From Candidatus Kuenenia stuttgartensis (lineage in GTDB: Bacteria; Planctomycetota; Planctomycetia; Planctomycetales; Planctomycetaceae), in contig CAMDRI010000009.1 of the NCBI GenBank assembly GCA_945906725.1, positions 1 to 60,466 on the forward strand: a DNA stretch of 60,466 bases, given 5' to 3'. Position numbers and translations under genes: made by a program. The stretch's first letter is position 1. Each line of letters opens with the position of its first letter. Below the pieces are notes generated by a model. It ran no database searches. It was given only the letters and a program-made list of their open reading frames with translations, and was not told the origin of the DNA. Below are positions 1 to 60,466 of this stretch, in pieces.

Positions 1-713
1 GCGGGACCGTGTTTCTCGACGAGGTCGCTGACATCCCACTTCCGTTGCAGATCAAACTGCTACGAGCGCTCGAACATGGCGAGATCGTTCCGGTTGGCTC
101 CGACAAACCGCGCACGATCGACTTCCGATTGGTGTCAGCGACGCACCAACATCTCAGCGAAAAGGTCGGCACCGGAGCGTTTCGCCACGATCTATTCTTC
201 CGGCTGGTGACATTCCAAATCGAGCTGCCGCCGCTGCGCGAACGGGGAGCCGACCTCCTCGAACTGACCGAGCACTTCATCACCAGCTTGACCGCCAAAA
301 ACCAACTCCCTCGGCCGACGCTCAGCAAGCGAGCCGAAGCCGAGCTGGCCCGTCGCCCGTGGCACGGCAACGTCCGCGAGTTGCGAAACGCGATCGAGCA
401 TGCCGTCATCATCGCTCGCGGCGGACAGATCGAGCCGGATCAATTCCCGCCACCGGCTCCACCTGCCGGCGTCCTTACTGGCGGGTTGCCAACCGCGACG
501 CTTGCGCAGCTCATTCAGCAATGGACCGCCGCGTGCTTGCGAGAGGACGGCGAACGCGAAGACCTCTACGAACGGTTCCTGAGCATCGTTGAACCGCCGC
601 TGTTAAATGCCATGCTGACGCATGAGCTAAGACAATGCACGTCCGCAGCTCGCAAGCTCGGCCTGCATCGGCACACGCTTCGCAAAAAGCTCGACCAGTA
701 CGGGATCGAATAG
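1..713 (+). CDS. sigma-54-dependent transcriptional activator, C-terminal part (5' end outside window)
   Basis: The reading frame enters from the left edge, so the N-terminal half is missing. The first visible residues, GTVFLDE, are the Walker B motif of a sigma-54 interacting AAA+ domain. They are followed by the expected LLRALE helix, an FRHDLFFRL segment carrying likely arginine-finger residues and the WHGNVRELRNAIEHAV sensor II region. The last 30 residues (CTSAARKLGLHRHTLRKKL) form a Fis-type helix-turn-helix. The protein would remodel sigma-54 RNA polymerase at enhancer-bound promoters; its signal input and target genes cannot be read here. It faces a second activator of the same class (778-2187) end to end, with a short inverted repeat between them. 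The GTG at position 9 is internal, not the start. Family assignment is secure. Confidence 0.93.
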   Translation, partial: GTVFLDEVADIPLPLQIKLLRALEHGEIVPVGSDKPRTIDFRLVSATHQHLSEKVGTGAFRHDLFFRLVTFQIELPPLRERGADLLELTEHFITSLTAKNQLPRPTLSKRAEAELARRPWHGNVRELRNAIEHAVIIARGGQIEPDQFPPPAPPAGVLTGGLPTATLAQLIQQWTAACLREDGEREDLYERFLSIVEPPLLNAMLTHELRQCTSAARKLGLHRHTLRKKLDQYGIE

Positions 714-782
714 CTCAGAAAGCAGTAAGCCGTAAGCAGTAGACAGAAACATTCACTGCATTCTGCCTTCTGATTCCTCACT
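714..782. repeat. imperfect inverted repeat made of GCAGTAAG-like words
   Basis: Between the convergent activators lies a low-complexity inverted repeat: the left side iterates AGCAGTAAGC-type words and the right side iterates their complements (CACTGCATTCTGCC, CTCACTGCAT). The TGA stop codon of the minus-strand activator (778-780) lies inside the right arm. It may serve as a bidirectional terminator, or be a copy of the iterated-word repeats also seen at 48167-48278 and 50766-50852. Confidence 0.5.
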
Positions 783-2187
783 GCATCATGCCGTACTTCT
801 TCATCTTGTTGTACAGCGTCACACGACTGATGCCGAGTTTCTTCGCCGTGTTCGTTCGGCTGAAATTGTTCTTCAGTAAGGTCTGCTCGATGATCTCTCG
901 TTCGGTGAGCGAGATCTGGCGATTGAGTGTCGCGGCGCTGTTGTTGGTCATCGACGTGCCCAGTTGGACCGAAGGATCGTTCGTCGGCCCGGCGTTGCCG
1001 ACCAGGATGTCGTAGGGCAATTGATCGGAAGTCAACACGCCATTGCGGCAGTAGATGACCGCTCGCTGGATAACGTTTTCCAACTCGCGGACGTTGCCCG
1101 GCCAAGGGTAGGAGTACAACGCGCCGAACAAGCTGTCGTCGATTCGCTCGATCTTGATGTTGTGCTTCGCAGCCGACTGCGCCACGAACTTGCGAGCCAA
1201 CGGTCCGATGTCTGGCTTGCGATCGCGCAGCGGAGCCACTTCAAACTTGAGCATGCTGAGCCGGTAATACAGGTCGGGACGAAAGCGGCCCTTCTCGACA
1301 AGTGGTTTCAGATCGAGGTTGCTGGCGACGACCAACCGCGCCTGTGACTTGTAGGTCTTGTTGGAACCAACCGGCTCGAATTCTCCGGTTTCGATCGCAC
1401 GCAGAATTTTGACTTGCTGTTCCGGTCCGAGCACGTCAATTTCGTCGAGCAGAATCGTTCCGCGTCCCGCCGCGAGGAATTTGCCTTCCTTGTCGGCGTG
1501 AGCGCCCGTGAAGGCTCCCTTCACATGGCCGAAGAGTTCACTCTCAATCAGTTCGCTGGGCAACGCTCCGCAGGCGACGTGCAGAAATGCCTCGTTTCGC
1601 CGTGGTGAAACTTCGTGAATCAACTTGGCCAGGAACGTTTTGCCGGATCCGGTCTCGCCGATCAGCAGCACGGTCACGTCGTGCTGAGCAGCGACTTCCA
1701 ACTCGACCAACATCCGCCGAAGTTGTGGCGTGTTGGTTTCGAACTTCCGCGTGATGCCGTGCAGCACGGCGTCTGGTTCATTGAAATCGATCGGTGGCGG
1801 CGCGACGTCGCTCGCCATCGCGGTCTGCGGTGGAAACGTCTCGTTGACCCACGCGACGACTTGCTCGACGCCGATGTCGCCTCGCAGATGCGACATGTTG
1901 CCGCAAGCCACGAGTGGTTCGGGACAGTCCGCAGTCGTCAGCAGGAGAACCTGCAAGTCGGTCAGCCGGTGACTAAGTTGACTGATGACGTACTCTTGAG
2001 CGTGCCCGCCATCGTTGGCGACTTGAAAATCACCGACCAAGATGTGTGCCTTATGTTTCAAGCACAGCTCACCAGCTTTTTGCACGGTGTCGCTGAGCAG
2101 CACGTCAAAGCGTTCGCTCAATGCCAGCGAAAGATCCGAGGACAAAATTGGATGGCGACTGCAAACAATGATGATCGGCTTGCTCAT
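778..2187 (-). CDS. sigma-54-dependent response-regulator-like activator with degenerate receiver domain
   Basis: This 469-residue protein has three parts. Residues 1-120 have the length and pattern of a receiver domain; an aspartate is present at the usual phosphorylation position (D53, ILVGDF), but the acidic pair after strand 1 is absent (IIIVCSRH), so phosphorylation is doubtful. Residues 140-385 are a complete sigma-54 AAA+ domain: Walker A GETGSGKT at 177-184, sigma-54-contacting GAFTGA at 224-229, Walker B GTILLDE at 243-249 and PWPGNVRELENVIQRAV near 361-377. Residues 440-465 are a Fis-type helix-turn-helix. It belongs to the NtrC-type activators, and intact GAFTGA implies that it engages sigma-54. 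No partner kinase is adjacent. It is transcribed toward gene 1-713, and its upstream region holds repeats. Confidence 0.92.
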   Translation of the reverse strand: MSKPIIIVCSRHPILSSDLSLALSERFDVLLSDTVQKAGELCLKHKAHILVGDFQVANDGGHAQEYVISQLSHRLTDLQVLLLTTADCPEPLVACGNMSHLRGDIGVEQVVAWVNETFPPQTAMASDVAPPPIDFNEPDAVLHGITRKFETNTPQLRRMLVELEVAAQHDVTVLLIGETGSGKTFLAKLIHEVSPRRNEAFLHVACGALPSELIESELFGHVKGAFTGAHADKEGKFLAAGRGTILLDEIDVLGPEQQVKILRAIETGEFEPVGSNKTYKSQARLVVASNLDLKPLVEKGRFRPDLYYRLSMLKFEVAPLRDRKPDIGPLARKFVAQSAAKHNIKIERIDDSLFGALYSYPWPGNVRELENVIQRAVIYCRNGVLTSDQLPYDILVGNAGPTNDPSVQLGTSMTNNSAATLNRQISLTEREIIEQTLLKNNFSRTNTAKKLGISRVTLYNKMKKYGMMQ

Positions 2188-2198
2188 GGAGAAACTCC

Positions 2199-2264
2199 GT
2201 GGGGCAGATTTTCAATCTGCCATGATCGCCGGATGGTGACGGGCAGGTTGAAAACCTGCCCCAC
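2199..2264. repeat. paired inverted repeat, GTGGGGCAG family
   Basis: Two arms, GTGGGGCAGATTTTC... (2199-2221) and the complement of GTGGGGCAGGTTTTC... (2241-2264), face each other. Each arm is itself a hairpin: GGCAGATT-TTC-AATCTGCC at 2203-2221 and GGCAGGTT-GAA-AACCTGCC at 2242-2260, both with perfect 8-bp stems. The same family occurs inside a coding sequence at 48886-48979. It sits just upstream of the activator start. Confidence 0.85.
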
Positions 2265-2472
2265 GAGGTCGGCGTGTTCACGTCTTGAACAAAGCCAATG
2301 CCAATCGCGTCAACTTTCCGAAACGGACGTCAAGAAGCCTGACCACGCCGAGAAATACCGAGTATTCCACGGTGCCTTGGAGATTGAGACTTGGCGATGT
2401 GGCGAATCGGCAACGCGACATTGCTGCGCTTCGGCAACGGACGTGGAGAAAACGAATCGCGGAGCCAAGAGA

Positions 2473-2542
2473 GCCGTACCACGACCGTCAGGAAGCGGAC
2501 CGATCGCCGATGGCTGGCCGCTCCCTAACGGTCGCGGTACGG
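2473..2542. repeat. 25-bp-arm inverted repeat
   Basis: Arms of 25 bp at 2474-2498 and 2518-2542 pair with three mismatches, starting CCGTACC and ending AAGCGG or GAGCGG. The arms enclose about 19 bases. It lies 10 bases before the ispD start codon. The region 2188-2552 otherwise shows no gene, so its 365 bases are mostly this and the preceding repeat pair plus the two promoter regions. Confidence 0.8.
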
Positions 2543-2552
2543 TTTTCCGATC

Positions 2553-3341
2553 ATGACAGCTACTTCTCGATCCACCTTCGCCGTAATTCTTCCCGCCGCA
2601 GGCAAAAGTACTCGCTTCGCCGGAGCCAAGGGGGACGGCTTGGCCGCGCTGGGAATGGCGACTCCCCAGAAGAAGGCGTTTCAAGATTTGAAGGGGCGGC
2701 CGGTCTGGCTCAGAGCGCTCGAACCATTCATCAACCGGGACGATGTCGTGCAGCGGATCGTGGCACTGTCACCGGAAGACCTCGATTGGTTCAAGAACAA
2801 GTACCGAGCGAACCTCGCATTCCTCGATCTGGAACTGATCGAAGGGGGCACCGAGCGGGCCGACACGGTCGAGCGAGCGCTGTCGCGAGTGCGAGCCGAT
2901 GTCGATTTCGTCGCGGTGCATGATGCTGCTCGACCACTGGTGGCTCACGAGTGGATCGACACGATCTTTCGCGCCGCCGAAAAACATGGCGCGGCCATTC
3001 CGGCAACGCCGATCAGCAGCACCTTAAAGCTTGTCGCTCCGGATGGCCGCATCGTGAAGACGGTCCCGCGCGATGGGCTGTGGGCGGCTCAGACACCCCA
3101 AGTCTTTCGACGGCAGTTGCTGCTCGATGCGTTTGCGCAGCGCGGCGTTTTTCAACCGACCGATGAGGCTCAGTTGATCGAACGGCTCGGCCAGCCGGTG
3201 CATGTCGTCGAGTGCTCGCCGATGAATCTGAAGATCACGTCGCAAGAAGATTTTCGACTGGCTCAAGCGCTGGTCGATCACATCCCCCAGCCAGGCATCG
3301 CGAAGATACTGCATCCGTTCGAGGACGAACGCTGGAAGTGA
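2553..3341 (+). CDS. ispD: 2-C-methyl-D-erythritol 4-phosphate cytidylyltransferase
   Basis: IspD transfers CMP from CTP to 2-C-methyl-D-erythritol 4-phosphate in the non-mevalonate isoprenoid pathway, in the cytosol. Recognisable family motifs run the length of the 262 residues: PAAGKSTR near residues 14-21, the basic PQKKAF segment replacing the usual PKQF, VAVHDAARPLV, LWAAQTPQVF, and the C-terminal NLKITSQEDFRLAQAL. Between the glycine-rich loop and the lysine segment there is an extra stretch of about 15 residues (AGAKGDGLAALGMAT) not usual in the family. No other isoprenoid gene is adjacent. No clear ribosome binding site precedes the ATG, which follows an inverted repeat closely; the frame would allow no earlier convincing start. 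Confidence 0.93.
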   Translation: MTATSRSTFAVILPAAGKSTRFAGAKGDGLAALGMATPQKKAFQDLKGRPVWLRALEPFINRDDVVQRIVALSPEDLDWFKNKYRANLAFLDLELIEGGTERADTVERALSRVRADVDFVAVHDAARPLVAHEWIDTIFRAAEKHGAAIPATPISSTLKLVAPDGRIVKTVPRDGLWAAQTPQVFRRQLLLDAFAQRGVFQPTDEAQLIERLGQPVHVVECSPMNLKITSQEDFRLAQALVDHIPQPGIAKILHPFEDERWK

Positions 3342-3375
3342 CGTAGCCGCGTTTCCTGGAGTACGACGACTGAGG

Positions 3376-6300
3376 TCACTGCCGGCTGGTCCCTTTCGGC
3401 ATCATGCCTTGTCCCATCGGGAAGATCGTCTGCGGGATCGCTTTGAGCGCTTCGTCGACCGGCGAACTGGGATTGATTTGGACGTTGGGGTTGGACAATT
3501 TACCCGTCACGTCCGCACGGACCCAGCCTTTGGTCGCCGCCCCCACCAGTTCGTGCAGGATCGGTATCGGAATCTGATTGCGGGGCAGGAACGAATACAA
3601 CTTGAGTCGCACATTGTTTTCGAAGTCTGCCGTCCCAGCACCAACAAAGCTGATCGCATCTCCATTCAAGACGATGGATTTGAACTGAAATTGTGCTTTG
3701 CGAATGTCGAAATTCAGTTCCGCAGAATTAAAGGTGTAGTCGTCAGGCGGCGTGAAGCTCAGCCCCTGATACATTTTCAACATGACCGGCATGTCGAGCA
3801 ACGCGGCTCGGGTAATCTGCATACGGCCGCTGCCGACAACACCTTGGGATGTGCTGCCCTTGCCCCGCAATTCAACCGAGCCATTCACCACGCCCCGCAA
3901 GTCGCGTTGTTTGGGAGCGTGCAGCGCGGCAAATCGTTCCAGCCGAGCGTTGCGCAGCCGCATCACGATTCGATAGTCGGGCGGCTCCGCCAACGTTGCC
4001 GCTCCGTCGATCTCCAGCGTACCACCGAAAAGCTGTGCAATGAGCGGCGGGACTTTCTGCGAATCTCCGGCTCCAAACAACAGCGTCCCATTCACGACTC
4101 GGAACGGGCCTTTGATGTCGGAGAGGTCGTAATCGAGGATGCGAGCCTTAGCAAAATCCACCCTGCCGCCAATCTTCGCCTCGACTCCATCCCACTCTCC
4201 TTTGGACCACATTTTTCCGCTCAGATTCTTGAAATCGAGGCCGGTGTGAATCGTGCCGCCGGAGAAATACGTGTCCAAGTCCCAAGCGGCGGTGATCGGC
4301 ACTTGGGGCTCAGAGGCTCCCTTGAAATCTATCACACCGTCGATACGCAGCGACTGCTGCGGATCGAGGCTCGCGAAGAGCTGTCGCAACCCCGGCAACT
4401 GCGAGAGCGCGTCGAGCAACTCCTGATTCGGCGTCAAATTCTCAATCGTGAATTTGTCGAAGTGAGCACGCCAGATGCCGTCCGGCTCCACCGATTGACA
4501 GCCCGAAGCCAAAATGTTCGTCTCGCCATTCCGAGCCTCAATCGACTTGATGATCACTTTGGGTAATCCGTTCTCGCCAGGGCCATAGGAAAGGCTGGCT
4601 CGCAAGTCGTCCAAGCGATACGGCAGCATCTTGAGCGACAGGCTCCCCTTCGTCAGTTCGATGCTCGACATCCGAATGTCCGCCGGCCGGTCGCTCAGCC
4701 AATGCACGTCGGTGACGACATCCACAAATCCGGTGGGGCGAGTTTCCTCCCGGACTCGTTTCAATGCTGCCGGCATTGCGTCGAACAGCGCTTTGTCCAA
4801 CGGAGCACCTCGCGCGATGATTCGCAGCGTCAACTCGCCGACGTTTTGGTTCACTTTGTGGTAGTCACCCATCGCCTCAATGCGAGCATCGCCATGTCGG
4901 CCGCGCATTTCCTTGAATTCAAAGGTCGAGCCAAACGCGGTCAACCGACCGGTAATGCCCTCGATCGGATAGGGAAACGCGTCGTAGTTCATCGCCCCAT
5001 TTCTCAGCACGGCGTCGATGATCGGGATAAACGGTTGTTTCGGCGCTTTCGTCAGCCGTACGGTGCCGTCGATCAATCCGGTCAGTCGCATCTTCTGGAT
5101 GGCCAATCGAATCTGTGGATTGCAGGCGTTGATAAACGTCTCGTCGATCGGCAAGTCGGAAGTGAGAATATTGAGCAGAACCGTCGCGTCCGGCCCCGGA
5201 TTGTTGACCCCCCCCTCGAGCCTGATTGGCCGCCCGCCTGCCAGGCCACTCATGTCGATGATCAGGTCGCGGCCTTGCTGAGTAATGGAGCCGTTCACAT
5301 GCTCGATCGGATAAGAAAACGCATCGTGCCGAACAGAGCAGTCCTTCGCCGTGACCAGTAATCCCTCCGGCCGCCAACGTCCTCCCTCATGCACCAGGAA
5401 GGCGTGCAGGTTGAGCTCGCCGATCGGATGGTGCGCATCGTACATACGGCCGAACCCCGCGGACAGCCGATTGCGCAGCCGCTGATCACAGACGACATTG
5501 TCGATCGTGATTTCGATCTTTCCGGGATACCCGGCTTCGCGACCCGCCAACTCGCCATTCACACGCAGCTTGGTGGTCCCGTTGTGAGCGGTCAGTTCCT
5601 TCACGACGAACCGGTCGTTGTCGGCGTACAGATCACCTCGCAACTGTTGCAGAGCAAACGGCAGCGCGGGATTCGTGATCTCGCCGTCGGCGATCTTCGT
5701 GGTGACGCGAAACGTCGGTGTTGTGTTCGGCTCCGGCCGCGAAACTCGGAATGCGACGTTGAACACAGCCTTCAAGCCCATAATCGAATCCGCCGCGCCC
5801 GCGGTCGTCGCCGGTGCCGGCATCGCGAATACCCCCCCCCCTTGAGCATCCGGCGGAGCCGACAACATCGCGAGGAATTTGGCTTCCCACTCTGCCAACT
5901 TCGTGCGGACGTCCGGGGCGAAACTGGCGACGACACCGACCATTTCCTGGCTGGCGGTGATCTGCGTCAGCTCGCCGTCGAGCTGACCCGTGTGCTCGTC
6001 GATTTGCCAGCGGCCTTGCAGTTTGATGCCACCCGCATGTTCGCAGTGCGAAGTCGCCGTGATCTGAAACTGCCGCTTTCCCGACGGCAGCAATTCAATG
6101 TCCACATGCTCCAACGTCAGCACGCCCGGCGGAATACCCGGTGCCTGTTCGACTCGGACAACGACCGTGCCGTCTTCCATCAAAATCTCTGGCAGGCTCC
6201 CCTTCTCTTGGCTCGGCGGAGGCACCAGCGGTTCCCAATTCCAACGTCCATCGTGACCGCGCACGATCTCCAACCGAGGCGACTTGATGACGACCTTCTG

Positions 6301-6618
6301 CACCTCCAACTGCTGCCGCTCGATGAGCGCGTCCCGATTGATATGCACGACCGTTTCCGGCATTTGCACAATCGGAGTGTCACCACCCGGAGGCGTCAGC
6401 GAGAAATCCGTCAGCACCACGTCATGCCCGAAGTCGTACTGCACCGAGTCAAGACCAAGCTCCGCGTCCGGCAGCAGTTTTTGCAATGACGCCATCACCT
6501 GCTGTTTGAGGACCGCATCACGGCCGTTCCACGCGCGCAGCAATTCCCGCCGGCCGATGTAGGCCCCCGCCATCACCAGCACGATCATCCACAGTAGAGT
6601 TTTAACGAGTGTTTTCAT
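3376..6618 (-). CDS. AsmA-like inner-membrane-anchored envelope protein
   Basis: A 1080-residue protein with one N-terminal membrane anchor (about residues 5-25) and a very long periplasmic region rich in short alternating beta strands. The C-terminal part (from about 900: SGRMQITRAALLDMPVM, then GAGTADFENNVRLKLYSFLP) has the AsmA-like C-terminal pattern. This family, which includes YhdP and TamB, is proposed to bridge the periplasm for lipid or outer-membrane protein transport; the precise role here is inference. Its ATG overlaps the stop of the upstream glycosyltransferase by four bases, so the two are co-translated. A run of ten C (5832-5841) codes for a glycine-rich linker, and the frame is intact across it. 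Confidence 0.8.
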   Translation of the reverse strand: MKTLVKTLLWMIVLVMAGAYIGRRELLRAWNGRDAVLKQQVMASLQKLLPDAELGLDSVQYDFGHDVVLTDFSLTPPGGDTPIVQMPETVVHINRDALIERQQLEVQKVVIKSPRLEIVRGHDGRWNWEPLVPPPSQEKGSLPEILMEDGTVVVRVEQAPGIPPGVLTLEHVDIELLPSGKRQFQITATSHCEHAGGIKLQGRWQIDEHTGQLDGELTQITASQEMVGVVASFAPDVRTKLAEWEAKFLAMLSAPPDAQGGGVFAMPAPATTAGAADSIMGLKAVFNVAFRVSRPEPNTTPTFRVTTKIADGEITNPALPFALQQLRGDLYADNDRFVVKELTAHNGTTKLRVNGELAGREAGYPGKIEITIDNVVCDQRLRNRLSAGFGRMYDAHHPIGELNLHAFLVHEGGRWRPEGLLVTAKDCSVRHDAFSYPIEHVNGSITQQGRDLIIDMSGLAGGRPIRLEGGVNNPGPDATVLLNILTSDLPIDETFINACNPQIRLAIQKMRLTGLIDGTVRLTKAPKQPFIPIIDAVLRNGAMNYDAFPYPIEGITGRLTAFGSTFEFKEMRGRHGDARIEAMGDYHKVNQNVGELTLRIIARGAPLDKALFDAMPAALKRVREETRPTGFVDVVTDVHWLSDRPADIRMSSIELTKGSLSLKMLPYRLDDLRASLSYGPGENGLPKVIIKSIEARNGETNILASGCQSVEPDGIWRAHFDKFTIENLTPNQELLDALSQLPGLRQLFASLDPQQSLRIDGVIDFKGASEPQVPITAAWDLDTYFSGGTIHTGLDFKNLSGKMWSKGEWDGVEAKIGGRVDFAKARILDYDLSDIKGPFRVVNGTLLFGAGDSQKVPPLIAQLFGGTLEIDGAATLAEPPDYRIVMRLRNARLERFAALHAPKQRDLRGVVNGSVELRGKGSTSQGVVGSGRMQITRAALLDMPVMLKMYQGLSFTPPDDYTFNSAELNFDIRKAQFQFKSIVLNGDAISFVGAGTADFENNVRLKLYSFLPRNQIPIPILHELVGAATKGWVRADVTGKLSNPNVQINPSSPVDEALKAIPQTIFPMGQGMMPKGTSRQ

Positions 6619-7955
6619 CCGTCAGTTTTCTTGCTGCTTCGTCGCCCGAACCAATCGCTCAACCCAACCGCTGCCAGCACGCACAGCGAATACTCCGCCG
6701 GCAGCCGATACCTCAGCGAGCCGACGAACACCGCGTGAATCGCCGCAAAGTACAGAATCGGCCCCAACGGTAGCAGCCAGGCCCACGGCCGATGTCGCGC
6801 GAGCCACCCGCCGCGAACCGCCAGCACACAAACGGGCACAAAGAATCCCGCGACGAGCAGTGCCGGCCCGGCACCGCCAAACTGCTCCGCGTTCGGCCAC
6901 GGCATCCAGTAGCGCTGCAGTTTTCGGAAGGTTAGCTCGATCGCGTGTCCGGGATGTTGACTGGCGTATCGCCACGCGGCTGACTTGTAGTGCTGATCGA
7001 CTTCCCACTCCGACTTGGTCGCCATTAAGTTGTCGCGATCGAAGAACGCCATGTTGCTGTCGCCGTTCGCATCGGGATTCAGACCGTCGTACAAGCTCGG
7101 CCCCGACCACAACGTCGTGAACTCCCAATGCCCGCAGACCGAATGATTCCGCCACGCCCACGGCAACAACGCGCCGAACAAGGCCAACAACATCACCGCC
7201 ACATCGAACCGACAGCCGAAAGCCGTTAGCCGTTGGCCGTGATACCGTTTTTTGAAACTCAGCGCGATCACCACAGATGCCAGAATCGGCCCCGCAAGCA
7301 ACCAACTCGGACGCACATAAGTCGCGATCGCGATGCTGACGCCAGTGAAGACAGGCCAAAGAACGGCACAACGGCTGTCGGCTTTCGGCTGTCGGCCGTC
7401 GGCCGAAAACCATTTCGCAACACACCAGACGCTGATCGTCAGAGTCAGAGCGAACAACGTCTCGCTCAACAGCAGCACGCTGAAACCGATCATCACCGGT
7501 GAGACGGCTGTCAGTCCGCAGGCGATCAAGCCGACTCGTTCGTCGAACAGTTGCCGTCCGAGCAAATACACCACGCCGCACGCCGCCGTACCGATCACCG
7601 CCAGCAGATACCGCGCGGCCAGCGGGCGTTCGCCAAACAGTTTCATCGACAATGCCAGCACCGCGGGGAAGCCAGGCATCCGATGCACTCGTCGAGGCGG
7701 GTCGGCAAATGAAAAGTCCTCGCCGGCGGCGATCTTCCGAGCGAGTTGCCAATAGCCTTCGGCATCTCCAGCGATGAGGCACAGTTGGTCGCCGACTTTC
7801 TGTTGCACGGCATATGCCGTCGCCAGTCGCATGACCAACGCCACGAGTAAGATCGCGATCAGCCACGTCCGTCCTTGGACCATGTCCCGCCCCAACTTCT
7901 GGAAAAAGTGGCGGATGCTACGACTGCCTGCCGAACACCACAAGACGGCTTCCAA
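6615..7955 (-). CDS. GT39-like integral membrane glycosyltransferase (ArnT/PMT type)
   Basis: This 446-residue, mainly hydrophobic protein has about ten membrane segments. The first external loop carries AGDAEGYWQLARKIAAGEDF and HRMPGFP, matching the acidic and PGFP motifs of family 39 glycosyltransferases, which move a sugar from a polyprenyl-phosphate carrier to an envelope acceptor. The acceptor is unknown. A start at 7883 (MVQGRTWLIAILLV) would place the first membrane segment directly at the N terminus and is an equally good choice. It overlaps the AsmA-like gene by four bases. Two stretches of dispersed repeat lie inside the frame and code for FSADGRQPKADSR and HGQRLTAFGCR in loops between membrane segments. 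Confidence 0.8.
   Translation of the reverse strand: MEAVLWCSAGSRSIRHFFQKLGRDMVQGRTWLIAILLVALVMRLATAYAVQQKVGDQLCLIAGDAEGYWQLARKIAAGEDFSFADPPRRVHRMPGFPAVLALSMKLFGERPLAARYLLAVIGTAACGVVYLLGRQLFDERVGLIACGLTAVSPVMIGFSVLLLSETLFALTLTISVWCVAKWFSADGRQPKADSRCAVLWPVFTGVSIAIATYVRPSWLLAGPILASVVIALSFKKRYHGQRLTAFGCRFDVAVMLLALFGALLPWAWRNHSVCGHWEFTTLWSGPSLYDGLNPDANGDSNMAFFDRDNLMATKSEWEVDQHYKSAAWRYASQHPGHAIELTFRKLQRYWMPWPNAEQFGGAGPALLVAGFFVPVCVLAVRGGWLARHRPWAWLLPLGPILYFAAIHAVFVGSLRYRLPAEYSLCVLAAVGLSDWFGRRSSKKTDG
7210..7394. repeat. inverted repeat pair inside the glycosyltransferase gene
   Basis: A 16-bp word CGACAGCCGAAAGCCG at 7210-7225 occurs in perfect inverted copy at 7379-7394. The left copy runs on into GCCGTGATACCGTTTTTT, which recurs at 55979-55998 upstream of an unrelated gene. 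The right copy encodes SADGRQPKA; a copy in the sulfatase (54826-54855) encodes SADGSRPSA. Confidence 0.7.
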
Positions 7956-8091
7956 TGACGATCAAAACTTGGGCGCACGACGCACTTTTGAAACTGCCGC
8001 CAGTAACTCCGATTGGCACGACTCCCGGCCGCGAGCTACAAACCGCTCAAACTTGCGAGCATCCTCGATCAACGTCTGAAGGAGCAGTCCC

Positions 8092-10041
8092 GTGTTGGCG
8101 ATTGAACGGCTCTATCACACGGTCAAAGCCGGCGGACGGCCCATCCCGTCCCGCCTGTCGCGCTGGCGTGCGCTGGCTCAGTCCATTGGTCGCCACGCCA
8201 CACAACTCAAAAAACTCGACGATCGCGAACTCCTGCAAGCTAGCCTCGAAGTCCGTTGGCGCGCGAAGTCCGGTGTCTCGCTGCTCAAGCTAATGCCGGA
8301 GGCCTACGCTCTGGCCGTCGAAGCCTCACATCGCGCCACGGGCATGACTCCGTATCCCGTGCAGGTCATGGGAGCCATCGGACTCTACGAGGGGGGCATT
8401 GCCGAAATGCAGACCGGTGAGGGCAAGACGTTGACCGCCGTGTTACCCTCGTTCCTCCGAGCGCTCCCCGGCCGAGGCTATCACGTCATCACGGTCAACG
8501 ATTATCTCGCCAAACGCGACTGCGAATTGATGGCCCCGGTCTATGCCGCGCTGGGGATGTCCGTCGGCTGCGTGACTTCTCCCGATCAAACGGATGATCG
8601 TCGGCGAGCCTATGCTCAAGACATCACCTACGGCACCGCGAAAGAGTTCGGCTTTGATTACCTCCGCGACCGGCTGCGGCTGGGAGTCGGTGCTCAAGAC
8701 GGTCAGAAGCCCAACGTCTTCGTCCAAAAGGGGACTGGCAGCGGTGACGGCGAACGTCCGGTGCAACGCGGCCACTACGGAGTGCTCATCGACGAGGCGG
8801 ACAGCATTCTCATCGACGAAGCTCGAACGCCGCTGATCATCGGCCTGACGATGCACAACGACGCCGCCACCGTCAGCCTCTTCCGTTGGTGTCAGCGAGC
8901 GGTCTCGCATCTCGAAGCCAACGAAGACTTCGTCTACGAGCCGCAACGCCGCTCGGCGTATCTGACCGACGCCGGTTGCCGCAAAGTGCTATTGCTCGCA
9001 AAACCCGCGCTGATCGACTCGGTCGATACCGAACGCATCTACAAACACGTCGAGCAATCGCTGACCGCGCGGTTCGCATTTATTCGCGACAAGGACTACG
9101 TCATCGTCAACAACGAAGTGAAGATCGTGGACGAGGGGACTGGCCGAGTCATGGACGGACGCAAGTGGCAAGACGGCCTGCATCAAGCGATCGAAGCCAA
9201 GGAACTGGTCCCCGTCACCGCCGCGTCGGGCGAGGCGGCACGCATCACAGTGCAAAGCTACTTCCGACTCTACAACTACATCAGCGGCATGACCGGCACC
9301 GCCGTGCAAGGCATCGGCGAGATCAAGCGAACCTACGGTCTGGTGGTCACGCCGATCCCCACGAACAAGCCGTGCATCCGCGTCGGCTGGCCCACCCGCG
9401 TCTTCGGAACGATGGACGCCAAACGGGCGGCGATTCTCAAGAGCATCGAAGAGTTGATCGGCGTGGGCCGATCCATCCTCCTCGGCACTCCGTCGGTCGA
9501 GGCGTCGGAAGCACTCGGCAAACTGCTGAGTGACAAGGGCATCGAGTTTGAAATCCTCAACGCGCACTTCCACGAACAGGAAGCGGAGATCATCTCCCGT
9601 GCAGGCCGAGTCGGCAAAGTCACCGTGGCGACCAACATGGCCGGCCGAGGCACCGACATTCAATTGGAAGAGCAGCTCGTCAAGAACGGCGGCCTGCATG
9701 TGATCGCTACCGAGATGCACAGTTCCGCACGCATTGACCGCCAGCTCATCGGCCGTGCCGCTCGACAAGGCGACCCCGGCAGCTACCAGTTCTTTCTGTC
9801 GCTGGAAGATGAACTGCTCCGCTGCCTCGAACCCGAAGACCTCGACGCCGAGCGGCGCCAGGCACGCCCCGATTCCATCGGCGAACTCAATCGCACCTGG
9901 ATCGCCTTCTTCAAGAAGACGCAAAAGTTCCTGGAGAAGACCCACCTCCGACAACGCAAAGACCTGCTCAAAACCGAGCGTCACCGCATGCAGATGTATA
10001 AACGGATGGGCCTCGACCCGTGCCTGGAATTGACCGAGTAA
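8092..10041 (+). CDS. secA: short SecA-type preprotein translocase ATPase
   Basis: SecA drives preproteins through SecYEG with ATP. The motor motifs are all present: MQTGEGKT (106-113), VNDYLAKRD, ITYGTAKEFGFDYLRD, IDEADSILIDEARTPL (about 233-248), ATNMAGRGTDI and IDRQLIGRAARQGDPG. At 649 residues it is far shorter than ordinary SecA (about 800-1000): after the second nucleotide fold only about 75 residues remain, so most of the helical scaffold/wing region and the zinc-binding tail are missing. There is also an extra segment of about 25 residues (196-222) before the DEAD-like box. It starts with GTG preceded by GGAG. It is likely an accessory SecA paralogue with a full-length copy elsewhere; that is inference. 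Confidence 0.88.
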   Translation: MLAIERLYHTVKAGGRPIPSRLSRWRALAQSIGRHATQLKKLDDRELLQASLEVRWRAKSGVSLLKLMPEAYALAVEASHRATGMTPYPVQVMGAIGLYEGGIAEMQTGEGKTLTAVLPSFLRALPGRGYHVITVNDYLAKRDCELMAPVYAALGMSVGCVTSPDQTDDRRRAYAQDITYGTAKEFGFDYLRDRLRLGVGAQDGQKPNVFVQKGTGSGDGERPVQRGHYGVLIDEADSILIDEARTPLIIGLTMHNDAATVSLFRWCQRAVSHLEANEDFVYEPQRRSAYLTDAGCRKVLLLAKPALIDSVDTERIYKHVEQSLTARFAFIRDKDYVIVNNEVKIVDEGTGRVMDGRKWQDGLHQAIEAKELVPVTAASGEAARITVQSYFRLYNYISGMTGTAVQGIGEIKRTYGLVVTPIPTNKPCIRVGWPTRVFGTMDAKRAAILKSIEELIGVGRSILLGTPSVEASEALGKLLSDKGIEFEILNAHFHEQEAEIISRAGRVGKVTVATNMAGRGTDIQLEEQLVKNGGLHVIATEMHSSARIDRQLIGRAARQGDPGSYQFFLSLEDELLRCLEPEDLDAERRQARPDSIGELNRTWIAFFKKTQKFLEKTHLRQRKDLLKTERHRMQMYKRMGLDPCLELTE

Positions 10042-10091
10042 CGACAGCACGACGCGCGAACGAGTAGCTTTTCTCAAACAACCACTCGCGG

Positions 10092-10122
10092 GTGGCCCAG
10101 TTTCAATGAACCTGGGTGCCAC
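10092..10122. repeat. imperfect hairpin after secA
   Basis: GTGGCCCAG and CTGGGTGCCAC face each other around a short loop, about 50 bases after the secA stop. It could act as a terminator, although no T-run follows; more likely it is one more dispersed palindrome. The rest of 10042-10233 shows no gene. Confidence 0.5.
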
Positions 10123-10233
10123 AGGCACTGGAAACCTGGATGCTGCGCGGATTCCAGAACGATGCGTTCAAAAGCCATCGCTCAATATTTCCGATGCTTC
10201 GCACACAGCTTGAAGCAGAAGGCGTCCAGTCAT

Positions 10234-10740
10234 TCAAAGGATCTCGAGGATCCATTGGATTTGTCCGTTGGGGCGGTGGTGTCGGCGGTTGAAATGCAGG
10301 AGAAGTTGGTAGCAGCCGATCGTGTCCAGGAGTTGAGTACGATTGTTGTCGAGTCCGCGAGGCCATGCGCGTTTGTGAAGATCGAACAGTAATTTGAGCC
10401 ATCCATGGAAGGGCTCGACCGTGGCGGCTCGGCGAGCAAACAGACGTCCGATGTGTCGTTGTTGGTCATTGCCTTCAAAGGCTTCGGCGAAGTCGTTGTT
10501 GTCGTATCCGGCATCCGCCAACTCGATACGAGTTCGTCGCGAAAACACGCGATCTTCGCGTGAAACGTGCGGGCAGGTTTCCAACTGGCTGGATTGATGG
10601 ATGCCAGCAAGGGCCAGATGGCCCCGACTTTCCCCGTTGAAACTACAACTTCGTGGCCGTATCCCAAGACCTAATCACCGGCGGAGGCCCGGCCCTTGCC
10701 GTCGGCAATGCTTGTCCGCCGCGTGGCATGCCGGCAACGC
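10234..10740 (-). pseudogene. transposase remnant, 5'-truncated and frameshifted
   Basis: The C-terminal end is readable in one frame: RIELADAGYDNNDF, then RAATVEPFHGWLKLLFDL, RGLDNNRTQLL and NGQIQWILEIL before the stop. This matches in style the C-terminal DDE region of insertion-sequence transposases common in planctomycetes (WHRGLDNNRTQLLAA and NGQIQWIL are familiar). The preceding part (GYGHEVVVSTGKVGAIWPLL) is in another frame, switching near 10560-10585, and a further fragment with an in-frame stop lies upstream. I could not find terminal inverted repeats or a target duplication. The element is dead; its IS family is not certain. Confidence 0.65.
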
Positions 10741-10996
10741 AATCTGAACCAGTTCCTCAATCGCCTATCGTCCACCAACACACGCGACCGTTCTTGTTCC
10801 TTCTTGGTAATCGCCCCGCAATCCTCTGCGAAACGTCACCAAGGAAGAAACAAACTTTTTCTCCAATCCGGATGATCGGACGCCCTCTGATGAAAGCCGG
10901 GCCACCCTTGGTCCAGTGTTGTTCATCCGGCGAGGGAGGGTAACATCCCGCGCGTTTTTTGGTGACCGGTCGAATGAGTCTCGTTGGGAGCCGACG
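10741..10996. other. gene-free leader of the symporter gene
   Basis: No coding region, RNA gene or strong hairpin is recognisable in these 256 bases. The part next to the symporter must contain its promoter. A GGGAG ribosome binding site lies just before the ATG at 10997. Confidence 0.4.
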
Positions 10997-12493
10997 ATGC
11001 TGATTTTCTGTGTGATCGTGTACATGGCCGCCACGGTGGCCGTAGGACTGTGGGCGGCAACGCGAGTGAAGGACTCGAAGGACTTCATGGTCGCGGGGCG
11101 GTCGCTGCCGTTGTACATGAACTTCGCCTGCGTGTTCGCGACGTGGTTTGGTGCTGAGACGGTGTTGTCGGTCTCGGCGAAAGGCGCGACACAGGGATTG
11201 GGGTTTGTCTCCGGCGACCCGTTTGGTGCGTCGCTGTGCCTAATGCTGGTCGCGTTCTTCTTCGCGAAGACGTTCTATCGTCTGAACATGCTGACGATTG
11301 GCGACTACTACCACATCCGCTACGGCAAGTTCGTCGAGGTCGTCACGTCGCTCGGAATCGCCGCGTCGTACTTTGGCTGGACCAGCGCCCAATTATCGGC
11401 CTTGGGGTTGGTCATTAACGTGCTCTTTCCGGACTACTTGACGCTGAATCAGTCGATCATCGTTGGCGCGGCTGTCGTCACGGTCTACACGATGTTTGGC
11501 GGCATGTGGTCGGTCGCCCTGACCGACGTGATCCAAACAGCAGCGATCGTGATTGGGCTGATCATCGTTGCCGTACTCATGGGCGATCAGGCCGGTGGCA
11601 TTGGCGCGGTGATCGATCATGCGCACTCGGCGGGGAAGCTGAACTTGTTTCCGCATGTGACGGCAGCGGCATGGCTGGTGTTTGTCGGAGAGTTCCTCAC
11701 GATGGCGTTGGGATCGATCCCGCAACAGGACGTGTTTCAGCGAGTGACCAGCGCACGCGATGAGAAGACGGCGGTGACCGGCACTTTTGGCGGCGGCTTG
11801 TTTTACTTCGTGTTCGCGTTCGTCCCGATGTTCATCGCCTACGCGGCGACGATGATCGATCCGGATCAGCTCGCCGCATTGGGTGGCGATAAGGCTCGCG
11901 AAGTGCAACAGATTCTGCCGACGCTGGTGCTTAAGTCCACGCCGATCTGGTGCCAGGTGCTGTTCTTCGGAGCGTTGCTGTCGGCGATCCTCTCCACCGC
12001 CAGCGGAACCGTGCTCGCCCCATCCAGCATTCTGACCGAAAACGTGCTGCGGGAGTTTCTGGGGCGGCTCAAACTGAGCGATCGGGCCATGCTGCGGACG
12101 CTCCGTTGCCTGCTGGTCGTGGTCGCCATTGCGTCCACAGCCATATCAGTGACGAGCAACAAAACGATGTACGAAATGGTTGAAGCGGGCTACAGCGTCA
12201 CGCTCGTGATTGCCTTCGTGCCGCTCGTGTGCGGAATTTACTGGTCCCGCTCGACGACTCAGGGGGCGGTGTTGTCGATCCTGCTCGGCGTTTCTGTTTG
12301 GTATGGTTTGAGGTACACGATTTACGATCCCACCAGCGAAGTGATTTGGCACGTCGTTCCACCACAGCTTTACGGTTTGGTGGCCTCGTTCGTCGGCATG
12401 TTCGTCGGCTCGCTGTTGCCGCAAGTCATCAAGCACACCCAAGCCAATCCTGAAGAACTCGCCCAACGCCGCAGCGCGGGTGGCGGGCATTGA
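10997..12493 (+). CDS. sodium:solute symporter (SSS family)
   Basis: A 498-residue membrane protein with about thirteen hydrophobic segments. The N-terminal signature KDSKDFMVAGRSLPLYMNF and the following ATWFGAETVLSVSAKGATQGLGF are those of the sodium:solute symporter family (relatives of PutP and PanF), which couple uptake of a small solute to sodium entry. The substrate cannot be told from sequence. The start chosen is the ATG after GGGAGCCGACG, which puts the first membrane segment at the N terminus; an in-frame earlier start would add 27 polar residues. It converges on an APC permease, with an inverted repeat between the two stops. Confidence 0.9.
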   Translation: MLIFCVIVYMAATVAVGLWAATRVKDSKDFMVAGRSLPLYMNFACVFATWFGAETVLSVSAKGATQGLGFVSGDPFGASLCLMLVAFFFAKTFYRLNMLTIGDYYHIRYGKFVEVVTSLGIAASYFGWTSAQLSALGLVINVLFPDYLTLNQSIIVGAAVVTVYTMFGGMWSVALTDVIQTAAIVIGLIIVAVLMGDQAGGIGAVIDHAHSAGKLNLFPHVTAAAWLVFVGEFLTMALGSIPQQDVFQRVTSARDEKTAVTGTFGGGLFYFVFAFVPMFIAYAATMIDPDQLAALGGDKAREVQQILPTLVLKSTPIWCQVLFFGALLSAILSTASGTVLAPSSILTENVLREFLGRLKLSDRAMLRTLRCLLVVVAIASTAISVTSNKTMYEMVEAGYSVTLVIAFVPLVCGIYWSRSTTQGAVLSILLGVSVWYGLRYTIYDPTSEVIWHVVPPQLYGLVASFVGMFVGSLLPQVIKHTQANPEELAQRRSAGGGH

Positions 12494-12507
12494 CCAAGGC
12501 CATTCGA

Positions 12508-12590
12508 TCAGTCGGAACACGCTAGCGTCCGGTTCTGGCCGTTGGCTACAGGCCACATGGAACCGGACGCTAGCGCATTACGGCTGATGA
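12508..12590. repeat. palindrome between convergent transporters
   Basis: GCTAGCGTCCGGTTC (12521-12535) pairs perfectly with GAACCGGACGCTAGC (12560-12574), with a nested TGGCC/GGCCA stem inside and weaker pairing outward (ATCAG...CTGAT). Its position between two converging genes would suit a bidirectional terminator, although there is no T-tract. Confidence 0.75.
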
Positions 12591-12598
12591 GGTCTCCC

Positions 12599-13966
12599 TC
12601 ACGCCGCACTCCGTCGCCACCACGCCGCGAGCGGATACAGCAACGGCCCGCTCGCAATGATGGCGGTGGCCAGGCCAACGACCTTCCACAAGCCGTCTTC
12701 TTGCAAGCAGTAATACACTCCCATCCCGATGCAGAACAGCGGCAAGACACACAGCACGACGGCAACGCACCAGCCACCGGGGACTCGGAATGGGCGTGGC
12801 AGAGTTGGCTCACGCCACCGCAGCACGAGGAACGACAGCAACTCCAGCGACATCATCGCTCCGTAAACCGTCACGGCCGCCGAGGCGATCTCTTTCAAAT
12901 TGTGAAACACGAGGATGACAACCGAGTAGAGCAACGCCGAAACGACCAGAGACACCCACGGAGCGTCCCAGCGGTTCGTCTTCATTAGCACCTTCGGCAA
13001 GTAACCGTCCTGCCCCATCACGAATGGCACGCGGCTGTAAACCAGCATCAGCGCGGCGTACAGGCCTAAGGCGGAAACCATCCCCATCGCGCTGGTGAAT
13101 TGGCCGAGCCACGGGCCGACGATTTGCTCAGCGGCAGTGCTCCAAGCTCCGGTCTTCCAGGAGACTTGCTCGGTCCCCAGCAGAGCCAACGCGATCATCG
13201 ACGGCACCACATAGACTCCGGCGATCAAGCCGATGCTGATCAGCAAGGCCCGTGGATAATCGCGTCGCGGATTTTCCATTTCTCCCGCGATGGTCGAGAT
13301 CGAATCCCAGCCCATGTAATTCCACAGCACGATCGGAATCGCGGCCGCCAGCGCCGGGCCGAACGTCTCGCCTGGAGCAAGCAGCGGCGTCACCGGGCTG
13401 AAGGCGAAGCCGCGCGTCAACCCTTGATACAGCCCGACCAACACCAGAATGACGAAGGGCGACATCACCAACACGAAACTCATTTTTGCGAAGCCGCCGA
13501 CGGTGCGTGAGCCAAACAGGTTCAGCAGCGCGAAACTCCAGATCATGCCGACCATCAGCCCTTTGCGCAGCCAGCCGCTTCCATCCTCACCGAACTCCGG
13601 CGCGAAATACGCCAAATAGTCGCAGAACATTGTGGGGTAGAGGCCGATGTCGATGAATGTGTAGAGCCATGCCCACCAGCCTTGGCAGAACGCTCCGAAT
13701 GGCCCGAGCGCACGTTTCGACCAAGCGTAATAGCCTCCCTCTTCGGGAATCGCCGCTCCCAACTCCGCGCAGACCAGCGCGATCGGAGCGCTCCAGACCA
13801 ACGGAGTGATCAGCATTAGCAGTACGGCGAACCCAGGTCCGGCCGAGAGGATGTCTTCGATGGCGTAAGCGCCGCCGCAGACGTTGAAAAAGATGATGCC
13901 GACAATCGCCGATAACGACAACGTGCGTTTCACGACAAAGTCTTTCCATTTGCGAGTTCGTTTCAC
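12599..13966 (-). CDS. APC-superfamily amino acid permease
   Basis: A 455-residue transporter with about twelve membrane segments. SLSAIVGIIFFNVCGGAYAIED in segment 1, ALVCAELGAAIPEEGGYYAWSKRALGPF at segment 2 and YMGWDSISTIAGEMENPRRDYPRA in the middle are classic amino acid/polyamine/organocation motifs, closest in style to the PotE/AdiC-like group. The substrate is unknown; antiport or proton symport are both possible. The GTG at 13964-13966 is used here; a GTG 11 codons later (13933) has a better ribosome binding site (GGAAAGA) and is a fair alternative. An inverted repeat begins five bases upstream of the first GTG. Confidence 0.88.
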   Translation of the reverse strand: MKRTRKWKDFVVKRTLSLSAIVGIIFFNVCGGAYAIEDILSAGPGFAVLLMLITPLVWSAPIALVCAELGAAIPEEGGYYAWSKRALGPFGAFCQGWWAWLYTFIDIGLYPTMFCDYLAYFAPEFGEDGSGWLRKGLMVGMIWSFALLNLFGSRTVGGFAKMSFVLVMSPFVILVLVGLYQGLTRGFAFSPVTPLLAPGETFGPALAAAIPIVLWNYMGWDSISTIAGEMENPRRDYPRALLISIGLIAGVYVVPSMIALALLGTEQVSWKTGAWSTAAEQIVGPWLGQFTSAMGMVSALGLYAALMLVYSRVPFVMGQDGYLPKVLMKTNRWDAPWVSLVVSALLYSVVILVFHNLKEIASAAVTVYGAMMSLELLSFLVLRWREPTLPRPFRVPGGWCVAVVLCVLPLFCIGMGVYYCLQEDGLWKVVGLATAIIASGPLLYPLAAWWRRSAA

Positions 13967-13970
13967 CGCT

Positions 13971-14035
13971 ACGCCAACGGCTTGCGTGAGCGTCGGCCGA
14001 TGATCTATTTCGCCCCCACGCCGTTGGCGTTGGGG
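13971..14035. repeat. inverted repeat upstream of the permease gene
   Basis: ACGCCAACGG (13971-13980) and CCGTTGGCGT (14021-14030) form the core arms, with weaker matching outward and inward. The element fills most of the gap between the permease start and the end of the coiled-coil gene. Confidence 0.7.
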
Positions 14036-14043
14036 TTAAACTT

Positions 14044-15921
14044 TTACTCGTAAATCGGCATCACGGGGTGCGGCCACATCGAAACTGGTGAAGTTGGCTC
14101 TGTCAGCGATGTGAGTTGTTGCAGCAGATCGCGGATGACCGATTCGGCTTCAATCTTTTCGTTGATCCAGCGCTGGCTTGCGGAACGCCAAGCCGACTCG
14201 CGTACGTTGAGTTGTTCGGCTTGCGTTTGCAAATCCCCTTCGCGTTCACGGAGCGAGCGTTCTTGTGACGTGGCCCATTCGGAGAGCGTTTGTTGCTCGG
14301 CGCGGAATTCGTCGCGTTGCGTTTGGAAGAGTTGTCGCATCTCGTCAAGTTCACCGCGCTGCTCGATCAGAGCGTCGCGTAGGCCGCGATAGTGGCCGGA
14401 GAGTTGCTGCTGGGCTTGGTCGAGCCGCTGCTGTGCGACGTCCACCCCGCAGGATTGAGTCATTTGTGCCCACGCTTCCTCGATCGCCATGCGCATTTCG
14501 AGCGTCGTGCGGTGTGTCTCTTCCAACTCGGCTCGCAGCTTGTCGAGCCGTTCGCGGCGGCCTTCCAAGTTGTTCGCGTGCAGCGCGAGCATGTCTTGCT
14601 GGCGGCGCAGGTCGGCCAGTTGGCCGCCCTGTTCGCGCTCCCATTCGTCACGTTCGCGTTTGATTTGTTCGCGGTCATGCTCGGTGAATTGCTCGAAGGC
14701 TCGCTGCGATTTGAAGAGCATCTCGCGTTCGCGATTGACGGACCGTTCGCGTTCCTCGAGCAGCGCTCGCACGCGGTCGAGCTGCGATTGCCGCAGCCGG
14801 ATGATCGCGTCCCCTTCTTCCAGTTGCCCGCGTGCCCGCTGTGATTCACGGCGGAATTCGTTTTGGGCGGCTTGGATTTCCTGCCGTGCCTTGGCGAGAT
14901 GCTCTTGCTGAAACCGCAAACGGTTTTCGAGGACCGCCCGTTCGTGTCGCAGTTCCGTGAGTTGCTGCTCGCGCTGCCGAGCGAACGCTGCTTGGCCTTC
15001 TTGCAGTTTGGCCTCTTCCGCACGCGTGGCGGCCTCAAGATCGGCGAGTTGCTGCTGACGTTGCGCGAGAAGTTCGTGACGAACTCGCGTAACAGCGGCT
15101 TCGTGGACTTCGCGCAAGTGGTCGAGATCAGCTCGCTCGCGGTCTCGCTGTGCGAAGAATTGGGTGCGGACGTCATCGAACTCGGTCCGTTCGCGGATCA
15201 ACGACTCACGCTCGACACGCAATTCGGCGGTGAGGACTTCTTCGGTGACGTCTTGTCGGACTCGCGATTTCGCGGCGTCGAGTTCCAGAAGCTTGGCTCG
15301 GTACGCTTCGTCGAGAAGTTGCTGCCGCCGGTCGAACTCGGCCTTCTGAACCTGTCGGTCAGCATCGACCGTCGCCAGAGCCTGCTGCAACCGTTCCCGT
15401 TCGGCGGCGACTTTGCTGCCCACCTCGGCCAGCAGGCGGAGGCGGTCGGATTCGAGTTGTTCACGGCGCTTGGCGAGATCGGTTTGCTCGGCACGAAGCT
15501 GCTCGATCACGGATTGTTGCGATGCGATCTGCTCCGCGAGCGTCGCGTCACGCTGCCGCAAGATGTCCTCTTTGGATTGCAGCTCTTGTTCGGCTTCTTG
15601 TTTCCAGAGCCGCAGTTCACGTCGCTCGTGTTCGAGTTGCTGAAGTTGATCGGCGAGAATTTGTTCGCGCCGGTCAAGCTCCGAGAACCTCGCTCCGAGA
15701 TCATCGACCAACTTTCTGGCGTGCGCCAGCATCTCGTTGTGCCGTGGAACGGGAGCAGTGTCGAATCCCGGCGTCGGGATCGTTGATCCGCCGGGATCAA
15801 CCGGATCAAAGCGGGCGACTCGCCCATCGGCGAGCGGCACAAAACGAGACGACGGCTCCAGGAAGGCGTCGTGAGTGTGCGGTCTCAATTCAGAACGGTC
15901 GGCTTGAGTCTGCTCGCTCAT
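14044..15921 (-). CDS. long coiled-coil protein of unknown function
   Basis: The 625-residue protein has a polar, proline-containing N terminus (1-65) and then almost uninterrupted heptad-rich sequence full of Glu, Gln, Arg and Leu (for example LRLWKQEAEQELQSKEDILRQ and similar repeats) to about residue 600. No enzymatic motif, signal peptide or membrane segment is visible, so it should be a cytoplasmic rod. Its start ATG is preceded by a GGAG motif (ATTCCGGGAGT on the plus strand is not the signal strand; on the coding strand AAAGGACTC precedes the ATG). Upstream is the thioredoxin gene on the same strand, separated by a 35-bp-arm palindrome. A structural or cell-division role is possible but unsupported. 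Confidence 0.75.
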   Translation of the reverse strand: MSEQTQADRSELRPHTHDAFLEPSSRFVPLADGRVARFDPVDPGGSTIPTPGFDTAPVPRHNEMLAHARKLVDDLGARFSELDRREQILADQLQQLEHERRELRLWKQEAEQELQSKEDILRQRDATLAEQIASQQSVIEQLRAEQTDLAKRREQLESDRLRLLAEVGSKVAAERERLQQALATVDADRQVQKAEFDRRQQLLDEAYRAKLLELDAAKSRVRQDVTEEVLTAELRVERESLIRERTEFDDVRTQFFAQRDRERADLDHLREVHEAAVTRVRHELLAQRQQQLADLEAATRAEEAKLQEGQAAFARQREQQLTELRHERAVLENRLRFQQEHLAKARQEIQAAQNEFRRESQRARGQLEEGDAIIRLRQSQLDRVRALLEERERSVNREREMLFKSQRAFEQFTEHDREQIKRERDEWEREQGGQLADLRRQQDMLALHANNLEGRRERLDKLRAELEETHRTTLEMRMAIEEAWAQMTQSCGVDVAQQRLDQAQQQLSGHYRGLRDALIEQRGELDEMRQLFQTQRDEFRAEQQTLSEWATSQERSLREREGDLQTQAEQLNVRESAWRSASQRWINEKIEAESVIRDLLQQLTSLTEPTSPVSMWPHPVMPIYE

Positions 15922-15938
15922 TCCGGGAGTCCTTTCCC

Positions 15939-16020
15939 ATTTTCGATTGCCAATTTTTGATTTTCGATTGAAAGTGCCAATGCGATTTCAATCGAAAATC
16001 AAAAATCGGCAATTGAAAAT
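15939..16020. repeat. AT-rich 35-bp-arm palindrome after trxA
   Basis: Arms at 15939-15973 and 15986-16020 pair over 35 bp with only two mismatches around a 12-base loop (GTGCCAATGCGA). The element is A/T-rich (ATTTTCGATTG..., TTTTTGATTTTCG) in otherwise GC-rich surroundings and starts two bases after the trxA stop codon. A terminator role is possible; the near-perfect pairing suggests a recent or selected element. Confidence 0.9.
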
Positions 16021-16022
16021 CG

Positions 16023-16349
16023 CTAGAGCGCCTTGTCGATCATGCTTGCCAGCTTGGCTTTGTTGACCAAGCCGACCGAACGATCGACCGGCTGGCCGCC
16101 CTTGAACAGGATCACGGTCGGGATGCCTTGAATGCCGTACTGCGATGCGATGTTGCCGTCACTGTCGGTGTTCACTTTGCCGACGCGCGCCTTGCCGGCG
16201 TAGTCGTTGGCAATCTCCTCAACAGTCGGGCCGAGCATCTTGCAGGGGCCGCACCACGGAGCCCAAAAATCCACCAGCACCGGCTGGCTGCTCTCCAAAA
16301 CTTGCGCGGAGAAATTGGCTTCCGTGAACTCCAAAACATTTCCGGCCAT
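16023..16349 (-). CDS. trxA: thioredoxin
   Basis: A 108-residue thioredoxin, the general cytoplasmic dithiol reductant. VDFWAPWCGPCKMLGP carries the WCGPC active site, followed by KVNTDSDGNIASQYGIQGIPTVILFKGG with the cis-proline after IPT, and a C-terminal VGLVNKAKLASMID helix. The ATG at 16347-16349 has AGAAGG at the right distance upstream and gives the family's normal length; the frame stays open another 74 codons upstream but those residues do not resemble any leader. It is followed by the long palindrome and the coiled-coil gene. Confidence 0.96.
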   Translation of the reverse strand: MAGNVLEFTEANFSAQVLESSQPVLVDFWAPWCGPCKMLGPTVEEIANDYAGKARVGKVNTDSDGNIASQYGIQGIPTVILFKGGQPVDRSVGLVNKAKLASMIDKAL

Positions 16350-16595
16350 GACAAGCAACCTTCTGCAAGTGGGATACGTAGAGGTCGGTCTCCGAACTTC
16401 AGTCCGTTCAGCCCTCAAAAGTCGCGGGATTATTGGGCAACACCGAAAACCTGTCAACGTGATGCTGTGGCCGGCTGATGTCCACACGGTTCCTGTCACA
16501 GTGGAACGGACCGCGATATGCTGCTGCCGCCGTTTGGGTGGAATTGCCACGGATTTTGATGCTTGAGACACCGGACACTTGGGAGCCTGCCGTTC

Positions 16596-17885
16596 ATGTC
16601 AGCCCAGTTGCAGCAACGCCTGCTTGGCGAGTTAGAAAAGCTTGTTCTGATCGATCCGCACACGCACATTAACCAGCTCGATCCGGCGTCACACACGCTG
16701 GCTGACATCCTGGGTTACCACTACTACACCGAGTTGGCTCACTCGGCCGGGCTGCCTCGCGAGCAGATCGAGCAGCCAGGCATCGACCCGAAGGAGAAAG
16801 TCTGCCGGCTCGTGCCGAAGCTGGCCGACATCGAGAACACCGCTCAATACAGTTGGTTGTTGGAAATGTGTCGTGCCTTCTTCGGCTTCGAGGATGACCG
16901 CATCACGTCCGCCAATTGGGAATCGCTGTACGACAACGCCGCCAAGAAAATGGCTCAACCCGATTGGGAAGAGCAAGTGCTGCGAACCAGCAAGCTCGAA
17001 ACAATCTTCCTGACGAACAACTTTGACGATCCGCTGACTGGCTTCGACACGCTGCGGTACATCCCATGTTTGCGGACGGATGACCTCGTTTTTCATCTGA
17101 CGAAGCCGGAGACTCGTACGCGGCTCGCGAAGGCGACGGGAATTGAACTGAGTGGTGCCGCCTCATTGAAGCAAGCGATCGGCAAGCTGTTTGACCACTT
17201 TGTCTCGAAGAATGCGAAAGCTTGCGCGATCTCGCTGCCGCCAGATTTCGAGCCGATTCGCATCGAAGCATCTGCTGCCGATCCGATTTTGCGAGCGGTT
17301 GCAGCCGGCAAAGAGTTGTCCGCCGACGAGCAACGGACGCTCAGCCGCTTCGTCTTCTGGACACTGGCCGAGCATTGTGCTGACCATCGTTTGCCGTTTG
17401 ATTTAATGATCGGCGTCAATCGCCGCGTGTACGAAGCCGGCGTTTATCAGGGGCAAGACTTGTTCGACCAACGCGTCTCGCTGATCCAGTACAAGGCGTT
17501 GTTCAACGCGTTTCCGCAGGTGGTGTTCCCGGTCTCGGTCCTCGCTCAGGTCAGCAATCAAGAGCTGGTTAGCTACTCGTGGGTCTTCCCGAACGTCGTG
17601 ACGAACGGGCACTGGTGGTACTCGAACATCCCAGCCTACATCGAAACCGATTGCCGCGCCCGTTTACAGGCAGTGCCGCGGACGAAGCAGATCGGCTACT
17701 ACAGCGACATGTACAAATTAGAATTCGCTTTACCAAAGTTCGGCATGTACCGTCGCATCCTGTCAAAGGTTTTAGCCGAAGACTTTGTGATCGGACGCGG
17801 TTGGACCGAGGAGCGAGCTTTGGATCTTGGTCGTCAGAATCTGCGTGGAAACGTCGAGACCATTTTCGGAGTGGGTCATAAGTAA
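16596..17885 (+). CDS. uronate isomerase-like amidohydrolase-fold protein
   Basis: The 429-residue protein resembles glucuronate/galacturonate isomerase (UxaC) of the amidohydrolase superfamily, which interconverts aldo- and ketohexuronates. IDPHTHIN near the N terminus supplies the metal-binding His-x-His, and FPNVVTNGHWWYSNIPAYIETDCRARLQ with the following GYYSDMYKLEFALPKF is the typical C-terminal region. The rest of the uronate pathway is not in the window, and planctomycetes have several divergent UxaC relatives, so the substrate is uncertain. The ATG after GGGAGCCTGCCGTTC is preferred over an in-frame upstream codon. The gene is divergent from trxA. Confidence 0.8.
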   Translation: MSAQLQQRLLGELEKLVLIDPHTHINQLDPASHTLADILGYHYYTELAHSAGLPREQIEQPGIDPKEKVCRLVPKLADIENTAQYSWLLEMCRAFFGFEDDRITSANWESLYDNAAKKMAQPDWEEQVLRTSKLETIFLTNNFDDPLTGFDTLRYIPCLRTDDLVFHLTKPETRTRLAKATGIELSGAASLKQAIGKLFDHFVSKNAKACAISLPPDFEPIRIEASAADPILRAVAAGKELSADEQRTLSRFVFWTLAEHCADHRLPFDLMIGVNRRVYEAGVYQGQDLFDQRVSLIQYKALFNAFPQVVFPVSVLAQVSNQELVSYSWVFPNVVTNGHWWYSNIPAYIETDCRARLQAVPRTKQIGYYSDMYKLEFALPKFGMYRRILSKVLAEDFVIGRGWTEERALDLGRQNLRGNVETIFGVGHK

Positions 17886-18011
17886 CCCCTTTCTAATGAC
17901 GTCGCCTCGTTGCAGTGTTGCTGGACGGCAAATACGATCCTTTCCACGTCGGATTAGCGGCGAGTGTCAGTAAACACCCCGTCTTTTGTTGGATTTTGGG
18001 GAACAGCAGTC

Positions 18012-19718
18012 ATGGCAATGTTGGTTGTTTTGCAAGATGGCAAGGCGGTCACTCATCCGATTCCCGAAGGGGAAACGGTTCTAGGACGGCATCCGGGCTG
18101 CACGATTCAGTTGGATTCCAACACCGTGTCTCGACGGCACGCGCAAGTGACCAAGGTCGACGGAAATTATTTCATCGAGGACTTGGGAAGCGGCAACGGC
18201 ACGTTCGTCAATGGCAAGCAGATCGAGGGCAAAGCCCACCTCGTTCACGACGATCGCATCAAGCTTGGTCCGATCCTGTTGAAGTTTCAGAGCGAAGGCT
18301 CGGCGTTGGTTTCACCGGCACAGCGGCCATCCATTCCTCGACCCCAGGCGATCGCAGAGACAAACCACGACATCGACTTCGTCGATGAAGCGGATGACGG
18401 TGCGACGATCACTGGAACCTTGGTCGGTGTTGGAGCTGGCGGCGGCGGCCAATTTGGAATGTTGGATGTCCGACCGGAAGTCAAACTCAAGGCCGTCATC
18501 GAGATCACTCGCAGCTTGGCCGGCGTTGTTGATGTGACCGCGATTTGTCCGAGGATTCTGGATGCTCTGTTCGAGATTTTTTCGCAGGCCGACCGTGGTT
18601 GCATTTTGCTCAAGGATGAAAAAGCCAAACTGGTCCCGCGAGCCATGAAGCACCGCCGGGCCGGGGAGGATGCGACCGTCAAGCTGAGCAGGACGATTCT
18701 CAACAAAGTGCTCAGCGACAAGACCGGGATCCTGTCGGCCGATGCCGCCAACGATGCCGCGTTTTCCGCCAGCGAATCAATCTCCAGTTTGGATATCCGT
18801 TCGATGATGTGCGTGCCGTTGCTCAGCCATGAAGGCGAGCCGATGGGCGCGATCAGTATTGATACGCAGAACCCGATTAGTCAGTTCAACGAAGAAGACC
18901 TCGATCTGTTGATGGCTGTCGCCGGACAGGCTGCGCTGTCGTACGAAGGTGCTCAACTGCTTGTCAGCTTCATGGAAAAGAAGAAACAAGACGGCGAAAT
19001 GGAAATCGCTCGCAACGTGCAACGCGCGTTGTTGCCAAGCGAACTTCCCAAAGCTCCCGGCTACGAGTTTTATGCTTCGTATGACGCGGCCCAGGCGGTC
19101 GGCGGCGATTATTACGACGCTGGCATGTTGCCCGGAAACAAGATCTTTCTGTCGTTCGGCGACGTGGCGGGCAAGGGCGTCCCCGGCGCGCTGATCATGT
19201 CGCGAATGTCGAGTTGTTGCCAAAGCACGATGCAATTCGTTCACGAAGTCGGACCGGCGGTCGAGGCAATCAATCACCACATGTGTGCGAATGCCGTGGA
19301 AGGACGCTTCGTGACCTATGTGTTGGCGATCATCGACCTAACGACCCATGAGATGACTCTGGTCAACGCCGGCCACATGTCCCCGATCATTCGCCGTGCT
19401 GATGGGTCGCTCTTCGAGTTTCCCGATGAAACCGTCGGTATGCCGATCGGTGTCATGGATGGCTATCCGTTTGACGTGCTTAACTTCAAGCTGGAGCCGG
19501 GTGACATCGCGGTCTTGTTCACCGACGGCGTCAGCGAGGCGATGGCTCCGAACGACGATCTCTACACGCTGGAACACCTGCGAGAGTTCATCCAGAAAGG
19601 TCCCAAGAAAGCGGATGAACTCGGCAAAGCGTTGCTGACGGACGTCCGTCGCCATGCCAACGGCCGCCCACAGAACGACGACATCACGATCATGACCTTC
19701 GGCCGAAACCCCGTGTGA
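18012..19718 (+). CDS. FHA-GAF-SpoIIE/PP2C phosphatase signalling protein
   Basis: Three domains are clear in 568 residues. An FHA phosphothreonine-binding domain (about 20-90) carries LGRHPGC, VSRRHAQV and GSGNGTFVNG. A GAF sensor domain follows (about 160-320; SLDIRSMMCVPLLSHEGEPMGAISIDT). A SpoIIE/RsbU-type PP2C serine phosphatase ends the protein (about 340-568; GGDYYDAG, FGDVAGKGVPGALIMS, NAGHMSPII, LFTDGVSEAM), with the metal-binding aspartates present. Such proteins dephosphorylate anti-sigma antagonists or other targets in response to a signal. No partner kinase or anti-sigma antagonist is adjacent. The start at MAMLVVLQDG is chosen because the FHA strands begin at once. A strong terminator follows. 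Confidence 0.92.
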   Translation: MAMLVVLQDGKAVTHPIPEGETVLGRHPGCTIQLDSNTVSRRHAQVTKVDGNYFIEDLGSGNGTFVNGKQIEGKAHLVHDDRIKLGPILLKFQSEGSALVSPAQRPSIPRPQAIAETNHDIDFVDEADDGATITGTLVGVGAGGGGQFGMLDVRPEVKLKAVIEITRSLAGVVDVTAICPRILDALFEIFSQADRGCILLKDEKAKLVPRAMKHRRAGEDATVKLSRTILNKVLSDKTGILSADAANDAAFSASESISSLDIRSMMCVPLLSHEGEPMGAISIDTQNPISQFNEEDLDLLMAVAGQAALSYEGAQLLVSFMEKKKQDGEMEIARNVQRALLPSELPKAPGYEFYASYDAAQAVGGDYYDAGMLPGNKIFLSFGDVAGKGVPGALIMSRMSSCCQSTMQFVHEVGPAVEAINHHMCANAVEGRFVTYVLAIIDLTTHEMTLVNAGHMSPIIRRADGSLFEFPDETVGMPIGVMDGYPFDVLNFKLEPGDIAVLFTDGVSEAMAPNDDLYTLEHLREFIQKGPKKADELGKALLTDVRRHANGRPQNDDITIMTFGRNPV

Positions 19719-19742
19719 TGCGTGTCGGTCTTCTCAAACGAA

Positions 19743-19790
19743 TCAAGGCCCGCGTGTCGTGTGACACGCGGGCCTTGATGTTTTGTTGGC
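19743..19790 (+). terminator. intrinsic terminator of the FHA-GAF-PP2C gene
   Basis: TCAAGGCCCGCGTGTC (19743-19758) pairs perfectly over 16 bp with 19763-19778 around a GTGT loop, followed by ATGTTTTGTT. It lies 25 bases after the stop and between converging genes, so it could also serve the opposite strand. Confidence 0.88.
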
Positions 19791-19841
19791 AGAGGACTTG
19801 GCGATGCGAAAGATCGCCGGAAGGATTCAGCGTCGATCAGC

Positions 19842-20186
19842 CTATCGCGACTTGATGACGATTTCCGTCGCGGCCTCAACCTTGCGATAGCCCAGGCTGC
19901 GAACCACTTCAAGGACTTCGCTCCAGGTCGGAAACGGTCGGCCGCTGCGGCGTTTGTAGGTGTCCATGGCGTTCATGAATTCGACTTCATCGAGTGAGTA
20001 GTCTCGCTCGCAAGTGGTCGGATCAATTTCGCGGCGGCGTTGAGCCTTGCGGCGTGGGTCGCCGGCACGGCGTTCGGTGCCATTGGACGGCGTTCTCTGA
20101 GACGGAAAGCTGCGGCGGTCGTTGACGCGACGGTCCTTGCTCAAACGCTGTTCGACGACTTGATCCATTTCCATGGTGGCGGGCAT
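19842..20186 (-). CDS. small conserved planctomycete protein of unknown function
   Basis: The 114-residue protein has an N-terminal half very rich in Arg, Lys and Asp ([30 protein letters not shown]) and a compact C-terminal half, [21 protein letters not shown] then [26 protein letters not shown], that I recognise as a sequence conserved among planctomycetes without assigned function. GGAG precedes the ATG. The basic N terminus could contact nucleic acid; that is a guess. It stands alone between a terminator and the gene-free stretch 20187-20404. Confidence 0.8.
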
Positions 20187-20404
20187 AGCAGGCTCCGAGA
20201 GGGAAAACTGAGCGAACCAAATGGCTCAAAAACTTGATCTGACCGCAACGGCGATGTCCCAAAGGTGTGAGTCGTTGCTGAACGTTGAATTTTGTCACAC
20301 AACCGCAGACTCGGCAAATTGTGCGGATCAAGAAGAGAGTAATTCTTGAGTGGAATTTGGAGATGGGGCAGTCTCGCCGGTCGTAGCGATTGTACTGCGC
20401 TCGG
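20187..20404. other. gene-free interval
   Basis: These 218 bases hold the promoter region of the small basic protein gene and the downstream end of the exported-protein gene. I see no convincing ORF, hairpin or RNA gene. Confidence 0.4.
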
Positions 20405-22231
20405 TCACCGAGGGAGCTCAGGAATGACAGCTCCGATCGTCACGCGAACCTCGCCGGGAGTGACCTTGGCGGCCAGAAACGCCGTGTCGAACGGCGTCAG
20501 CAGTTCGCGCACTCGATCGAGCTGTGGTTCCACTGAAAGTGGAGCGAGCTTTCGCCAATGCCCAACTTGGCGGCTCAACGGCTCATGCTGATTGTTGAGA
20601 AACTCGCGAGCCGCGAGAGAGTTCACGAACAGCCAATGGGAATGATCGGCGAAGTGTCGTGAACGGACGGCAGCAAACAGAGGCTCGGAACTCAATGCAG
20701 CGACTCCGGTGGTCCGCTCATGGAATGCCGAGATCAACCGCGGATCGGTCGCTAAAAGCACATGATCAGACGCGACCCCATAGGCGGGACGATACGGGGG
20801 CAGACTATCCAGCCATTTGATGGTTAGCGATTCGCGGTGCTGAATCTTCAACATCGCGGGCGAATCGGGGTTGCGGCTGTTGTGAGCGACGGCCGCGAAG
20901 TTCACCAACGTCAGCAGCGCACCGTCGAGTGAATCGCGGAGATTCGGCTGGCCATCGTCGTTCGGCGGTCTTGTCGAGAGATCGAATTGCCACGCCAGCA
21001 AGCCGTCGACTGGGGCAGAATGCTCTTCGACGGGCATTTTCGGAACGATGGCTCCTCCCAAGCTCGGTCGCGCATGTGGCAAGACCTCGTCAAACAAGTC
21101 ACGGCCGAACAATCCGCGAGTGACTTTTCCGAACGTCTGCCAATCTCGCTGCGATTTCTCCGAGGGATCGAGCGTTTGGATCCATCGGCACAAGTCGGGA
21201 GCGATCCGAGCCTCGCCCGCGAAGATCGCGTCGGCCGGCAATCGAGCGGCCAGATCGCTGGGTGATTCCGAAGCTTCGACGAATCTCTGCCAGATTGCCG
21301 GCAATTCGTTCGTGTCGTGATGCACGACAGAGTGAACGACCAAGCCATCGCGAACCTCCAATCCAGCGGACAGCCATTCCAACTTCTTCCACAGCGGTCC
21401 CATCCAGGCTGTCGAAGTCGAGTCTTTCGCAAGTTCGCCGTCCCAGCGCCGCGGATTGACGAAGAGGCGGACGGCGGAACCGTCCGGCAATGACGACATG
21501 GCTCTGCGATAGGTTGGCGATTGATCGAGCGGTTTCACGCGGTTGTCGTTCGCTGCCGACGCGGATCGTGTGATCACATCGAGAATGAGTTCTTCGCGTT
21601 CGCTGATGGCGAGCGTCCGGCCGAGTTTCACGGTGAAAAGATCCGGGCCAGTGGTTTGGCCATTCGTCTTCTTTTGGCGAATTTGAAAGCTTCGTCCGAA
21701 CGCAGACTTCGTCTGCACCTCATGGGCTTCCAACAGATCCCACAAGGCGAGGACACGATCCCAAGTGTCCTCCTTGGCAGCACGAGACAACAGCATCGCC
21801 ATCGGCGGACCGGTCGGTGACGGCGAGAGCACCAGCAGGACCGATTCGCCAAACAACTCCGATACGAATTGATCGAGCGGCTGTCCCAGCAACGCGGACA
21901 AACTGGCTTGTCCGAGTTGCCACTTGGCGAACTCCGGCCCTTGCTGCCATTGCTTGACCAACGAGAGTTCACGCAAGCGGCGAAACCACTCCGCATTTGG
22001 CACATCACGGAGGTGCGAACGGAGATCACGAACCTCGATGCTCAGTCCAACGTCTTCGCCGATCAAACTGGTGAGTTCCGGCTCTTCGGCACAGGCACGT
22101 GCCAGCGGCCATTCACCCAGGAATGAGCACGTTAAAAGCAGTCCGGCGATCCATCGCGGAAAGGGACGTTGTTGAGAAAAGATGGTGGTCAAGTCGAGGA
22201 ATCCTGGCTGTTGAAGACTAGTTGAAGCCAC
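20405..22231 (-). CDS. exported protein of the ECF sigma cluster, function unknown
   Basis: The 608-residue protein has a likely signal sequence (FPRWIAGLLLTCSFLGEWPLARACA, cleavage near residue 48) and a long soluble region without a motif I can name. Segments such as LSALLGQPLDQFVSELFGESVLLVL and SDHVLLATDPRLISAFHE resemble the DUF3352-type extracellular proteins often found after planctomycete sigma factors, but this is only a style match. Its first 43 bases overlap the end of the anti-sigma gene, so it is the third gene of a sigma/anti-sigma/exported-protein operon. It may be the sensor or target of the envelope response; that is inference. The exact start is uncertain. Confidence 0.72.
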   Translation of the reverse strand: MASTSLQQPGFLDLTTIFSQQRPFPRWIAGLLLTCSFLGEWPLARACAEEPELTSLIGEDVGLSIEVRDLRSHLRDVPNAEWFRRLRELSLVKQWQQGPEFAKWQLGQASLSALLGQPLDQFVSELFGESVLLVLSPSPTGPPMAMLLSRAAKEDTWDRVLALWDLLEAHEVQTKSAFGRSFQIRQKKTNGQTTGPDLFTVKLGRTLAISEREELILDVITRSASAANDNRVKPLDQSPTYRRAMSSLPDGSAVRLFVNPRRWDGELAKDSTSTAWMGPLWKKLEWLSAGLEVRDGLVVHSVVHHDTNELPAIWQRFVEASESPSDLAARLPADAIFAGEARIAPDLCRWIQTLDPSEKSQRDWQTFGKVTRGLFGRDLFDEVLPHARPSLGGAIVPKMPVEEHSAPVDGLLAWQFDLSTRPPNDDGQPNLRDSLDGALLTLVNFAAVAHNSRNPDSPAMLKIQHRESLTIKWLDSLPPYRPAYGVASDHVLLATDPRLISAFHERTTGVAALSSEPLFAAVRSRHFADHSHWLFVNSLAAREFLNNQHEPLSRQVGHWRKLAPLSVEPQLDRVRELLTPFDTAFLAAKVTPGEVRVTIGAVIPELPR

Positions 22232-22911
22232 GAATCAACGGCATCTCGCAGTTCCTTGCCCAGGGGAGCAAGAGGTCGTGACAACGATTCCGAGACACCG
22301 TCGGTCGAACCTTCACCACCGAAAAGGTTTGGCGTGTCGGATGGTGGCAAGAGCACGTTGGTGGCCGAAACTTGTTGCCACGCCTGCGAGGCCAACGCGG
22401 CGTAGGCGTCGCGAGCGTCATGCAGCAGCACATCCAGTTGCCGATCACCGGTTGGGGCCGGATCACTGACCGGTTCGAGACGATTCACTGCAGCGTTCGC
22501 GATCTGAGTCTGCAACGAAGCTTGACGGTTCGCGAATGAGACGTTGCTGGAAACTCGCCAACCGATACCGATCGCGATCACCAGGGCTAATGCGGCTGCA
22601 ATCAATGCCATCCATCCCGTCAGCGACGAGTACCGATAACTTGGACTGCGCAGTCCGTCCGATGTCGATTGGGCAGCCAGAGTGACGAGGTTGCGCTCAG
22701 TCCGCAGACGTCGCAAAACAGCATCGGCAAGTTCGACCACTGGCGATTGCATCCGCCAGTCCTCGACGGCAATCTGCAGTTGCTGAAAGCGTTCCTGCAT
22801 TTCGCGACACGCGGGGCAGTGTGCGATGTGCGTGCTGAGTTCGTCCGGCAGTTCTTGTTGCCGAAGATCGAAGAACTCTTGCAGTCGGTTTTCAAAATCA
22901 AAACAGGTCAT
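22189..22911 (-). CDS. zinc-binding anti-sigma factor, membrane anchored
   Basis: The 240-residue protein opens with the ZAS zinc motif H-x3-C-x2-C (HIAHCPAC at 28-35) of anti-sigma factors, which hold an ECF sigma factor inactive in the cytoplasm. One membrane segment follows (about 98-120, WMALIAAALALVIAIGIGW), then an extracytoplasmic region of about 120 residues. It lies 50 bases after the sigma gene and overlaps the next gene, giving a conventional sigma/anti-sigma operon. The signal that releases sigma is not apparent. Confidence 0.9.
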   Translation of the reverse strand: MTCFDFENRLQEFFDLRQQELPDELSTHIAHCPACREMQERFQQLQIAVEDWRMQSPVVELADAVLRRLRTERNLVTLAAQSTSDGLRSPSYRYSSLTGWMALIAAALALVIAIGIGWRVSSNVSFANRQASLQTQIANAAVNRLEPVSDPAPTGDRQLDVLLHDARDAYAALASQAWQQVSATNVLLPPSDTPNLFGGEGSTDGVSESLSRPLAPLGKELRDAVDSWLQLVFNSQDSST

Positions 22912-22961
22912 GATTGCGACACATGAAATAAAATGGACGGGATTGGCGATTCCTGGAGTCG

Positions 22962-23552
22962 TCAGTTCAAGTCTGATTTCGGATCGCGGGATTGATGATT
23001 CAATTCCTGCCGAGGGTCAAGGCCGCGCTTTCGCAGATACTCTGCCATTTCCTTCCGAGCACGGTGCAACCAGGTTTTGACTGTTCCTTCGGGACAATCG
23101 AGAATCTCGGCAACCTCTTCGACGGACAACTCCTGCTGGTAAAACAAGACGAAACACTGTTGGTATTCCGGACGCAAAGTGGCTAACGCTCTCTGAATTT
23201 CCTCGGCATCATCACGTGAATCCGTTCTCGTCCGCTCCGGCAACCAATCGGCTTGCAAGTCCGCCGGCATCGGCCGGCGGCCACGTTCCTCCAAATGGGT
23301 CCGGCAGCGGTTCGCGGCAATCGTCAGCAGCCAAGGTCGCAACGGACGTTCGCCATCCCAACGATGCAAGTTGCGGAAAGCTCGCAAGAAGACTTCTTGC
23401 GCGACGTCCTCGGCATCGTGGCGACGGCTGAGCATTCGCAGGCACAATCCAAAGATCATGCCTTCAAAACGCTCAACGAACAGCCGCTGACAGGCGACTT
23501 TGCCCGCCAAACAACCTTGGACTAACTCGACCTCGCTGACGTCCACGCTCAA
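22962..23552 (-). CDS. ECF-type RNA polymerase sigma factor
   Basis: A 196-residue sigma-70 family protein with only regions 2 and 4. Region 2 carries RHDAEDVAQEVFLRAFRNLHRWDG (45-67) and the PWLLTIAANRCRTHL promoter-melting helix; region 4 has LRPEYQQCFVLFYQQELSVEEVAEILDCPEGTVKTWLHRARKEM (126-169), the -35 recognition helix. The polar tail after residue 175 is short. With the adjacent anti-sigma factor it should control an envelope-related regulon, usually including its own operon. The regulon and promoter sequence cannot be read here. Confidence 0.95.
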   Translation of the reverse strand: MSVDVSEVELVQGCLAGKVACQRLFVERFEGMIFGLCLRMLSRRHDAEDVAQEVFLRAFRNLHRWDGERPLRPWLLTIAANRCRTHLEERGRRPMPADLQADWLPERTRTDSRDDAEEIQRALATLRPEYQQCFVLFYQQELSVEEVAEILDCPEGTVKTWLHRARKEMAEYLRKRGLDPRQELNHQSRDPKSDLN

Positions 23553-23796
23553 GCCGGTATCCCATCGTGGAGCAGATTCTTTGTTCGGTCAGGTCTGATG
23601 CACTTCGTCTCAGGGATTCGCGTCCACAAGACCGTACCCATCTTGACGCCGACAAAAGACATCGTCGATGGTTGACGTCACCGAAACCGAGTCAATCGTC
23701 CGACATACCGGCAAGGCTCTGCGAGGGTTTCGAGAACACCTCAATCCGCCAGAAAAAACCGCGGACCAAAAGCGGTGGGATCGAGCCAACTCTGCT
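23553..23796. other. gene-free interval upstream of the ECF sigma gene
   Basis: These 244 bases lie between the end of the small gene at 23797-24015 and the sigma factor start, all on the minus strand. It should hold the sigma operon promoter. I see no ORF with recognisable similarity and no strong inverted repeat. Confidence 0.4.
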
Positions 23797-24015
23797 CTAT
23801 TGCCGCTGGATGTAATCTCTGGCCAATTGTCTCGCGAATTTGAAGGCATGACGAACCGTGTTGGCCCGCAATTCCATTTGCTCTTCGGTGTAATAGCGAG
23901 TCCCTTCGCTGTGCGGCAGCCCAGCCAGAATGATCGCCAAAGGGAGCAAGTCGACAAGTTCTCGATAGCGTCGTTGTTGATCGGCGGCAGCAGCGGCTGG
24001 ATTCGGTTCGGACAC
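23797..24015 (-). CDS. small conserved protein of unknown function
   Basis: The 72-residue protein starts with GTG, preceded by an excellent AAGGAG. It has an alanine-rich N terminus, a mildly hydrophobic stretch (LVDLLPLAIILAGLPHS) and a basic helical C terminus (ANTVRHAFKFARQLARDYIQRQ). It lies 42 bases after the FHA-domain gene on the same strand, so the two are probably cotranscribed. I recognise the general type from planctomycete genomes but know no function. Confidence 0.65.
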   Translation of the reverse strand: MSEPNPAAAAADQQRRYRELVDLLPLAIILAGLPHSEGTRYYTEEQMELRANTVRHAFKFARQLARDYIQRQ

Positions 24016-24057
24016 GAAGAGGCTCCTTCAATCGATGAGCTTGCAATGACTTGCCAG

Positions 24058-25158
24058 CTAACGGCGATTCTTGAACTTGTTGAGGATGTCGGCTGCCAAC
24101 TGCCGATTCGGGACTTCTGCCGCGATGGCGGCAGTAGAGCCTTCGGTCCTGGCCGGCGGCGGGGCCTCTGGCGGTGGCTTCACTCCTGTTTCTTCCGGGG
24201 GAGGCAAAGAAATTGCGGGAACGTTGACCATCTTCGATTTGGTCTCCGGTTCCAATTCCCCCAAGTCTGTGACCGGCGCAGTTTGTGCGGCATACTGCGC
24301 CATCATCGCCTGTTGAGCCATTTGTTGCTGATACGCCATCTGCTGTTGATAGGCCGGGTCCATGTATCCCGGTTGCGGCATAAAAGCCTGCTGCATGCCG
24401 TAGGGATTAGGCATGTATTGCGGCGCATAGTTGGCATACGGTGCCTGGACGTACGCTGGCTGTGGCGGGTAATTACCAGGCATTCCGTAGGGAGCCATCA
24501 TCGCCGCATTCAGCTGGGGCATTCCCTGCGGCATCATCGGCGGGGGCATGGACGGGATCGGCTGAATCAAGGGGTCAACCGTCGGTCCCACAGGCAGAGC
24601 GTCGTTAGGCTGCGTCTCGATGGGCAACGCAGAGGGCGTGGTCGGAGGAAATAGGCTGGTGTTGTCGGCATTCATCACCGTTGTGTCATTACTGACGGCG
24701 CTGTGCATGTGTTCGAGAATTTTCGTCGGCCCACCATCCACCAACGTCTGATCCAACGGAGCTGCCTCCGGTGATTCGGCGAGATCGCTCAGCAAGAATC
24801 CCGCATCGGACGACGATCCGACTGTACCTTCAGCCCGCGCGTGCTGTACGGCGGCGACTGCACCTTCAATGACGATTTCAAATTCCAATTTGCCGATCAG
24901 AATGCGGTCGCCAGGCTGCAGGATTACTTGGCCCTGAACTCGCTGGCCGTTGACGAATGTGCCATTCGTACTGCCCAGTTCGCGCAATCGGACGCTGAAA
25001 TCATCCAGCGTGAAAACACAGTGATATCGGCTCACCGACTCACTAGAAGGACGCAACTGACAATCCTGCTCGCGTCCAACCAAAAACTTTTTCGTCTGAA
25101 GCGGGATGAGTGAGCCGTGTTGCTTACCACCGACCACCTTCAATTCCGCACTCAACAT
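24058..25158 (-). CDS. FHA-domain protein with Pro/Gln/Met-rich tail
   Basis: Of 366 residues, the first 100 are an FHA phosphothreonine-binding domain: LVGREQDCQLRPSSESVSRYHCVF and ELGSTNGTFVNGQRV carry the conserved Gly-Arg, Ser-x-x-His and Asn-Gly residues. After a polar linker, residues 200-290 are a low-complexity tract of Pro, Met, Gln, Tyr and Ala (PYANYAPQYMPNPYGMQQAF-like), then a charged C terminus ending in DILNKFKNRR. There is no membrane segment. It probably docks phosphorylated partners of Ser/Thr kinases, which are numerous in planctomycetes; no kinase gene is adjacent. GGGAG precedes the ATG. Confidence 0.88.
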   Translation of the reverse strand: MLSAELKVVGGKQHGSLIPLQTKKFLVGREQDCQLRPSSESVSRYHCVFTLDDFSVRLRELGSTNGTFVNGQRVQGQVILQPGDRILIGKLEFEIVIEGAVAAVQHARAEGTVGSSSDAGFLLSDLAESPEAAPLDQTLVDGGPTKILEHMHSAVSNDTTVMNADNTSLFPPTTPSALPIETQPNDALPVGPTVDPLIQPIPSMPPPMMPQGMPQLNAAMMAPYGMPGNYPPQPAYVQAPYANYAPQYMPNPYGMQQAFMPQPGYMDPAYQQQMAYQQQMAQQAMMAQYAAQTAPVTDLGELEPETKSKMVNVPAISLPPPEETGVKPPPEAPPPARTEGSTAAIAAEVPNRQLAADILNKFKNRR

Positions 25159-25373
25159 GACGCACTCCCTGCCCGTAACGCTTCAATCTTATTGAGCAAA
25201 CTCCAAAATCCAATAAAACTAAGACTGTTGAGGGAAAGTAACCGTATGAAGTTGAAATTCAATTTGCTCCCCAACTTGCCGATCGTGCATTGCCATCACG
25301 AAGGAGGCAGCGAAGAAAGATGGACGATCGAAAGAGAAGTCGCAGATAACGCTAGTCTTGCCACAATCGACTG
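25159..25373. other. promoter region of the FHA-domain gene
   Basis: These 215 bases separate the end of the lipM-like gene from the FHA gene, both on the minus strand. The interval is more A/T-rich than its neighbours, as expected of a promoter. No terminator hairpin or small gene is evident. Confidence 0.4.
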
Positions 25374-26147
25374 TCAATCGGTCGAAATCTGAACGATCGG
25401 CACTTTCTGATTTTGCGCGACTGAATTATCCGTTGCTGCAATTTCAATAGCCATCTTGCGAGCTTCGGCTCGGACTAGTGCCGGAAGCTCGCTGATGACA
25501 GACGCACTCCCCAGACACTGGGCCAATCGCTGCGCAATCAAATGCGATGCCACGATCGTGTCAGGTATCTTTGGAATCAAATCACAAAGTCCAAGCAACT
25601 CCGGCGTGTGCTCCGAGGACTTGAGAAGCAAGCTGCCGTGTTGCAGCACGGCTCCCCGCCGCCTTCGTTGAGCGCTTCCCATGATTTTGTGCCCATGAAC
25701 GACCAAATCTGGCGCGGCTTCTCGCTGGAAGCATAGAAACGGTTCCTGCTTCCGGACTGAGTTGCTGGCACGCGGCGCGACTGGGACACCGCATTCGGTC
25801 AGCCAAGCGATGAAAATGGCATGAATCTCAAAATAAAGCTGATACGGCTGTTGGGCGAGTCGATGTGAAGGGGGCAGGCTGCATGAGTAAGTCTGCTCGT
25901 GATGGTGCAAGATCGCGCCGCCGCCAGAGAGCCGACGTACGCTTGGCAAGTTTGCGAGTCTCGGGTCGCGACACAGTTCGGCTTCTTTTTGAAAGTACCC
26001 CAAAGAAACGGTCGGCTCGGACCAGCGATAGAGACGCAAGAAAACAGTCCCGCTCCGGAGAGACTCTTCCAACAGTGCCTCATCGACCGCCATATTCCGG
26101 GCACCGGATTGCGGTTCGTCGAGAATCACGTGGATGAGGTCGTTCAT
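25374..26147 (-). CDS. lipM: lipoate/octanoate transferase, LipM-like
   Basis: The 257-residue protein belongs to the biotin/lipoate A/B ligase fold. RRLSGGGAILH (71-81) is the substrate loop, FLCFQREAAPDLVVHGHKIMGSAQRRRRGAVLQHGSLLL (137-175) contains Cys139 in the position of the catalytic cysteine of LipM/LipL octanoyltransferases and Lys154 in the HGHKIMGSAQ segment. LipM moves octanoate from acyl carrier protein to GcvH in Gram-positive bacteria. Here the gene is the last of gcvH-gcvPA-gcvPB-lipM, three bases after gcvPB, so its natural acceptor is probably GcvH of the same operon. A lipoate ligase role is the alternative, but the cysteine and context favour LipM. Confidence 0.82.
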   Translation of the reverse strand: MNDLIHVILDEPQSGARNMAVDEALLEESLRSGTVFLRLYRWSEPTVSLGYFQKEAELCRDPRLANLPSVRRLSGGGAILHHHEQTYSCSLPPSHRLAQQPYQLYFEIHAIFIAWLTECGVPVAPRASNSVRKQEPFLCFQREAAPDLVVHGHKIMGSAQRRRRGAVLQHGSLLLKSSEHTPELLGLCDLIPKIPDTIVASHLIAQRLAQCLGSASVISELPALVRAEARKMAIEIAATDNSVAQNQKVPIVQISTD

Positions 26148-26150
26148 CGC

Positions 26151-27611
<1,461 letters not shown>

Positions 27612-27623
27612 CGGTTCAACGTT

Positions 27624-28988
27624 TTACTTTCGGAGGGCGTTCGCTAGGTTGTCGATTTGATTCTTCGTTCGAGACTCTGTGACCGCGACCAACAGCCACT
27701 CATTGGCGGATGAACCGAATTCGACAGCAAGTGCCGGGAAGCGGTTCAGCGCTGGACCGATATCGAAGCCGGCGGTTCGGGCACGCCGAGCGACTTCGGC
27801 GGCGTTGCCTCGGCTGCGAACGACAAACTCTTTGAAGAACGGACCGCCGAACGCGAGTTCCAGACCGGAAACCTCCGCCAATTGTTCGGCGGCGTAGTGA
27901 GACTTTTGGCAACTCAACTCGGCGACTTCGTGCAATCCGCGTGGACCAAGCAGCGAGAGATAGACGGTCGCACGCAGCGCGAGCAGTCCTTGGTTGGTGC
28001 AGACGTTAGATGTGGCTCGCTCCCGACGGATGTGTTGTTCGCGAGTCCCCAGAGTCAGCACGAAGCAGCGTTTGCCGTGGCGGTCGACTGTCTCGCCAAC
28101 GAGCCGGCCGGGCATCTGTCGCACGAATTCCTGCCGGCAGGCGAGGATACCGAGATACGGCCCGCCGTACTGCAACGGAATGCCGAGCGATTGTCCTTCG
28201 GCGACCGCGATGTCGGCACCGTCTTCGGCGGGACGTCGCAGTACGCCGAGGCTGATCGGATCAAAGACGGAAATGGACAACGCACCGCGTTGCTTCGCGA
28301 CGGTGAAAATTTCGCGTGGGCTTTCGAGACAGCCGAAGAAGTTGGGGTGCTGCACGATGACGGCGGCGGTGCGGTCGTCGATCTGCCGTGCGACGTCGCT
28401 CGGATCGGCAGTCCCATGCGGCGTCGGCACGACGATGATTTCGCAGCCGAGATGTCGGACGTAGGTCGTCAGTGTGTCGCGGTATTCCGGATGCACTGAA
28501 CCCAGCACGACCACCTTGCCGCGTCGTTGCGTGACGCGCATCGCCATCAAAACCGCCTCAACCATCGCCGAAGCCCCTTCGTAGAGGCTCGCGTTCGAGA
28601 CATCCATGCCAGTCAATTCGCAGATCAGTGTTTGGTATTCGAAGAACGCCTGCAAACTTCCCTGACTGGCCTCAGCCTGATACGGCGTGTACGCGGTATA
28701 GAACTCGCTGCGTCCAGCAATCGCATCGACGGCGGCGGGAACGAAGTGATCGTAGATGCCGCCGCCGAGAAAGCTGACTCGCCCCGACGCTCCAACGTTC
28801 TGGCTGGCGAGGTCTCGCAAATGTGCTTCGAGTTCGATCTCGCTCAGCGGCGGCGGCAAATGCAGCGGCCGATCCAATCGCAGTTCGCGCGGGATTTGGT
28901 CGAACAGCTCATCGACGGATTTCACGCCGACGGTCTTGAGCATCGCTTGCTGAGATTCAGCGGTGTTGAAGAGGTACGGCACGGACAA
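27624..28988 (-). CDS. gcvPA: glycine dehydrogenase (decarboxylating) subunit 1
   Basis: The other half of the two-subunit P-protein (454 residues). Characteristic segments are FLGGGIYDHFVPAAVDAIAGRSEFYTAYTPYQAEASQG near the N terminus and MDVSNASLYEGASAMVEAVLMA, with RATSNVCTNQGLLAL toward the C terminus. It has no PLP lysine of its own and forms the heterotetramer with GcvPB. It is 44 bases after gcvH and 12 before gcvPB, in one operon on the minus strand. Confidence 0.96.
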   Translation of the reverse strand: MSVPYLFNTAESQQAMLKTVGVKSVDELFDQIPRELRLDRPLHLPPPLSEIELEAHLRDLASQNVGASGRVSFLGGGIYDHFVPAAVDAIAGRSEFYTAYTPYQAEASQGSLQAFFEYQTLICELTGMDVSNASLYEGASAMVEAVLMAMRVTQRRGKVVVLGSVHPEYRDTLTTYVRHLGCEIIVVPTPHGTADPSDVARQIDDRTAAVIVQHPNFFGCLESPREIFTVAKQRGALSISVFDPISLGVLRRPAEDGADIAVAEGQSLGIPLQYGGPYLGILACRQEFVRQMPGRLVGETVDRHGKRCFVLTLGTREQHIRRERATSNVCTNQGLLALRATVYLSLLGPRGLHEVAELSCQKSHYAAEQLAEVSGLELAFGGPFFKEFVVRSRGNAAEVARRARTAGFDIGPALNRFPALAVEFGSSANEWLLVAVTESRTKNQIDNLANALRK

Positions 28989-29032
28989 TCGCTTTCAGGA
29001 GTCGCTCGCTCTCGGCGAGCTCGGGATTCGGA

Positions 29033-29416
29033 TCAGTGACCCGCCGCGCATTCTCGTTCGTACGCGGCGGCGTCCAGGAGTGACGCGGCTTCTCCCGGAT
29101 TACTCAGCCGAATCTTGATCAGCCAGCCTTTGCCGAACGCGTCTTTCGAGAGCAGGTCGAGATCGTTCGGCAAGTTGGAGTTCACTTCGATCACTTCGCC
29201 GCTGACCGGCGCGTACAGGTCGCTCACAGCTTTGACGCTTTCGATCTCGCCGAAGACTTCGCCGATGTTCAGTGTCTTGCCGACGTTTGGCAGGCCCATG
29301 TAGACGAGGTCCGTCAGCTCTTTCACGGCGAAGTCACTGATGCCGATCGTGCCCACGTCTCCGTTGAGACTGAGCCACTCGTGAGTCTTCGCGTACTTCA
29401 AATTCACTGGAGCCAT
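29033..29416 (-). CDS. gcvH: glycine cleavage system H protein
   Basis: GcvH carries the swinging lipoyl arm between the P, T and L proteins. The 127 residues include KYAKTHEWLSLNGDVGTIGISDFAVKEL and the lipoylation site ESVKAVSD (Lys62), with the usual VNSNLPNDLDLLSKDAFGKGWLIKI end. AGGAGG lies at ideal distance before the ATG at 29416, which settles the start; the frame continues 18 codons upstream through an inverted repeat. It is the first gene of gcvH-gcvPA-gcvPB-lipM. Confidence 0.97.
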   Translation of the reverse strand: MAPVNLKYAKTHEWLSLNGDVGTIGISDFAVKELTDLVYMGLPNVGKTLNIGEVFGEIESVKAVSDLYAPVSGEVIEVNSNLPNDLDLLSKDAFGKGWLIKIRLSNPGEAASLLDAAAYERECAAGH

Positions 29417-29434
29417 GCTGTTCCTCCTGAGTCC

Positions 29435-29515
29435 GCAGGTCAGGCTTCCCAGCCTGACTCGAATTGGCAAAACGGTATCGATCGCTGATCGGGTCAGCCT
29501 GGAATGGCTGATCTA
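29435..29515. repeat. REP/BIME-like element between rpiB and gcvH
   Basis: The left arm GCAG+GTCAGGCT-TCCC-AGCCTGAC (29435-29458) and the right arm, complement of GTAG+ATCAGCC-ATTCCA-GGCTGAC (29492-29515), are each a hairpin preceded by GTAG or GCAG, in opposite orientation. The CTA at 29513-29515 is the TAG stop codon of rpiB read on the minus strand. Confidence 0.85.
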
Positions 29516-29953
29516 CGACTTCGCATTCTGGTCAATCTTCTCCAGTCGGCGCTGATGCCGGCCACCTTCAAATTGCGTCTTCACCCAGACATCGACCATG
29601 CGAGTGATGAGTTGTTCGCCTAGCAAGTCTGCCGAGAGACACAGGACGTTGGCGTCGTTGTGCCGACGGCTCATCTCTGCGGTGAAGTCGTCGTGGACGA
29701 GGGCCGCTCGTACGCCAGTGAAGCGGTTAGCGGCGATGCACATGCCGATGCCGCTGCCACAGATCAGGATGCCGCGGTCGGCGCTGTGATTCGCGACGGC
29801 GGTCGCCACCTTCGCGGCGTAATCCGGGTAATCGACGCTCTCCGACGAGTTCGGGCCGAGATCGACCCCCTCTTGGCCGAGGTCGGCAAGCTGCCGCAGG
29901 ATGCGCTCCTTGACGGTGAGTCCTCGATGGTCACTGGCCACTGCGATTCTCAT
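29513..29953 (-). CDS. rpiB: ribose-5-phosphate isomerase B
   Basis: RpiB interconverts ribose 5-phosphate and ribulose 5-phosphate in the pentose phosphate pathway. ASDHRGLTVKE at the N terminus, SVDYPDYAAKVA and ICGSGIGMCIAANRFTGVRAALVHD (Cys65 as the catalytic base) are diagnostic, and 146 residues is the family length. It follows the Sua5-phosphatase fusion by 26 bases on the same strand. Its stop codon is formed by the first bases of a REP-like element, which separates it from gcvH. Confidence 0.95.
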   Translation of the reverse strand: MRIAVASDHRGLTVKERILRQLADLGQEGVDLGPNSSESVDYPDYAAKVATAVANHSADRGILICGSGIGMCIAANRFTGVRAALVHDDFTAEMSRRHNDANVLCLSADLLGEQLITRMVDVWVKTQFEGGRHQRRLEKIDQNAKS

Positions 29954-29979
29954 GATCGTGTTCCGGAAAAAAGAGTTCG

Positions 29980-31065
29980 TCAGACGATATCGTCGAGGAT
30001 CTTTACCAAGTGTTTTTCAATGCTGGCGGCGCAGGCCGCGTATTCGTTCATGCCGCCGCCGATCGGATCGGAGACGTCCTTGCCATCGCGATCGAGCACC
30101 TGCACGCGATCGGCGAGTTCCGGGTGGCTGTCGAGAATCGCCGAGCGGTGGCCGTTGGTCATCGTGTAGCAGCGGTCGATCTGTTCGATCAGCCGATCGG
30201 TGAGCGGCTGACTGGTGTGCGATCGCAGGTCGAGTTTGCAGCGTTTCATCATCTCGACCGATTCGTGGCTGGCCGGGCTGCCGTAGTCGGCGGCGAGTCC
30301 CGCCGATGCCACCAGGAACCCGCGCTTCGTCAAATCTTCCGGCGAGCATTTGAGCCGCTCGGCCAATAGATGGCGGAACAGCGACTCGGCCATCGGGCTG
30401 CGACAGGTGTTGCCGGTACAACAGAAGAGGATCACTTCGCACGCGGCCACTTGCAGTCGGTTTTCCGGAGTCGCTCCGATTCGCTCGGCCGTCCAGGCTC
30501 CGTCGGAGTTGATCTGCACAATCGACGTCCGTGCGTCGGCGTTCGACTCGGCCGCGGCATTGTCTTTCACAACGAGCGCGGCGTCCGTCCACGGAGCGCC
30601 CGTGAAATCCAGATTCTTCGCCGAGGCCTCGATCTCACGAATCAGCAGCGGCCCGCGCGAGAGCTTTGCGACTTCACTGAGAACTGGATGACTCGAAATT
30701 CGCACGGCTATCTGCCCATCCACGATGACGGTGGCCCGACTGCATTCCGGCAGAGCGGCCACAAATCCATTCGTCGCCGACGCTGGAGCACGCAGCACAA
30801 GCGGCCCCGGCCAGCAGCGTCTAGCGATTCGCAGTCCGACTTCCGGCAGATGCGGCAAGAAATCAGCGATCTCGTCGGCAGATCGCAGCAGCAGCGTCGC
30901 CGCCTGGAACCGGCGGCCGGCCGATTCCGCGAGTGCCGCACCGGCCAAGACGTAACCTGCTTCGGAAGGGAGCGCGACCAGTTTGCCCAACGACAAAAGC
31001 TGCACGGCGCGATGAATGACATCACGTCGGTCCGTGACCTCGCGCAGCTCGACGACCTCGGGCAT
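29980..31065 (-). CDS. Sua5/YrdC-like domain fused to a low-molecular-weight (arginine-type) protein phosphatase
   Basis: Residues 1-190 follow the Sua5/YrdC threonylcarbamoyl-adenylate synthase fold (GKLVALPSEAGYVLAG, RCWPGPLVL, IAVRISSHPVL) but the nucleotide-binding KxR and SxN motifs are not recognisable, so this part may be inactive in t6A synthesis. Residues 210-361 are a complete LMW phosphatase: P-loop CTGNTCRS (216-223) and the general acid in DPIGGG (Asp333). The P-loop threonine (Thr220) is the residue that makes Bacillus YwlE an arginine phosphatase; tyrosine phosphatases have isoleucine or similar. The start at MPEVVELREV has GGAG upstream. The gene order with rpiB matches Bacillus ywlC-ywlE-ywlF. 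Physiological substrate unknown. Confidence 0.85.
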   Translation of the reverse strand: MPEVVELREVTDRRDVIHRAVQLLSLGKLVALPSEAGYVLAGAALAESAGRRFQAATLLLRSADEIADFLPHLPEVGLRIARRCWPGPLVLRAPASATNGFVAALPECSRATVIVDGQIAVRISSHPVLSEVAKLSRGPLLIREIEASAKNLDFTGAPWTDAALVVKDNAAAESNADARTSIVQINSDGAWTAERIGATPENRLQVAACEVILFCCTGNTCRSPMAESLFRHLLAERLKCSPEDLTKRGFLVASAGLAADYGSPASHESVEMMKRCKLDLRSHTSQPLTDRLIEQIDRCYTMTNGHRSAILDSHPELADRVQVLDRDGKDVSDPIGGGMNEYAACAASIEKHLVKILDDIV

Positions 31066-31151
31066 TGTCGGGAAACTCCACGTGTAAAAGAACTGGGGAA
31101 ATATAGTGGGATGCCTCGCTGTTCCGCTACGATCCCGCGTGGAGGTGCAAG

Positions 31152-32834
31152 ATGTGCGAGTCATGGATTCTGCGACAAGTTTGGATCAGTTTATGCGTCT
31201 GCGGATTATTGTGCCTTCCGGCATGCCAGCGGACCACGACTTCTCCGCCCGTGATCCGAGCTGACGACTCCGAATCGGGCGCTGGTGGAGCCAAAACCCC
31301 TGACCAGTCTCCGCGCGACGCGAGTGACGACTTCTTCGACAACGGCGTCATCCCGCAACTCAAAATCGAGTTGAAAGAGTCACAGGCGAAGAAACTTCGC
31401 GAAGATGCTCGGCGTTATGTGAAGTGCAAACTGATCGAAACGTTGGCCGATGGCGAGACGACTTACACCGACGTCGCCATCAAACTCAAAGGGGCTGCCG
31501 GCAGCTTTCGCGAATTCGACGATCGTCCGGCTTTCACGCTCAACATGCACAAGCACGAGAAGGACCAGACTTTTCACGCGATGGAGAAATTTCATCTCAA
31601 CAACTCGGTGCAGGACGAGTCGTACCTGAGCGAGTGGCTCTGCTCCGACATCGCTCGCGACGCGAAGGTGCCTGCCACGCGAGTCACTCACGCTCGCGTC
31701 TGGATGAACGATCGCGACCTCGGCCTTTACGTTTTGAAGGAGGGATTCGATCGGCCGTTCCTTAAACGCCACTTCACCGACGCGAGCGGCAACTTCTACG
31801 ACGGCGGTTTCGTGCAGGACATCGACGTCGATCTCGAAAAGGACTCCGGCAACGGCCCCGACGATCACAGCGACTTGCGTACCTTGCAAGCGGCGTGTCT
31901 CGAACTAGATCCTAAAAAACGCTGGCCGGCCATCGAAGAGCGGCTCGACGTGGATGCGTTCGTCAGCTTCATGGCGCTCGAACTGATGACGTGCCACTGG
32001 GACGGCTACACGCCCAGCAAGAACAACTACCGGATTTACTTCGCGCCTCCCAGCGGCAAGGCCCGCTTCCTGCCACACGGCATGGATCAGATGTTCGGCG
32101 ACCCCGGAACCCCGATCCTCGAATACTTCGAGCCGATGGTCGTTAACGCGGTGATGCACAATCCCGAATGGCGCAAACGCTATCGCGAGCGAGTCTCCGA
32201 ACTACTGCCGTTGTTCGAGCCGCAGCGACTGCACGACAAACTCGACACGCTACTAGCCCGGCTGCAACCGGTTGTCGCAGCAATGGGCGAAGAGTTTGTG
32301 AACGCTCACGCCGACCGAGTTCGTGAACTCAAAGAACGGATCGCTGCACGTGAGCCGAACCTCCGCGAACAACTCCAAAACGGCGATCCGACGCCGTTGG
32401 AGTTCGAGGGAGACAAACCGATCGAACTCGCCGATTGGTTCCCCGCTCAAGAGACCGACGACACGAAAGTCGAAGAAGTCGAAATCGACGGCCAGAAACG
32501 CTACTCGATCCAAGTCGGCGATTCCGGCCAATGCGTCGCCTCGTGGCGTCGCAAAGTGCTGCTCGCCAAAGGCCGCTACCGCCTCGAATCACGAATGCGC
32601 ACCGAATCGGTCGAGCCTCGCGAAGACGAACAAGGAACCGGAGCCGGCCTCCGCATCTCCGGCGGCAAGCACGACAACAAGCTCGCCGGCGATTCAGACT
32701 GGCAAACGATCAGTCACGAGTTCGAAGTACTCGAAGACGTGCGTGACGTGATCGTCGTCGCCGAACTGCGAGCGACTCGCGGACGATTGTGGCTCGAACC
32801 GATCTCTCGGTTGGTGCGACTAGCGCCAGAATAG
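31152..32834 (+). CDS. CotH-kinase-family lipoprotein
   Basis: The 560-residue protein begins with a lipoprotein signal (VWISLCVCGLLCLPAC; lipobox cysteine near residue 25), so it should be anchored in a membrane facing outward. Residues 60-380 have the CotH pattern: VAIKLKGAAGSFREFDDRPAFTLNMHK, EKFHLNNSVQDESYLSEWLC, ATRVTHARVWMNDRDLGLYVLKEGFDRPFLKRHF and FLPHGMDQMFGD. CotH proteins are atypical protein kinases of spore coats, also common as cell-surface proteins. The C-terminal 150 residues (from GDKPIELADWFPAQ) look like a beta-rich carbohydrate-binding-type domain. GGAGGTGCAAG precedes the ATG. It is divergent from the Sua5-phosphatase gene across 86 bases. Confidence 0.85.
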   Translation: MCESWILRQVWISLCVCGLLCLPACQRTTTSPPVIRADDSESGAGGAKTPDQSPRDASDDFFDNGVIPQLKIELKESQAKKLREDARRYVKCKLIETLADGETTYTDVAIKLKGAAGSFREFDDRPAFTLNMHKHEKDQTFHAMEKFHLNNSVQDESYLSEWLCSDIARDAKVPATRVTHARVWMNDRDLGLYVLKEGFDRPFLKRHFTDASGNFYDGGFVQDIDVDLEKDSGNGPDDHSDLRTLQAACLELDPKKRWPAIEERLDVDAFVSFMALELMTCHWDGYTPSKNNYRIYFAPPSGKARFLPHGMDQMFGDPGTPILEYFEPMVVNAVMHNPEWRKRYRERVSELLPLFEPQRLHDKLDTLLARLQPVVAAMGEEFVNAHADRVRELKERIAAREPNLREQLQNGDPTPLEFEGDKPIELADWFPAQETDDTKVEEVEIDGQKRYSIQVGDSGQCVASWRRKVLLAKGRYRLESRMRTESVEPREDEQGTGAGLRISGGKHDNKLAGDSDWQTISHEFEVLEDVRDVIVVAELRATRGRLWLEPISRLVRLAPE

Positions 32835-32840
32835 CCGGCG

Positions 32841-35648
32841 TCATTTGGCCAACGACTCGCGAAGTTCGTTCAGTTTCTGCAGCGCCGCGATCGGCGTGAG
32901 TTGCTCGATGTCGAGTGACTTCAACTTCTCGATCACCGGATGTTCCGGTTCGATGAACAGCGAGAGTTGGCGGTCGCAGGATTTCGTTTTGCGATCGGGG
33001 ATTTTGACTTTGCCCGATTCATCGACGTGATCGGATTCCAGTTGGGCCAGGATGACTTGCGCACGCTCGATGACGTCGCGCGGCAGGCCGGCGATTTTGG
33101 CGACGTGGATACCGTAGCTCTTGTCGGCGGGGCCTTCCACGATCTTGTGCAGGAAGACGATGTCGTCGCCGTGCTCGCGGATCGCGACGTTCCAGTTGCT
33201 GGTTTCAGGCAGCGTCTTGGTCAGTTCGGTCAGCTCGTGGTAGTGCGTAGCGAACAGCGTCCGGCAGCGAATTTGATCGTGCAGGAATTCGGTGACGGCC
33301 CAGGCCAGCGAGATGCCGTCGTAAGTGCTCGTGCCGCGGCCGATCTCGTCGAGGATCACGAGGCTGCGGTCGCTCGCGGAATTCAGAATCCGCGCGGTCT
33401 CGGTCATCTCGACCATGAACGTGCTCTGGCCTTTGCTGAGTTCGTCGCTCGCGCCGACGCGAGCGAAGATGCGATCCGCGATCCCGATGCGTGCCTCGCT
33501 GGCCGGGATGAACGATCCCATCTGAGCCATGATCGTCAGCAGCGCCGCTTGCCGGATGTAGGTGCTCTTGCCGGCCATGTTCGGGCCGGTAATGAGCTGG
33601 ACGCGGCCGGAATTTGTAGCCGTCTCGCTCCGCGAGACGATTGCCGAACTCGCAGCCGCGACTTCTGCCTCAATCGGAGCGATGGCCGCGGCGTGGGCGC
33701 CAGGCTTCGGTTGCGTGCCGCTTGAAGATTGAACATCGATCGACGTTCGGCTTTCCTGTCGCGGAGCGACGGGGCTACGTTGGCCCAACCGCACATCATT
33801 TGGCACGAATGACCCGCTCGGCATCAGTTTGTCGAGGACCGGGTGCCGGCCTTCGCGGATGTCGAGAATGGGTTCTTCGGTCAGCTCCGGGCGGCAATAA
33901 CCTTGGTTGACGGCGAGCGTGGCCAGCGCGGCAAGGACATCGACTTCTGAAAGTACGTCGGCAGTTTGCTTCAACCGCGTGGTCGTGGCGGCGACTCTCG
34001 CCCGAAGAGCAGCGAAGAGTTCTTGCTCCAGCGAGATCGCCCGCTCTTCGGCTCGCAGGACTTTGTCTTCGTACTCTTTCAGTTCTGGCGTGATGAAGCG
34101 TTCTTGGTTTTTGAGCGTTTGCTTGCGGATGTACTCGGGCGGGATCTTCGCGGCCTGAGCGGCGGTGACTTCCAGGTAGTAGCCGAAGACTTTGTTGAAC
34201 CCGACCTTCAAGTTCGGCAGACCGAGCCGTTCGGATTCTTTCGCCTGATAGCGTGCGATCCACTCCTTGCCGCCGCGTGCGAGGTCGCGCAGTTCGTCGA
34301 GCGTGGCGTTGAAGCCGGGCCGGATCACGCCGCCTTCAGTGGTCAGCAGCGGCGGTTCATCGACGAGCGTTGCGTCGATGACGCTACGAATCTCGGCGTT
34401 GAGATCGAGGTCCGCTTCGAGCAGTTGCAACAGCACGCTCTGTCTTCCGGCCAACTTGGCCTTGAGCTTCGGCAACAACGCAAGCGAATGAGTCAAGCTG
34501 CCGAGATCGCGTGGACTGGCTCGGCCGGTGGCGATTTTCGCGGTCAGGCGTTGCAGGTCGTAGGTCTCGGCGAGGATCTCGCGGAGGTCGCGGCAGAACA
34601 TCGTGTCGCAAGTCAGTTCCTCGACGGCATCCAAGCGGCGGTTGATCGCGCCGATGTTGGTCAGCGGATTCGACAGCCAGTCGGTCAGCAGCCGTGCGCC
34701 CATCGGCGAGACGGTTTCATCAAGGACTGACAACAGGCTGTTGTCTCGCTTGCCTTCACGAATCGTGCGGGTCAGTTCGAGGCTGGCTCGCGTCGCTTCG
34801 TCGATGATCAGCGACGTGCCGCGGCGATACAGTTCCAAGCGGCTGATGTGAGCGAGCGAAGACTTCTGCATCTCTTGGACGTACTCGAGTAACGCTCCCG
34901 CCGCCGTCACGCCGGCCAAATTGCCATCGATGTCGAAACCTTCGAGCGTCGTCGTGCCGAAGTGTTTCAGCAGCGCGGTGCGACATGACTCTTCCGCCCA
35001 ACACCACGGAGCACGCGATGTCGCGAGCAAGTCGCTGCGAGCGAACAGCGGCCGCAGCCGTTCGTCATTTGTGAGATGCTCCGGGTACAGACATTCGCTG
35101 GGTCGGATGCGAGCCAATTCGTCCGCGAGTTGAGCTGGCTCTAAATCGGTTGTTACAAATCGACCGGTCGAAACCTCCAGCCACGCGAGACCGACTGATC
35201 CGGATCGGCTTGGCCAAATGCTGGCGAGGAAATTCGATTCGCGCGGGTCGAGCAACGCTTCGTCGGTCAATGTGCCGGGTGTGACGACTTGCGTGACCTC
35301 GCGTTTGATCATGCCCTTGGCGAGCTTCGGGTCTTCCATCTGCTCGCAGACGGCGACGCGATGTCCGGCAACGATTAGCTTTCGCAGGTAACCTTCGAGC
35401 GCGTGATACGGGAACCCCGCCATCGGGATCGGATTCGGCGAGCCTTTGTCGCGGCTGGTCAGCGTCAGCCCTAACACCTTCGACGAGACGACGGCGTCCT
35501 CGAAGAACAGTTCGTAGAAATCACCCATCCGAAACAGCAGGATCGAACCGGGATTCTGCCGCTTCACTTCCAGATACCGCTCCATCGCCGGCGTGAGATT
35601 GCGCGGCGTGGGATTTGTGGCGGAAGACTTCTCCTGCGGCTGGCTCAT
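32841..35648 (-). CDS. mutS: DNA mismatch repair protein MutS with an in-frame repeat insertion
   Basis: MutS recognises mismatches and starts repair with MutL. All regions are present in 935 residues: the mismatch-reading Phe-x-Glu in [12 protein letters not shown] (44-46), the clamp and lever region, Walker [10 protein letters not shown] (from 688), the signature [14 protein letters not shown], Walker [17 protein letters not shown] and THYHELTEL. Between [10 protein letters not shown] and [10 protein letters not shown], normally almost adjacent, lie about 55 extra residues (624-678), encoded by an inverted-repeat element. This insertion is immediately before the ATPase P-loop yet keeps the frame. 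The start MSQPQEKSS has GAGAG upstream; an earlier in-frame codon is less likely. Confidence 0.95.
33616..33778. repeat. REP/BIME-like element inside mutS
   Basis: The left arm GTAGC+CGTCTCGC-TCC-GCGAGACG (33616-33639) and the right arm GTCGC-GGA-GCGAC+GGGGCTAC (33758-33778) are opposed hairpins with GTAG and CTAC ends, 163 bp overall. It codes, on the minus strand, for RSPVAPRQ...VSRSETAT within MutS. The intervening 118 bases code for a low-complexity Ala/Ser-rich stretch. Confidence 0.9.
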
Positions 35649-35785
35649 GTCGTCTCTCAGGATGCGTGTCTGGCGATGTGGGCGACAGAATAACGCCATC
35701 AGCTGATCTTGCGACTCTGTGGCCAGACTTCTACGTTGCCCTTAAGAGACGAAATAACTCACGATTTCGGCGAAGTTGTCAGCCA

Positions 35786-36393
35786 ATGACGAACTCTGAA
35801 CCAACAGTCTCTTCCAGGAAAGCGACTCGACCAATTCCTGTTTGGCTGAAGGTGATTTACACCGCATTCGTCTACATCTTGGTGCTGGTCTATTGGCGAG
35901 ACTACGGGCCGACACATTTTGTACTTCTGCTACATGGCGGTGTTCTTCACGCTCGCGGCGGTCTGGACCGAGTCGTCGTTGTTGGCGTCAATGCCGACGG
36001 TGGGAATTCTGGCTCCGCAGTTGTTGTGGGTGTTGGACTTCCTGGCGGAGTGCGTGGGGCTGTCACTGGCCGGCATGACGGCGTACATGCTTAACGAGCG
36101 GATTCCCTTCTTCACGCGCGGGCTGTCGTTTATTCACTTTTGGCTGCCCATCTTGATCGTGTGACTACTGATTTGCTAACGCTTCATGCGAGCCCAGCCG
36201 GCCCCGAAAGAGAACCCAAACCTGCCGGTCAACATCAACTACGTTTACAGATTGGGCCGCGCGGCCTCCAGATTGGATGCCGCCGTTGGCGTACTTGGGC
36301 ATGATGCTTGTGGTGTTGCCGCTGGTGATTTACTGGCCGACGCACCTTGTGTTGAAGAGACTGTTCGGATCGGCAAAGCCGATGGAAACGTAG
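35786..36393 (+). pseudogene. decayed planctomycete membrane protein gene
   Basis: Three pieces of one protein lie in successive frames. First, from the ATG at 35786: RPIPVWLKVIYTAFVYILVLVYWRDYGPTHF. After a frame change near 35915: LYFCYMAVFFTLAAVWTESSLLASMPTVGILAPQLLWVLDFLAECVGL and FTRGLSFIHFWLPILIV, then a stop. After a gap: NPNLPVNINYVYRLG, then a third frame with PDWMPPLAYLGMMLVVLPLVIYWPTHLVLKRLF and a TAG stop at 36391-36393. In order these match a multi-pass protein I know from planctomycetes, with about 35 residues lost in the middle. At least three lesions exclude a single sequencing error. Function unknown even when intact. Confidence 0.85.
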
Positions 36394-36503
36394 CCGTCAC
36401 CGTTCCGCGTAACGAGCCGAACAGTGTCTCCGACGGCAGTCACCGAAATGATCGTGATCGCGTGTGAAACGCTCGGTTCGCCACGCGGAGCGATGACGGC
36501 TAC
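36390..36503. repeat. REP/BIME-like element after the decayed gene
   Basis: GTAGCCGTCACCGTTCCGCGT at the left end and the complement of GTAGCCGTCATCGCTCCGCGT at the right end form 114 bp with GTAG...CTAC termini. The arms belong to the same sequence family as the mutS element. Its GTAG supplies the TAG stop of the decayed gene. Confidence 0.8.
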
Positions 36504-36514
36504 GTTCGCGGCGA

Positions 36515-37258
36515 TTACTGCGTCGCGATGGCTTGTGCCAGCGGACGCAGAATGGGATCAACGACTAATTCTTCGATCAGTTCGTCACAGCGACTGCGAA
36601 GCGTCAGCAGCGTTTGCTCGAAGGAGACGCCCGGTTCGAGGCTGCCGTACTGGCGCAGGGTGAAATAGACGCTGATGTTCTCTTCGGGGTACTCGCCGCG
36701 GCGGACGTGATAGGCGTTGGTACGCGTCTCGATTAATAGCCGAGCTTGCATCCGGCATGATTCGTCGAGTGTCAGCGTGATCGCCGGCTCATAATTCAGG
36801 ACTCGCGCGCCGGGAATGCGCACCAAGCCGTCGATGGCCGGACAGCCGCCGAGCGCTTCGGCAACCAGTTCATCGTGGTTGCCGCGATATGCCATGTCGA
36901 AGCCCATCATGAAGTCGAGCGCTTCGCAGTCCAGCGGGCTGACCGAGAGCATGTACGGCAACAGTTCGAGCGTCAGGCGATGCTGCTCGACGGCGGTGTC
37001 GATGTCCGGCGGGTTCAGGAATCCGCTGCAAACTCGTTTCGGTTCGACCGAGACCCAGCGTTGGTGTCCGAGGTCTTTGTCTTCTTCGAGCACACAGTCA
37101 CCGGTCTCGCGGGTGTAGAAGTTTCGCATCATCGGATACGACTTTTGGACTCGCTCGAAAAACCCCAGAATCGTCTCACGAGCGGCTGGCAGCGGCATCT
37201 CGGTGCTGAGATTCATATTGCAGTAGAAGTCATCGACGTAGGAGTCGAAGGCCAACAT
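36515..37258 (-). CDS. conserved planctomycete protein of unknown function
   Basis: The 247-residue protein begins MLAFDSYVDDFYCNMNLSTEMPLP and continues with GFFERVQKSYPMMRNFYTRETGDCVLEEDKDLGHQRWVSVEPKRVCSGFLNPP; I recognise this as a strongly conserved protein of planctomycetes with no assigned function. It is soluble, acidic, without signal or membrane segment and without a known catalytic motif. Regular spacing of aromatic and acidic residues suggests a globular enzyme or adaptor. AAAGGAC precedes the ATG; 28 more in-frame codons upstream look non-coding. It lies alone, divergent from ogt. Confidence 0.85.
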   Translation of the reverse strand: MLAFDSYVDDFYCNMNLSTEMPLPAARETILGFFERVQKSYPMMRNFYTRETGDCVLEEDKDLGHQRWVSVEPKRVCSGFLNPPDIDTAVEQHRLTLELLPYMLSVSPLDCEALDFMMGFDMAYRGNHDELVAEALGGCPAIDGLVRIPGARVLNYEPAITLTLDESCRMQARLLIETRTNAYHVRRGEYPEENISVYFTLRQYGSLEPGVSFEQTLLTLRSRCDELIEELVVDPILRPLAQAIATQ

Positions 37259-37456
37259 GATTCGGTCCTTTGACGAAAGAACGCACAGACGAGAAAAGCG
37301 TGAGGTCCAGTTCGCACCGAGTGGCGTCTGCGAGGCCCTCACGCTTGTGGTGTTCGCTGGAGGCTGGCAATCAACCTCCGGCGTCGTTAATCGTCGCAGG
37401 TATTCTAGGGGTGCTGCCGAACAAGGTCAAAGAATGCTTTTTCGGAGGAATCGGTC

Positions 37457-37966
37457 ATGCCACTTCAGGCGTGTGTCTTTTCGACACCGTTGGGTTGGTT
37501 CGGTCTCGTCGGCCAACAGCGGTGTGTGTGGCGGTTGGTGATGGGACATCGGACGGCTGCTGAGGCTTGGGCCGGCATGCAGCGCCACTTTGCCGAAGAG
37601 ACGCTGGCCGAGTCGGACTGGTATCCGGCACTACGGAAAAAGTTGGAAGAGTTTTCGACGGGAAAGCGGGTTTCGTTCGACAACATCCATGTGCGAACCG
37701 AGCATCGCACCGAGTTTCAACGGAAAGTCATTCTCGCCACACGAGCGGTGGGCTTTGGCGAGACTGTCAGCTACGGCGAACTCGCCGCGCGAACTGGGTC
37801 GCGGAATGCGGCGCGAGCCGTGGGAACAGTGATGGCCAACAACGACGTCCCAATCATCATTCCGTGTCATCGCGTGCTCGCGAGTGGCGGAAGAATTGGT
37901 GGCTTCTCGGCTCCACAAGGCATCGACCTCAAGCGGCGGTTGCTGGAGTTGGAAGCACAAGCGTAG
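37457..37966 (+). CDS. ogt: methylated-DNA-protein-cysteine methyltransferase
   Basis: The protein removes alkyl groups from O6-alkylguanine by irreversible transfer to its own cysteine. The active-site PCHRV is at 136-140 (Cys137), preceded by the DNA-binding helix TGSRNAARAVGTVMANND with its arginine finger and followed by GGRIGGFSAPQGIDLKRRLLELE. At 169 residues it is a single-domain Ogt/AGT, without an Ada regulatory domain. GGAGGAATCGGTC precedes the ATG. The TAG stop is the beginning of a REP-like element. Confidence 0.95.
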   Translation: MPLQACVFSTPLGWFGLVGQQRCVWRLVMGHRTAAEAWAGMQRHFAEETLAESDWYPALRKKLEEFSTGKRVSFDNIHVRTEHRTEFQRKVILATRAVGFGETVSYGELAARTGSRNAARAVGTVMANNDVPIIIPCHRVLASGGRIGGFSAPQGIDLKRRLLELEAQA

Positions 37967-38036
37967 CCCGACCCCTTGTGGGTCGTTCAATTCCTGCGCT
38001 CATGCAAATCACTCAAGCCACAAGGGCCTGAGCTAC
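37963..38036. repeat. REP/BIME-like element after ogt
   Basis: The left arm GTAGC+CCGACCC-CTTGT-GGGTCG begins at 37963. The right arm, ending CTAC at 38036, is the complement of GTAG+CTCAGGCC-CTTGT-GGCTTGAG. Each arm is a hairpin with a CTTGT loop. The remaining interval to 38212 shows no gene. Confidence 0.85.
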
Positions 38037-38212
38037 GGGGGTTGCTTCGTGACTGAGACAGCATGTCTGTCAATAGTCGAAACGACTGATCGTGACGAAG
38101 TTCTTCACCTTCGTGAAATCGTCCGCTCATCCGCTTCCTCGCTGTTGAAAGCCATGACTAGAATCGCCGCCGTCCCGCTCTCGTCAATTTCGGGTTCAAC
38201 GAAAGTGCGGTC

Positions 38213-38767
38213 ATGAATGTCGGCATTGTCAGGCCAGATGTCTCGGAGCTGAATCTCGCGATTCTGGGCCGCTCCGTGCATCCGGAATTGTTTGCGATTT
38301 ACGAGCGGACCTCGGTGGTTCGAGACGGCTTCCAGATGCACCTCGCGATCTGCGAGGCGGGCCATCTATTGGAACTGCGCACGCCGCAGCAGACGCTGTG
38401 CGAGATTGTCGCCCCCAAACGCCAATCGCTGCCGCACCGCGAGCGGCTGTTCGACAAGAAGCTGCGAGGCAGCCGCGATGAATCGCTCTGGCTGCCAGGC
38501 GGCATCGGCTATCAAGTCAGCTTTCAGGTCGAGCGGTTGGACCCAGACATCTACCTCCAACTGCACGAAGAATTCTCCGTCGACTGCCGCAAGGCAACGC
38601 TCGGCCGCATGTTCGACCCACCAAACCGGTTGGCTCCGGCCGCTGTGAGCTATTTGCAACTGGACCTGTTTCCTCGCAGTCTGCTGGTCCATGCCTTTCA
38701 CACGTTCCCTGAAAACTGCGCCGTCGTGAAAACGCAAACGTTGATCGAACTGCCGGAAGCCAAGTAG
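38213..38767 (+). CDS. DUF2617-family protein
   Basis: The 184-residue protein (MNVGIVRPDVSELNLAILGRSVHPELFAIYE..., LELRTPQQTLCEIVAP, VDCRKATLGRMFDPPNRLAPAAVSYLQLDL) matches in layout the DUF2617 family found in planctomycetes and actinobacteria. The family has no known activity. There is no signal or membrane segment; the sequence is a mixed alpha/beta soluble protein ending in FHTFPENCAVVKTQTLIE. The ribosome binding site is weak. Its TAG stop is formed by the next REP-like element. Confidence 0.78.
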   Translation: MNVGIVRPDVSELNLAILGRSVHPELFAIYERTSVVRDGFQMHLAICEAGHLLELRTPQQTLCEIVAPKRQSLPHRERLFDKKLRGSRDESLWLPGGIGYQVSFQVERLDPDIYLQLHEEFSVDCRKATLGRMFDPPNRLAPAAVSYLQLDLFPRSLLVHAFHTFPENCAVVKTQTLIELPEAK

Positions 38768-38842
38768 GCCGGCCTTTCCAGCCTGACCCGAACGAGGGTG
38801 ACTTCTCGATTCCGATTTGTCAGCCTGGAAAGGCCGACCTAC
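38764..38842. repeat. REP/BIME-like element between the DUF2617 gene and the phosphatase gene
   Basis: The arms GTAGGCCGGCCTTTCCAGCC... (38764-38787) and its near-perfect complement ending ...GGCCGACCTAC (38819-38842) match over 24 bp with two mismatches. The right arm is a hairpin, GTCAGCCT-GGAA-AGGCCGAC with one G-T pair. Termini are GTAG and CTAC. Confidence 0.9.
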
Positions 38843-38852
38843 AACTCACCTC

Positions 38853-39476
38853 ATGACTGCCACTCAACTGCTGCTTGTCCGACACGGCACGACGGATTTC
38901 AATGTGCGAATCCCGTACATCCTCCAAGGCAGCAGCATTGATCTGCCGCTGAACGATAACGGTCGTCGACAGGCGGCTCAGGTCGCTCGATTCTTGGCCG
39001 ACCATCCCATCAAGCACATCTATTCCAGTCCGCTGCAACGAGCTGCTGAAACCGCCGCGACGATTGCCGAGCGACACGGTCTGAGCGTGAAACAAATCGC
39101 CGAGATCACCGAATGCCACGTCGGCGTCTGGGAAGGCAAAGACTGGGGGACGATTGCTCGCGAAGCTCCGGAGGCGTACCGGCTGTTCCACGAAGACCCG
39201 GCCACGCATCCGTACCTTGGCGGCGAGTCGTACTCGGACGTCCTGCGTCGTGCATGGCCGGCATTCGAGCGACTGCTGCACCAGCACATTGGCGAAACGA
39301 TCGTCGTGGTGGCTCACAACATTGTGAATCGCGCACTGTGTGCCCACTTGATGGGACTAGACCTCCGCATGGCGAAGGGACTGGCCCAAAACAATTGCTG
39401 CGTGAATATCATCCAGCACGTCGAGGGCAAGAGCACGTTGGTCACAATGAACTCGGTGTTCCACCTTCGTGGCTGA
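38853..39476 (+). CDS. histidine phosphatase superfamily protein (phosphoglycerate-mutase-like)
   Basis: The 207-residue protein has the catalytic LLVRHGTTDFN (His in RHG), the IYSSPLQRAAETA segment with the second phosphate-binding arginine, ITECHVGVWEGKDWG and VVVAHNIVNRAL with the second catalytic histidine. The family includes cobalamin phosphatases, GpmB-type proteins and broad phosphatases; the substrate is unknown. The start at 38853 is chosen because the frame upstream is made of the repeat element. The gene is followed after 72 bases by the DinB-like gene. Confidence 0.88.
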   Translation: MTATQLLLVRHGTTDFNVRIPYILQGSSIDLPLNDNGRRQAAQVARFLADHPIKHIYSSPLQRAAETAATIAERHGLSVKQIAEITECHVGVWEGKDWGTIAREAPEAYRLFHEDPATHPYLGGESYSDVLRRAWPAFERLLHQHIGETIVVVAHNIVNRALCAHLMGLDLRMAKGLAQNNCCVNIIQHVEGKSTLVTMNSVFHLRG

Positions 39477-39548
39477 CACTTGCCGAAACTTCGCGACTTT
39501 GGTCGGATGCTCGGCACATCTGCCACTTCTCGATTCCAGGAGACCGCC

Positions 39549-40037
39549 ATGACCCTGTTGACCTGTATCAAAGACATTTGGGAATTCAACCGCTCACGCA
39601 CTCTGATGACGCTGGATGACATTGCCAAGCAGCCCGATCCGACGGCTGTGCTCGGTTGGCGACCAGGGCCGGGGCGAGCACACATCGCGTGGCAAATGAT
39701 GCACGTCGGAGTCACGGAAGAACTATTCGCGACCGAGCGATTGTTCGGTTCGACGGCAGGTTTTTCGGACTTGATCGCGCGTTTCAAAGGGGGCAGCACG
39801 CCGGACGACAACATTCCGACTGCGGATCAGATTCGCGAAGTGCTCAATGCCTCGCGACAGCATCTACTGGAAGGGCTCGGACGCTTGACCGACGCAGACC
39901 TCGCTCGCATTCCAGAGACTGGCCTGCTGAAGGACCGAGGCTGGACGATTGCGAAAGCGCTGCACGTCATCAATTGGCATGAGGCTCATCATCAGGGCCA
40001 GGCGCACATCACGCTGAATCTTTGGAAGAACCGTTAG
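39549..40037 (+). CDS. DinB-like four-helix protein
   Basis: The 162-residue protein begins with the Leu/Ile-rich helix LLTCIKDIWEFNRSRTLMTLDDI and has RAHIAWQMMHVGVTEELF in the middle and INWHEAHHQGQAHITLN at the end; the histidines are placed as in the metal site of DinB/YfiT-like proteins. Members of this fold include thiol transferases with bacillithiol-type cofactors, and many unknowns. CAGGAGACCGCC precedes the ATG. No role can be assigned from the neighbours. Confidence 0.8.
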   Translation: MTLLTCIKDIWEFNRSRTLMTLDDIAKQPDPTAVLGWRPGPGRAHIAWQMMHVGVTEELFATERLFGSTAGFSDLIARFKGGSTPDDNIPTADQIREVLNASRQHLLEGLGRLTDADLARIPETGLLKDRGWTIAKALHVINWHEAHHQGQAHITLNLWKNR

Positions 40038-40073
40038 GACGTAGGATGGGCACTCTTGCCCCAGGAACCGCTC

Positions 40074-41381
40074 ATGTCTCTTTCCAACGATTACCTCGCA
40101 CTGATTGAACGCGGCCGCAAAGTCCTGCCCGGCGGCGTCTGCTCCAGCACACGGTTCAACCAAGGTTGGGGCGCGCCGGTGTACGCCTCGCGAGCGAAAG
40201 GCTCGCGGTTTTGGGATGTCGATGGACGCGAGTTCCTCGACATGTCGATGAGTCACGGCGCGACGTTGCTCGGTCATGCACCGGACTGCCTGCGCGAAGT
40301 GTTCGACAAGGTCTGGGAACTCGGCGTATTGTGCAGTCTCGATGGTCAATACCAGATCGAATTGGCCGAACAGATTTGCGAAATCGTGCCGTGTGCGGAA
40401 CGAGTTCGCTTTACCGGCTCTGGTAGCGAAGCGACGCTGCACGCACTGCGGCTTTGCAGAGCGGTCAGCGGACGCGACAAGATTATTCGCTTTCATGGGC
40501 ACTTCCACGGTTATCACGAGTTCACGTTTATCGGCGGGCATCCACCGGCGGACCAACTCGACACGCAGCCGCCGTATCGCGAATCGGCCGGTATCCCGAA
40601 GTCGCTCGCCGAACTGGTCATCGCCGCCGAGTACAACGACCTTGATGCCCTTGAGCGGCTGGTCAAGCAGCACAAGCACGAGGCCGGGACGCTTCTGATT
40701 GAGCCGGTCGATTACAACTGTGGTGCGATTCTGCCGGAACCAGGATTCCTCGAAGGAGCACGCCGACTCGCGACTGAACACGGCCTGATTTTATTCTTCG
40801 ACGAGATTCAATCGTTTGCCAAAAAGTCTCCCGGCGGAGCACAACAAGACTTCGGTGTCACTCCCGACATTTGCACGATCGGCAAGTCGCTCGGGGCGGG
40901 CTTGCCGCTGTCGGCCATCGCTGGCAAGGCGGATCTGATGGACCGCTTCAAGCCCGTCGGTGACGTCGCCCATTCCGGCACGTTCAACGCACCGCTGCCG
41001 AGCATCCTGGCCGGTCTCGCTTTTGTCCGAACCATTCGCACTCCGCAGTTCTGGCAGAAAATTCATTCGCTTTCGGCGCAGTTGTCTCGCGGATTGGCTG
41101 ACATCTCGAATCGCAGCCCGGTGCCGTGCCGCTTTCAAGTTCACGGAAGCCGCTTTGGCCTAACCTTCGGCACAACTGACCGGGTCAAATGCTATCGCGA
41201 CAGTCTTTGCCACCGGCGCGAACACATGCTGGAGTTTTGCCGGCAAACGACCGCTCGCGGAGTTTATTTCCACGACTACGGCGGCAGCCCGTGCCATCAC
41301 GGCTTTTCGTCAGTTCACACAGCGACAGACATCGACCACGTTCTACAAGTCGTCGAGGACTCCCTGAAGGCGCTGGGCTGA
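40074..41381 (+). CDS. class III aminotransferase, glutamate-1-semialdehyde-mutase-like
   Basis: The 435-residue PLP enzyme has [25 protein letters not shown] at the N terminus, the phosphate-binding [23 protein letters not shown] with the PLP-contacting aspartate, and [19 protein letters not shown] with the Schiff-base lysine (Lys271). It is in the same subgroup as glutamate-1-semialdehyde 2,1-aminomutase, but [22 protein letters not shown] differs from the HemL consensus, so it is more likely an aminotransferase or mutase for another substrate. CAGGAACCGCTC precedes the ATG. It sits 36 bases after the DinB-like gene, in the same direction. Confidence 0.85.
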
Positions 41382-41493
41382 GGAACTCCTCGCGGGGCAG
41401 AGCCTTTGGCGAATGTTGCAACTTGAAAGAGGCTTGTTAGAGTACGGCCCACATATCGAAGTCTCAAAAACGTTTTGGTTTAGGAAAGGTCCA

Positions 41494-41763
41494 ATGCCGC
41501 TGACAAAAGAACGAAAAACGGAGCTGATTCGTGGCCACGCGCGATCCGAGACGGACACGGGTTCGCCGGAAGTTCAGATCGCCATGCTGACCGATCGGAT
41601 CACTCAACTTACCGACCACCTGAAGGGCCATGTGAAAGATCACTCTGGCCGACGTGGGTTATTGATGGCGGTTAGCCGCCGTCGTCGCCTGCTGGATTAT
41701 CTCAAGCGAATCGAAATCGCTCGCTATCAGACGATTCTCGAAAAGCTCGAATTGCGCAAGTAG
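41494..41763 (+). CDS. rpsO: 30S ribosomal protein S15
   Basis: The 89-residue S15 binds the 16S rRNA central domain early in 30S assembly. [50 protein letters not shown] is the standard core. AGGAAAGG lies at the right distance before the ATG; the frame is open 27 codons upstream without similarity. As in most bacteria, pnp follows. Confidence 0.98.
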
Positions 41764-41805
41764 CCCGGCCGAAAAAGGGGACGTTGTTGATTTGCTTCGG
41801 CCGGG
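41764..41805 (+). terminator. hairpin after rpsO
   Basis: CCCGGCCGAA (41764-41773) pairs perfectly over 10 bp with TTCGGCCGGG (41796-41805), beginning immediately after the rpsO stop. No T-run follows, so it may be a processing or attenuation hairpin rather than a simple terminator. Confidence 0.6.
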
Positions 41806-42070
41806 AGCATCCGTCAGGGGACGGATGGCAGGTTGCTAGTCCGCCGGTGAATCCGGTGGGCTTACCTGACCGAGGAATTGCTTGAGCCTGCGCGGTGGGT
41901 CCACGCGAAACGACGTTCGCCATTGCTTCGGTCGCCGGCCTGGAAGTTGGCGTCACTGTTGTTGCGACGCCGTGGATCACAGTCGTTAGGACGTTTGGCT
42001 CGCTGTCGTTTGTCACTCATGGTGAGTGGTCTCGCTGGCTGGCGTCCGTTGAAGTGGAAAGAAAGCAAAC
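41806..42070 (+). promoter_or_regulatory. structured 5' leader of pnp
   Basis: The 265 bases before pnp hold several stable hairpins: ATCCGTC-AGGG-GACGGAT (41809-41826); then a helix CAGGT/ACCTG (41829-41833 with 41864-41868) closing an inner 9-bp stem, 41839-41847 with 41853-41861 around TGAAT. Further G/C-rich pairing is possible downstream. No small protein gene is convincing. pnp leaders of other bacteria are cleaved by RNase III and autoregulated by PNPase; this leader may work similarly, but its layout matches no riboswitch I know. Confidence 0.5.
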
Positions 42071-44194
42071 ATGAAGGTCTCAGTCGAACGAGAAATTGGC
42101 GGCAGGATTCTGAAGTTAGAAACCGGCGAGTTGGCGAAACAAGCCCACGGTGCCGTGGTTGTGCAATACGGTGAGACCTGGGTCTTCGTCGCCTCGGTCA
42201 GTGGTCCGCCGCGATTCGCGGATCAGGATTTCTTTCCGCTGACGGTCGATTACCGCGAACGCTTCGCAGCCGCCGGCAAGTTCCCTGGTGGATTCCTCAA
42301 GCGTGAGTCACGCCCATCGACTCGCGAAATTCTGACGGCTCGGCTCACCGACCGTCCGATTCGTCCGCTGTTCCCGGAAGGCTACTACGACGAAGTGCAG
42401 ATCATGTCGAACGTGCTGTCGTTCGACGGTGTCAATGATCCGGACGTCCTCTCGATCAACGGTGCGAGTGCCGCGCTGATGCTGGCTCCGCTGCCGTTTA
42501 ACGGTCCGATCGGAGCCGTGCGGATCGGTCAAGTTGATGGTCAATTCGTCGTGATGCCGACGCAGGAACAACTGAAGACAAGCAAGCTCGATCTCATCGT
42601 CGCTGGCAGCAAAGACTCCGTGCTGATGATTGAAGGCTTCGGCGATCAAGTGCCGGAAGAGCAGATGCTCGAGGCGATTCTGCTCGCTCAGGGTGAGATC
42701 GCCAAGATTTGCGAACTCCAATTGGAACTGTGTGCGAAAGTCGGCAAGGCTCGAACGCCGAACCCGGTGCCCGTCGAGAATAAGTTCACAGCGTTGCTCA
42801 GCGGTGAGTCGTACTCCGCGTTGAAAGCGGCCAAAGCCAACACGAAGAAGGCCGAACGCCACGCCGGCACTGACGCGATCAAGAAGGGACTCAAAGCGAA
42901 ATACTTCCCAGAAGGTGGCGAAGCCACGACCGGAACTCCGCGACAGTTTTCGGAAGCGTTCGGAGCGCTGGAATCCAAGGTCGTACGCGACCTGATCCAA
43001 GAGGGCACGCGACTCGATGGTCGTAAGCCCGATGAAATGCGAGCAATCACCTGCTCAGTGGGCGTTGTGCCGAGAATTCACGGTTCGGCCGTGTTCACGC
43101 GCGGCGAGACGCAATCACTCGCGCAGATCACGCTCGGCACCGGTCGCGACACGCAAAAGGTCGATGGCCCCGTCGAAGAATACGAGAAGCGGTTCATGCT
43201 GGATTACAACTTCCCGTCTTACTCGGTGGGCGAGTGCCGTCCGATTCGCGGTCCCGGCCGGCGCGAGATTGGTCACGGCATGTTGGCCGAACGCTCGGTG
43301 CATTGGGTCATCCCGCCGGCCGAGAAGTTCCCGTACACGATCCGCACGATCTCGGACATCATGGAATCGAACGGTTCCAGTTCGATGGCCTCGGTGTGCA
43401 GCGCGACGCTCGCATTGATGGACGCCGGCGTGCCGATCACGCAACCGGTGGCAGGCATCTCGATCGGCTTGGTCAAGGACGGCGACAAGTACACGCTACT
43501 GACCGACATCATGGGTGACGAGGATCACTTCGGCGACATGGACTTCAAAGTCGCCGGCACCGGCAAGGGGATCACCGGCATTCAGCTCGATCTGAAGATC
43601 GCCGGCATCAACGAAGCGATCATTCGCGACACGCTGGTGCAAGCGAAGGAAGCTCGCCGAGTGTTATTGAAGTCGATGCTCGGTGCGATCGGCCGTCCGA
43701 GAGCGGACATCTCGCCGAACGCGCCGCGATTGCATCAGATCAAGATCGACCCGGAGAAGATCGGCCTCTTGATCGGCCCCGGTGGTAAGACGATTCGCGC
43801 GATCCAAGAAGAATCGCAAACGACTCTCGACGTTGCCGAGGACGGCACGATCACGATCGCCGGCATGAATGCCGCGTGCTTGGAAGCCGCGATCGCTCGC
43901 ATCGAAGCCCTGACCGCTGAAATCAAAGTCGGCCGGGTCTACACCGGCAAGGTGGCGTCGATCAAGGATTTCGGAGCTTTCATCGAGATCGCTCCCGGCA
44001 AGGACGGTCTGTGCCACATCAGCGAGTTGGCCGAAGGCTACGTCAAGTCGGTGCACGACGTCGTCAAGATCGGCGACATCATCGAAGTGAAGGTCATTGC
44101 CGTTGACGATCAGAACCGAGTGAAGCTGTCGCGCAAGGCGATCCTCGTGGAGAAGGCCCAAGCGGCTGGTGGTGGCGAAACTCCGGCTGAATAG
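42071..44194 (+). CDS. pnp: polyribonucleotide nucleotidyltransferase (PNPase)
   Basis: PNPase degrades RNA 3' to 5' with phosphate, as a trimer. The 707 residues contain both RNase PH-like domains (YRERFAAAGKFPGGFLKRESRPSTREILTARLTDRPIRPLFP in the first; TRGETQSLAQITLGTGRD and GPGRREIGHGMLAERS in the second), the helical linker, a KH domain (IGLLIGPGGKTIRAIQEES) and a C-terminal S1 domain (VYTGKVASIKDFGAFIEIAPGKDGLCHISEL). The order rpsO-pnp is conserved across bacteria. A terminator follows the stop. Confidence 0.98.
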   Translation: MKVSVEREIGGRILKLETGELAKQAHGAVVVQYGETWVFVASVSGPPRFADQDFFPLTVDYRERFAAAGKFPGGFLKRESRPSTREILTARLTDRPIRPLFPEGYYDEVQIMSNVLSFDGVNDPDVLSINGASAALMLAPLPFNGPIGAVRIGQVDGQFVVMPTQEQLKTSKLDLIVAGSKDSVLMIEGFGDQVPEEQMLEAILLAQGEIAKICELQLELCAKVGKARTPNPVPVENKFTALLSGESYSALKAAKANTKKAERHAGTDAIKKGLKAKYFPEGGEATTGTPRQFSEAFGALESKVVRDLIQEGTRLDGRKPDEMRAITCSVGVVPRIHGSAVFTRGETQSLAQITLGTGRDTQKVDGPVEEYEKRFMLDYNFPSYSVGECRPIRGPGRREIGHGMLAERSVHWVIPPAEKFPYTIRTISDIMESNGSSSMASVCSATLALMDAGVPITQPVAGISIGLVKDGDKYTLLTDIMGDEDHFGDMDFKVAGTGKGITGIQLDLKIAGINEAIIRDTLVQAKEARRVLLKSMLGAIGRPRADISPNAPRLHQIKIDPEKIGLLIGPGGKTIRAIQEESQTTLDVAEDGTITIAGMNAACLEAAIARIEALTAEIKVGRVYTGKVASIKDFGAFIEIAPGKDGLCHISELAEGYVKSVHDVVKIGDIIEVKVIAVDDQNRVKLSRKAILVEKAQAAGGGETPAE

Positions 44195-44220
44195 TCCTGG
44201 CAGATCCAAGCCAAAGAAAA

Positions 44221-44264
44221 CAGACCTCCGAAGTCTTCGCGATTTCGGAGGTCTGCTCGTTTTG
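44221..44264 (+). terminator. intrinsic terminator of pnp
   Basis: CAGACCTCCGAA (44221-44232) pairs perfectly over 12 bp with TTCGGAGGTCTG (44244-44255), followed by CTCGTTTTG. It is 26 bases after the pnp stop. Confidence 0.85.
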
Positions 44265-44277
44265 TGGGGTAAAAAAA

Positions 44278-44550
44278 TTACGGGCAGGAGAACTCACCCA
44301 AGGGCAACCCATCGTCACGGATTTGGAGCCGTTGGTAAGTGCCCCAAAAGTCACGGTTGTAGAAATCGACGGGATCGGCGGTTCTGTAGATATTTTCGCT
44401 GATGAAGCGGACTGATCCATCGGCTATCACGAACTGTGAACCACCTGCATGCTGACGGGAGAACGCCCACCGGGCGATCGGATTCACAGCGACTCAGCCA
44501 GGGGCCGCCGAACCCGTTGTGTCCACCGAAACAATCCGGCGACCCTAGTT
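44278..44550 (-). pseudogene. remnant of a DUF1559-type pilin-like gene
   Basis: The C-terminal end reads [32 protein letters not shown], containing the H-x9-D-G motif that marks the C terminus of the DUF1559 family of planctomycete type IV pilin-like proteins. Only about 70 residues are left in frame. An upstream piece (GFGGPWLSR) is in a different frame, joining near 44490, and no N-terminal methylation signal is found before the adjacent gene. It is therefore truncated and frameshifted. Confidence 0.72.
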
Positions 44551-44570
44551 CATTCGTTACGACTAAACAC

Positions 44571-46172
44571 TTAGATCGGTGCGAACGTGCGAACGAGTTG
44601 CTTGGCACTCAGCAGACCGTCGACCGCAGCGCTGATGATGCCTCCGGCGAATCCCGCTCCTTCGCCGACCGGATACAAACCGCGGCAACCGAGTGATTGT
44701 CGTGTCGGAATGTCGCGGTCGATTCGCACCGGCGAACTACCGCGCATCTCCGGACCGATCAGATTTGCATTCTTCAGAAAATCGCCACGCCATTTGAGAT
44801 CCATCAGAGGCAGACCGGATCGAATCGCGGACAGCGCGGCCGTGGGCAGCACGTTCTCGAGATTCATTGGCGCAAATCCGCGTGGGTACGAACTCTCAAA
44901 ACGCTGATCAGCTGACGACGACCGGCCGGCGAGAAAATCGGCGGCCGTTTGAATCGGACAGAAGTAATTGCGGCCGGCCAACTCGAACGCGGCCGACTCG
45001 AAGTGGCGTTGCAGTTCGACGCCGGCCAGCGGATGCGAGCCGCCGAACTCGTGCGGTTCGAGCGTGACCATGACTCCGCTGTTCGCGAACGGCGTGTCGT
45101 GCCGCGAGTTGCTCATGCCGTTCGTGGCGAAGCAATTTGGCTCGGAAATGCTGGGAATCGCGATGCCGCCAGCACACATACAGAACGAATACACGTCCCG
45201 TTCGCCGCGAGCGGTCAGCGTGTAGTCGGCCGCGCCCAGCAATTCGAGATACCCCGGCCGGCCGTACTTGTGCCGGTTGACTTGCTCCTGCGGTTGCTCA
45301 ATTCGCAGTCCGAGCTGAAACGCTTTCTGAGTCATCGGGATGCCCGCGTCGAGCAACATGTGGTACGTGTCGCGAGCGCTGTGTCCGATGCCGAGGATCG
45401 CCTGCGTCGCGGCGAAATACCCGCTCGACGTGTGCAACCCGCGCAGGTGTCCGTCGGCGATGTCGAGTCCTTCGAACCGGCAGCCGAAGCGATACTCGCC
45501 TCCGAGTTCTTCAATCTTGCGCCGGAAGTTTCGCACGATGAGTGGCAGCCGATTGCTGCCCAGATGCGGCCGCTGTTCGTACATCAGCGACGGCTTGCCA
45601 CCACACTCGACCAATCGCGCGAGCACCCAATCGACATCGGGGCCGCTCAGCCGGCAGGTCAGTTTCCCGTCGCTAAACGTGCCGGCACCCCCCTCACCGA
45701 AGAGATAATTGTTTTCGGGGTCGTGCGGGCCGCCAGAATCGAAGACGCGAATCGCGGGGACGCGCTCTTTGACCGCCTGACCGCGTTCAAGGATCAGCGG
45801 TCGATAGCCCCTCGCTGCGAGAAAATATCCCGCCAGCAATCCGGCCGGTCCGGAGCCGATCACGACCGGTCGCTGTTCGAGCGGTGTCGTACCCGACGTG
45901 ACGTCTTCAAAAATAGGAGCCACGAACAATTCGAGATTGGGTGGCGTCTTCGCAAGAAGCGATGCGATCTGTTCGCTGTCCGGCAACTCAACAAGCAGCG
46001 TGTAAACGAATTTCAATTCGCGGCGCGATCGCGCATCGAGACTTTTGCGCAAAATACGCCAGCGAGCAACGTCCGCTTCGCTGACGCTCAATGTGCGAGC
46101 GAGCCGTTTCGGGAGGTCTGTCTCCGGCTCGAACACGTTGGTCGTCAAGTTGGAAATGCGGATGGAGGGCAT
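44571..46172 (-). CDS. FAD-dependent oxidoreductase (COG2509-type dehydrogenase)
   Basis: The 533-residue flavoprotein has an N-terminal alpha/beta domain (1-95) and then a Rossmann FAD site, PVVIGSGPAGLLAGYFLAARGYRPLILERG (from about 101). ENNYLFGEGGAGTFSDGKLTCR and the C-terminal LYPVGEGAGFAGGIISAAVDGL with its second dinucleotide-contacting glycines complete the pattern of the widespread but uncharacterised FAD-dependent dehydrogenases. The physiological substrate is unknown. It is the last gene after a Rieske protein and a small molybdopterin-fold protein on the same strand, although a palindrome separates it from them. Confidence 0.88.
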   Translation of the reverse strand: MPSIRISNLTTNVFEPETDLPKRLARTLSVSEADVARWRILRKSLDARSRRELKFVYTLLVELPDSEQIASLLAKTPPNLELFVAPIFEDVTSGTTPLEQRPVVIGSGPAGLLAGYFLAARGYRPLILERGQAVKERVPAIRVFDSGGPHDPENNYLFGEGGAGTFSDGKLTCRLSGPDVDWVLARLVECGGKPSLMYEQRPHLGSNRLPLIVRNFRRKIEELGGEYRFGCRFEGLDIADGHLRGLHTSSGYFAATQAILGIGHSARDTYHMLLDAGIPMTQKAFQLGLRIEQPQEQVNRHKYGRPGYLELLGAADYTLTARGERDVYSFCMCAGGIAIPSISEPNCFATNGMSNSRHDTPFANSGVMVTLEPHEFGGSHPLAGVELQRHFESAAFELAGRNYFCPIQTAADFLAGRSSSADQRFESSYPRGFAPMNLENVLPTAALSAIRSGLPLMDLKWRGDFLKNANLIGPEMRGSSPVRIDRDIPTRQSLGCRGLYPVGEGAGFAGGIISAAVDGLLSAKQLVRTFAPI

Positions 46173-46193
46173 ATCGGGATCGAACCAAAAGTC

Positions 46194-46248
46194 AGCACGA
46201 CGCGCCAGCGAGTGGTCGTCGCGGAACCACTCGCTGGCGTGTCGTGCT
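46194..46248. repeat. palindrome, AGCACGACGCGCCAGCGAG family, copy 1
   Basis: Arms at 46194-46216 and 46226-46248 pair over 23 bp with one mismatch around a 9-base loop. A second copy of the same family is at 58422-58480. Confidence 0.9.
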
Positions 46249-46266
46249 GGCTCAGAGACAATGGCT

Positions 46267-46746
46267 CTAGCTGTGTTGATGCAACGCTTCGTGCTCTTGC
46301 TCGTCGTGTGGCCGAGTGTCGCGGCCTCGGCCGGAGGTAAGTTCGATGCGGTCCACGAACTTCACGTTCGCGCAATCATCCAATTCATCCGTGTGGCACA
46401 CGGCCGGGTTTTTGATGAGAAACCGAAACGGCCCACCCTTGGCTTCCGGGTACGGCGTTCCGTCAAGCTGATAGACGACGACCGCTTCGTTCACGATCTC
46501 CGCCAGCGGGATGCTCGCCGCGAAGTCATCACGCGTGGCGTGCAGTGTGAGGTACGTTGCATCCGCAGCCGGGCGAACACGATCCAAGAGAGCTCGCAGT
46601 GTCACGCCGTCTCCCGGCCGCTTCGGATGGAAGCGAGTAAAATCGCGCACCTGCTCAGGCTCCGAAAACGCTTGCAAGTCATCGAAGGAGAATGAGCGAG
46701 GCGAATCGACTAATCCGTCCACTCGCAATGTTGTTGACTGGGTCAT
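46267..46746 (-). CDS. small molybdopterin-oxidoreductase-fold protein
   Basis: The 159-residue protein matches the short version of the sulfite-oxidase-type molybdopterin-binding domain: LRVDGLVDSPRSFSFDDLQAF, VTLRALLDRV, YLTLHATRDDFAASIPLAEIVNEAVVVYQLDG and GGPFRFLIKN. The cysteine that would bind molybdenum, normally just before the region RFHPKRPGDGVTLRALL, is absent, so catalysis by the usual mechanism is doubtful. The last 20 residues are a His/Glu/Arg-rich tail. It follows the Rieske gene by 27 bases, and the two may form an electron-transfer pair. Confidence 0.78.
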   Translation of the reverse strand: MTQSTTLRVDGLVDSPRSFSFDDLQAFSEPEQVRDFTRFHPKRPGDGVTLRALLDRVRPAADATYLTLHATRDDFAASIPLAEIVNEAVVVYQLDGTPYPEAKGGPFRFLIKNPAVCHTDELDDCANVKFVDRIELTSGRGRDTRPHDEQEHEALHQHS

Positions 46747-46773
46747 GAGAGAGTTCCGTTGAAGTTATTGCAG

Positions 46774-47121
46774 TCAGACCGTCGCACTCGGCACGGGTAC
46801 CTGAGGATCAGGGACGAGCACCTGAATTTCGTGGCCCGCGACTCGCACATCGAACGTTTCGGTGCGGCACTTCGAGTTCGGGTTGTCCAGCCATGTCCCA
46901 GTTTTGACAGAAAACCGCCAAGCGTGCCACGGACAGGTCACGCCGCCATCTTCGACGTACCCAGCCGCCAACGAGGCTCCCATGTGCGGGCACAGGTCGT
47001 TGATCGCAGAGTACTCGCCATTCGTCAAGAAGACAGCGACCATCTTTCCGCTGACGCAGAAGGCTCGACCTTCGCCTTCGGGGATGTCGCCCACATGAGC
47101 GACTGTCTCAAAATCTGCCAT
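46774..47121 (-). CDS. Rieske [2Fe-2S] protein, NirD-like
   Basis: A 115-residue soluble Rieske domain. INDLCPHMGASL (Cys44, His46) and VTCPWHAWRFSVKTG (Cys63, His66) bind the cluster; CPWHAW rather than a disulfide-containing loop is typical of NirD and of oxygenase ferredoxins. It has no signal peptide, so it should act in the cytoplasm, passing electrons to an oxidoreductase, possibly a neighbour. It is divergent from the DUF58 gene. Confidence 0.9.
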   Translation of the reverse strand: MADFETVAHVGDIPEGEGRAFCVSGKMVAVFLTNGEYSAINDLCPHMGASLAAGYVEDGGVTCPWHAWRFSVKTGTWLDNPNSKCRTETFDVRVAGHEIQVLVPDPQVPVPSATV

Positions 47122-47282
47122 CGAATGCCTCGTGGTGGTGGATCCGCCAGTGCGGACGACTGAAGAGTAGAGGCTCGACGAACCCGTCTCAATTCAGTCG
47201 ATTCCCAATCGAGGACGTTGGCTGCCTTCCGTCGTTTGTCTCGATACATTTCGTCGCCTCAATCCTCTGCTGATTGCGATTC

Positions 47283-48161
47283 ATGCCGCTGTTTGATTCT
47301 GACTTTCTGAAGAAGCTCGAATACCTGTCGCTCGTTTCGCGACGGCTGTTTCGTGGCTCGCTGCTGGCTCAGCGCCGGACGATGCAGACCGGCGGTGGCA
47401 TCGAGTTCGCTGATCATCGCGAGTACTCGCACGGCGATGACTTTCGGCATTTGGATTGGAACGTGTTCGCTCGACATGGGCAATTGCTGTTGAAGCGGTT
47501 TCAAGAGGAAGAAGACCTGCACGTCTACCTGCTGCTGGATTGCTCGCGGAGCATGGCGTTCGGCTCGCCGCCGAAGTTTGATCTGGCTCGGCAAATCGTC
47601 GCCGCGCTCTCGTACATCGCGATGTCTGATTTGGACCGAGTCGCCGTGATCGCTTTTGCGGACGACATCGTCGCCGACTTTCCGTTGACTCGCGGCAAGG
47701 ACCGGATTCTCTCGCTGCTAAACTTTCTCGACGGGCTGGAGGTGCAAGGCGAGGCCACGGACCTGGGCCGCGTCGTCAAAGCCTTCACTCAACGTCCGCA
47801 GCGACGCGGTTTGGCTGTCGTCGTCAGCGATCTCTTCGATCCACACGGCTACGAGCGAGGCTTCGATCAGCTTCGCTACCGCAACTACGAACTGCACGCC
47901 GTCCAACTGCACGACCGGCTCGAAGCCGAACCAAGTTTGCTGGGCGATTTGGAACTTATGGACATCGAATCGGACGGCGGCCAGAAGGTGACGATCACCG
48001 AGAACGCTCTGAAGAAGTACCGCACGCTGTTCGAGGACTTCCAAGAATCGCTGCGGAAGTACGGCCGCCGCTACGGCGTTGGGCTGACGCAGACGCGGTG
48101 CGAAGTGCCGTTCGACGAGTTGATTTTGACGATGATGCGCGCGTCGGGAGCGGTGGGATGA
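47283..48161 (+). CDS. DUF58 protein (vWA-like)
   Basis: The 292-residue protein carries the DUF58 core: GGGIEFADHREYSHGDDFRHLDWNVFARHGQLLLKRFQEEEDLHVYLLLDCSRSMAFGSPPKFD. The DCSRSM segment is the metal-ion-dependent adhesion site of the vWA fold. DUF58 proteins normally work with a MoxR AAA+ ATPase and membrane vWA proteins in metalloprotein maturation or envelope stress. Two vWA membrane proteins follow, but no MoxR gene is present. The ATG at 47283 is preferred to an in-frame TTG three codons earlier. Confidence 0.88.
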   Translation: MPLFDSDFLKKLEYLSLVSRRLFRGSLLAQRRTMQTGGGIEFADHREYSHGDDFRHLDWNVFARHGQLLLKRFQEEEDLHVYLLLDCSRSMAFGSPPKFDLARQIVAALSYIAMSDLDRVAVIAFADDIVADFPLTRGKDRILSLLNFLDGLEVQGEATDLGRVVKAFTQRPQRRGLAVVVSDLFDPHGYERGFDQLRYRNYELHAVQLHDRLEAEPSLLGDLELMDIESDGGQKVTITENALKKYRTLFEDFQESLRKYGRRYGVGLTQTRCEVPFDELILTMMRASGAVG

Positions 48162-48166
48162 GGAAT

Positions 48167-48278
48167 CAGTGCAAAGTGCAGAGTGCAAAGTGCAAAGTGA
48201 AAAATGACCTGGCAAGTTACTGCGGTGCCTGTTGTCGTCACTTTGCACTTTGCACTCTGCCCTCTGCCCTCTGCACTG
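48167..48278. repeat. inverted repeat of iterated AAAGTGCA words
   Basis: The left arm (48167-48200) iterates CAGTGCAAAGTGCAGAGTGC-like words, and the right arm (48238-48278) is its complement with one extra 7-base unit (CCTCTGC). The iterated 7-mers suggest slippage as well as inversion. The element fills the gap between the DUF58 gene and the first large vWA gene and would add a spurious N-terminal extension if the latter were started early. Confidence 0.85.
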
Positions 48279-48300
48279 CTCGGAGATGGGAGGCCAGCAA

Positions 48301-50349
48301 ATGTCCCTAGCCTCCCCGCTCGCGCTCCTCTGGCTCGCCACCCTCATCCCGGTAGTAGTCTTCTATTTTTTGAAGATCCGCCTGCGGCGGGTGCCAGTCT
48401 CGACGATTCTGTTCTGGCGGCAGATCTACGACGAGCACCAGCCTCGTTCGATCTGGCAACGGATGCGACATTGGCTTTCGTTACTGGCTCAGGTCGTATT
48501 GATTCTGCTGCTCGTCGGAGCTCTATCCGATCCGTTCTTCGGCTGGGAGACTCGGCAACTGCGACGGATCGTCTTGATCGTGGATAACTCTGCCAGCATG
48601 AACGCGACCGATGTGTCGCCGTCGCGCCTGTCAGCCGCGAAGGACGAGGCGTTGCGAGTCATTCGCGAATTACGGTACCGCGACGAACTGGCCGTCGTCG
48701 TAGCTGGCGGCGCTCCGCGAGTCGTCTGCGGCTTTTCGAGTCACGGCCGCACGCTGGCTCATGCGGTTGATGATGTCCTGCCGACGGATAATCCCACGCG
48801 GGTCGCTGAAGCGGTTGACCTCGCTCGCCGATTGCTCGGCGAACGGCAAGACGAGCATCAGCGCGAGATCGTCGTACTGACGGACGTGGGGCAGGTTTCC
48901 AAACTGCCCGGCGAAGAACCACAACTTCCCGATCCGTCGGTCTCCAACGAAACACGGACAGGTTCAAAACCTGCCCCACGACTCACCGTTCGACGCTTCG
49001 GTACGAACACCGGAAACGTCGGCATCACGCGGTTCCAAGTGCGGCGGAGTTTGATCGATTCGCTCGGCTACGAGATTCTCGCGGAGGTCACGAACGCCTC
49101 GGATGAGCCGGTCGAATGTCGCTTGGAAATCCAGCTCGACGAAGACGTCGTCGATGTCGTGCCGCTAAAACTGGCTCCGGGCCAGCGCTGGAGTCAGTCT
49201 TTGGAAAAGACCTCCACCGAGGGCGGGCACCTCTTGGCCAAACTCGATCGACCAGACACTCTCGCGGCGGACAATCGTGCGTGGGCCGTGCTGCCTAATC
49301 GTGAGTTGATGCCGGTAACGCTTGTGTCGAAAGGAAATCTTTTCATTCAGAAAGTGTTCGAGTCGAATCCTCTGGTTGTGCTGACTCGCGTTGAGCCGGC
49401 GGCATGGAAGCTAACTTCCGAGCCGAGTGCGGGCATCACCGTCTTATATCACCACGTTACCGATCAACTGCCTGAGGGTTCGCTGCTGGTGATCGATCCG
49501 CGCGGCGACTGCGATCTCTGGCAGCTTGGCGAACCGGTGCAGAATCCAATCGTGAATCAGCAAGACAAAGACTCGCCGCTGCTCAGTCATGTGCGGTTGG
49601 ACAACGTCCTGATGCCGGAGGCTCGACAGGTGAAGTTCGCCAGCGACGAAGGAGTCAAAGTGATCGCCCGATCGCTCGCGGGTGATCCGCTGTTGGCGAC
49701 CGTCGAGCGGCCGGGGCAGAAAGTGTTGCTGCTGACGGTCAATCTCGAAGAAGGCGACTTGCCGCTCCGCACGGCGTTTCCGATCTTGATGATGAACGCC
49801 TTGAATTGGTTCACCGAAAATCGCGGCGAGCTGCGCGAGTCGTTGTCGACGGGAGCGATCACCGAGATTGATGCTGCGGTACTGAACACAGGCGATCGGC
49901 GCGGGTCTCCTGACCCCGCCGCATCAGCCGACCGCGGGTCTCCTGCGACGAATGCCATCACCACCTCCGAAGGAGACCTAAGGTCGGAAAACGGGCGGGG
50001 TCAGGAGACCCGCGCCCACCGCAGCTTGCTCTCATTGATCGCTCCGGACGGACGCCGCTTGGCGTTGCCGATGCAGACCGAGCGGCTGTCGTTGGGGCCA
50101 TTCGATCAATGCGGTGTATGGCGAGTCATCGACGCAGAAGGCGACTCGACGTTGTTTGAACTTGCCTGCAACCTCGCAGATCGGAATGAGTCGGACGTGC
50201 GAGTGCCGAAATCCGTCGAGGTGACGACAACGTCGGTGATCTCGGCGAATGGACTCGGCAATCGGCCGGCGTGGTTTTGGCTGATCGCGTTCGCGTGGTT
50301 GTTGATGTCGATCGAGTGGTGGGCGTATCAGCGACGAGTGATTACATGA
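48301..50349 (+). CDS. BatA/vWA-type membrane protein with two in-frame palindrome insertions
   Basis: The 682-residue protein has two N-terminal membrane segments (ASPLALLWLATLIPVVVFYFL; LSLLAQVVLILLLVGAL) of the BatA type, a vWA domain with metal site IVDNSASMNATD (about 95-106), a long periplasmic-type beta region and a C-terminal membrane segment (AWFWLIAFAWLLMSIEWWAY). It probably acts with the DUF58 protein upstream. Two stretches, residues about 196-226 (VGQVSKLPGEEP...) and 533-572 (RRGSPDPAASADRGSP...), are encoded by inverted repeats, interrupting the vWA region and a late loop. GGGAGG precedes the ATG. Confidence 0.85.
   Translation: MSLASPLALLWLATLIPVVVFYFLKIRLRRVPVSTILFWRQIYDEHQPRSIWQRMRHWLSLLAQVVLILLLVGALSDPFFGWETRQLRRIVLIVDNSASMNATDVSPSRLSAAKDEALRVIRELRYRDELAVVVAGGAPRVVCGFSSHGRTLAHAVDDVLPTDNPTRVAEAVDLARRLLGERQDEHQREIVVLTDVGQVSKLPGEEPQLPDPSVSNETRTGSKPAPRLTVRRFGTNTGNVGITRFQVRRSLIDSLGYEILAEVTNASDEPVECRLEIQLDEDVVDVVPLKLAPGQRWSQSLEKTSTEGGHLLAKLDRPDTLAADNRAWAVLPNRELMPVTLVSKGNLFIQKVFESNPLVVLTRVEPAAWKLTSEPSAGITVLYHHVTDQLPEGSLLVIDPRGDCDLWQLGEPVQNPIVNQQDKDSPLLSHVRLDNVLMPEARQVKFASDEGVKVIARSLAGDPLLATVERPGQKVLLLTVNLEEGDLPLRTAFPILMMNALNWFTENRGELRESLSTGAITEIDAAVLNTGDRRGSPDPAASADRGSPATNAITTSEGDLRSENGRGQETRAHRSLLSLIAPDGRRLALPMQTERLSLGPFDQCGVWRVIDAEGDSTLFELACNLADRNESDVRVPKSVEVTTTSVISANGLGNRPAWFWLIAFAWLLMSIEWWAYQRRVIT
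48886..48979. repeat. GTGGGGCAG-family inverted repeat inside the vWA gene
   Basis: The left arm GTGGGGCAGGTTTCCAAACT... (48886-48909) faces the complement of GTGGGGCAGGTTTTGAACCT... (48956-48979). The family is the same as the intergenic element at 2199-2264. It adds about 31 residues between VVLTD and LTVRRFG without breaking the frame. Confidence 0.88.
49898..50016. repeat. perfect 23-bp-arm palindrome inside the vWA gene
   Basis: GGCGCGGGTCTCCTGACCCC... (49898-49920) pairs perfectly with 49994-50016. A nested inverted repeat (49928-49944 with 49971-49987, 14 of 17 pairing) makes an extended 119-bp hairpin. It encodes a Ser/Arg/Asp-rich loop and is in frame. Confidence 0.92.
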
Positions 50350-50355
50350 GGCATA

Positions 50356-53139
50356 ATGTCTGACCTGCATTACGGATTGGAATTCACTCATCCGGGCTGG
50401 CTGGCTGCGTTGCTGGCCGTGTTGTGGGTGGTGTGGTATTTCCGGAGGAGCCTAGTGGACTTCTCGCGGTGGCAGCGAGTTGTTTCGACGACCGTGCGGA
50501 TCGCGATCGTGTTGCTGCTGGTGTTGGCTCTGGCGGGACTGACGTTGCTCAGACCGACGGCTCGGCAATTTGTGATTGTGGTCGTGGATCAGAGCTTGAG
50601 TGTTGGTGATGAAGGATTGCAGGGCGCTGTTGATGCCAATGCGACCAAGAAGGACTCGGCGGCGGATCGATTTCTGGATGATTTGTTGGCAGCGAAAGTG
50701 ATTGGCTCGGAAGATCGCATCGCGTTGATTCCGTTCGGAGTGCGGCCGGGGGTGGTGTCAGAGTTGAAGAGTGGCGAGTTGTTAGTGGTGAGTGGTGCAT
50801 TGGACAGACAGGTCGCTCTGACTCGCAACTCGCCACTAACAACTAACAACTCCTCACCCGCCGACGGGACTGATATTGCTGCGGCGATTGATGCCGCGGC
50901 AGCGGCGATGCCACCGGATTATGTGCCGAGAATGTTGTTGCTGACGGACGGCAATCAGACGCGTGGCGATGCCTTGCAGGCGGCGCTGGCGACGTCAAGT
51001 CGCGGCCGGCGGCGTGAGGCGATTCCGATCACCACGATTCCGTTGCCAACGCGTGACGATCCCGAAGTCCAGATGTCGGCGGTCAAAGTGCCCGCTCAGG
51101 TGCGTGAGGGTGAGCCGTTTTTTGTCGAGGTCGTGATCGACTCGAACCACGACGACGACGGGCTGATCGAGGTATTTCGCGGTGCTCACAAAGTGCTGTC
51201 GGAAACGAGGCTGCTGAAGAAGGGGGAGAACCGATTCCGTTTTCCGCAGTCGATCCAGCGCGAGCGGCTCGCGGAATACGCGGCGCGAATCAGCGGAGTG
51301 AAACAGGACACGCTCGTCGACAACAACAGTGACAATGGGTTGGTCTTCACCACCGGGAAGCCGCGTGTGTTGCTGATCGACAGCGACCCCAAGCAGACCG
51401 AGCATCTCGTGTTCGCGTTACAGCAGGAGGACATCCAGATCGATGTTCGGCCTCCGCAGGGAATGCCGGAGGATCTCGCGGACTTGCAGAATTACGAATT
51501 GCTGGCGCTATCGAATGTGCCGGCGACATCGCTGACTCAGCGGCAGATGGAGCTGGCTCGGACGTACGTGCAAGACCTTGGCGGCGGGTTCGTGATGCTC
51601 GGCGGCGACCAGTCATTCGGCTTGGGCGGGTACTACAAGACGGTGCTGGAAGAAATCCTGCCGGTGCGATCCGACTTCGAGAAGGAAAAAGAAAAGCCGA
51701 GCCTCGCGATGGTCCTGGTGGTCGACCGATCGGGGTCAATGGCCGGGCAGAAGTTGGAGATGGCGAAAGAAGCTGCAAAAGCCGCCGCCGAATTGCTGGG
51801 GCCGAAGGACCAGATCGGCGTGATCTGTTTCGACGAGGCGTTCTATTGGGTGAGTCAGCTTCAATCGGCGTCAAACAAGGGCCGCATCGCGGACGAGATC
51901 AGTGGCATTCAAGTAGGCGGCGGCACGAGCCTCTATCCGCCGATGGAGGAGGCGTATCAATCGTTGGTCAACGCGGTCTCGAAGCTGAAGCATGTCATCG
52001 TGCTGACCGATGGCATCTCGAACCCCGGCGACTTCGAGGGACTCGCGCAGAACATGGCTTCGGCACGGATCACCTGCTCGACAGTTGGCGTCGGCGACGG
52101 TGCGGCGAACGATCTGTTGGAAACGATCGCTCGCATCGGACAAGGACGGCATTTCGCTGCGACCGATCCGGCCTCGCTGCCGCAGATTTTCGCCAAGGAA
52201 ACGCTGACCGTCAGCAAGGCCGCGATCAACGAGCAGCCCTTCATCCCGCAAGTCATTCGACCGACGCAGGCGCTGGCCGGCATCAACTTCGAGTCTGCTC
52301 CGTTCTTGCTGGGCTACGTGATGACGCGGCCGAAGCCGACGTGCGAGTTGATCCTCGCCAGCGAGCAAGGCGATCCGGTGCTGGCGTGGTGGCGATACGG
52401 ACTCGGAACTACGGTCGCGTTTACTAGCGACGCGAAAAGCCGTTGGGCCGCCGAGTGGCTGACGTGGCCTGACTTCAGCAAGTTCTGGGCACAGACGATT
52501 CGACACGCGATGCGCAAAAACGACGCGAAAGGCATCACCGTTGAGGTTGCTCAACGAGCCCGCCGTGCGACGGTGACGCTGGACGCTGTCGATCCCAGCG
52601 GCCGGTTCTTGAATGGAGCCGAGTCCGAATTGACTGTCATCGATCCGCGGCTTGGCGAACGAAAGCTGCCGCTGATTCAAACCGCTCCCGGCCGTTACGT
52701 CGCCGAGTTCGACACGCCGAACTCCGGCGCGTATCACCTGAATCTGTCGCAACGCACGGCGAACGGCGGCCCGGTCATTCATCAACAGACTCGCGGGCTG
52801 ACGGTCGGTTACTCCGACGAACTTCGATTGCGCCCGACGAACACCGAACTGCTGCAACAGATCGCCACCGCGACCGGCGGACGCTTCGATCCGCAGCCGA
52901 GGGAGGCATTGCTCGACGCGCCGGCGGCAGCAGCGTCGCCGCGACTCGCTCAGCAAGCTCGACCTCTATGGCCCGAATTGGTCATGCTGGCTTTGGTGCT
53001 GTTCGTGTTCGACGTCGCGCTGCGGCGCATCGACTTTTCGGTCTGGTTTCCGTCCGCGAACACGTCGATCACTTCGGTCGTTCGTCAAGCAGCGTCAAAA
53101 CAGTCGAGCAATCCGAAACAAACCCAATCGCGAGTTTGA
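50356..53139 (+). CDS. large vWA/glutamine-amidotransferase-like membrane protein
   Basis: The 927-residue protein starts six bases after the previous gene. Two N-terminal membrane segments (GWLAALLAVLWVVWYF; TVRIAIVLLLVLALAGLTLL) are followed by a first vWA-like fold (FVIVVVDQSLSVGDEG), a beta sandwich, an amidotransferase-like segment with YVQDLGGGFVMLGGDQSFGLGGYY, a second vWA domain with an intact metal site (MVLVVDRSGSMAGQKLEMAKEAAKAAAELL), and a C-terminal membrane helix (LWPELVMLALVLFVFDVAL). Such proteins accompany MoxR-DUF58 systems in planctomycetes; the role is unknown. Residues 137-167 derive from a repeat (GELLVVSGALDRQ...). Confidence 0.88.
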   Translation: MSDLHYGLEFTHPGWLAALLAVLWVVWYFRRSLVDFSRWQRVVSTTVRIAIVLLLVLALAGLTLLRPTARQFVIVVVDQSLSVGDEGLQGAVDANATKKDSAADRFLDDLLAAKVIGSEDRIALIPFGVRPGVVSELKSGELLVVSGALDRQVALTRNSPLTTNNSSPADGTDIAAAIDAAAAAMPPDYVPRMLLLTDGNQTRGDALQAALATSSRGRRREAIPITTIPLPTRDDPEVQMSAVKVPAQVREGEPFFVEVVIDSNHDDDGLIEVFRGAHKVLSETRLLKKGENRFRFPQSIQRERLAEYAARISGVKQDTLVDNNSDNGLVFTTGKPRVLLIDSDPKQTEHLVFALQQEDIQIDVRPPQGMPEDLADLQNYELLALSNVPATSLTQRQMELARTYVQDLGGGFVMLGGDQSFGLGGYYKTVLEEILPVRSDFEKEKEKPSLAMVLVVDRSGSMAGQKLEMAKEAAKAAAELLGPKDQIGVICFDEAFYWVSQLQSASNKGRIADEISGIQVGGGTSLYPPMEEAYQSLVNAVSKLKHVIVLTDGISNPGDFEGLAQNMASARITCSTVGVGDGAANDLLETIARIGQGRHFAATDPASLPQIFAKETLTVSKAAINEQPFIPQVIRPTQALAGINFESAPFLLGYVMTRPKPTCELILASEQGDPVLAWWRYGLGTTVAFTSDAKSRWAAEWLTWPDFSKFWAQTIRHAMRKNDAKGITVEVAQRARRATVTLDAVDPSGRFLNGAESELTVIDPRLGERKLPLIQTAPGRYVAEFDTPNSGAYHLNLSQRTANGGPVIHQQTRGLTVGYSDELRLRPTNTELLQQIATATGGRFDPQPREALLDAPAAAASPRLAQQARPLWPELVMLALVLFVFDVALRRIDFSVWFPSANTSITSVVRQAASKQSSNPKQTQSRV
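50766..50852. repeat. iterated inverted repeat inside the large vWA gene
   Basis: AGTGGCGAGTT (50770-50780) pairs perfectly with 50827-50837, and GAGTTGTTAGT (50776-50786) with 50842-50852. The arms are made of overlapping GAGTTGTTAGTGG words. The element encodes SGELLVVSGALDRQVALTRN in frame. Confidence 0.78.
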
Positions 53140-53236
53140 ACACGAGTTGTCGAAGCCGTACAAAAAGTGGCCATCGAAGATTCGAGTCAGAGATCGCGCT
53201 GATTCACACATTGCCTTTCCTCTTGGAGTTCTCTCG

Positions 53237-55261
53237 ATGCGCAACTCGTTGGTTCGACCGAATTCATTCGTACTGCTCACCGCCGTATGGGTCTTGGTTG
53301 TGACTTTCCAGGAGCGACTGTCTGCGGCGGATGTTGTCGCCGGCCGCACCTTGCCGGAGTGGTTGGCCGAATTGCAGTCGCCGTCGTCGGTCGCTCGCAG
53401 GCGAGCAGTGCTGTCCGTCGGAGCGTTCGGCAAGAGTGCCGTCACGGAGTTGACGAAGGCACTGGCTCACGAAGACACCGTTGTGCGGTATTGGGCGGCC
53501 AGCGAGTTGGGCGATCTTGGGGACGCGGCGAAGTCCGCTCTGGAGCCGTTGCGAATGCTGCACGCCGAGACGGTGCTTGGAGTACGGATCGCGGCGGCGT
53601 ATGGGTTGTGCCGAGTTGGGCAAGTCGAGGAAGGTTTGCCGACGTTGCTGGAGGGATTGAAGAGCGACACGCGTGGCGTATGGAATTCGTCGGCGGACTT
53701 TCTGGCTCGCATTGGCCCGTCCGCGAAGGCCGCGATTCCGACGCTCGAAGTGGAGGGAAAACGCGGGGCCGATCACATAGCCGACATTTGCAACGAGGCA
53801 CTGCGGCGGATTCGCGGAGTCGATCAGCCGGTGCCGTCGAAGACGGCGAATGCGACTCAGGGGGACGCGGCGGGAGGCCAGGCGAACAAGAAGGTTGCGA
53901 CGGCGGCGGTGTTCTCGAAGGTGTTCTTTGATGAAGACGTCAGCCGGTTTGCGAAGCCGACGACCAAGAACAAACAACCGAACGTGCTGTGGATCAGCGC
54001 GGAGGACATTTCGCCGAGCCTCGGCTGCTACGGCGATTCGTACGCGATCACCCCGCGACTCGATCAATTCGCCAGCGAGGGGGTGCGGTTCACTCGATGC
54101 TTCACTCATGCGGGTGTGTGCGCGATTTCGCGGTCGGGATTGATTACCGGCATGTATCCCGTGTCGATCGGCAGCCAGCACATGCGGTCGCAGATTGTGC
54201 TGCCGCCGAACGTGAAGGCGTTTTCGGAATACCTGCGAGCGGCCGGGTACTGGACGACGAACCGCTCGAAGACAGATTACAACTTCCTGCCGCCGAAGGC
54301 CGCTTGGGATGAGAACAGCCCGCAGTCGCGAGACTGGCGCGGGCGAGCGGCGGGGCAGCCGTTCTTCAGCGTGATCAATCTCACGACGACACACGAGAGT
54401 CAGATTCGTGGCAAGTTCGGCGAGACGCTGCACGACCCGGCAAAGGCTCAGTTGCCGCCGTACATCCCGGACACGCCCGTGACTCGGCGCGATTGGGCGC
54501 GGTATGCCGATCTGTTGACGACGCTCGATCAGCAAGTCGCCGCGATCTTGGATCAACTAGAAGCCGACGGACTCGCGCAGGACACGATCGTCTTCTTCTG
54601 GGGCGATCACGGCCAAGGACTCTCACGCGGCAAACGCTGGCTGTACGACTCAGGGACGCGGACTCCGCTCATCATTCGCTGGCCGGGAACGTTGAAGCCC
54701 GGTTCGGTCAGCGACGACTTGGTTTGTTTTTTGGATTTCGCGCCGACGATGCTGCGGTTGGCGGGTGTCGAACTGCCGTCGCATTTGCAGGGGCGGGTGT
54801 TGCCGCCGATCGAGAAACTCAAATCGGCCGACGGCTCTCGGCCTTCGGCGGTCGGACGGGAATACATTTTTGGACATCGGGATCGGATGGACGAGACTTA
54901 CGACCTGATTCGGTCGGCTCGCGACACGCGGTTCAAGTACCTCCGCAATTACGCGCCGCGGCGGCCGTACGCTCAGAACGTCACCTACATGAATCAGATG
55001 CCGACGATGCGCGAGTGGCGACGGCTAAATGCCGAGGGGCAATTGTCGGGCGCGACGGCGCTGCATTTCCGCGAAACGAAACCGGTGGAGGAGTTGTTCG
55101 ACACAGAAGCCGATCCGCACGAGGTCGTGAATCTCGCCGATCGCCCCGAACATGCCGAGACGCTGAAGCGGATGCGAGCGGCACTCGAACGCTGGCAGGA
55201 GGACGTCTACGACTCCGGGTTGATTCCCGAACCGCTGCTCGTCACGCCGCTGGAACGGTGA
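53237..55261 (+). CDS. exported sulfatase with N-terminal HEAT-repeat domain
   Basis: The 674-residue protein has a signal peptide (SFVLLTAVWVLVVTFQERLSA), HEAT-like helical repeats (about 37-195: PEWLAELQSPSSVARRRAVLSVGAFG and similar) and a type I sulfatase domain (from KQPNVLWISAEDISPSLGCYG, about 246). The sulfatase cysteine that would become formylglycine is in CAISRSGLITG (Cys295); the consensus C-x-P-x-R is thus C-A-I-S-R, lacking the proline. The metal and active-site segments FFWGDHGQGLSRGKRW are intact. Sulfatases of planctomycetes usually desulfate algal polysaccharides. GGAG lies upstream of the ATG. A repeat encodes SADGSRPSAVG (about 530-540). The 3' end overlaps the plsC gene by 55 bases. 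Confidence 0.88.
   Translation: MRNSLVRPNSFVLLTAVWVLVVTFQERLSAADVVAGRTLPEWLAELQSPSSVARRRAVLSVGAFGKSAVTELTKALAHEDTVVRYWAASELGDLGDAAKSALEPLRMLHAETVLGVRIAAAYGLCRVGQVEEGLPTLLEGLKSDTRGVWNSSADFLARIGPSAKAAIPTLEVEGKRGADHIADICNEALRRIRGVDQPVPSKTANATQGDAAGGQANKKVATAAVFSKVFFDEDVSRFAKPTTKNKQPNVLWISAEDISPSLGCYGDSYAITPRLDQFASEGVRFTRCFTHAGVCAISRSGLITGMYPVSIGSQHMRSQIVLPPNVKAFSEYLRAAGYWTTNRSKTDYNFLPPKAAWDENSPQSRDWRGRAAGQPFFSVINLTTTHESQIRGKFGETLHDPAKAQLPPYIPDTPVTRRDWARYADLLTTLDQQVAAILDQLEADGLAQDTIVFFWGDHGQGLSRGKRWLYDSGTRTPLIIRWPGTLKPGSVSDDLVCFLDFAPTMLRLAGVELPSHLQGRVLPPIEKLKSADGSRPSAVGREYIFGHRDRMDETYDLIRSARDTRFKYLRNYAPRRPYAQNVTYMNQMPTMREWRRLNAEGQLSGATALHFRETKPVEELFDTEADPHEVVNLADRPEHAETLKRMRAALERWQEDVYDSGLIPEPLLVTPLER
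54826..54855. repeat. dispersed repeat fragment inside the sulfatase gene
   Basis: GGCCGACGGCTCTCGGCC followed by TTCGGCGGTCGG is of the same word family as 7379-7394 and 55972-56003. It encodes SADGSRPSAVG, next to EYIFGHRDRMDETYDLIRSA of the sulfatase. Confidence 0.6.
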
Positions 55262-55920
55262 TCGCGCCAGTTGCTCGCTTGAGTCATGCACTCTTCCAGT
55301 CGTGAGCGAATCAAGTCGAGCAGCGCGGACTCGCCCAGCTTCAACGTCTCGGCGACTTGCTCGGCGGGGATCGGTTCGCCGAAGACGACGCGGACGGTCG
55401 AGAAGTGTGGGAGCTTGTGATTGCGACCTAGCGCCCGATCGGCTCCGGCGATGCCGACGGGGCAGACGGGGACGTTGGCTCGGCGGAGCATTGCCAGAAA
55501 TCCCGGCTTGATCTCGCCGAGCGTTCCGTCGGAACTGCGTGTGCCCTCGGGAAAGATGCCGACCCAGAAGCCGGCCTTCAGGCGAGCAATCATCTCGCGC
55601 AGGGCTCCCGTTCCGGCGGACTCGCGATTGATCGGCAGGACGTAGGTGTTCCGCAGCACCCAGCCGATGAACGGGACGCGAAACAGATTGTCGCGAGCCA
55701 GAAAACTCACCGGCCGCCGCAGCGGCAGGCCGACCAGCAGCGGATCGAGAAAGCTCTGATGATTGACGATCAGCAGCATCCCGCCACGATGCGTGATGCG
55801 GTCGTGCCCGCGTGCTCGGTAACGCAGCCACAGAGCGAAAACCAGCCGCAGGACGATTTGCATGCCGGACCACACCCAGTTCCGCCGCTCGGGCTGTGAT
55901 TCGGTCGGGAAGTCAGGCAT
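55207..55920 (-). CDS. plsC: 1-acyl-sn-glycerol-3-phosphate acyltransferase
   Basis: PlsC adds the second acyl chain in phospholipid synthesis at the inner membrane. VNHQSFLDPLLVG holds the catalytic H-x4-D (His54, Asp59), and GIFPEGTRSSDGTL (123-129 core) the glycerol-phosphate-binding motif; VCPVGIAGADRALGRN follows. One hydrophobic N-terminal helix (MQIVLRLVFALWLRYRA) anchors it. At 237 residues it is of usual length. Its 3' end overlaps convergently the sulfatase 3' end by 55 bases, so its C-terminal 18 residues may be dispensable. Confidence 0.92.
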   Translation of the reverse strand: MPDFPTESQPERRNWVWSGMQIVLRLVFALWLRYRARGHDRITHRGGMLLIVNHQSFLDPLLVGLPLRRPVSFLARDNLFRVPFIGWVLRNTYVLPINRESAGTGALREMIARLKAGFWVGIFPEGTRSSDGTLGEIKPGFLAMLRRANVPVCPVGIAGADRALGRNHKLPHFSTVRVVFGEPIPAEQVAETLKLGESALLDLIRSRLEECMTQASNWRDHRSSGVTSSGSGINPES

Positions 55921-55971
55921 AAAAACAATTCGCGTGAGTGACGTGTGCCCGGCCCATTGCCGAGAGCCGGT

Positions 55972-56003
55972 GGCCGAAAGCCGTGATACCGTTTTTCAAA
56001 CGG
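55972..56003. repeat. dispersed repeat, GGCCGAAAGCCGTGATACCG family
   Basis: GGCCGAAAGCCGTGATACCG runs on into TTTTTCAAACGG. Twenty-one bases match 7235-7255, inside the glycosyltransferase gene, except at one position near the end. Here it is intergenic, between the divergent plsC and esterase-fusion genes. Confidence 0.7.
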
Positions 56004-56107
56004 AGCAACATGATGATGTCACACGCCTGTCTTGCAAATCGAAGGCATGGGGATAGTCTCTGACTACTCGCCGATCTGTCACCTTTTCTCCGCAGAAAGA
56101 ACCGCTG

Positions 56108-57820
56108 ATGAGAAACCTTGCTGCTCCAATCGCTTGTTGGATGTTGTTATTATTCGGTGACGTCACGAGTCACGCCCAGGACACTCCGAAGAGCGAGGTC
56201 GCAAAATACAGCTTTGAGACCAGCAAAATCTTCCCCGGCACGTTCCGCGATTATTGGGTCTATGTTCCGAAGCAGTACGACCCGGCCAAACCGGCGTGTG
56301 TCTTCGTCTGTCAGGACGGGATTCAATACAACGCTCCGGCGGTCTTCGATGAGTTGATCGCCAAGAAAGAGATGCCGGTCACGATTGGGGTTTTCGTGAT
56401 GCACGGGCGTGTGAAAGCGCAGTCGGATCAGGCAGTCGACCGGTTCAATCGCAGCTTTGAGTACGACGGACTGGGCGATGCTTATGCTCGGTTCATCCTC
56501 GACGAGATTCTGCCGGAGGTCGAAAAGAAGAAGACCGCTGACGGACGCGAGATCAAGCTGTCGAAGGACGGCAACGACCGCTGTATCGCCGGCAACAGCA
56601 GCGGGGCGATCTGTGCCTTCACGGCGGCTTGGGAACGTCCCGATGCGTTTCGCCGAGTCTTCAGTGCGATTGGCACCTACGTCGGTCTGCGCGGAGGACA
56701 CAACTATCCGACGCTGATTCGCAAGTACGAGCCAAAGCCGATTCGCATCTTCCTGGAAGACGGCACGAACGATCTCAACATTTACGGCGGCGACTGGTGG
56801 ATCGCGAATCAGGCGATGGAACGCTCGCTGGTCTTCGCCGGCTACGAGGCCGATCACAAGTGGGGCGAGGGGGGACACAGCGGCAAGCACGCGGGCGAGA
56901 TCTTCCCGGACGTGATGCGCTGGATTTGGAAGGACTGGCCGGCTCCGGTGAAAGTCGGCAAAGGCTCGCCACAGATTCAGGAGATTCTGATTCCCGGTGA
57001 GGACTGGCAGCTCGTCGGCGAAGGCTACAAGTTCACGGAAGGCCCGGCGGTCAACGCGAAGGGAGAGGTCTTCTACAACGACGTCGGGGCGAGCAAGACG
57101 TTTAAGGTCGGACTCGACGGCAAGCTGACAGAGTTCCTCGCCGACTCAAAGCGCGGCGACGGACAAGCCTTCGGACCTGACGGTCGGCTGTACGCGAACG
57201 CCGGCGCGACCGAACAACTGCTCGCCTGGGACGCCGACGGCAAATCCACCGTCTTTGCCGAGGGCTTCAAGGGGAACGATCTTGTCGTGCGGCACGACGG
57301 CAGCGTCTACGCGACCGCTCCGTTCAAGACTCCCAGCAACAGCGAGGTGTGGTACGTCTCGCCCAAGGGGGAGAAGAAGATCGTCGATACCGGCTTGAAG
57401 TTCGCCAACGGCCTCTGTTGCTCGCCGGATCAATCGCTGCTGTACGTCGCCGACAGCCGGACGCACTGGGTCTACAGCTATCAGATTCAGGCGGATGGCT
57501 CGTTGGCTCACAAGCAAAAGTATTTTCATCTGCACGTGCGCGACGTCGACGAAGACAGCGGCGTCGATGGACTCCGTACGGATCGTGACGGCCGCTTGTG
57601 GGCGGCGACTCGCATGGGTCTGCAAGTCTGCGATCAACCGGGCCGAGTCAACTGCATCATCCCGACTCCGAACGGCAAGCTCGCGAACCTGACATTCGGT
57701 GGAGCTGACTTCGACACGATCTATGCCTGTTGTGGCGACAAGGTCTATCGCCGCAAAGTCAAAGTGAAGGGAGCCAACGGCTGGGCCGCTCCGATCAAGC
57801 CGGGGAACCCGCGTTTGTAA
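56108..57820 (+). CDS. exported esterase fused to an SMP-30/gluconolactonase-like beta propeller
   Basis: The 570-residue protein has a signal peptide (LLAAPIACWMLLLFGDVTSHAQ type, cleaved near residue 24). Residues 30-285 are an esterase of the Fes/EstD alpha/beta hydrolase type, with FPGTFRDYWVYVPKQYDPAKPACVFVCQDG and the nucleophile elbow GNSSGAICAF. Residues 295-570 are an SMP-30-like six-bladed propeller: EGYKFTEGPAVNAKGEVFYNDVG, GPDGRLYANA, ANGLCCSPDQSLLYVADS and DGLRTDRDGRLWAAT. Both domains occur separately in carbohydrate-ester metabolism; the fusion suggests sequential ester and lactone cleavage in the periplasm, which is inference. Confidence 0.88.
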   Translation: MRNLAAPIACWMLLLFGDVTSHAQDTPKSEVAKYSFETSKIFPGTFRDYWVYVPKQYDPAKPACVFVCQDGIQYNAPAVFDELIAKKEMPVTIGVFVMHGRVKAQSDQAVDRFNRSFEYDGLGDAYARFILDEILPEVEKKKTADGREIKLSKDGNDRCIAGNSSGAICAFTAAWERPDAFRRVFSAIGTYVGLRGGHNYPTLIRKYEPKPIRIFLEDGTNDLNIYGGDWWIANQAMERSLVFAGYEADHKWGEGGHSGKHAGEIFPDVMRWIWKDWPAPVKVGKGSPQIQEILIPGEDWQLVGEGYKFTEGPAVNAKGEVFYNDVGASKTFKVGLDGKLTEFLADSKRGDGQAFGPDGRLYANAGATEQLLAWDADGKSTVFAEGFKGNDLVVRHDGSVYATAPFKTPSNSEVWYVSPKGEKKIVDTGLKFANGLCCSPDQSLLYVADSRTHWVYSYQIQADGSLAHKQKYFHLHVRDVDEDSGVDGLRTDRDGRLWAATRMGLQVCDQPGRVNCIIPTPNGKLANLTFGGADFDTIYACCGDKVYRRKVKVKGANGWAAPIKPGNPRL

Positions 57821-57867
57821 CGACTGTTAAGCCTCGCCATGTTTTCTTGTTTTGAAGGAGAACAGTC

Positions 57868-58398
57868 ATGCTCACCAGCCTGCTGCTTCCAATCGCTCTG
57901 GCTTCAATCGCTCTGTTCTTCGCCAGCTTTTTGTCCTGGATGGTCGTGCAACTTCACAAGGACGACTGGAAGAAGGTCGCCAAGGAAGACGACCTGATGG
58001 ACGCCGTCCGGAACTGCGACCTCCCGGTCGGCAGCTACATGTTCCCTGGTTGCGCGAACGCGGAAGAGATGAAGAGCGAAGCCTACGCCAAGAAGTGGGA
58101 CGCTGGCCCGTGCGGCATCCTGACGATCTACCCGAAGGTTAAGATGGGGCGCAACCTCGGACTGACGTTCGTCTATTTTTTGGTAATCAACTTCTGCCTA
58201 GCATACCTTTCGACGCTTGGTCTGGAACATAGCGACGACTTTCGGACGGTATTTCGCTTCATCACGGTCACCGGGCTGCTGACTTTTTTGGCGGCGATGG
58301 TTCAGCACGCGATCTGGTTTCACAATCGCATCGTCGGCCACATCATCGAGTCGCTCGTGTACAGAGCGATCTTTGCCGCGATGTGGCCGAAGGCATGA
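57868..58398 (+). CDS. membrane protein of unknown function
   Basis: The 176-residue protein has an N-terminal membrane helix (LLLPIALASIALFFASFLSWMVVQL), a soluble segment DDWKKVAKEDDLMDAVRNCDLPVGSYMFPGC..., a GPCGILTIYPKVKMGRNLGL loop, two further helices (TFVYFLVINFCLAYLSTL; FRFITVTGLLTFLAAMVQHAIWF) and a C-terminal amphipathic end. It resembles a widespread uncharacterised bacterial family. AAGGAGAACAGTC precedes the ATG. It follows the esterase fusion by 47 bases, so cotranscription is likely. Confidence 0.82.
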   Translation: MLTSLLLPIALASIALFFASFLSWMVVQLHKDDWKKVAKEDDLMDAVRNCDLPVGSYMFPGCANAEEMKSEAYAKKWDAGPCGILTIYPKVKMGRNLGLTFVYFLVINFCLAYLSTLGLEHSDDFRTVFRFITVTGLLTFLAAMVQHAIWFHNRIVGHIIESLVYRAIFAAMWPKA

Positions 58399-58421
58399 TC
58401 CGAAACCGTCATCGCCAAAAC

Positions 58422-58480
58422 TAGCCCGACGCGCCAGCGAGGGGTTGGTCACCGCAATCACTCACTGGCGCGTCGTGCTA
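58422..58480. repeat. palindrome, AGCACGACGCGCCAGCGAG family, copy 2
   Basis: The left arm 58422-58441 (TAGCCCGACGCGCC...) and the right arm 58461-58480 pair over 20 bp with two mismatches. Apart from a few changes the arms equal those at 46194-46248. It lies 23 bases after the membrane-protein stop and just before manC. Confidence 0.88.
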
Positions 58481-58497
58481 ATGAAGCGAGGCAGCGA

Positions 58498-59571
58498 ATG
58501 TTGCATGCCATAATTCTGGCGGGAGGGAGCGGCACTCGGTTCTGGCCGCAGAGCCGACGGGCGTTGCCCAAGCAGTTCTTGCGGTTCGGCAGTGACTGCA
58601 CGTTGTTGCAAGAGACTGTCGATCGTTGCCGTGCGATCGTCCCGATCGAACGGACTTGGATTGTGACTGGCGAGTCGCACTTGGCAGAGTCCGTTCGGCA
58701 ATTACCGGATTTGGCCGCCGAACATATCCTGGTCGAGCCGTGTGGACGCAACACGGCTCCGTGCATCGGACTCGCCGCGATTCAGTTACTGGCGGTTGAT
58801 CCGGATGCCGTGATGTTGGTCATGCCGGCAGATCATGTGATTCGCACGACCGAACAATTTCAGCGGTCGGTGGAGCAGGCCGCGGCTGTGGTTGCGAACG
58901 ATCCGCAGTCGCTGGTGCTGTTCGGAGCGACGCCGAGTTATCCGGCGACCGGATTCGGATACGTTCAGCTCGGTGCTGAGTTGTGCGATCAGTCCGGGGC
59001 GTTTCGAGTCGCGGCATTTCGCGAGAAGCCTGATTTGGCGACGGCCGAGCAATACCTGGCGACGAACGAGTTCTTCTGGAACTGCGGCCTGTTTGTGTGG
59101 CGAGCGGCCACGATTCTCGAACAGATCGAACGGCACTGTCCGGAAATCGGAACGCGGCTCAAGCGTCTGCAAGCGGCGATCGGAACGGCGAAATGGAACG
59201 AGACGCTGGCGACGGAGTTTCCGCAGATTCCGTCGATCTCGATTGACTACGCGGTGCTGGAACGAGCGGACTCGGTGGCCGTCGTGCCTGCGGCGTTTGA
59301 GTGGGACGACGTCGGCAGTTGGCAGGCCCTGGCCCGTCTCTTGCCCGCCGATGCGGACGGGAACACGGTCTCCGGACGATTCTGCGGACTCCATTCGACC
59401 GGCTGCATCGTGCGGTCCTCGGAGGAACATCTCGTCGCGACGTTTGGCGTGCGCGATCTCATCATCGTGCAAACGCCGGACGCAACGCTGGTCGCCGACA
59501 ACCGAGACGAGAATTCCTTGCGACAGTTGATCGCGGAGTTGGAACGGCGCGGGCTGACAAGATTCTTGTAG
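58498..59571 (+). CDS. manC: mannose-1-phosphate guanylyltransferase
   Basis: The enzyme makes GDP-mannose from mannose 1-phosphate and GTP for glycan synthesis. At the N terminus AIILAGGSGTRFWPQSRRALPKQFLRF has the nucleotide-binding GGSGTRFWP and the PKQ lysine; VEPCGRNTAPCIGLAA, MPADHVI, FREKPDLATAEQYLATNEFFWNCGLFVW and the late VLERADSVAVVPAAFEWDDVGSW are all family hallmarks. The 357-residue length is the single-function type without the isomerase domain. It starts 17 bases after a palindrome with no strong ribosome binding site. The hairpin at 59654-59677 follows. Confidence 0.95.
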   Translation: MLHAIILAGGSGTRFWPQSRRALPKQFLRFGSDCTLLQETVDRCRAIVPIERTWIVTGESHLAESVRQLPDLAAEHILVEPCGRNTAPCIGLAAIQLLAVDPDAVMLVMPADHVIRTTEQFQRSVEQAAAVVANDPQSLVLFGATPSYPATGFGYVQLGAELCDQSGAFRVAAFREKPDLATAEQYLATNEFFWNCGLFVWRAATILEQIERHCPEIGTRLKRLQAAIGTAKWNETLATEFPQIPSISIDYAVLERADSVAVVPAAFEWDDVGSWQALARLLPADADGNTVSGRFCGLHSTGCIVRSSEEHLVATFGVRDLIIVQTPDATLVADNRDENSLRQLIAELERRGLTRFL

Positions 59572-59653
59572 GACTTGAGTTGCAAAACTCGATGACCGGT
59601 GTGGCATCCGCCGTGCGATACACTGTGCTCCGCCGAACGCCACGCTTCAGTCG

Positions 59654-59677
59654 CGTGCCTGCCACAAGGCAGGCACG
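59654..59677 (+). terminator. hairpin after manC
   Basis: CGTGCCTGCC-ACAA-GGCAGGCACG forms a perfect 10-bp stem. It lies 83 bases after the manC stop, between two converging genes, but no T-run follows; a terminator or another dispersed palindrome. Confidence 0.6.
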
Positions 59678-59715
59678 TCGGTTGGAAGCGATTGTTGGAC
59701 CTTTGAACGCACGAG

Positions 59716-60300
59716 CTACTGAGGAATTTCTTTCGCCGGACCGTTGACTCCCTCCAGATTTATCGTGATTGCGTGATGCCCCGTGTTGATGTTTCTGAAG
59801 TATGAACCAATCATGTGGGCATCGTAGTGAGCCGATTCATTCTTTCCTAAACGGTCTTCAATGGCTGCCTTTCTATTTGCGGCCGCAACCTTGTCGTCGA
59901 AGATGAAAATAAAAGCGTTGCGATCCTGTGAGGTGTCTCGCTTCAGACACTCAGCGAGCTTCTTCATGTCTTTTTCACTCTTGTATTTCGGGTCAATAAC
60001 GATGGCCCGCCCGTAACCGCCATTTGGAATTTTCCACTGTTCGACAGTCTGATAAGGAATTTGGTCTGCGGCTGGCAATGCGGGCGGCGGCGGTGAGGTG
60101 GGCACAGTGGAGTTGTTTCCTCCCTTGTTGTTTCCTCCCTTAAAGATTGTGCCGATAATTCCAATTACGAAAATGAGGACCAAGAAGCAACCACAACCCA
60201 TGCGGTTGCCTTTGTTCTTCAGCTTCGCTCCGCATGTCGGACAGCTTTCGGCTTTAGTGCTGACTTGTTTGCCACACTCTTTGCATTTTGTTAAAGCCAC
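59716..60300 (-). CDS. zinc-ribbon membrane protein of unknown function
   Basis: The 194-residue protein starts with a zinc ribbon (KCKECGKQVSTKAESCPTCGAKL; two C-x2-C pairs), then a membrane helix (MGCGCFLVLIFVIGIIGTIF), a Gly/Asn/Pro-rich linker (GGNNKGGNNSTVPTSPPPPALP) and an exported domain of about 110 residues with no known motif (RAIVIDPKYKSEKDMKKLAECL...). The base composition is noticeably less GC-rich than its neighbours, which may mean horizontal acquisition. The Cys-ribbon-plus-helix layout is common in bacteria of many phyla. Confidence 0.8.
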   Translation of the reverse strand: MALTKCKECGKQVSTKAESCPTCGAKLKNKGNRMGCGCFLVLIFVIGIIGTIFKGGNNKGGNNSTVPTSPPPPALPAADQIPYQTVEQWKIPNGGYGRAIVIDPKYKSEKDMKKLAECLKRDTSQDRNAFIFIFDDKVAAANRKAAIEDRLGKNESAHYDAHMIGSYFRNINTGHHAITINLEGVNGPAKEIPQ

Positions 60301-60466
60301 TGGATTCCTCCCTTAAAGGCTGTCGTTTATACACAACTCTGACAATTCCAACGGCGATGGACCGACCCACGGCATGAGATTTGCGCCAGAGCTTGAGGCA
60401 GAGATTGATCTGCCAAACAAGCATGGAGCGAGCTGATGTGCGAAGGGATTGTCGAGGAGTTGCGGG
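60301..60466. other. right window edge, no gene resolved
   Basis: The interval holds the promoter region of the minus-strand zinc-ribbon gene. On the plus strand a 20-codon frame (60374-60436) overlaps an ATG at 60436 that opens a frame running off the window (MCEGIVEELR), as in tightly packed small gene pairs, but too little is visible to call a gene. Confidence 0.3.

Follow-up and report, generated by a model that had tools for sequence, protein, structure and literature searches.

The window, by which we mean the whole 60,466-nucleotide stretch of planctomycete DNA that was analysed, carries between positions 29,435 and 38,842 five short elements of a common inverted-arm design. All five had been picked out in an earlier sequence-only reading of this DNA and were found in the sequence by our analysis. 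The first, a putative REPIN of 82 bp that we assign to repeat family A (29435..29516), lies between rpiB-like and gcvH-like genes; its left foot has decayed to GCAG, while the rpiB-like gene, on the minus strand (29513-29953), takes its TAG stop from the right foot, CTAC. A family C element of 163 bp (33616..33778) sits in frame within mutS, immediately before the Walker A segment. With this insert, mutS spans 32841..35648 on the minus strand, the query start being at 35648, and a longer open frame reaches 35699. The family D element of 114 bp (36390..36503) is intergenic, whereas the left foot GTAG of the 74-bp family E element (37963..38036) forms the TAG stop of an ogt-like gene (37457-37966). 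A second family A element, of 79 bp (38764..38842), likewise ends the gene at 38213-38767 with the TAG of its left foot. The sequence-only reading had placed four of these elements exactly, and had set the end of the first at 29515, where we find 29516. Beyond this range, the same window holds two GTGG-footed dimers of family Q, also putative REPINs, of 66 bp (2199..2264) and 94 bp (48886..48979), together with a lone family B arm on the plus strand (40041..40064, 3/24 mismatches), all of which that reading had overlooked. Arms of families A and E come as two unlike types each, and family A spacers measure 27-34 bp across 13 dimers, one of which is closer to another family. An Rfam scan of the window at gathering thresholds returned no match.

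The frequency of such structures was determined in a sample of 1,255,466 bases, comprising the window and 60 stretches of the same genome, with a pair defined as GTAG..CTAC spaced 40-250 bp apart and an arm identity of at least 14/20. Matching arms were found in 55 of 313 GTAG..CTAC candidates, compared with 1744 of 1,408,710 (0.124%) over all 256 tetranucleotides, which makes such pairs ~140 times commoner than for the average tetranucleotide in these 1.255 Mb. Only TAGG, which is GTAG displaced by one base, exceeded the GTAG rate (29/79). In a test that does not depend on dimers, GTAG stood directly 5' of 43 of 896 perfect 8-bp hairpins against an expectation of 1.2. No other tetranucleotide occurring there at least 8 times has so high a ratio, and GTGG directly preceded 35 of the 896 (3.3 expected). 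The enrichment of GTAG at arm ends that the sequence-only reading had proposed to look for is thus strong. At least ten families coexist in the genome. Arms of families A-J, M and N occur in 3-54 copies each when up to 3/24 mismatches are allowed, and every reversed pattern gave 0. Across the whole genome, at up to 2 mismatches, we counted 131 family A arms and 58 family C arms, with reversed controls again at 0; family D has 8 and family E 4 copies per arm type (1.255 Mb, up to 3 mismatches). Chance palindromes were considered as an explanation and are ruled out by the enrichment at pairs and hairpins together with the zero reversed controls.

Of the five window elements, those in mutS and at ogt have unoccupied orthologous sites, which the same reading had suggested seeking in relatives. 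The ogt site (37963-38036) lacks the element in two congeners, G007 and G011, and other unoccupied sites of such elements were seen among the congeners. At 38764-38842, six congeners carry an element of the same family at the same site, and no empty site was found among the mapped relatives. In that element, two between-arm changes are concerted across species, a pattern not expected if each arm acts as a hairpin by itself. Some relatives are without the element at 29435-29516, but the region there differs; the element at 36390-36503 stands outside the comparison, its orthologous site being unmappable in relatives. Short elements with inverted ends, many copies and unoccupied sites would also suit MITEs, which an ordinary DDE transposase would move by their terminal inverted repeats, leaving target duplications. 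We consider this account highly improbable: what is conserved is a hairpin footed by GTAG or GTGG, no clear target duplication was visible in five occupied/unoccupied comparisons made by eye, and the genes located between same-family copies, described below, are of the Y1 type.

Three of the five window elements lie at gene ends and supply the stop codon. Among 118 arms, 41 have a foot TAG that terminates a long frame, compared with 328 of 3338 other GTAGs, in counts that leave out 4 of 63 pairs with arm identity below 13/20. Such positions are what one would expect of RNA-level elements, namely terminators or stabilisers of mRNA ends, whose two arms would fold together in the RNA as a single long hairpin and would persist for that reason. 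Eight orthologues of the element at 38764-38842 also speak for this, as two arm-to-arm pairs have changed on both sides (3 cells; reached by 25/500 shuffles), the covariation score is reached by 14/500 shuffles, and pairs within arms show no both-side changes. In the same orthologues, however, arm-to-arm pairing fails at two arm-swapped positions (in 6/8 and 8/8 sequences) and holds in 89.0% of cells, versus 93.8% within arms. Moreover, the identity between family E arms is only 12-13/20, and one element lies within mutS. Concerted arm changes are also possible by another route, since template-switch correction of palindromes can yield them. On balance, we find it very unlikely that the elements are RNA-level structures in the first place, although they may have a secondary function of this kind besides a REPIN nature.

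In sister species, RAYT-like genes were found with the same REP families at their flanks. The sequence-only reading had advised searching the genome for a RAYT gene. The flank counts rest on 30 loci, of 98 matches, and include 6/30 loci without the motif. One REP family stands on both sides of 7/30 RAYT-like loci, compared with 3/1605 control ORFs (p = 4e-11), while any GTAG or GTGG hairpin is nearby at 16/30 and 453/1605, respectively; 23/30 loci are without same-family arms on both sides. Repeats of families A and E lie on both flanks of sister-species RAYT-like genes, those of family C on both flanks of a broken RAYT-like gene, and those of family D on one flank, with further pairings of gene and repeat for families C, D, M and N. 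In an alignment made by eye, RAYT-A bears WQ and nearby D, H and R at positions described for GTAG recognition. Of the 12 genomes of the genus, 8 have a match to NCBIfam NF047646 above its cut-off; the genome studied here is not among them.

G007, where a RAYT-like gene lies between C repeats, has both the largest number of family C arms and the purest set (68/92 exact, versus 72/214 elsewhere). The RAYT-C frame of G007 is broken, an inverted repeat that carries a stop interrupting it. These exact counts were made after G007's top count was known, so that only the purity is a prediction. For family A, the expectation that the presence of RAYT-A predicts purity was not upheld: exact arms number 157/222 and 121/244 in the carriers G010 and G008, and 216/316 in G004 (remnants only), 74/111 in G002 and 99/197 in G006, which are pure without an intact close RAYT-A. 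A lumped test (p = 2e-6) was set aside because it masks this outcome.

The assembly from which the window comes (~92% complete) holds four RAYT-like Y1 genes, and neither RAYT-A nor RAYT-C was detected in it. All four proteins carry an HUH motif (HWH) and a Y...N motif (YVE(R/L)N). HUH and Y motifs are shared with the E. coli RAYT TnpA-REP (PDB 4ER8), which is associated with REP/BIME sequences and is the sole PDB sequence match of one of them, L001, at E ≤0.01 (E 0.0055). Unlike TnpA-REP, they score 58.3-68.8 bits against the NF047646 RAYT cut-off of 80, and none is flanked by the window's REP families. A single GTAG hairpin pair stands 73 bp downstream of L001, and the sample contains 0 close copies of its family; L185 has one unrelated GTGG hairpin nearby, and the remaining two have none. 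In line with the suggestion that the mobiliser, absent from the window, would be found elsewhere, RAYT-like genes beside the same repeats occur in sister species, but the four Y1 genes of this assembly are not so placed. As no partner RAYT was found in the assembly, either the copies have been orphaned or their RAYT genes belong to the part that is not assembled. The copies in this genome look like leftovers of past spread.

We conclude with considerable confidence that the elements are REPINs, that is, non-autonomous doublets of GTAG-footed REP hairpins spread in trans by a cognate RAYT (Y1/HUH) via single-strand transposition. The REP-type interpretation of the sequence-only reading is supported by the GTAG enrichment, the empty sites and the same-family repeats flanking RAYT-like genes in sister species; sequence comparison establishes the anatomy, the arm families of tens to more than 100, the unoccupied sites and the flanks. 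By analogy with TnpA-REP and the IS200/IS605 enzymes, the RAYT would bind the hairpin as a single strand, GTAG would guide the position of cleavage, and the doublet would be excised and then reinserted. Copies would persist where they do little harm: at gene ends, where a stop codon is often made from the foot TAG, and in protein loops that tolerate an insert, among them the one preceding Walker A in MutS.

Of 11 genomes of the genus, 10 have an insert at this mutS site. The inserts fall within the same few codons and represent at least six inverted-repeat types, three of which are GTAG families; G006, represented by a fragment only, was left out of the comparison. The site in G005 is nearly empty, and 0/9 outgroups have an insert there. 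Elsewhere in MutS, only two inserts of at least 10 residues were found, in one genome each. At least three REPIN families and several unrelated inverted repeats may thus have entered the loop independently, in frame and in nearly every species, which could go beyond mere tolerance if the site is targeted or if changes to the loop are selected as tuning mismatch repair. We regard this as doubtful. The unrelated inverted repeats that use the same place have no GTAG foot, left insertion points vary by a few bases, and a long loop also occurs there in 8/77 MutS outside the genus (3/80 having been dropped). Furthermore, the insert is predicted to be unstructured by a modest model, and an early insert that freed the loop to vary would offer an alternative account.

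The view that REPs are little described in planctomycetes does not hold, since Di Nocera et al. 2013 (PMC3733652) list several GTAG families for R. baltica within a GTAG-tagged REP super-family that also includes O. terrae. Our REPINs resemble that super-family, planctomycetes included, in the GTAG foot followed by a hairpin, several families per genome, inverted dimers, a foot TAG that serves as stop codon, insertions within DNA-repair genes and repeats flanking tyrosine transposase genes. They differ in that the arms come from another planctomycete genus and are likened by description, not by consensus sequence, and in that mutS is absent from the main text of that paper, which does describe different REPs at about the same recB site in two Xanthomonas species. 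With the REPINs of Pseudomonas fluorescens (Bertels and Rainey 2011, PMC3116915), they share an inverted REP doublet with spacer as the copied unit and specific RAYTs close by; unlike those, they belong to another phylum, have other sequences, and form many families per genome, several with a partner RAYT found only in sister species. Fluorescent pseudomonads and stenotrophomonads (Nunvar et al. 2013, PMC3686654), again of another phylum, likewise have numerous REP classes with a cognate RAYT for each, and it was proposed there that REP spread ceases upon RAYT loss. Planctomycete REPs are therefore already published, and the window elements belong to the known REP/REPIN type.

Annotators should bear in mind that unusual inserted peptides and TAG stops in genomes of this kind may consist of REP sequence. 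At the mutS site, mobile repeats have repeatedly been turned into protein sequence beside an ATPase motif, in an enzyme central to DNA repair, and the effect of the insert on mutation rate is directly testable. Taken together, the dozen related genomes and their many REP families, several of which have an identifiable partner transposase in one species but not in another, offer a natural experiment on REP movement and on what follows when the mover is lost.

All five inverted pairs of REP hairpins (REPINs) of the sequence-only reading were found in the sequence, at 29435–29516 (one end corrected), 33616–33778, 36390–36503, 37963–38036 and 38764–38842. By arm sequence, elements 1 and 5 fall into family A and elements 2, 3 and 4 into families C, D and E, which bears out the proposal that at least three subfamilies share the GTAG rule; the labels, A to Q, are our own, and single linkage merges some families. 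Two GTGG-footed dimers of family Q (2199–2264 and 48886–48979) and one family B singlet were also observed in the window. At the site of the first dimer, the congener G007 carries a family A REPIN instead, and a RAYT-like gene of G007 (contig C229) sits between family Q copies. The window is contig C9 of a 5.45-Mb draft genome (268 contigs, ~92% complete), to which 11 further genomes of the genus were compared.

Counts were made in a sample of 1,255,466 bases of this genome, namely the window and 60 other stretches. When GTAG and CTAC lay 40–250 bp apart, 55 of 313 candidates had subterminal 20 bases matching at 14 or more positions, against 1744/1,408,710 for all 256 tetranucleotides pooled; the only tetranucleotide with a higher rate, TAGG, is the same motif shifted by one base. 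A scan that assumes no pairing found GTAG adjoining 43 of 896 perfect 8-bp hairpins (1.2 expected) and GTGG adjoining 35 (3.3 expected). The two scans agree, ruling out a chance origin of the palindromes and extending the GTAG enrichment at arm ends beyond the window. With a threshold of 12/20 matching positions, the sample held 63 elements. At no more than 3/24 mismatches, 12 labelled families (A to J, M and N) had at least three arms each, families K and L had none in the sample, and reversed control patterns gave 0 matches for every family. Genome-wide, at up to two mismatches, there were 131 family A and 58 family C arms. A further palindrome, GGGAGGGCGAGGCTCCCGCCGAGCC, without a GTAG foot, had 13 copies in the sample at up to three mismatches, and occupies sites where other species have REPINs (mutS of G001 and a gene end in G006, locus L128).

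In 13 family A dimers taken at 17/24 identity or more, one of which is closer to another family, spacers were 27–34 bp and the arms were mostly unlike, one with GTCAGGCT..AGCCTGAC and the other with GTCAGCCT..AGGCTGAC. Between family E arms, no more than 12–13 of 20 positions agree. The conserved unit could be the two arms paired with each other or the hairpin within each. Across eight element 5 orthologues (G003 being read from one base late), arm-to-arm pairs were retained in 89.0% of cells, less than the 93.8% for within-arm pairs, and failed at two swapped positions in 6/8 and 8/8 copies, yet two arm-to-arm pairs had changed on both sides (a cell count reached by 25/500 shuffles), while no within-arm pair had done so in these orthologues. 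We take the single-arm hairpin to be the probable preserved unit, which would be expected if RAYT, the Y1/HUH transposase taken as the REP mover, reads single-stranded arms; both arms nevertheless change together in places.

Empty sites had been anticipated in relatives, and this held for element 4 but not, among the congeners mapped, for element 5. Element 4 is absent from G007 and G011, where the ogt-like gene is two codons longer and ends in TGA; at this site G003 has a copy that by eye looks decayed, G004 a REPIN from a different family, and G010, G008 and G002 other inverted repeats, two of which resemble the G004 element with altered feet. Of the seven congeners in which the element 5 site was mapped, six carry an element of its family there and one a decayed copy; in G006 another palindrome stands at the corresponding gene end. 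The element 1 site holds family A in the window's genome, a decayed family A copy in G003 (by eye), family D in G001, and no element in G002, G004, G008 or G010. In G006, G011, G007 and G005 (loci L116–L119), this rpiB-gcvH gap contains other inverted repeats, which are rich in TTGG/CCAA. The comparison covers the sites of elements that could be mapped in relatives, which excludes element 3; what by eye looks like a small membrane-protein gene broken across two frames (35786–36390) ends at that element.

For elements 1, 4 and 5, the TAG stop of the adjoining gene comes from the foot, as described for other species (PMC3733652). The foot TAG closed the longest open frame in 41/118 sampled arms vs 328/3338 other GTAGs (odds ratio 4.9, p = 9e-13), counting frames of at least 100 codons, which are open frames rather than verified genes.

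The mobiliser had been placed outside the window. The genome does have four Y1 genes, with HWH and YVE-x-N motifs and 58–69 bits against the NCBIfam RAYT model (cut-off 80), but none is flanked by arms of the window's families. Downstream of one (L001), at 73 bp, is a GTAG hairpin pair whose family has 0 copies in the sample at up to three mismatches and 2 at up to five; another (L185) has one unrelated GTGG hairpin beside it. We compared 30 of the genus's 98 matches to the RAYT model with 1605 ORFs of the window's genome. Same-family arms lay within 700 bp on both sides of 7/30 loci vs 3/1605 controls (p = 4e-11); any GTAG/GTGG hairpin was near 16/30 vs 453/1605. Family A flanks two of the seven, in G010 and G008; the other five have family E (a short frame in G010), family H (G008), a GTGG family (G007) and, in G003 and G004, two families unseen in the window. 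Beyond the 30 loci, family C flanks a RAYT-like gene on both sides in G007 and family D on one side in G006; families M, N and others likewise have RAYT-like partners. Searches of the window's genome with the family A-flanked gene, RAYT-A, found no close copy (best match 31% identity), and a piece of the family C-flanked gene, RAYT-C, gave no match at E 1e-6. Two short Y1 genes, L068 (G008, contig C482) and L082 (G004, contig C390), have single-family GTAG hairpins nearby, which for L068 stand on either side of the gene; their Y...Q..HH motif resembles subclass 1.2 of PMC6006769.

Exact family C arms were 68/92 in G007 vs 72/214 across the other 11 genomes. An inverted repeat of the GTGGCACAGG type, which carries an in-frame stop codon, splits the G007 gene between C repeats (L198, contig C5), so the gene's activity would be recent, not present. 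For family A the picture was mixed. Exact arms were 157/222 in G010 and 121/244 in G008, both with RAYT-A intact, and 7/66 in G011, which had no match in two Y1 family searches; they were 33/131 in the window's genome, 29/101 in G007, 8/54 in G005, 3/35 in G003, 0/5 in G001 and 0/3 in G009. However, purity is as high in G004 (216/316, RAYT-A remnants only), G002 (74/111) and G006 (99/197), which lack an intact close copy.

Element 2 lies in frame within mutS, whose product has among its best named matches Thalassoglobus neptunius and a draft genome of Planctomycetaceae (63–64% identity). The stretch, residues ~623–680, separates the two parts of the match to solved MutS and immediately precedes the Walker A strand. 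The distance from VPND to TGPNM is 17–18 residues in nine genomes of other genera, and 72, 57, 55, 54, 54, 47, 44, 38, 38, 30 and 18 in 11 genomes of this genus, the window's included (G006, with a mutS fragment only, lies outside the comparison). The insert is family C in the window's genome, family A in G010 and G004, a GTAGCACAGG family in G008 and G002, a GGGAGGGCGAGGCTCC palindrome in G001, two G-rich inverted repeats in G007 and G009, and a TTCCGAGT inverted repeat in G003, to which inspection by eye adds a shorter one in G011 that falls under the script threshold; in G005 the site is nearly empty. Start choice and contig end aside, only two other MutS inserts of at least 10 residues were found, each in a single genome. 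Their peptides, VGQVSNLP.. (G005, near residue 23) and VGQAARL..TGEPPVL (G001, near residue 165), are in frame and by eye resemble translated REP arms. Outside the genus, RHP-to-TGPNM spans 29–34 residues in 69/77 located MutS and 38–65 in 8/77. Residues 611–692 fall under pLDDT 50 in an AlphaFold model whose quality is modest (13 sequences; mean pLDDT 68). Targeting or selection of the site could also bring different repeats to one loop, which we consider unlikely; our cautious reading is of a tolerant surface loop colonised repeatedly.

PMC3733652 reports REP insertions in DNA-repair genes and also that two Xanthomonas species have differing REPs at nearly the same position in recB, and PMC6006769 notes REPs in frame within genes, tolerated in loops. 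No report of REPs in mutS was seen by title or abstract among the best-ranked literature matches. REPs of planctomycetes have been described before, with several GTAG families published from R. baltica (PMC3733652). The window's elements therefore add members to a known REP type, and the mutS case, with no earlier report found in the literature searched, is a rich example of it.
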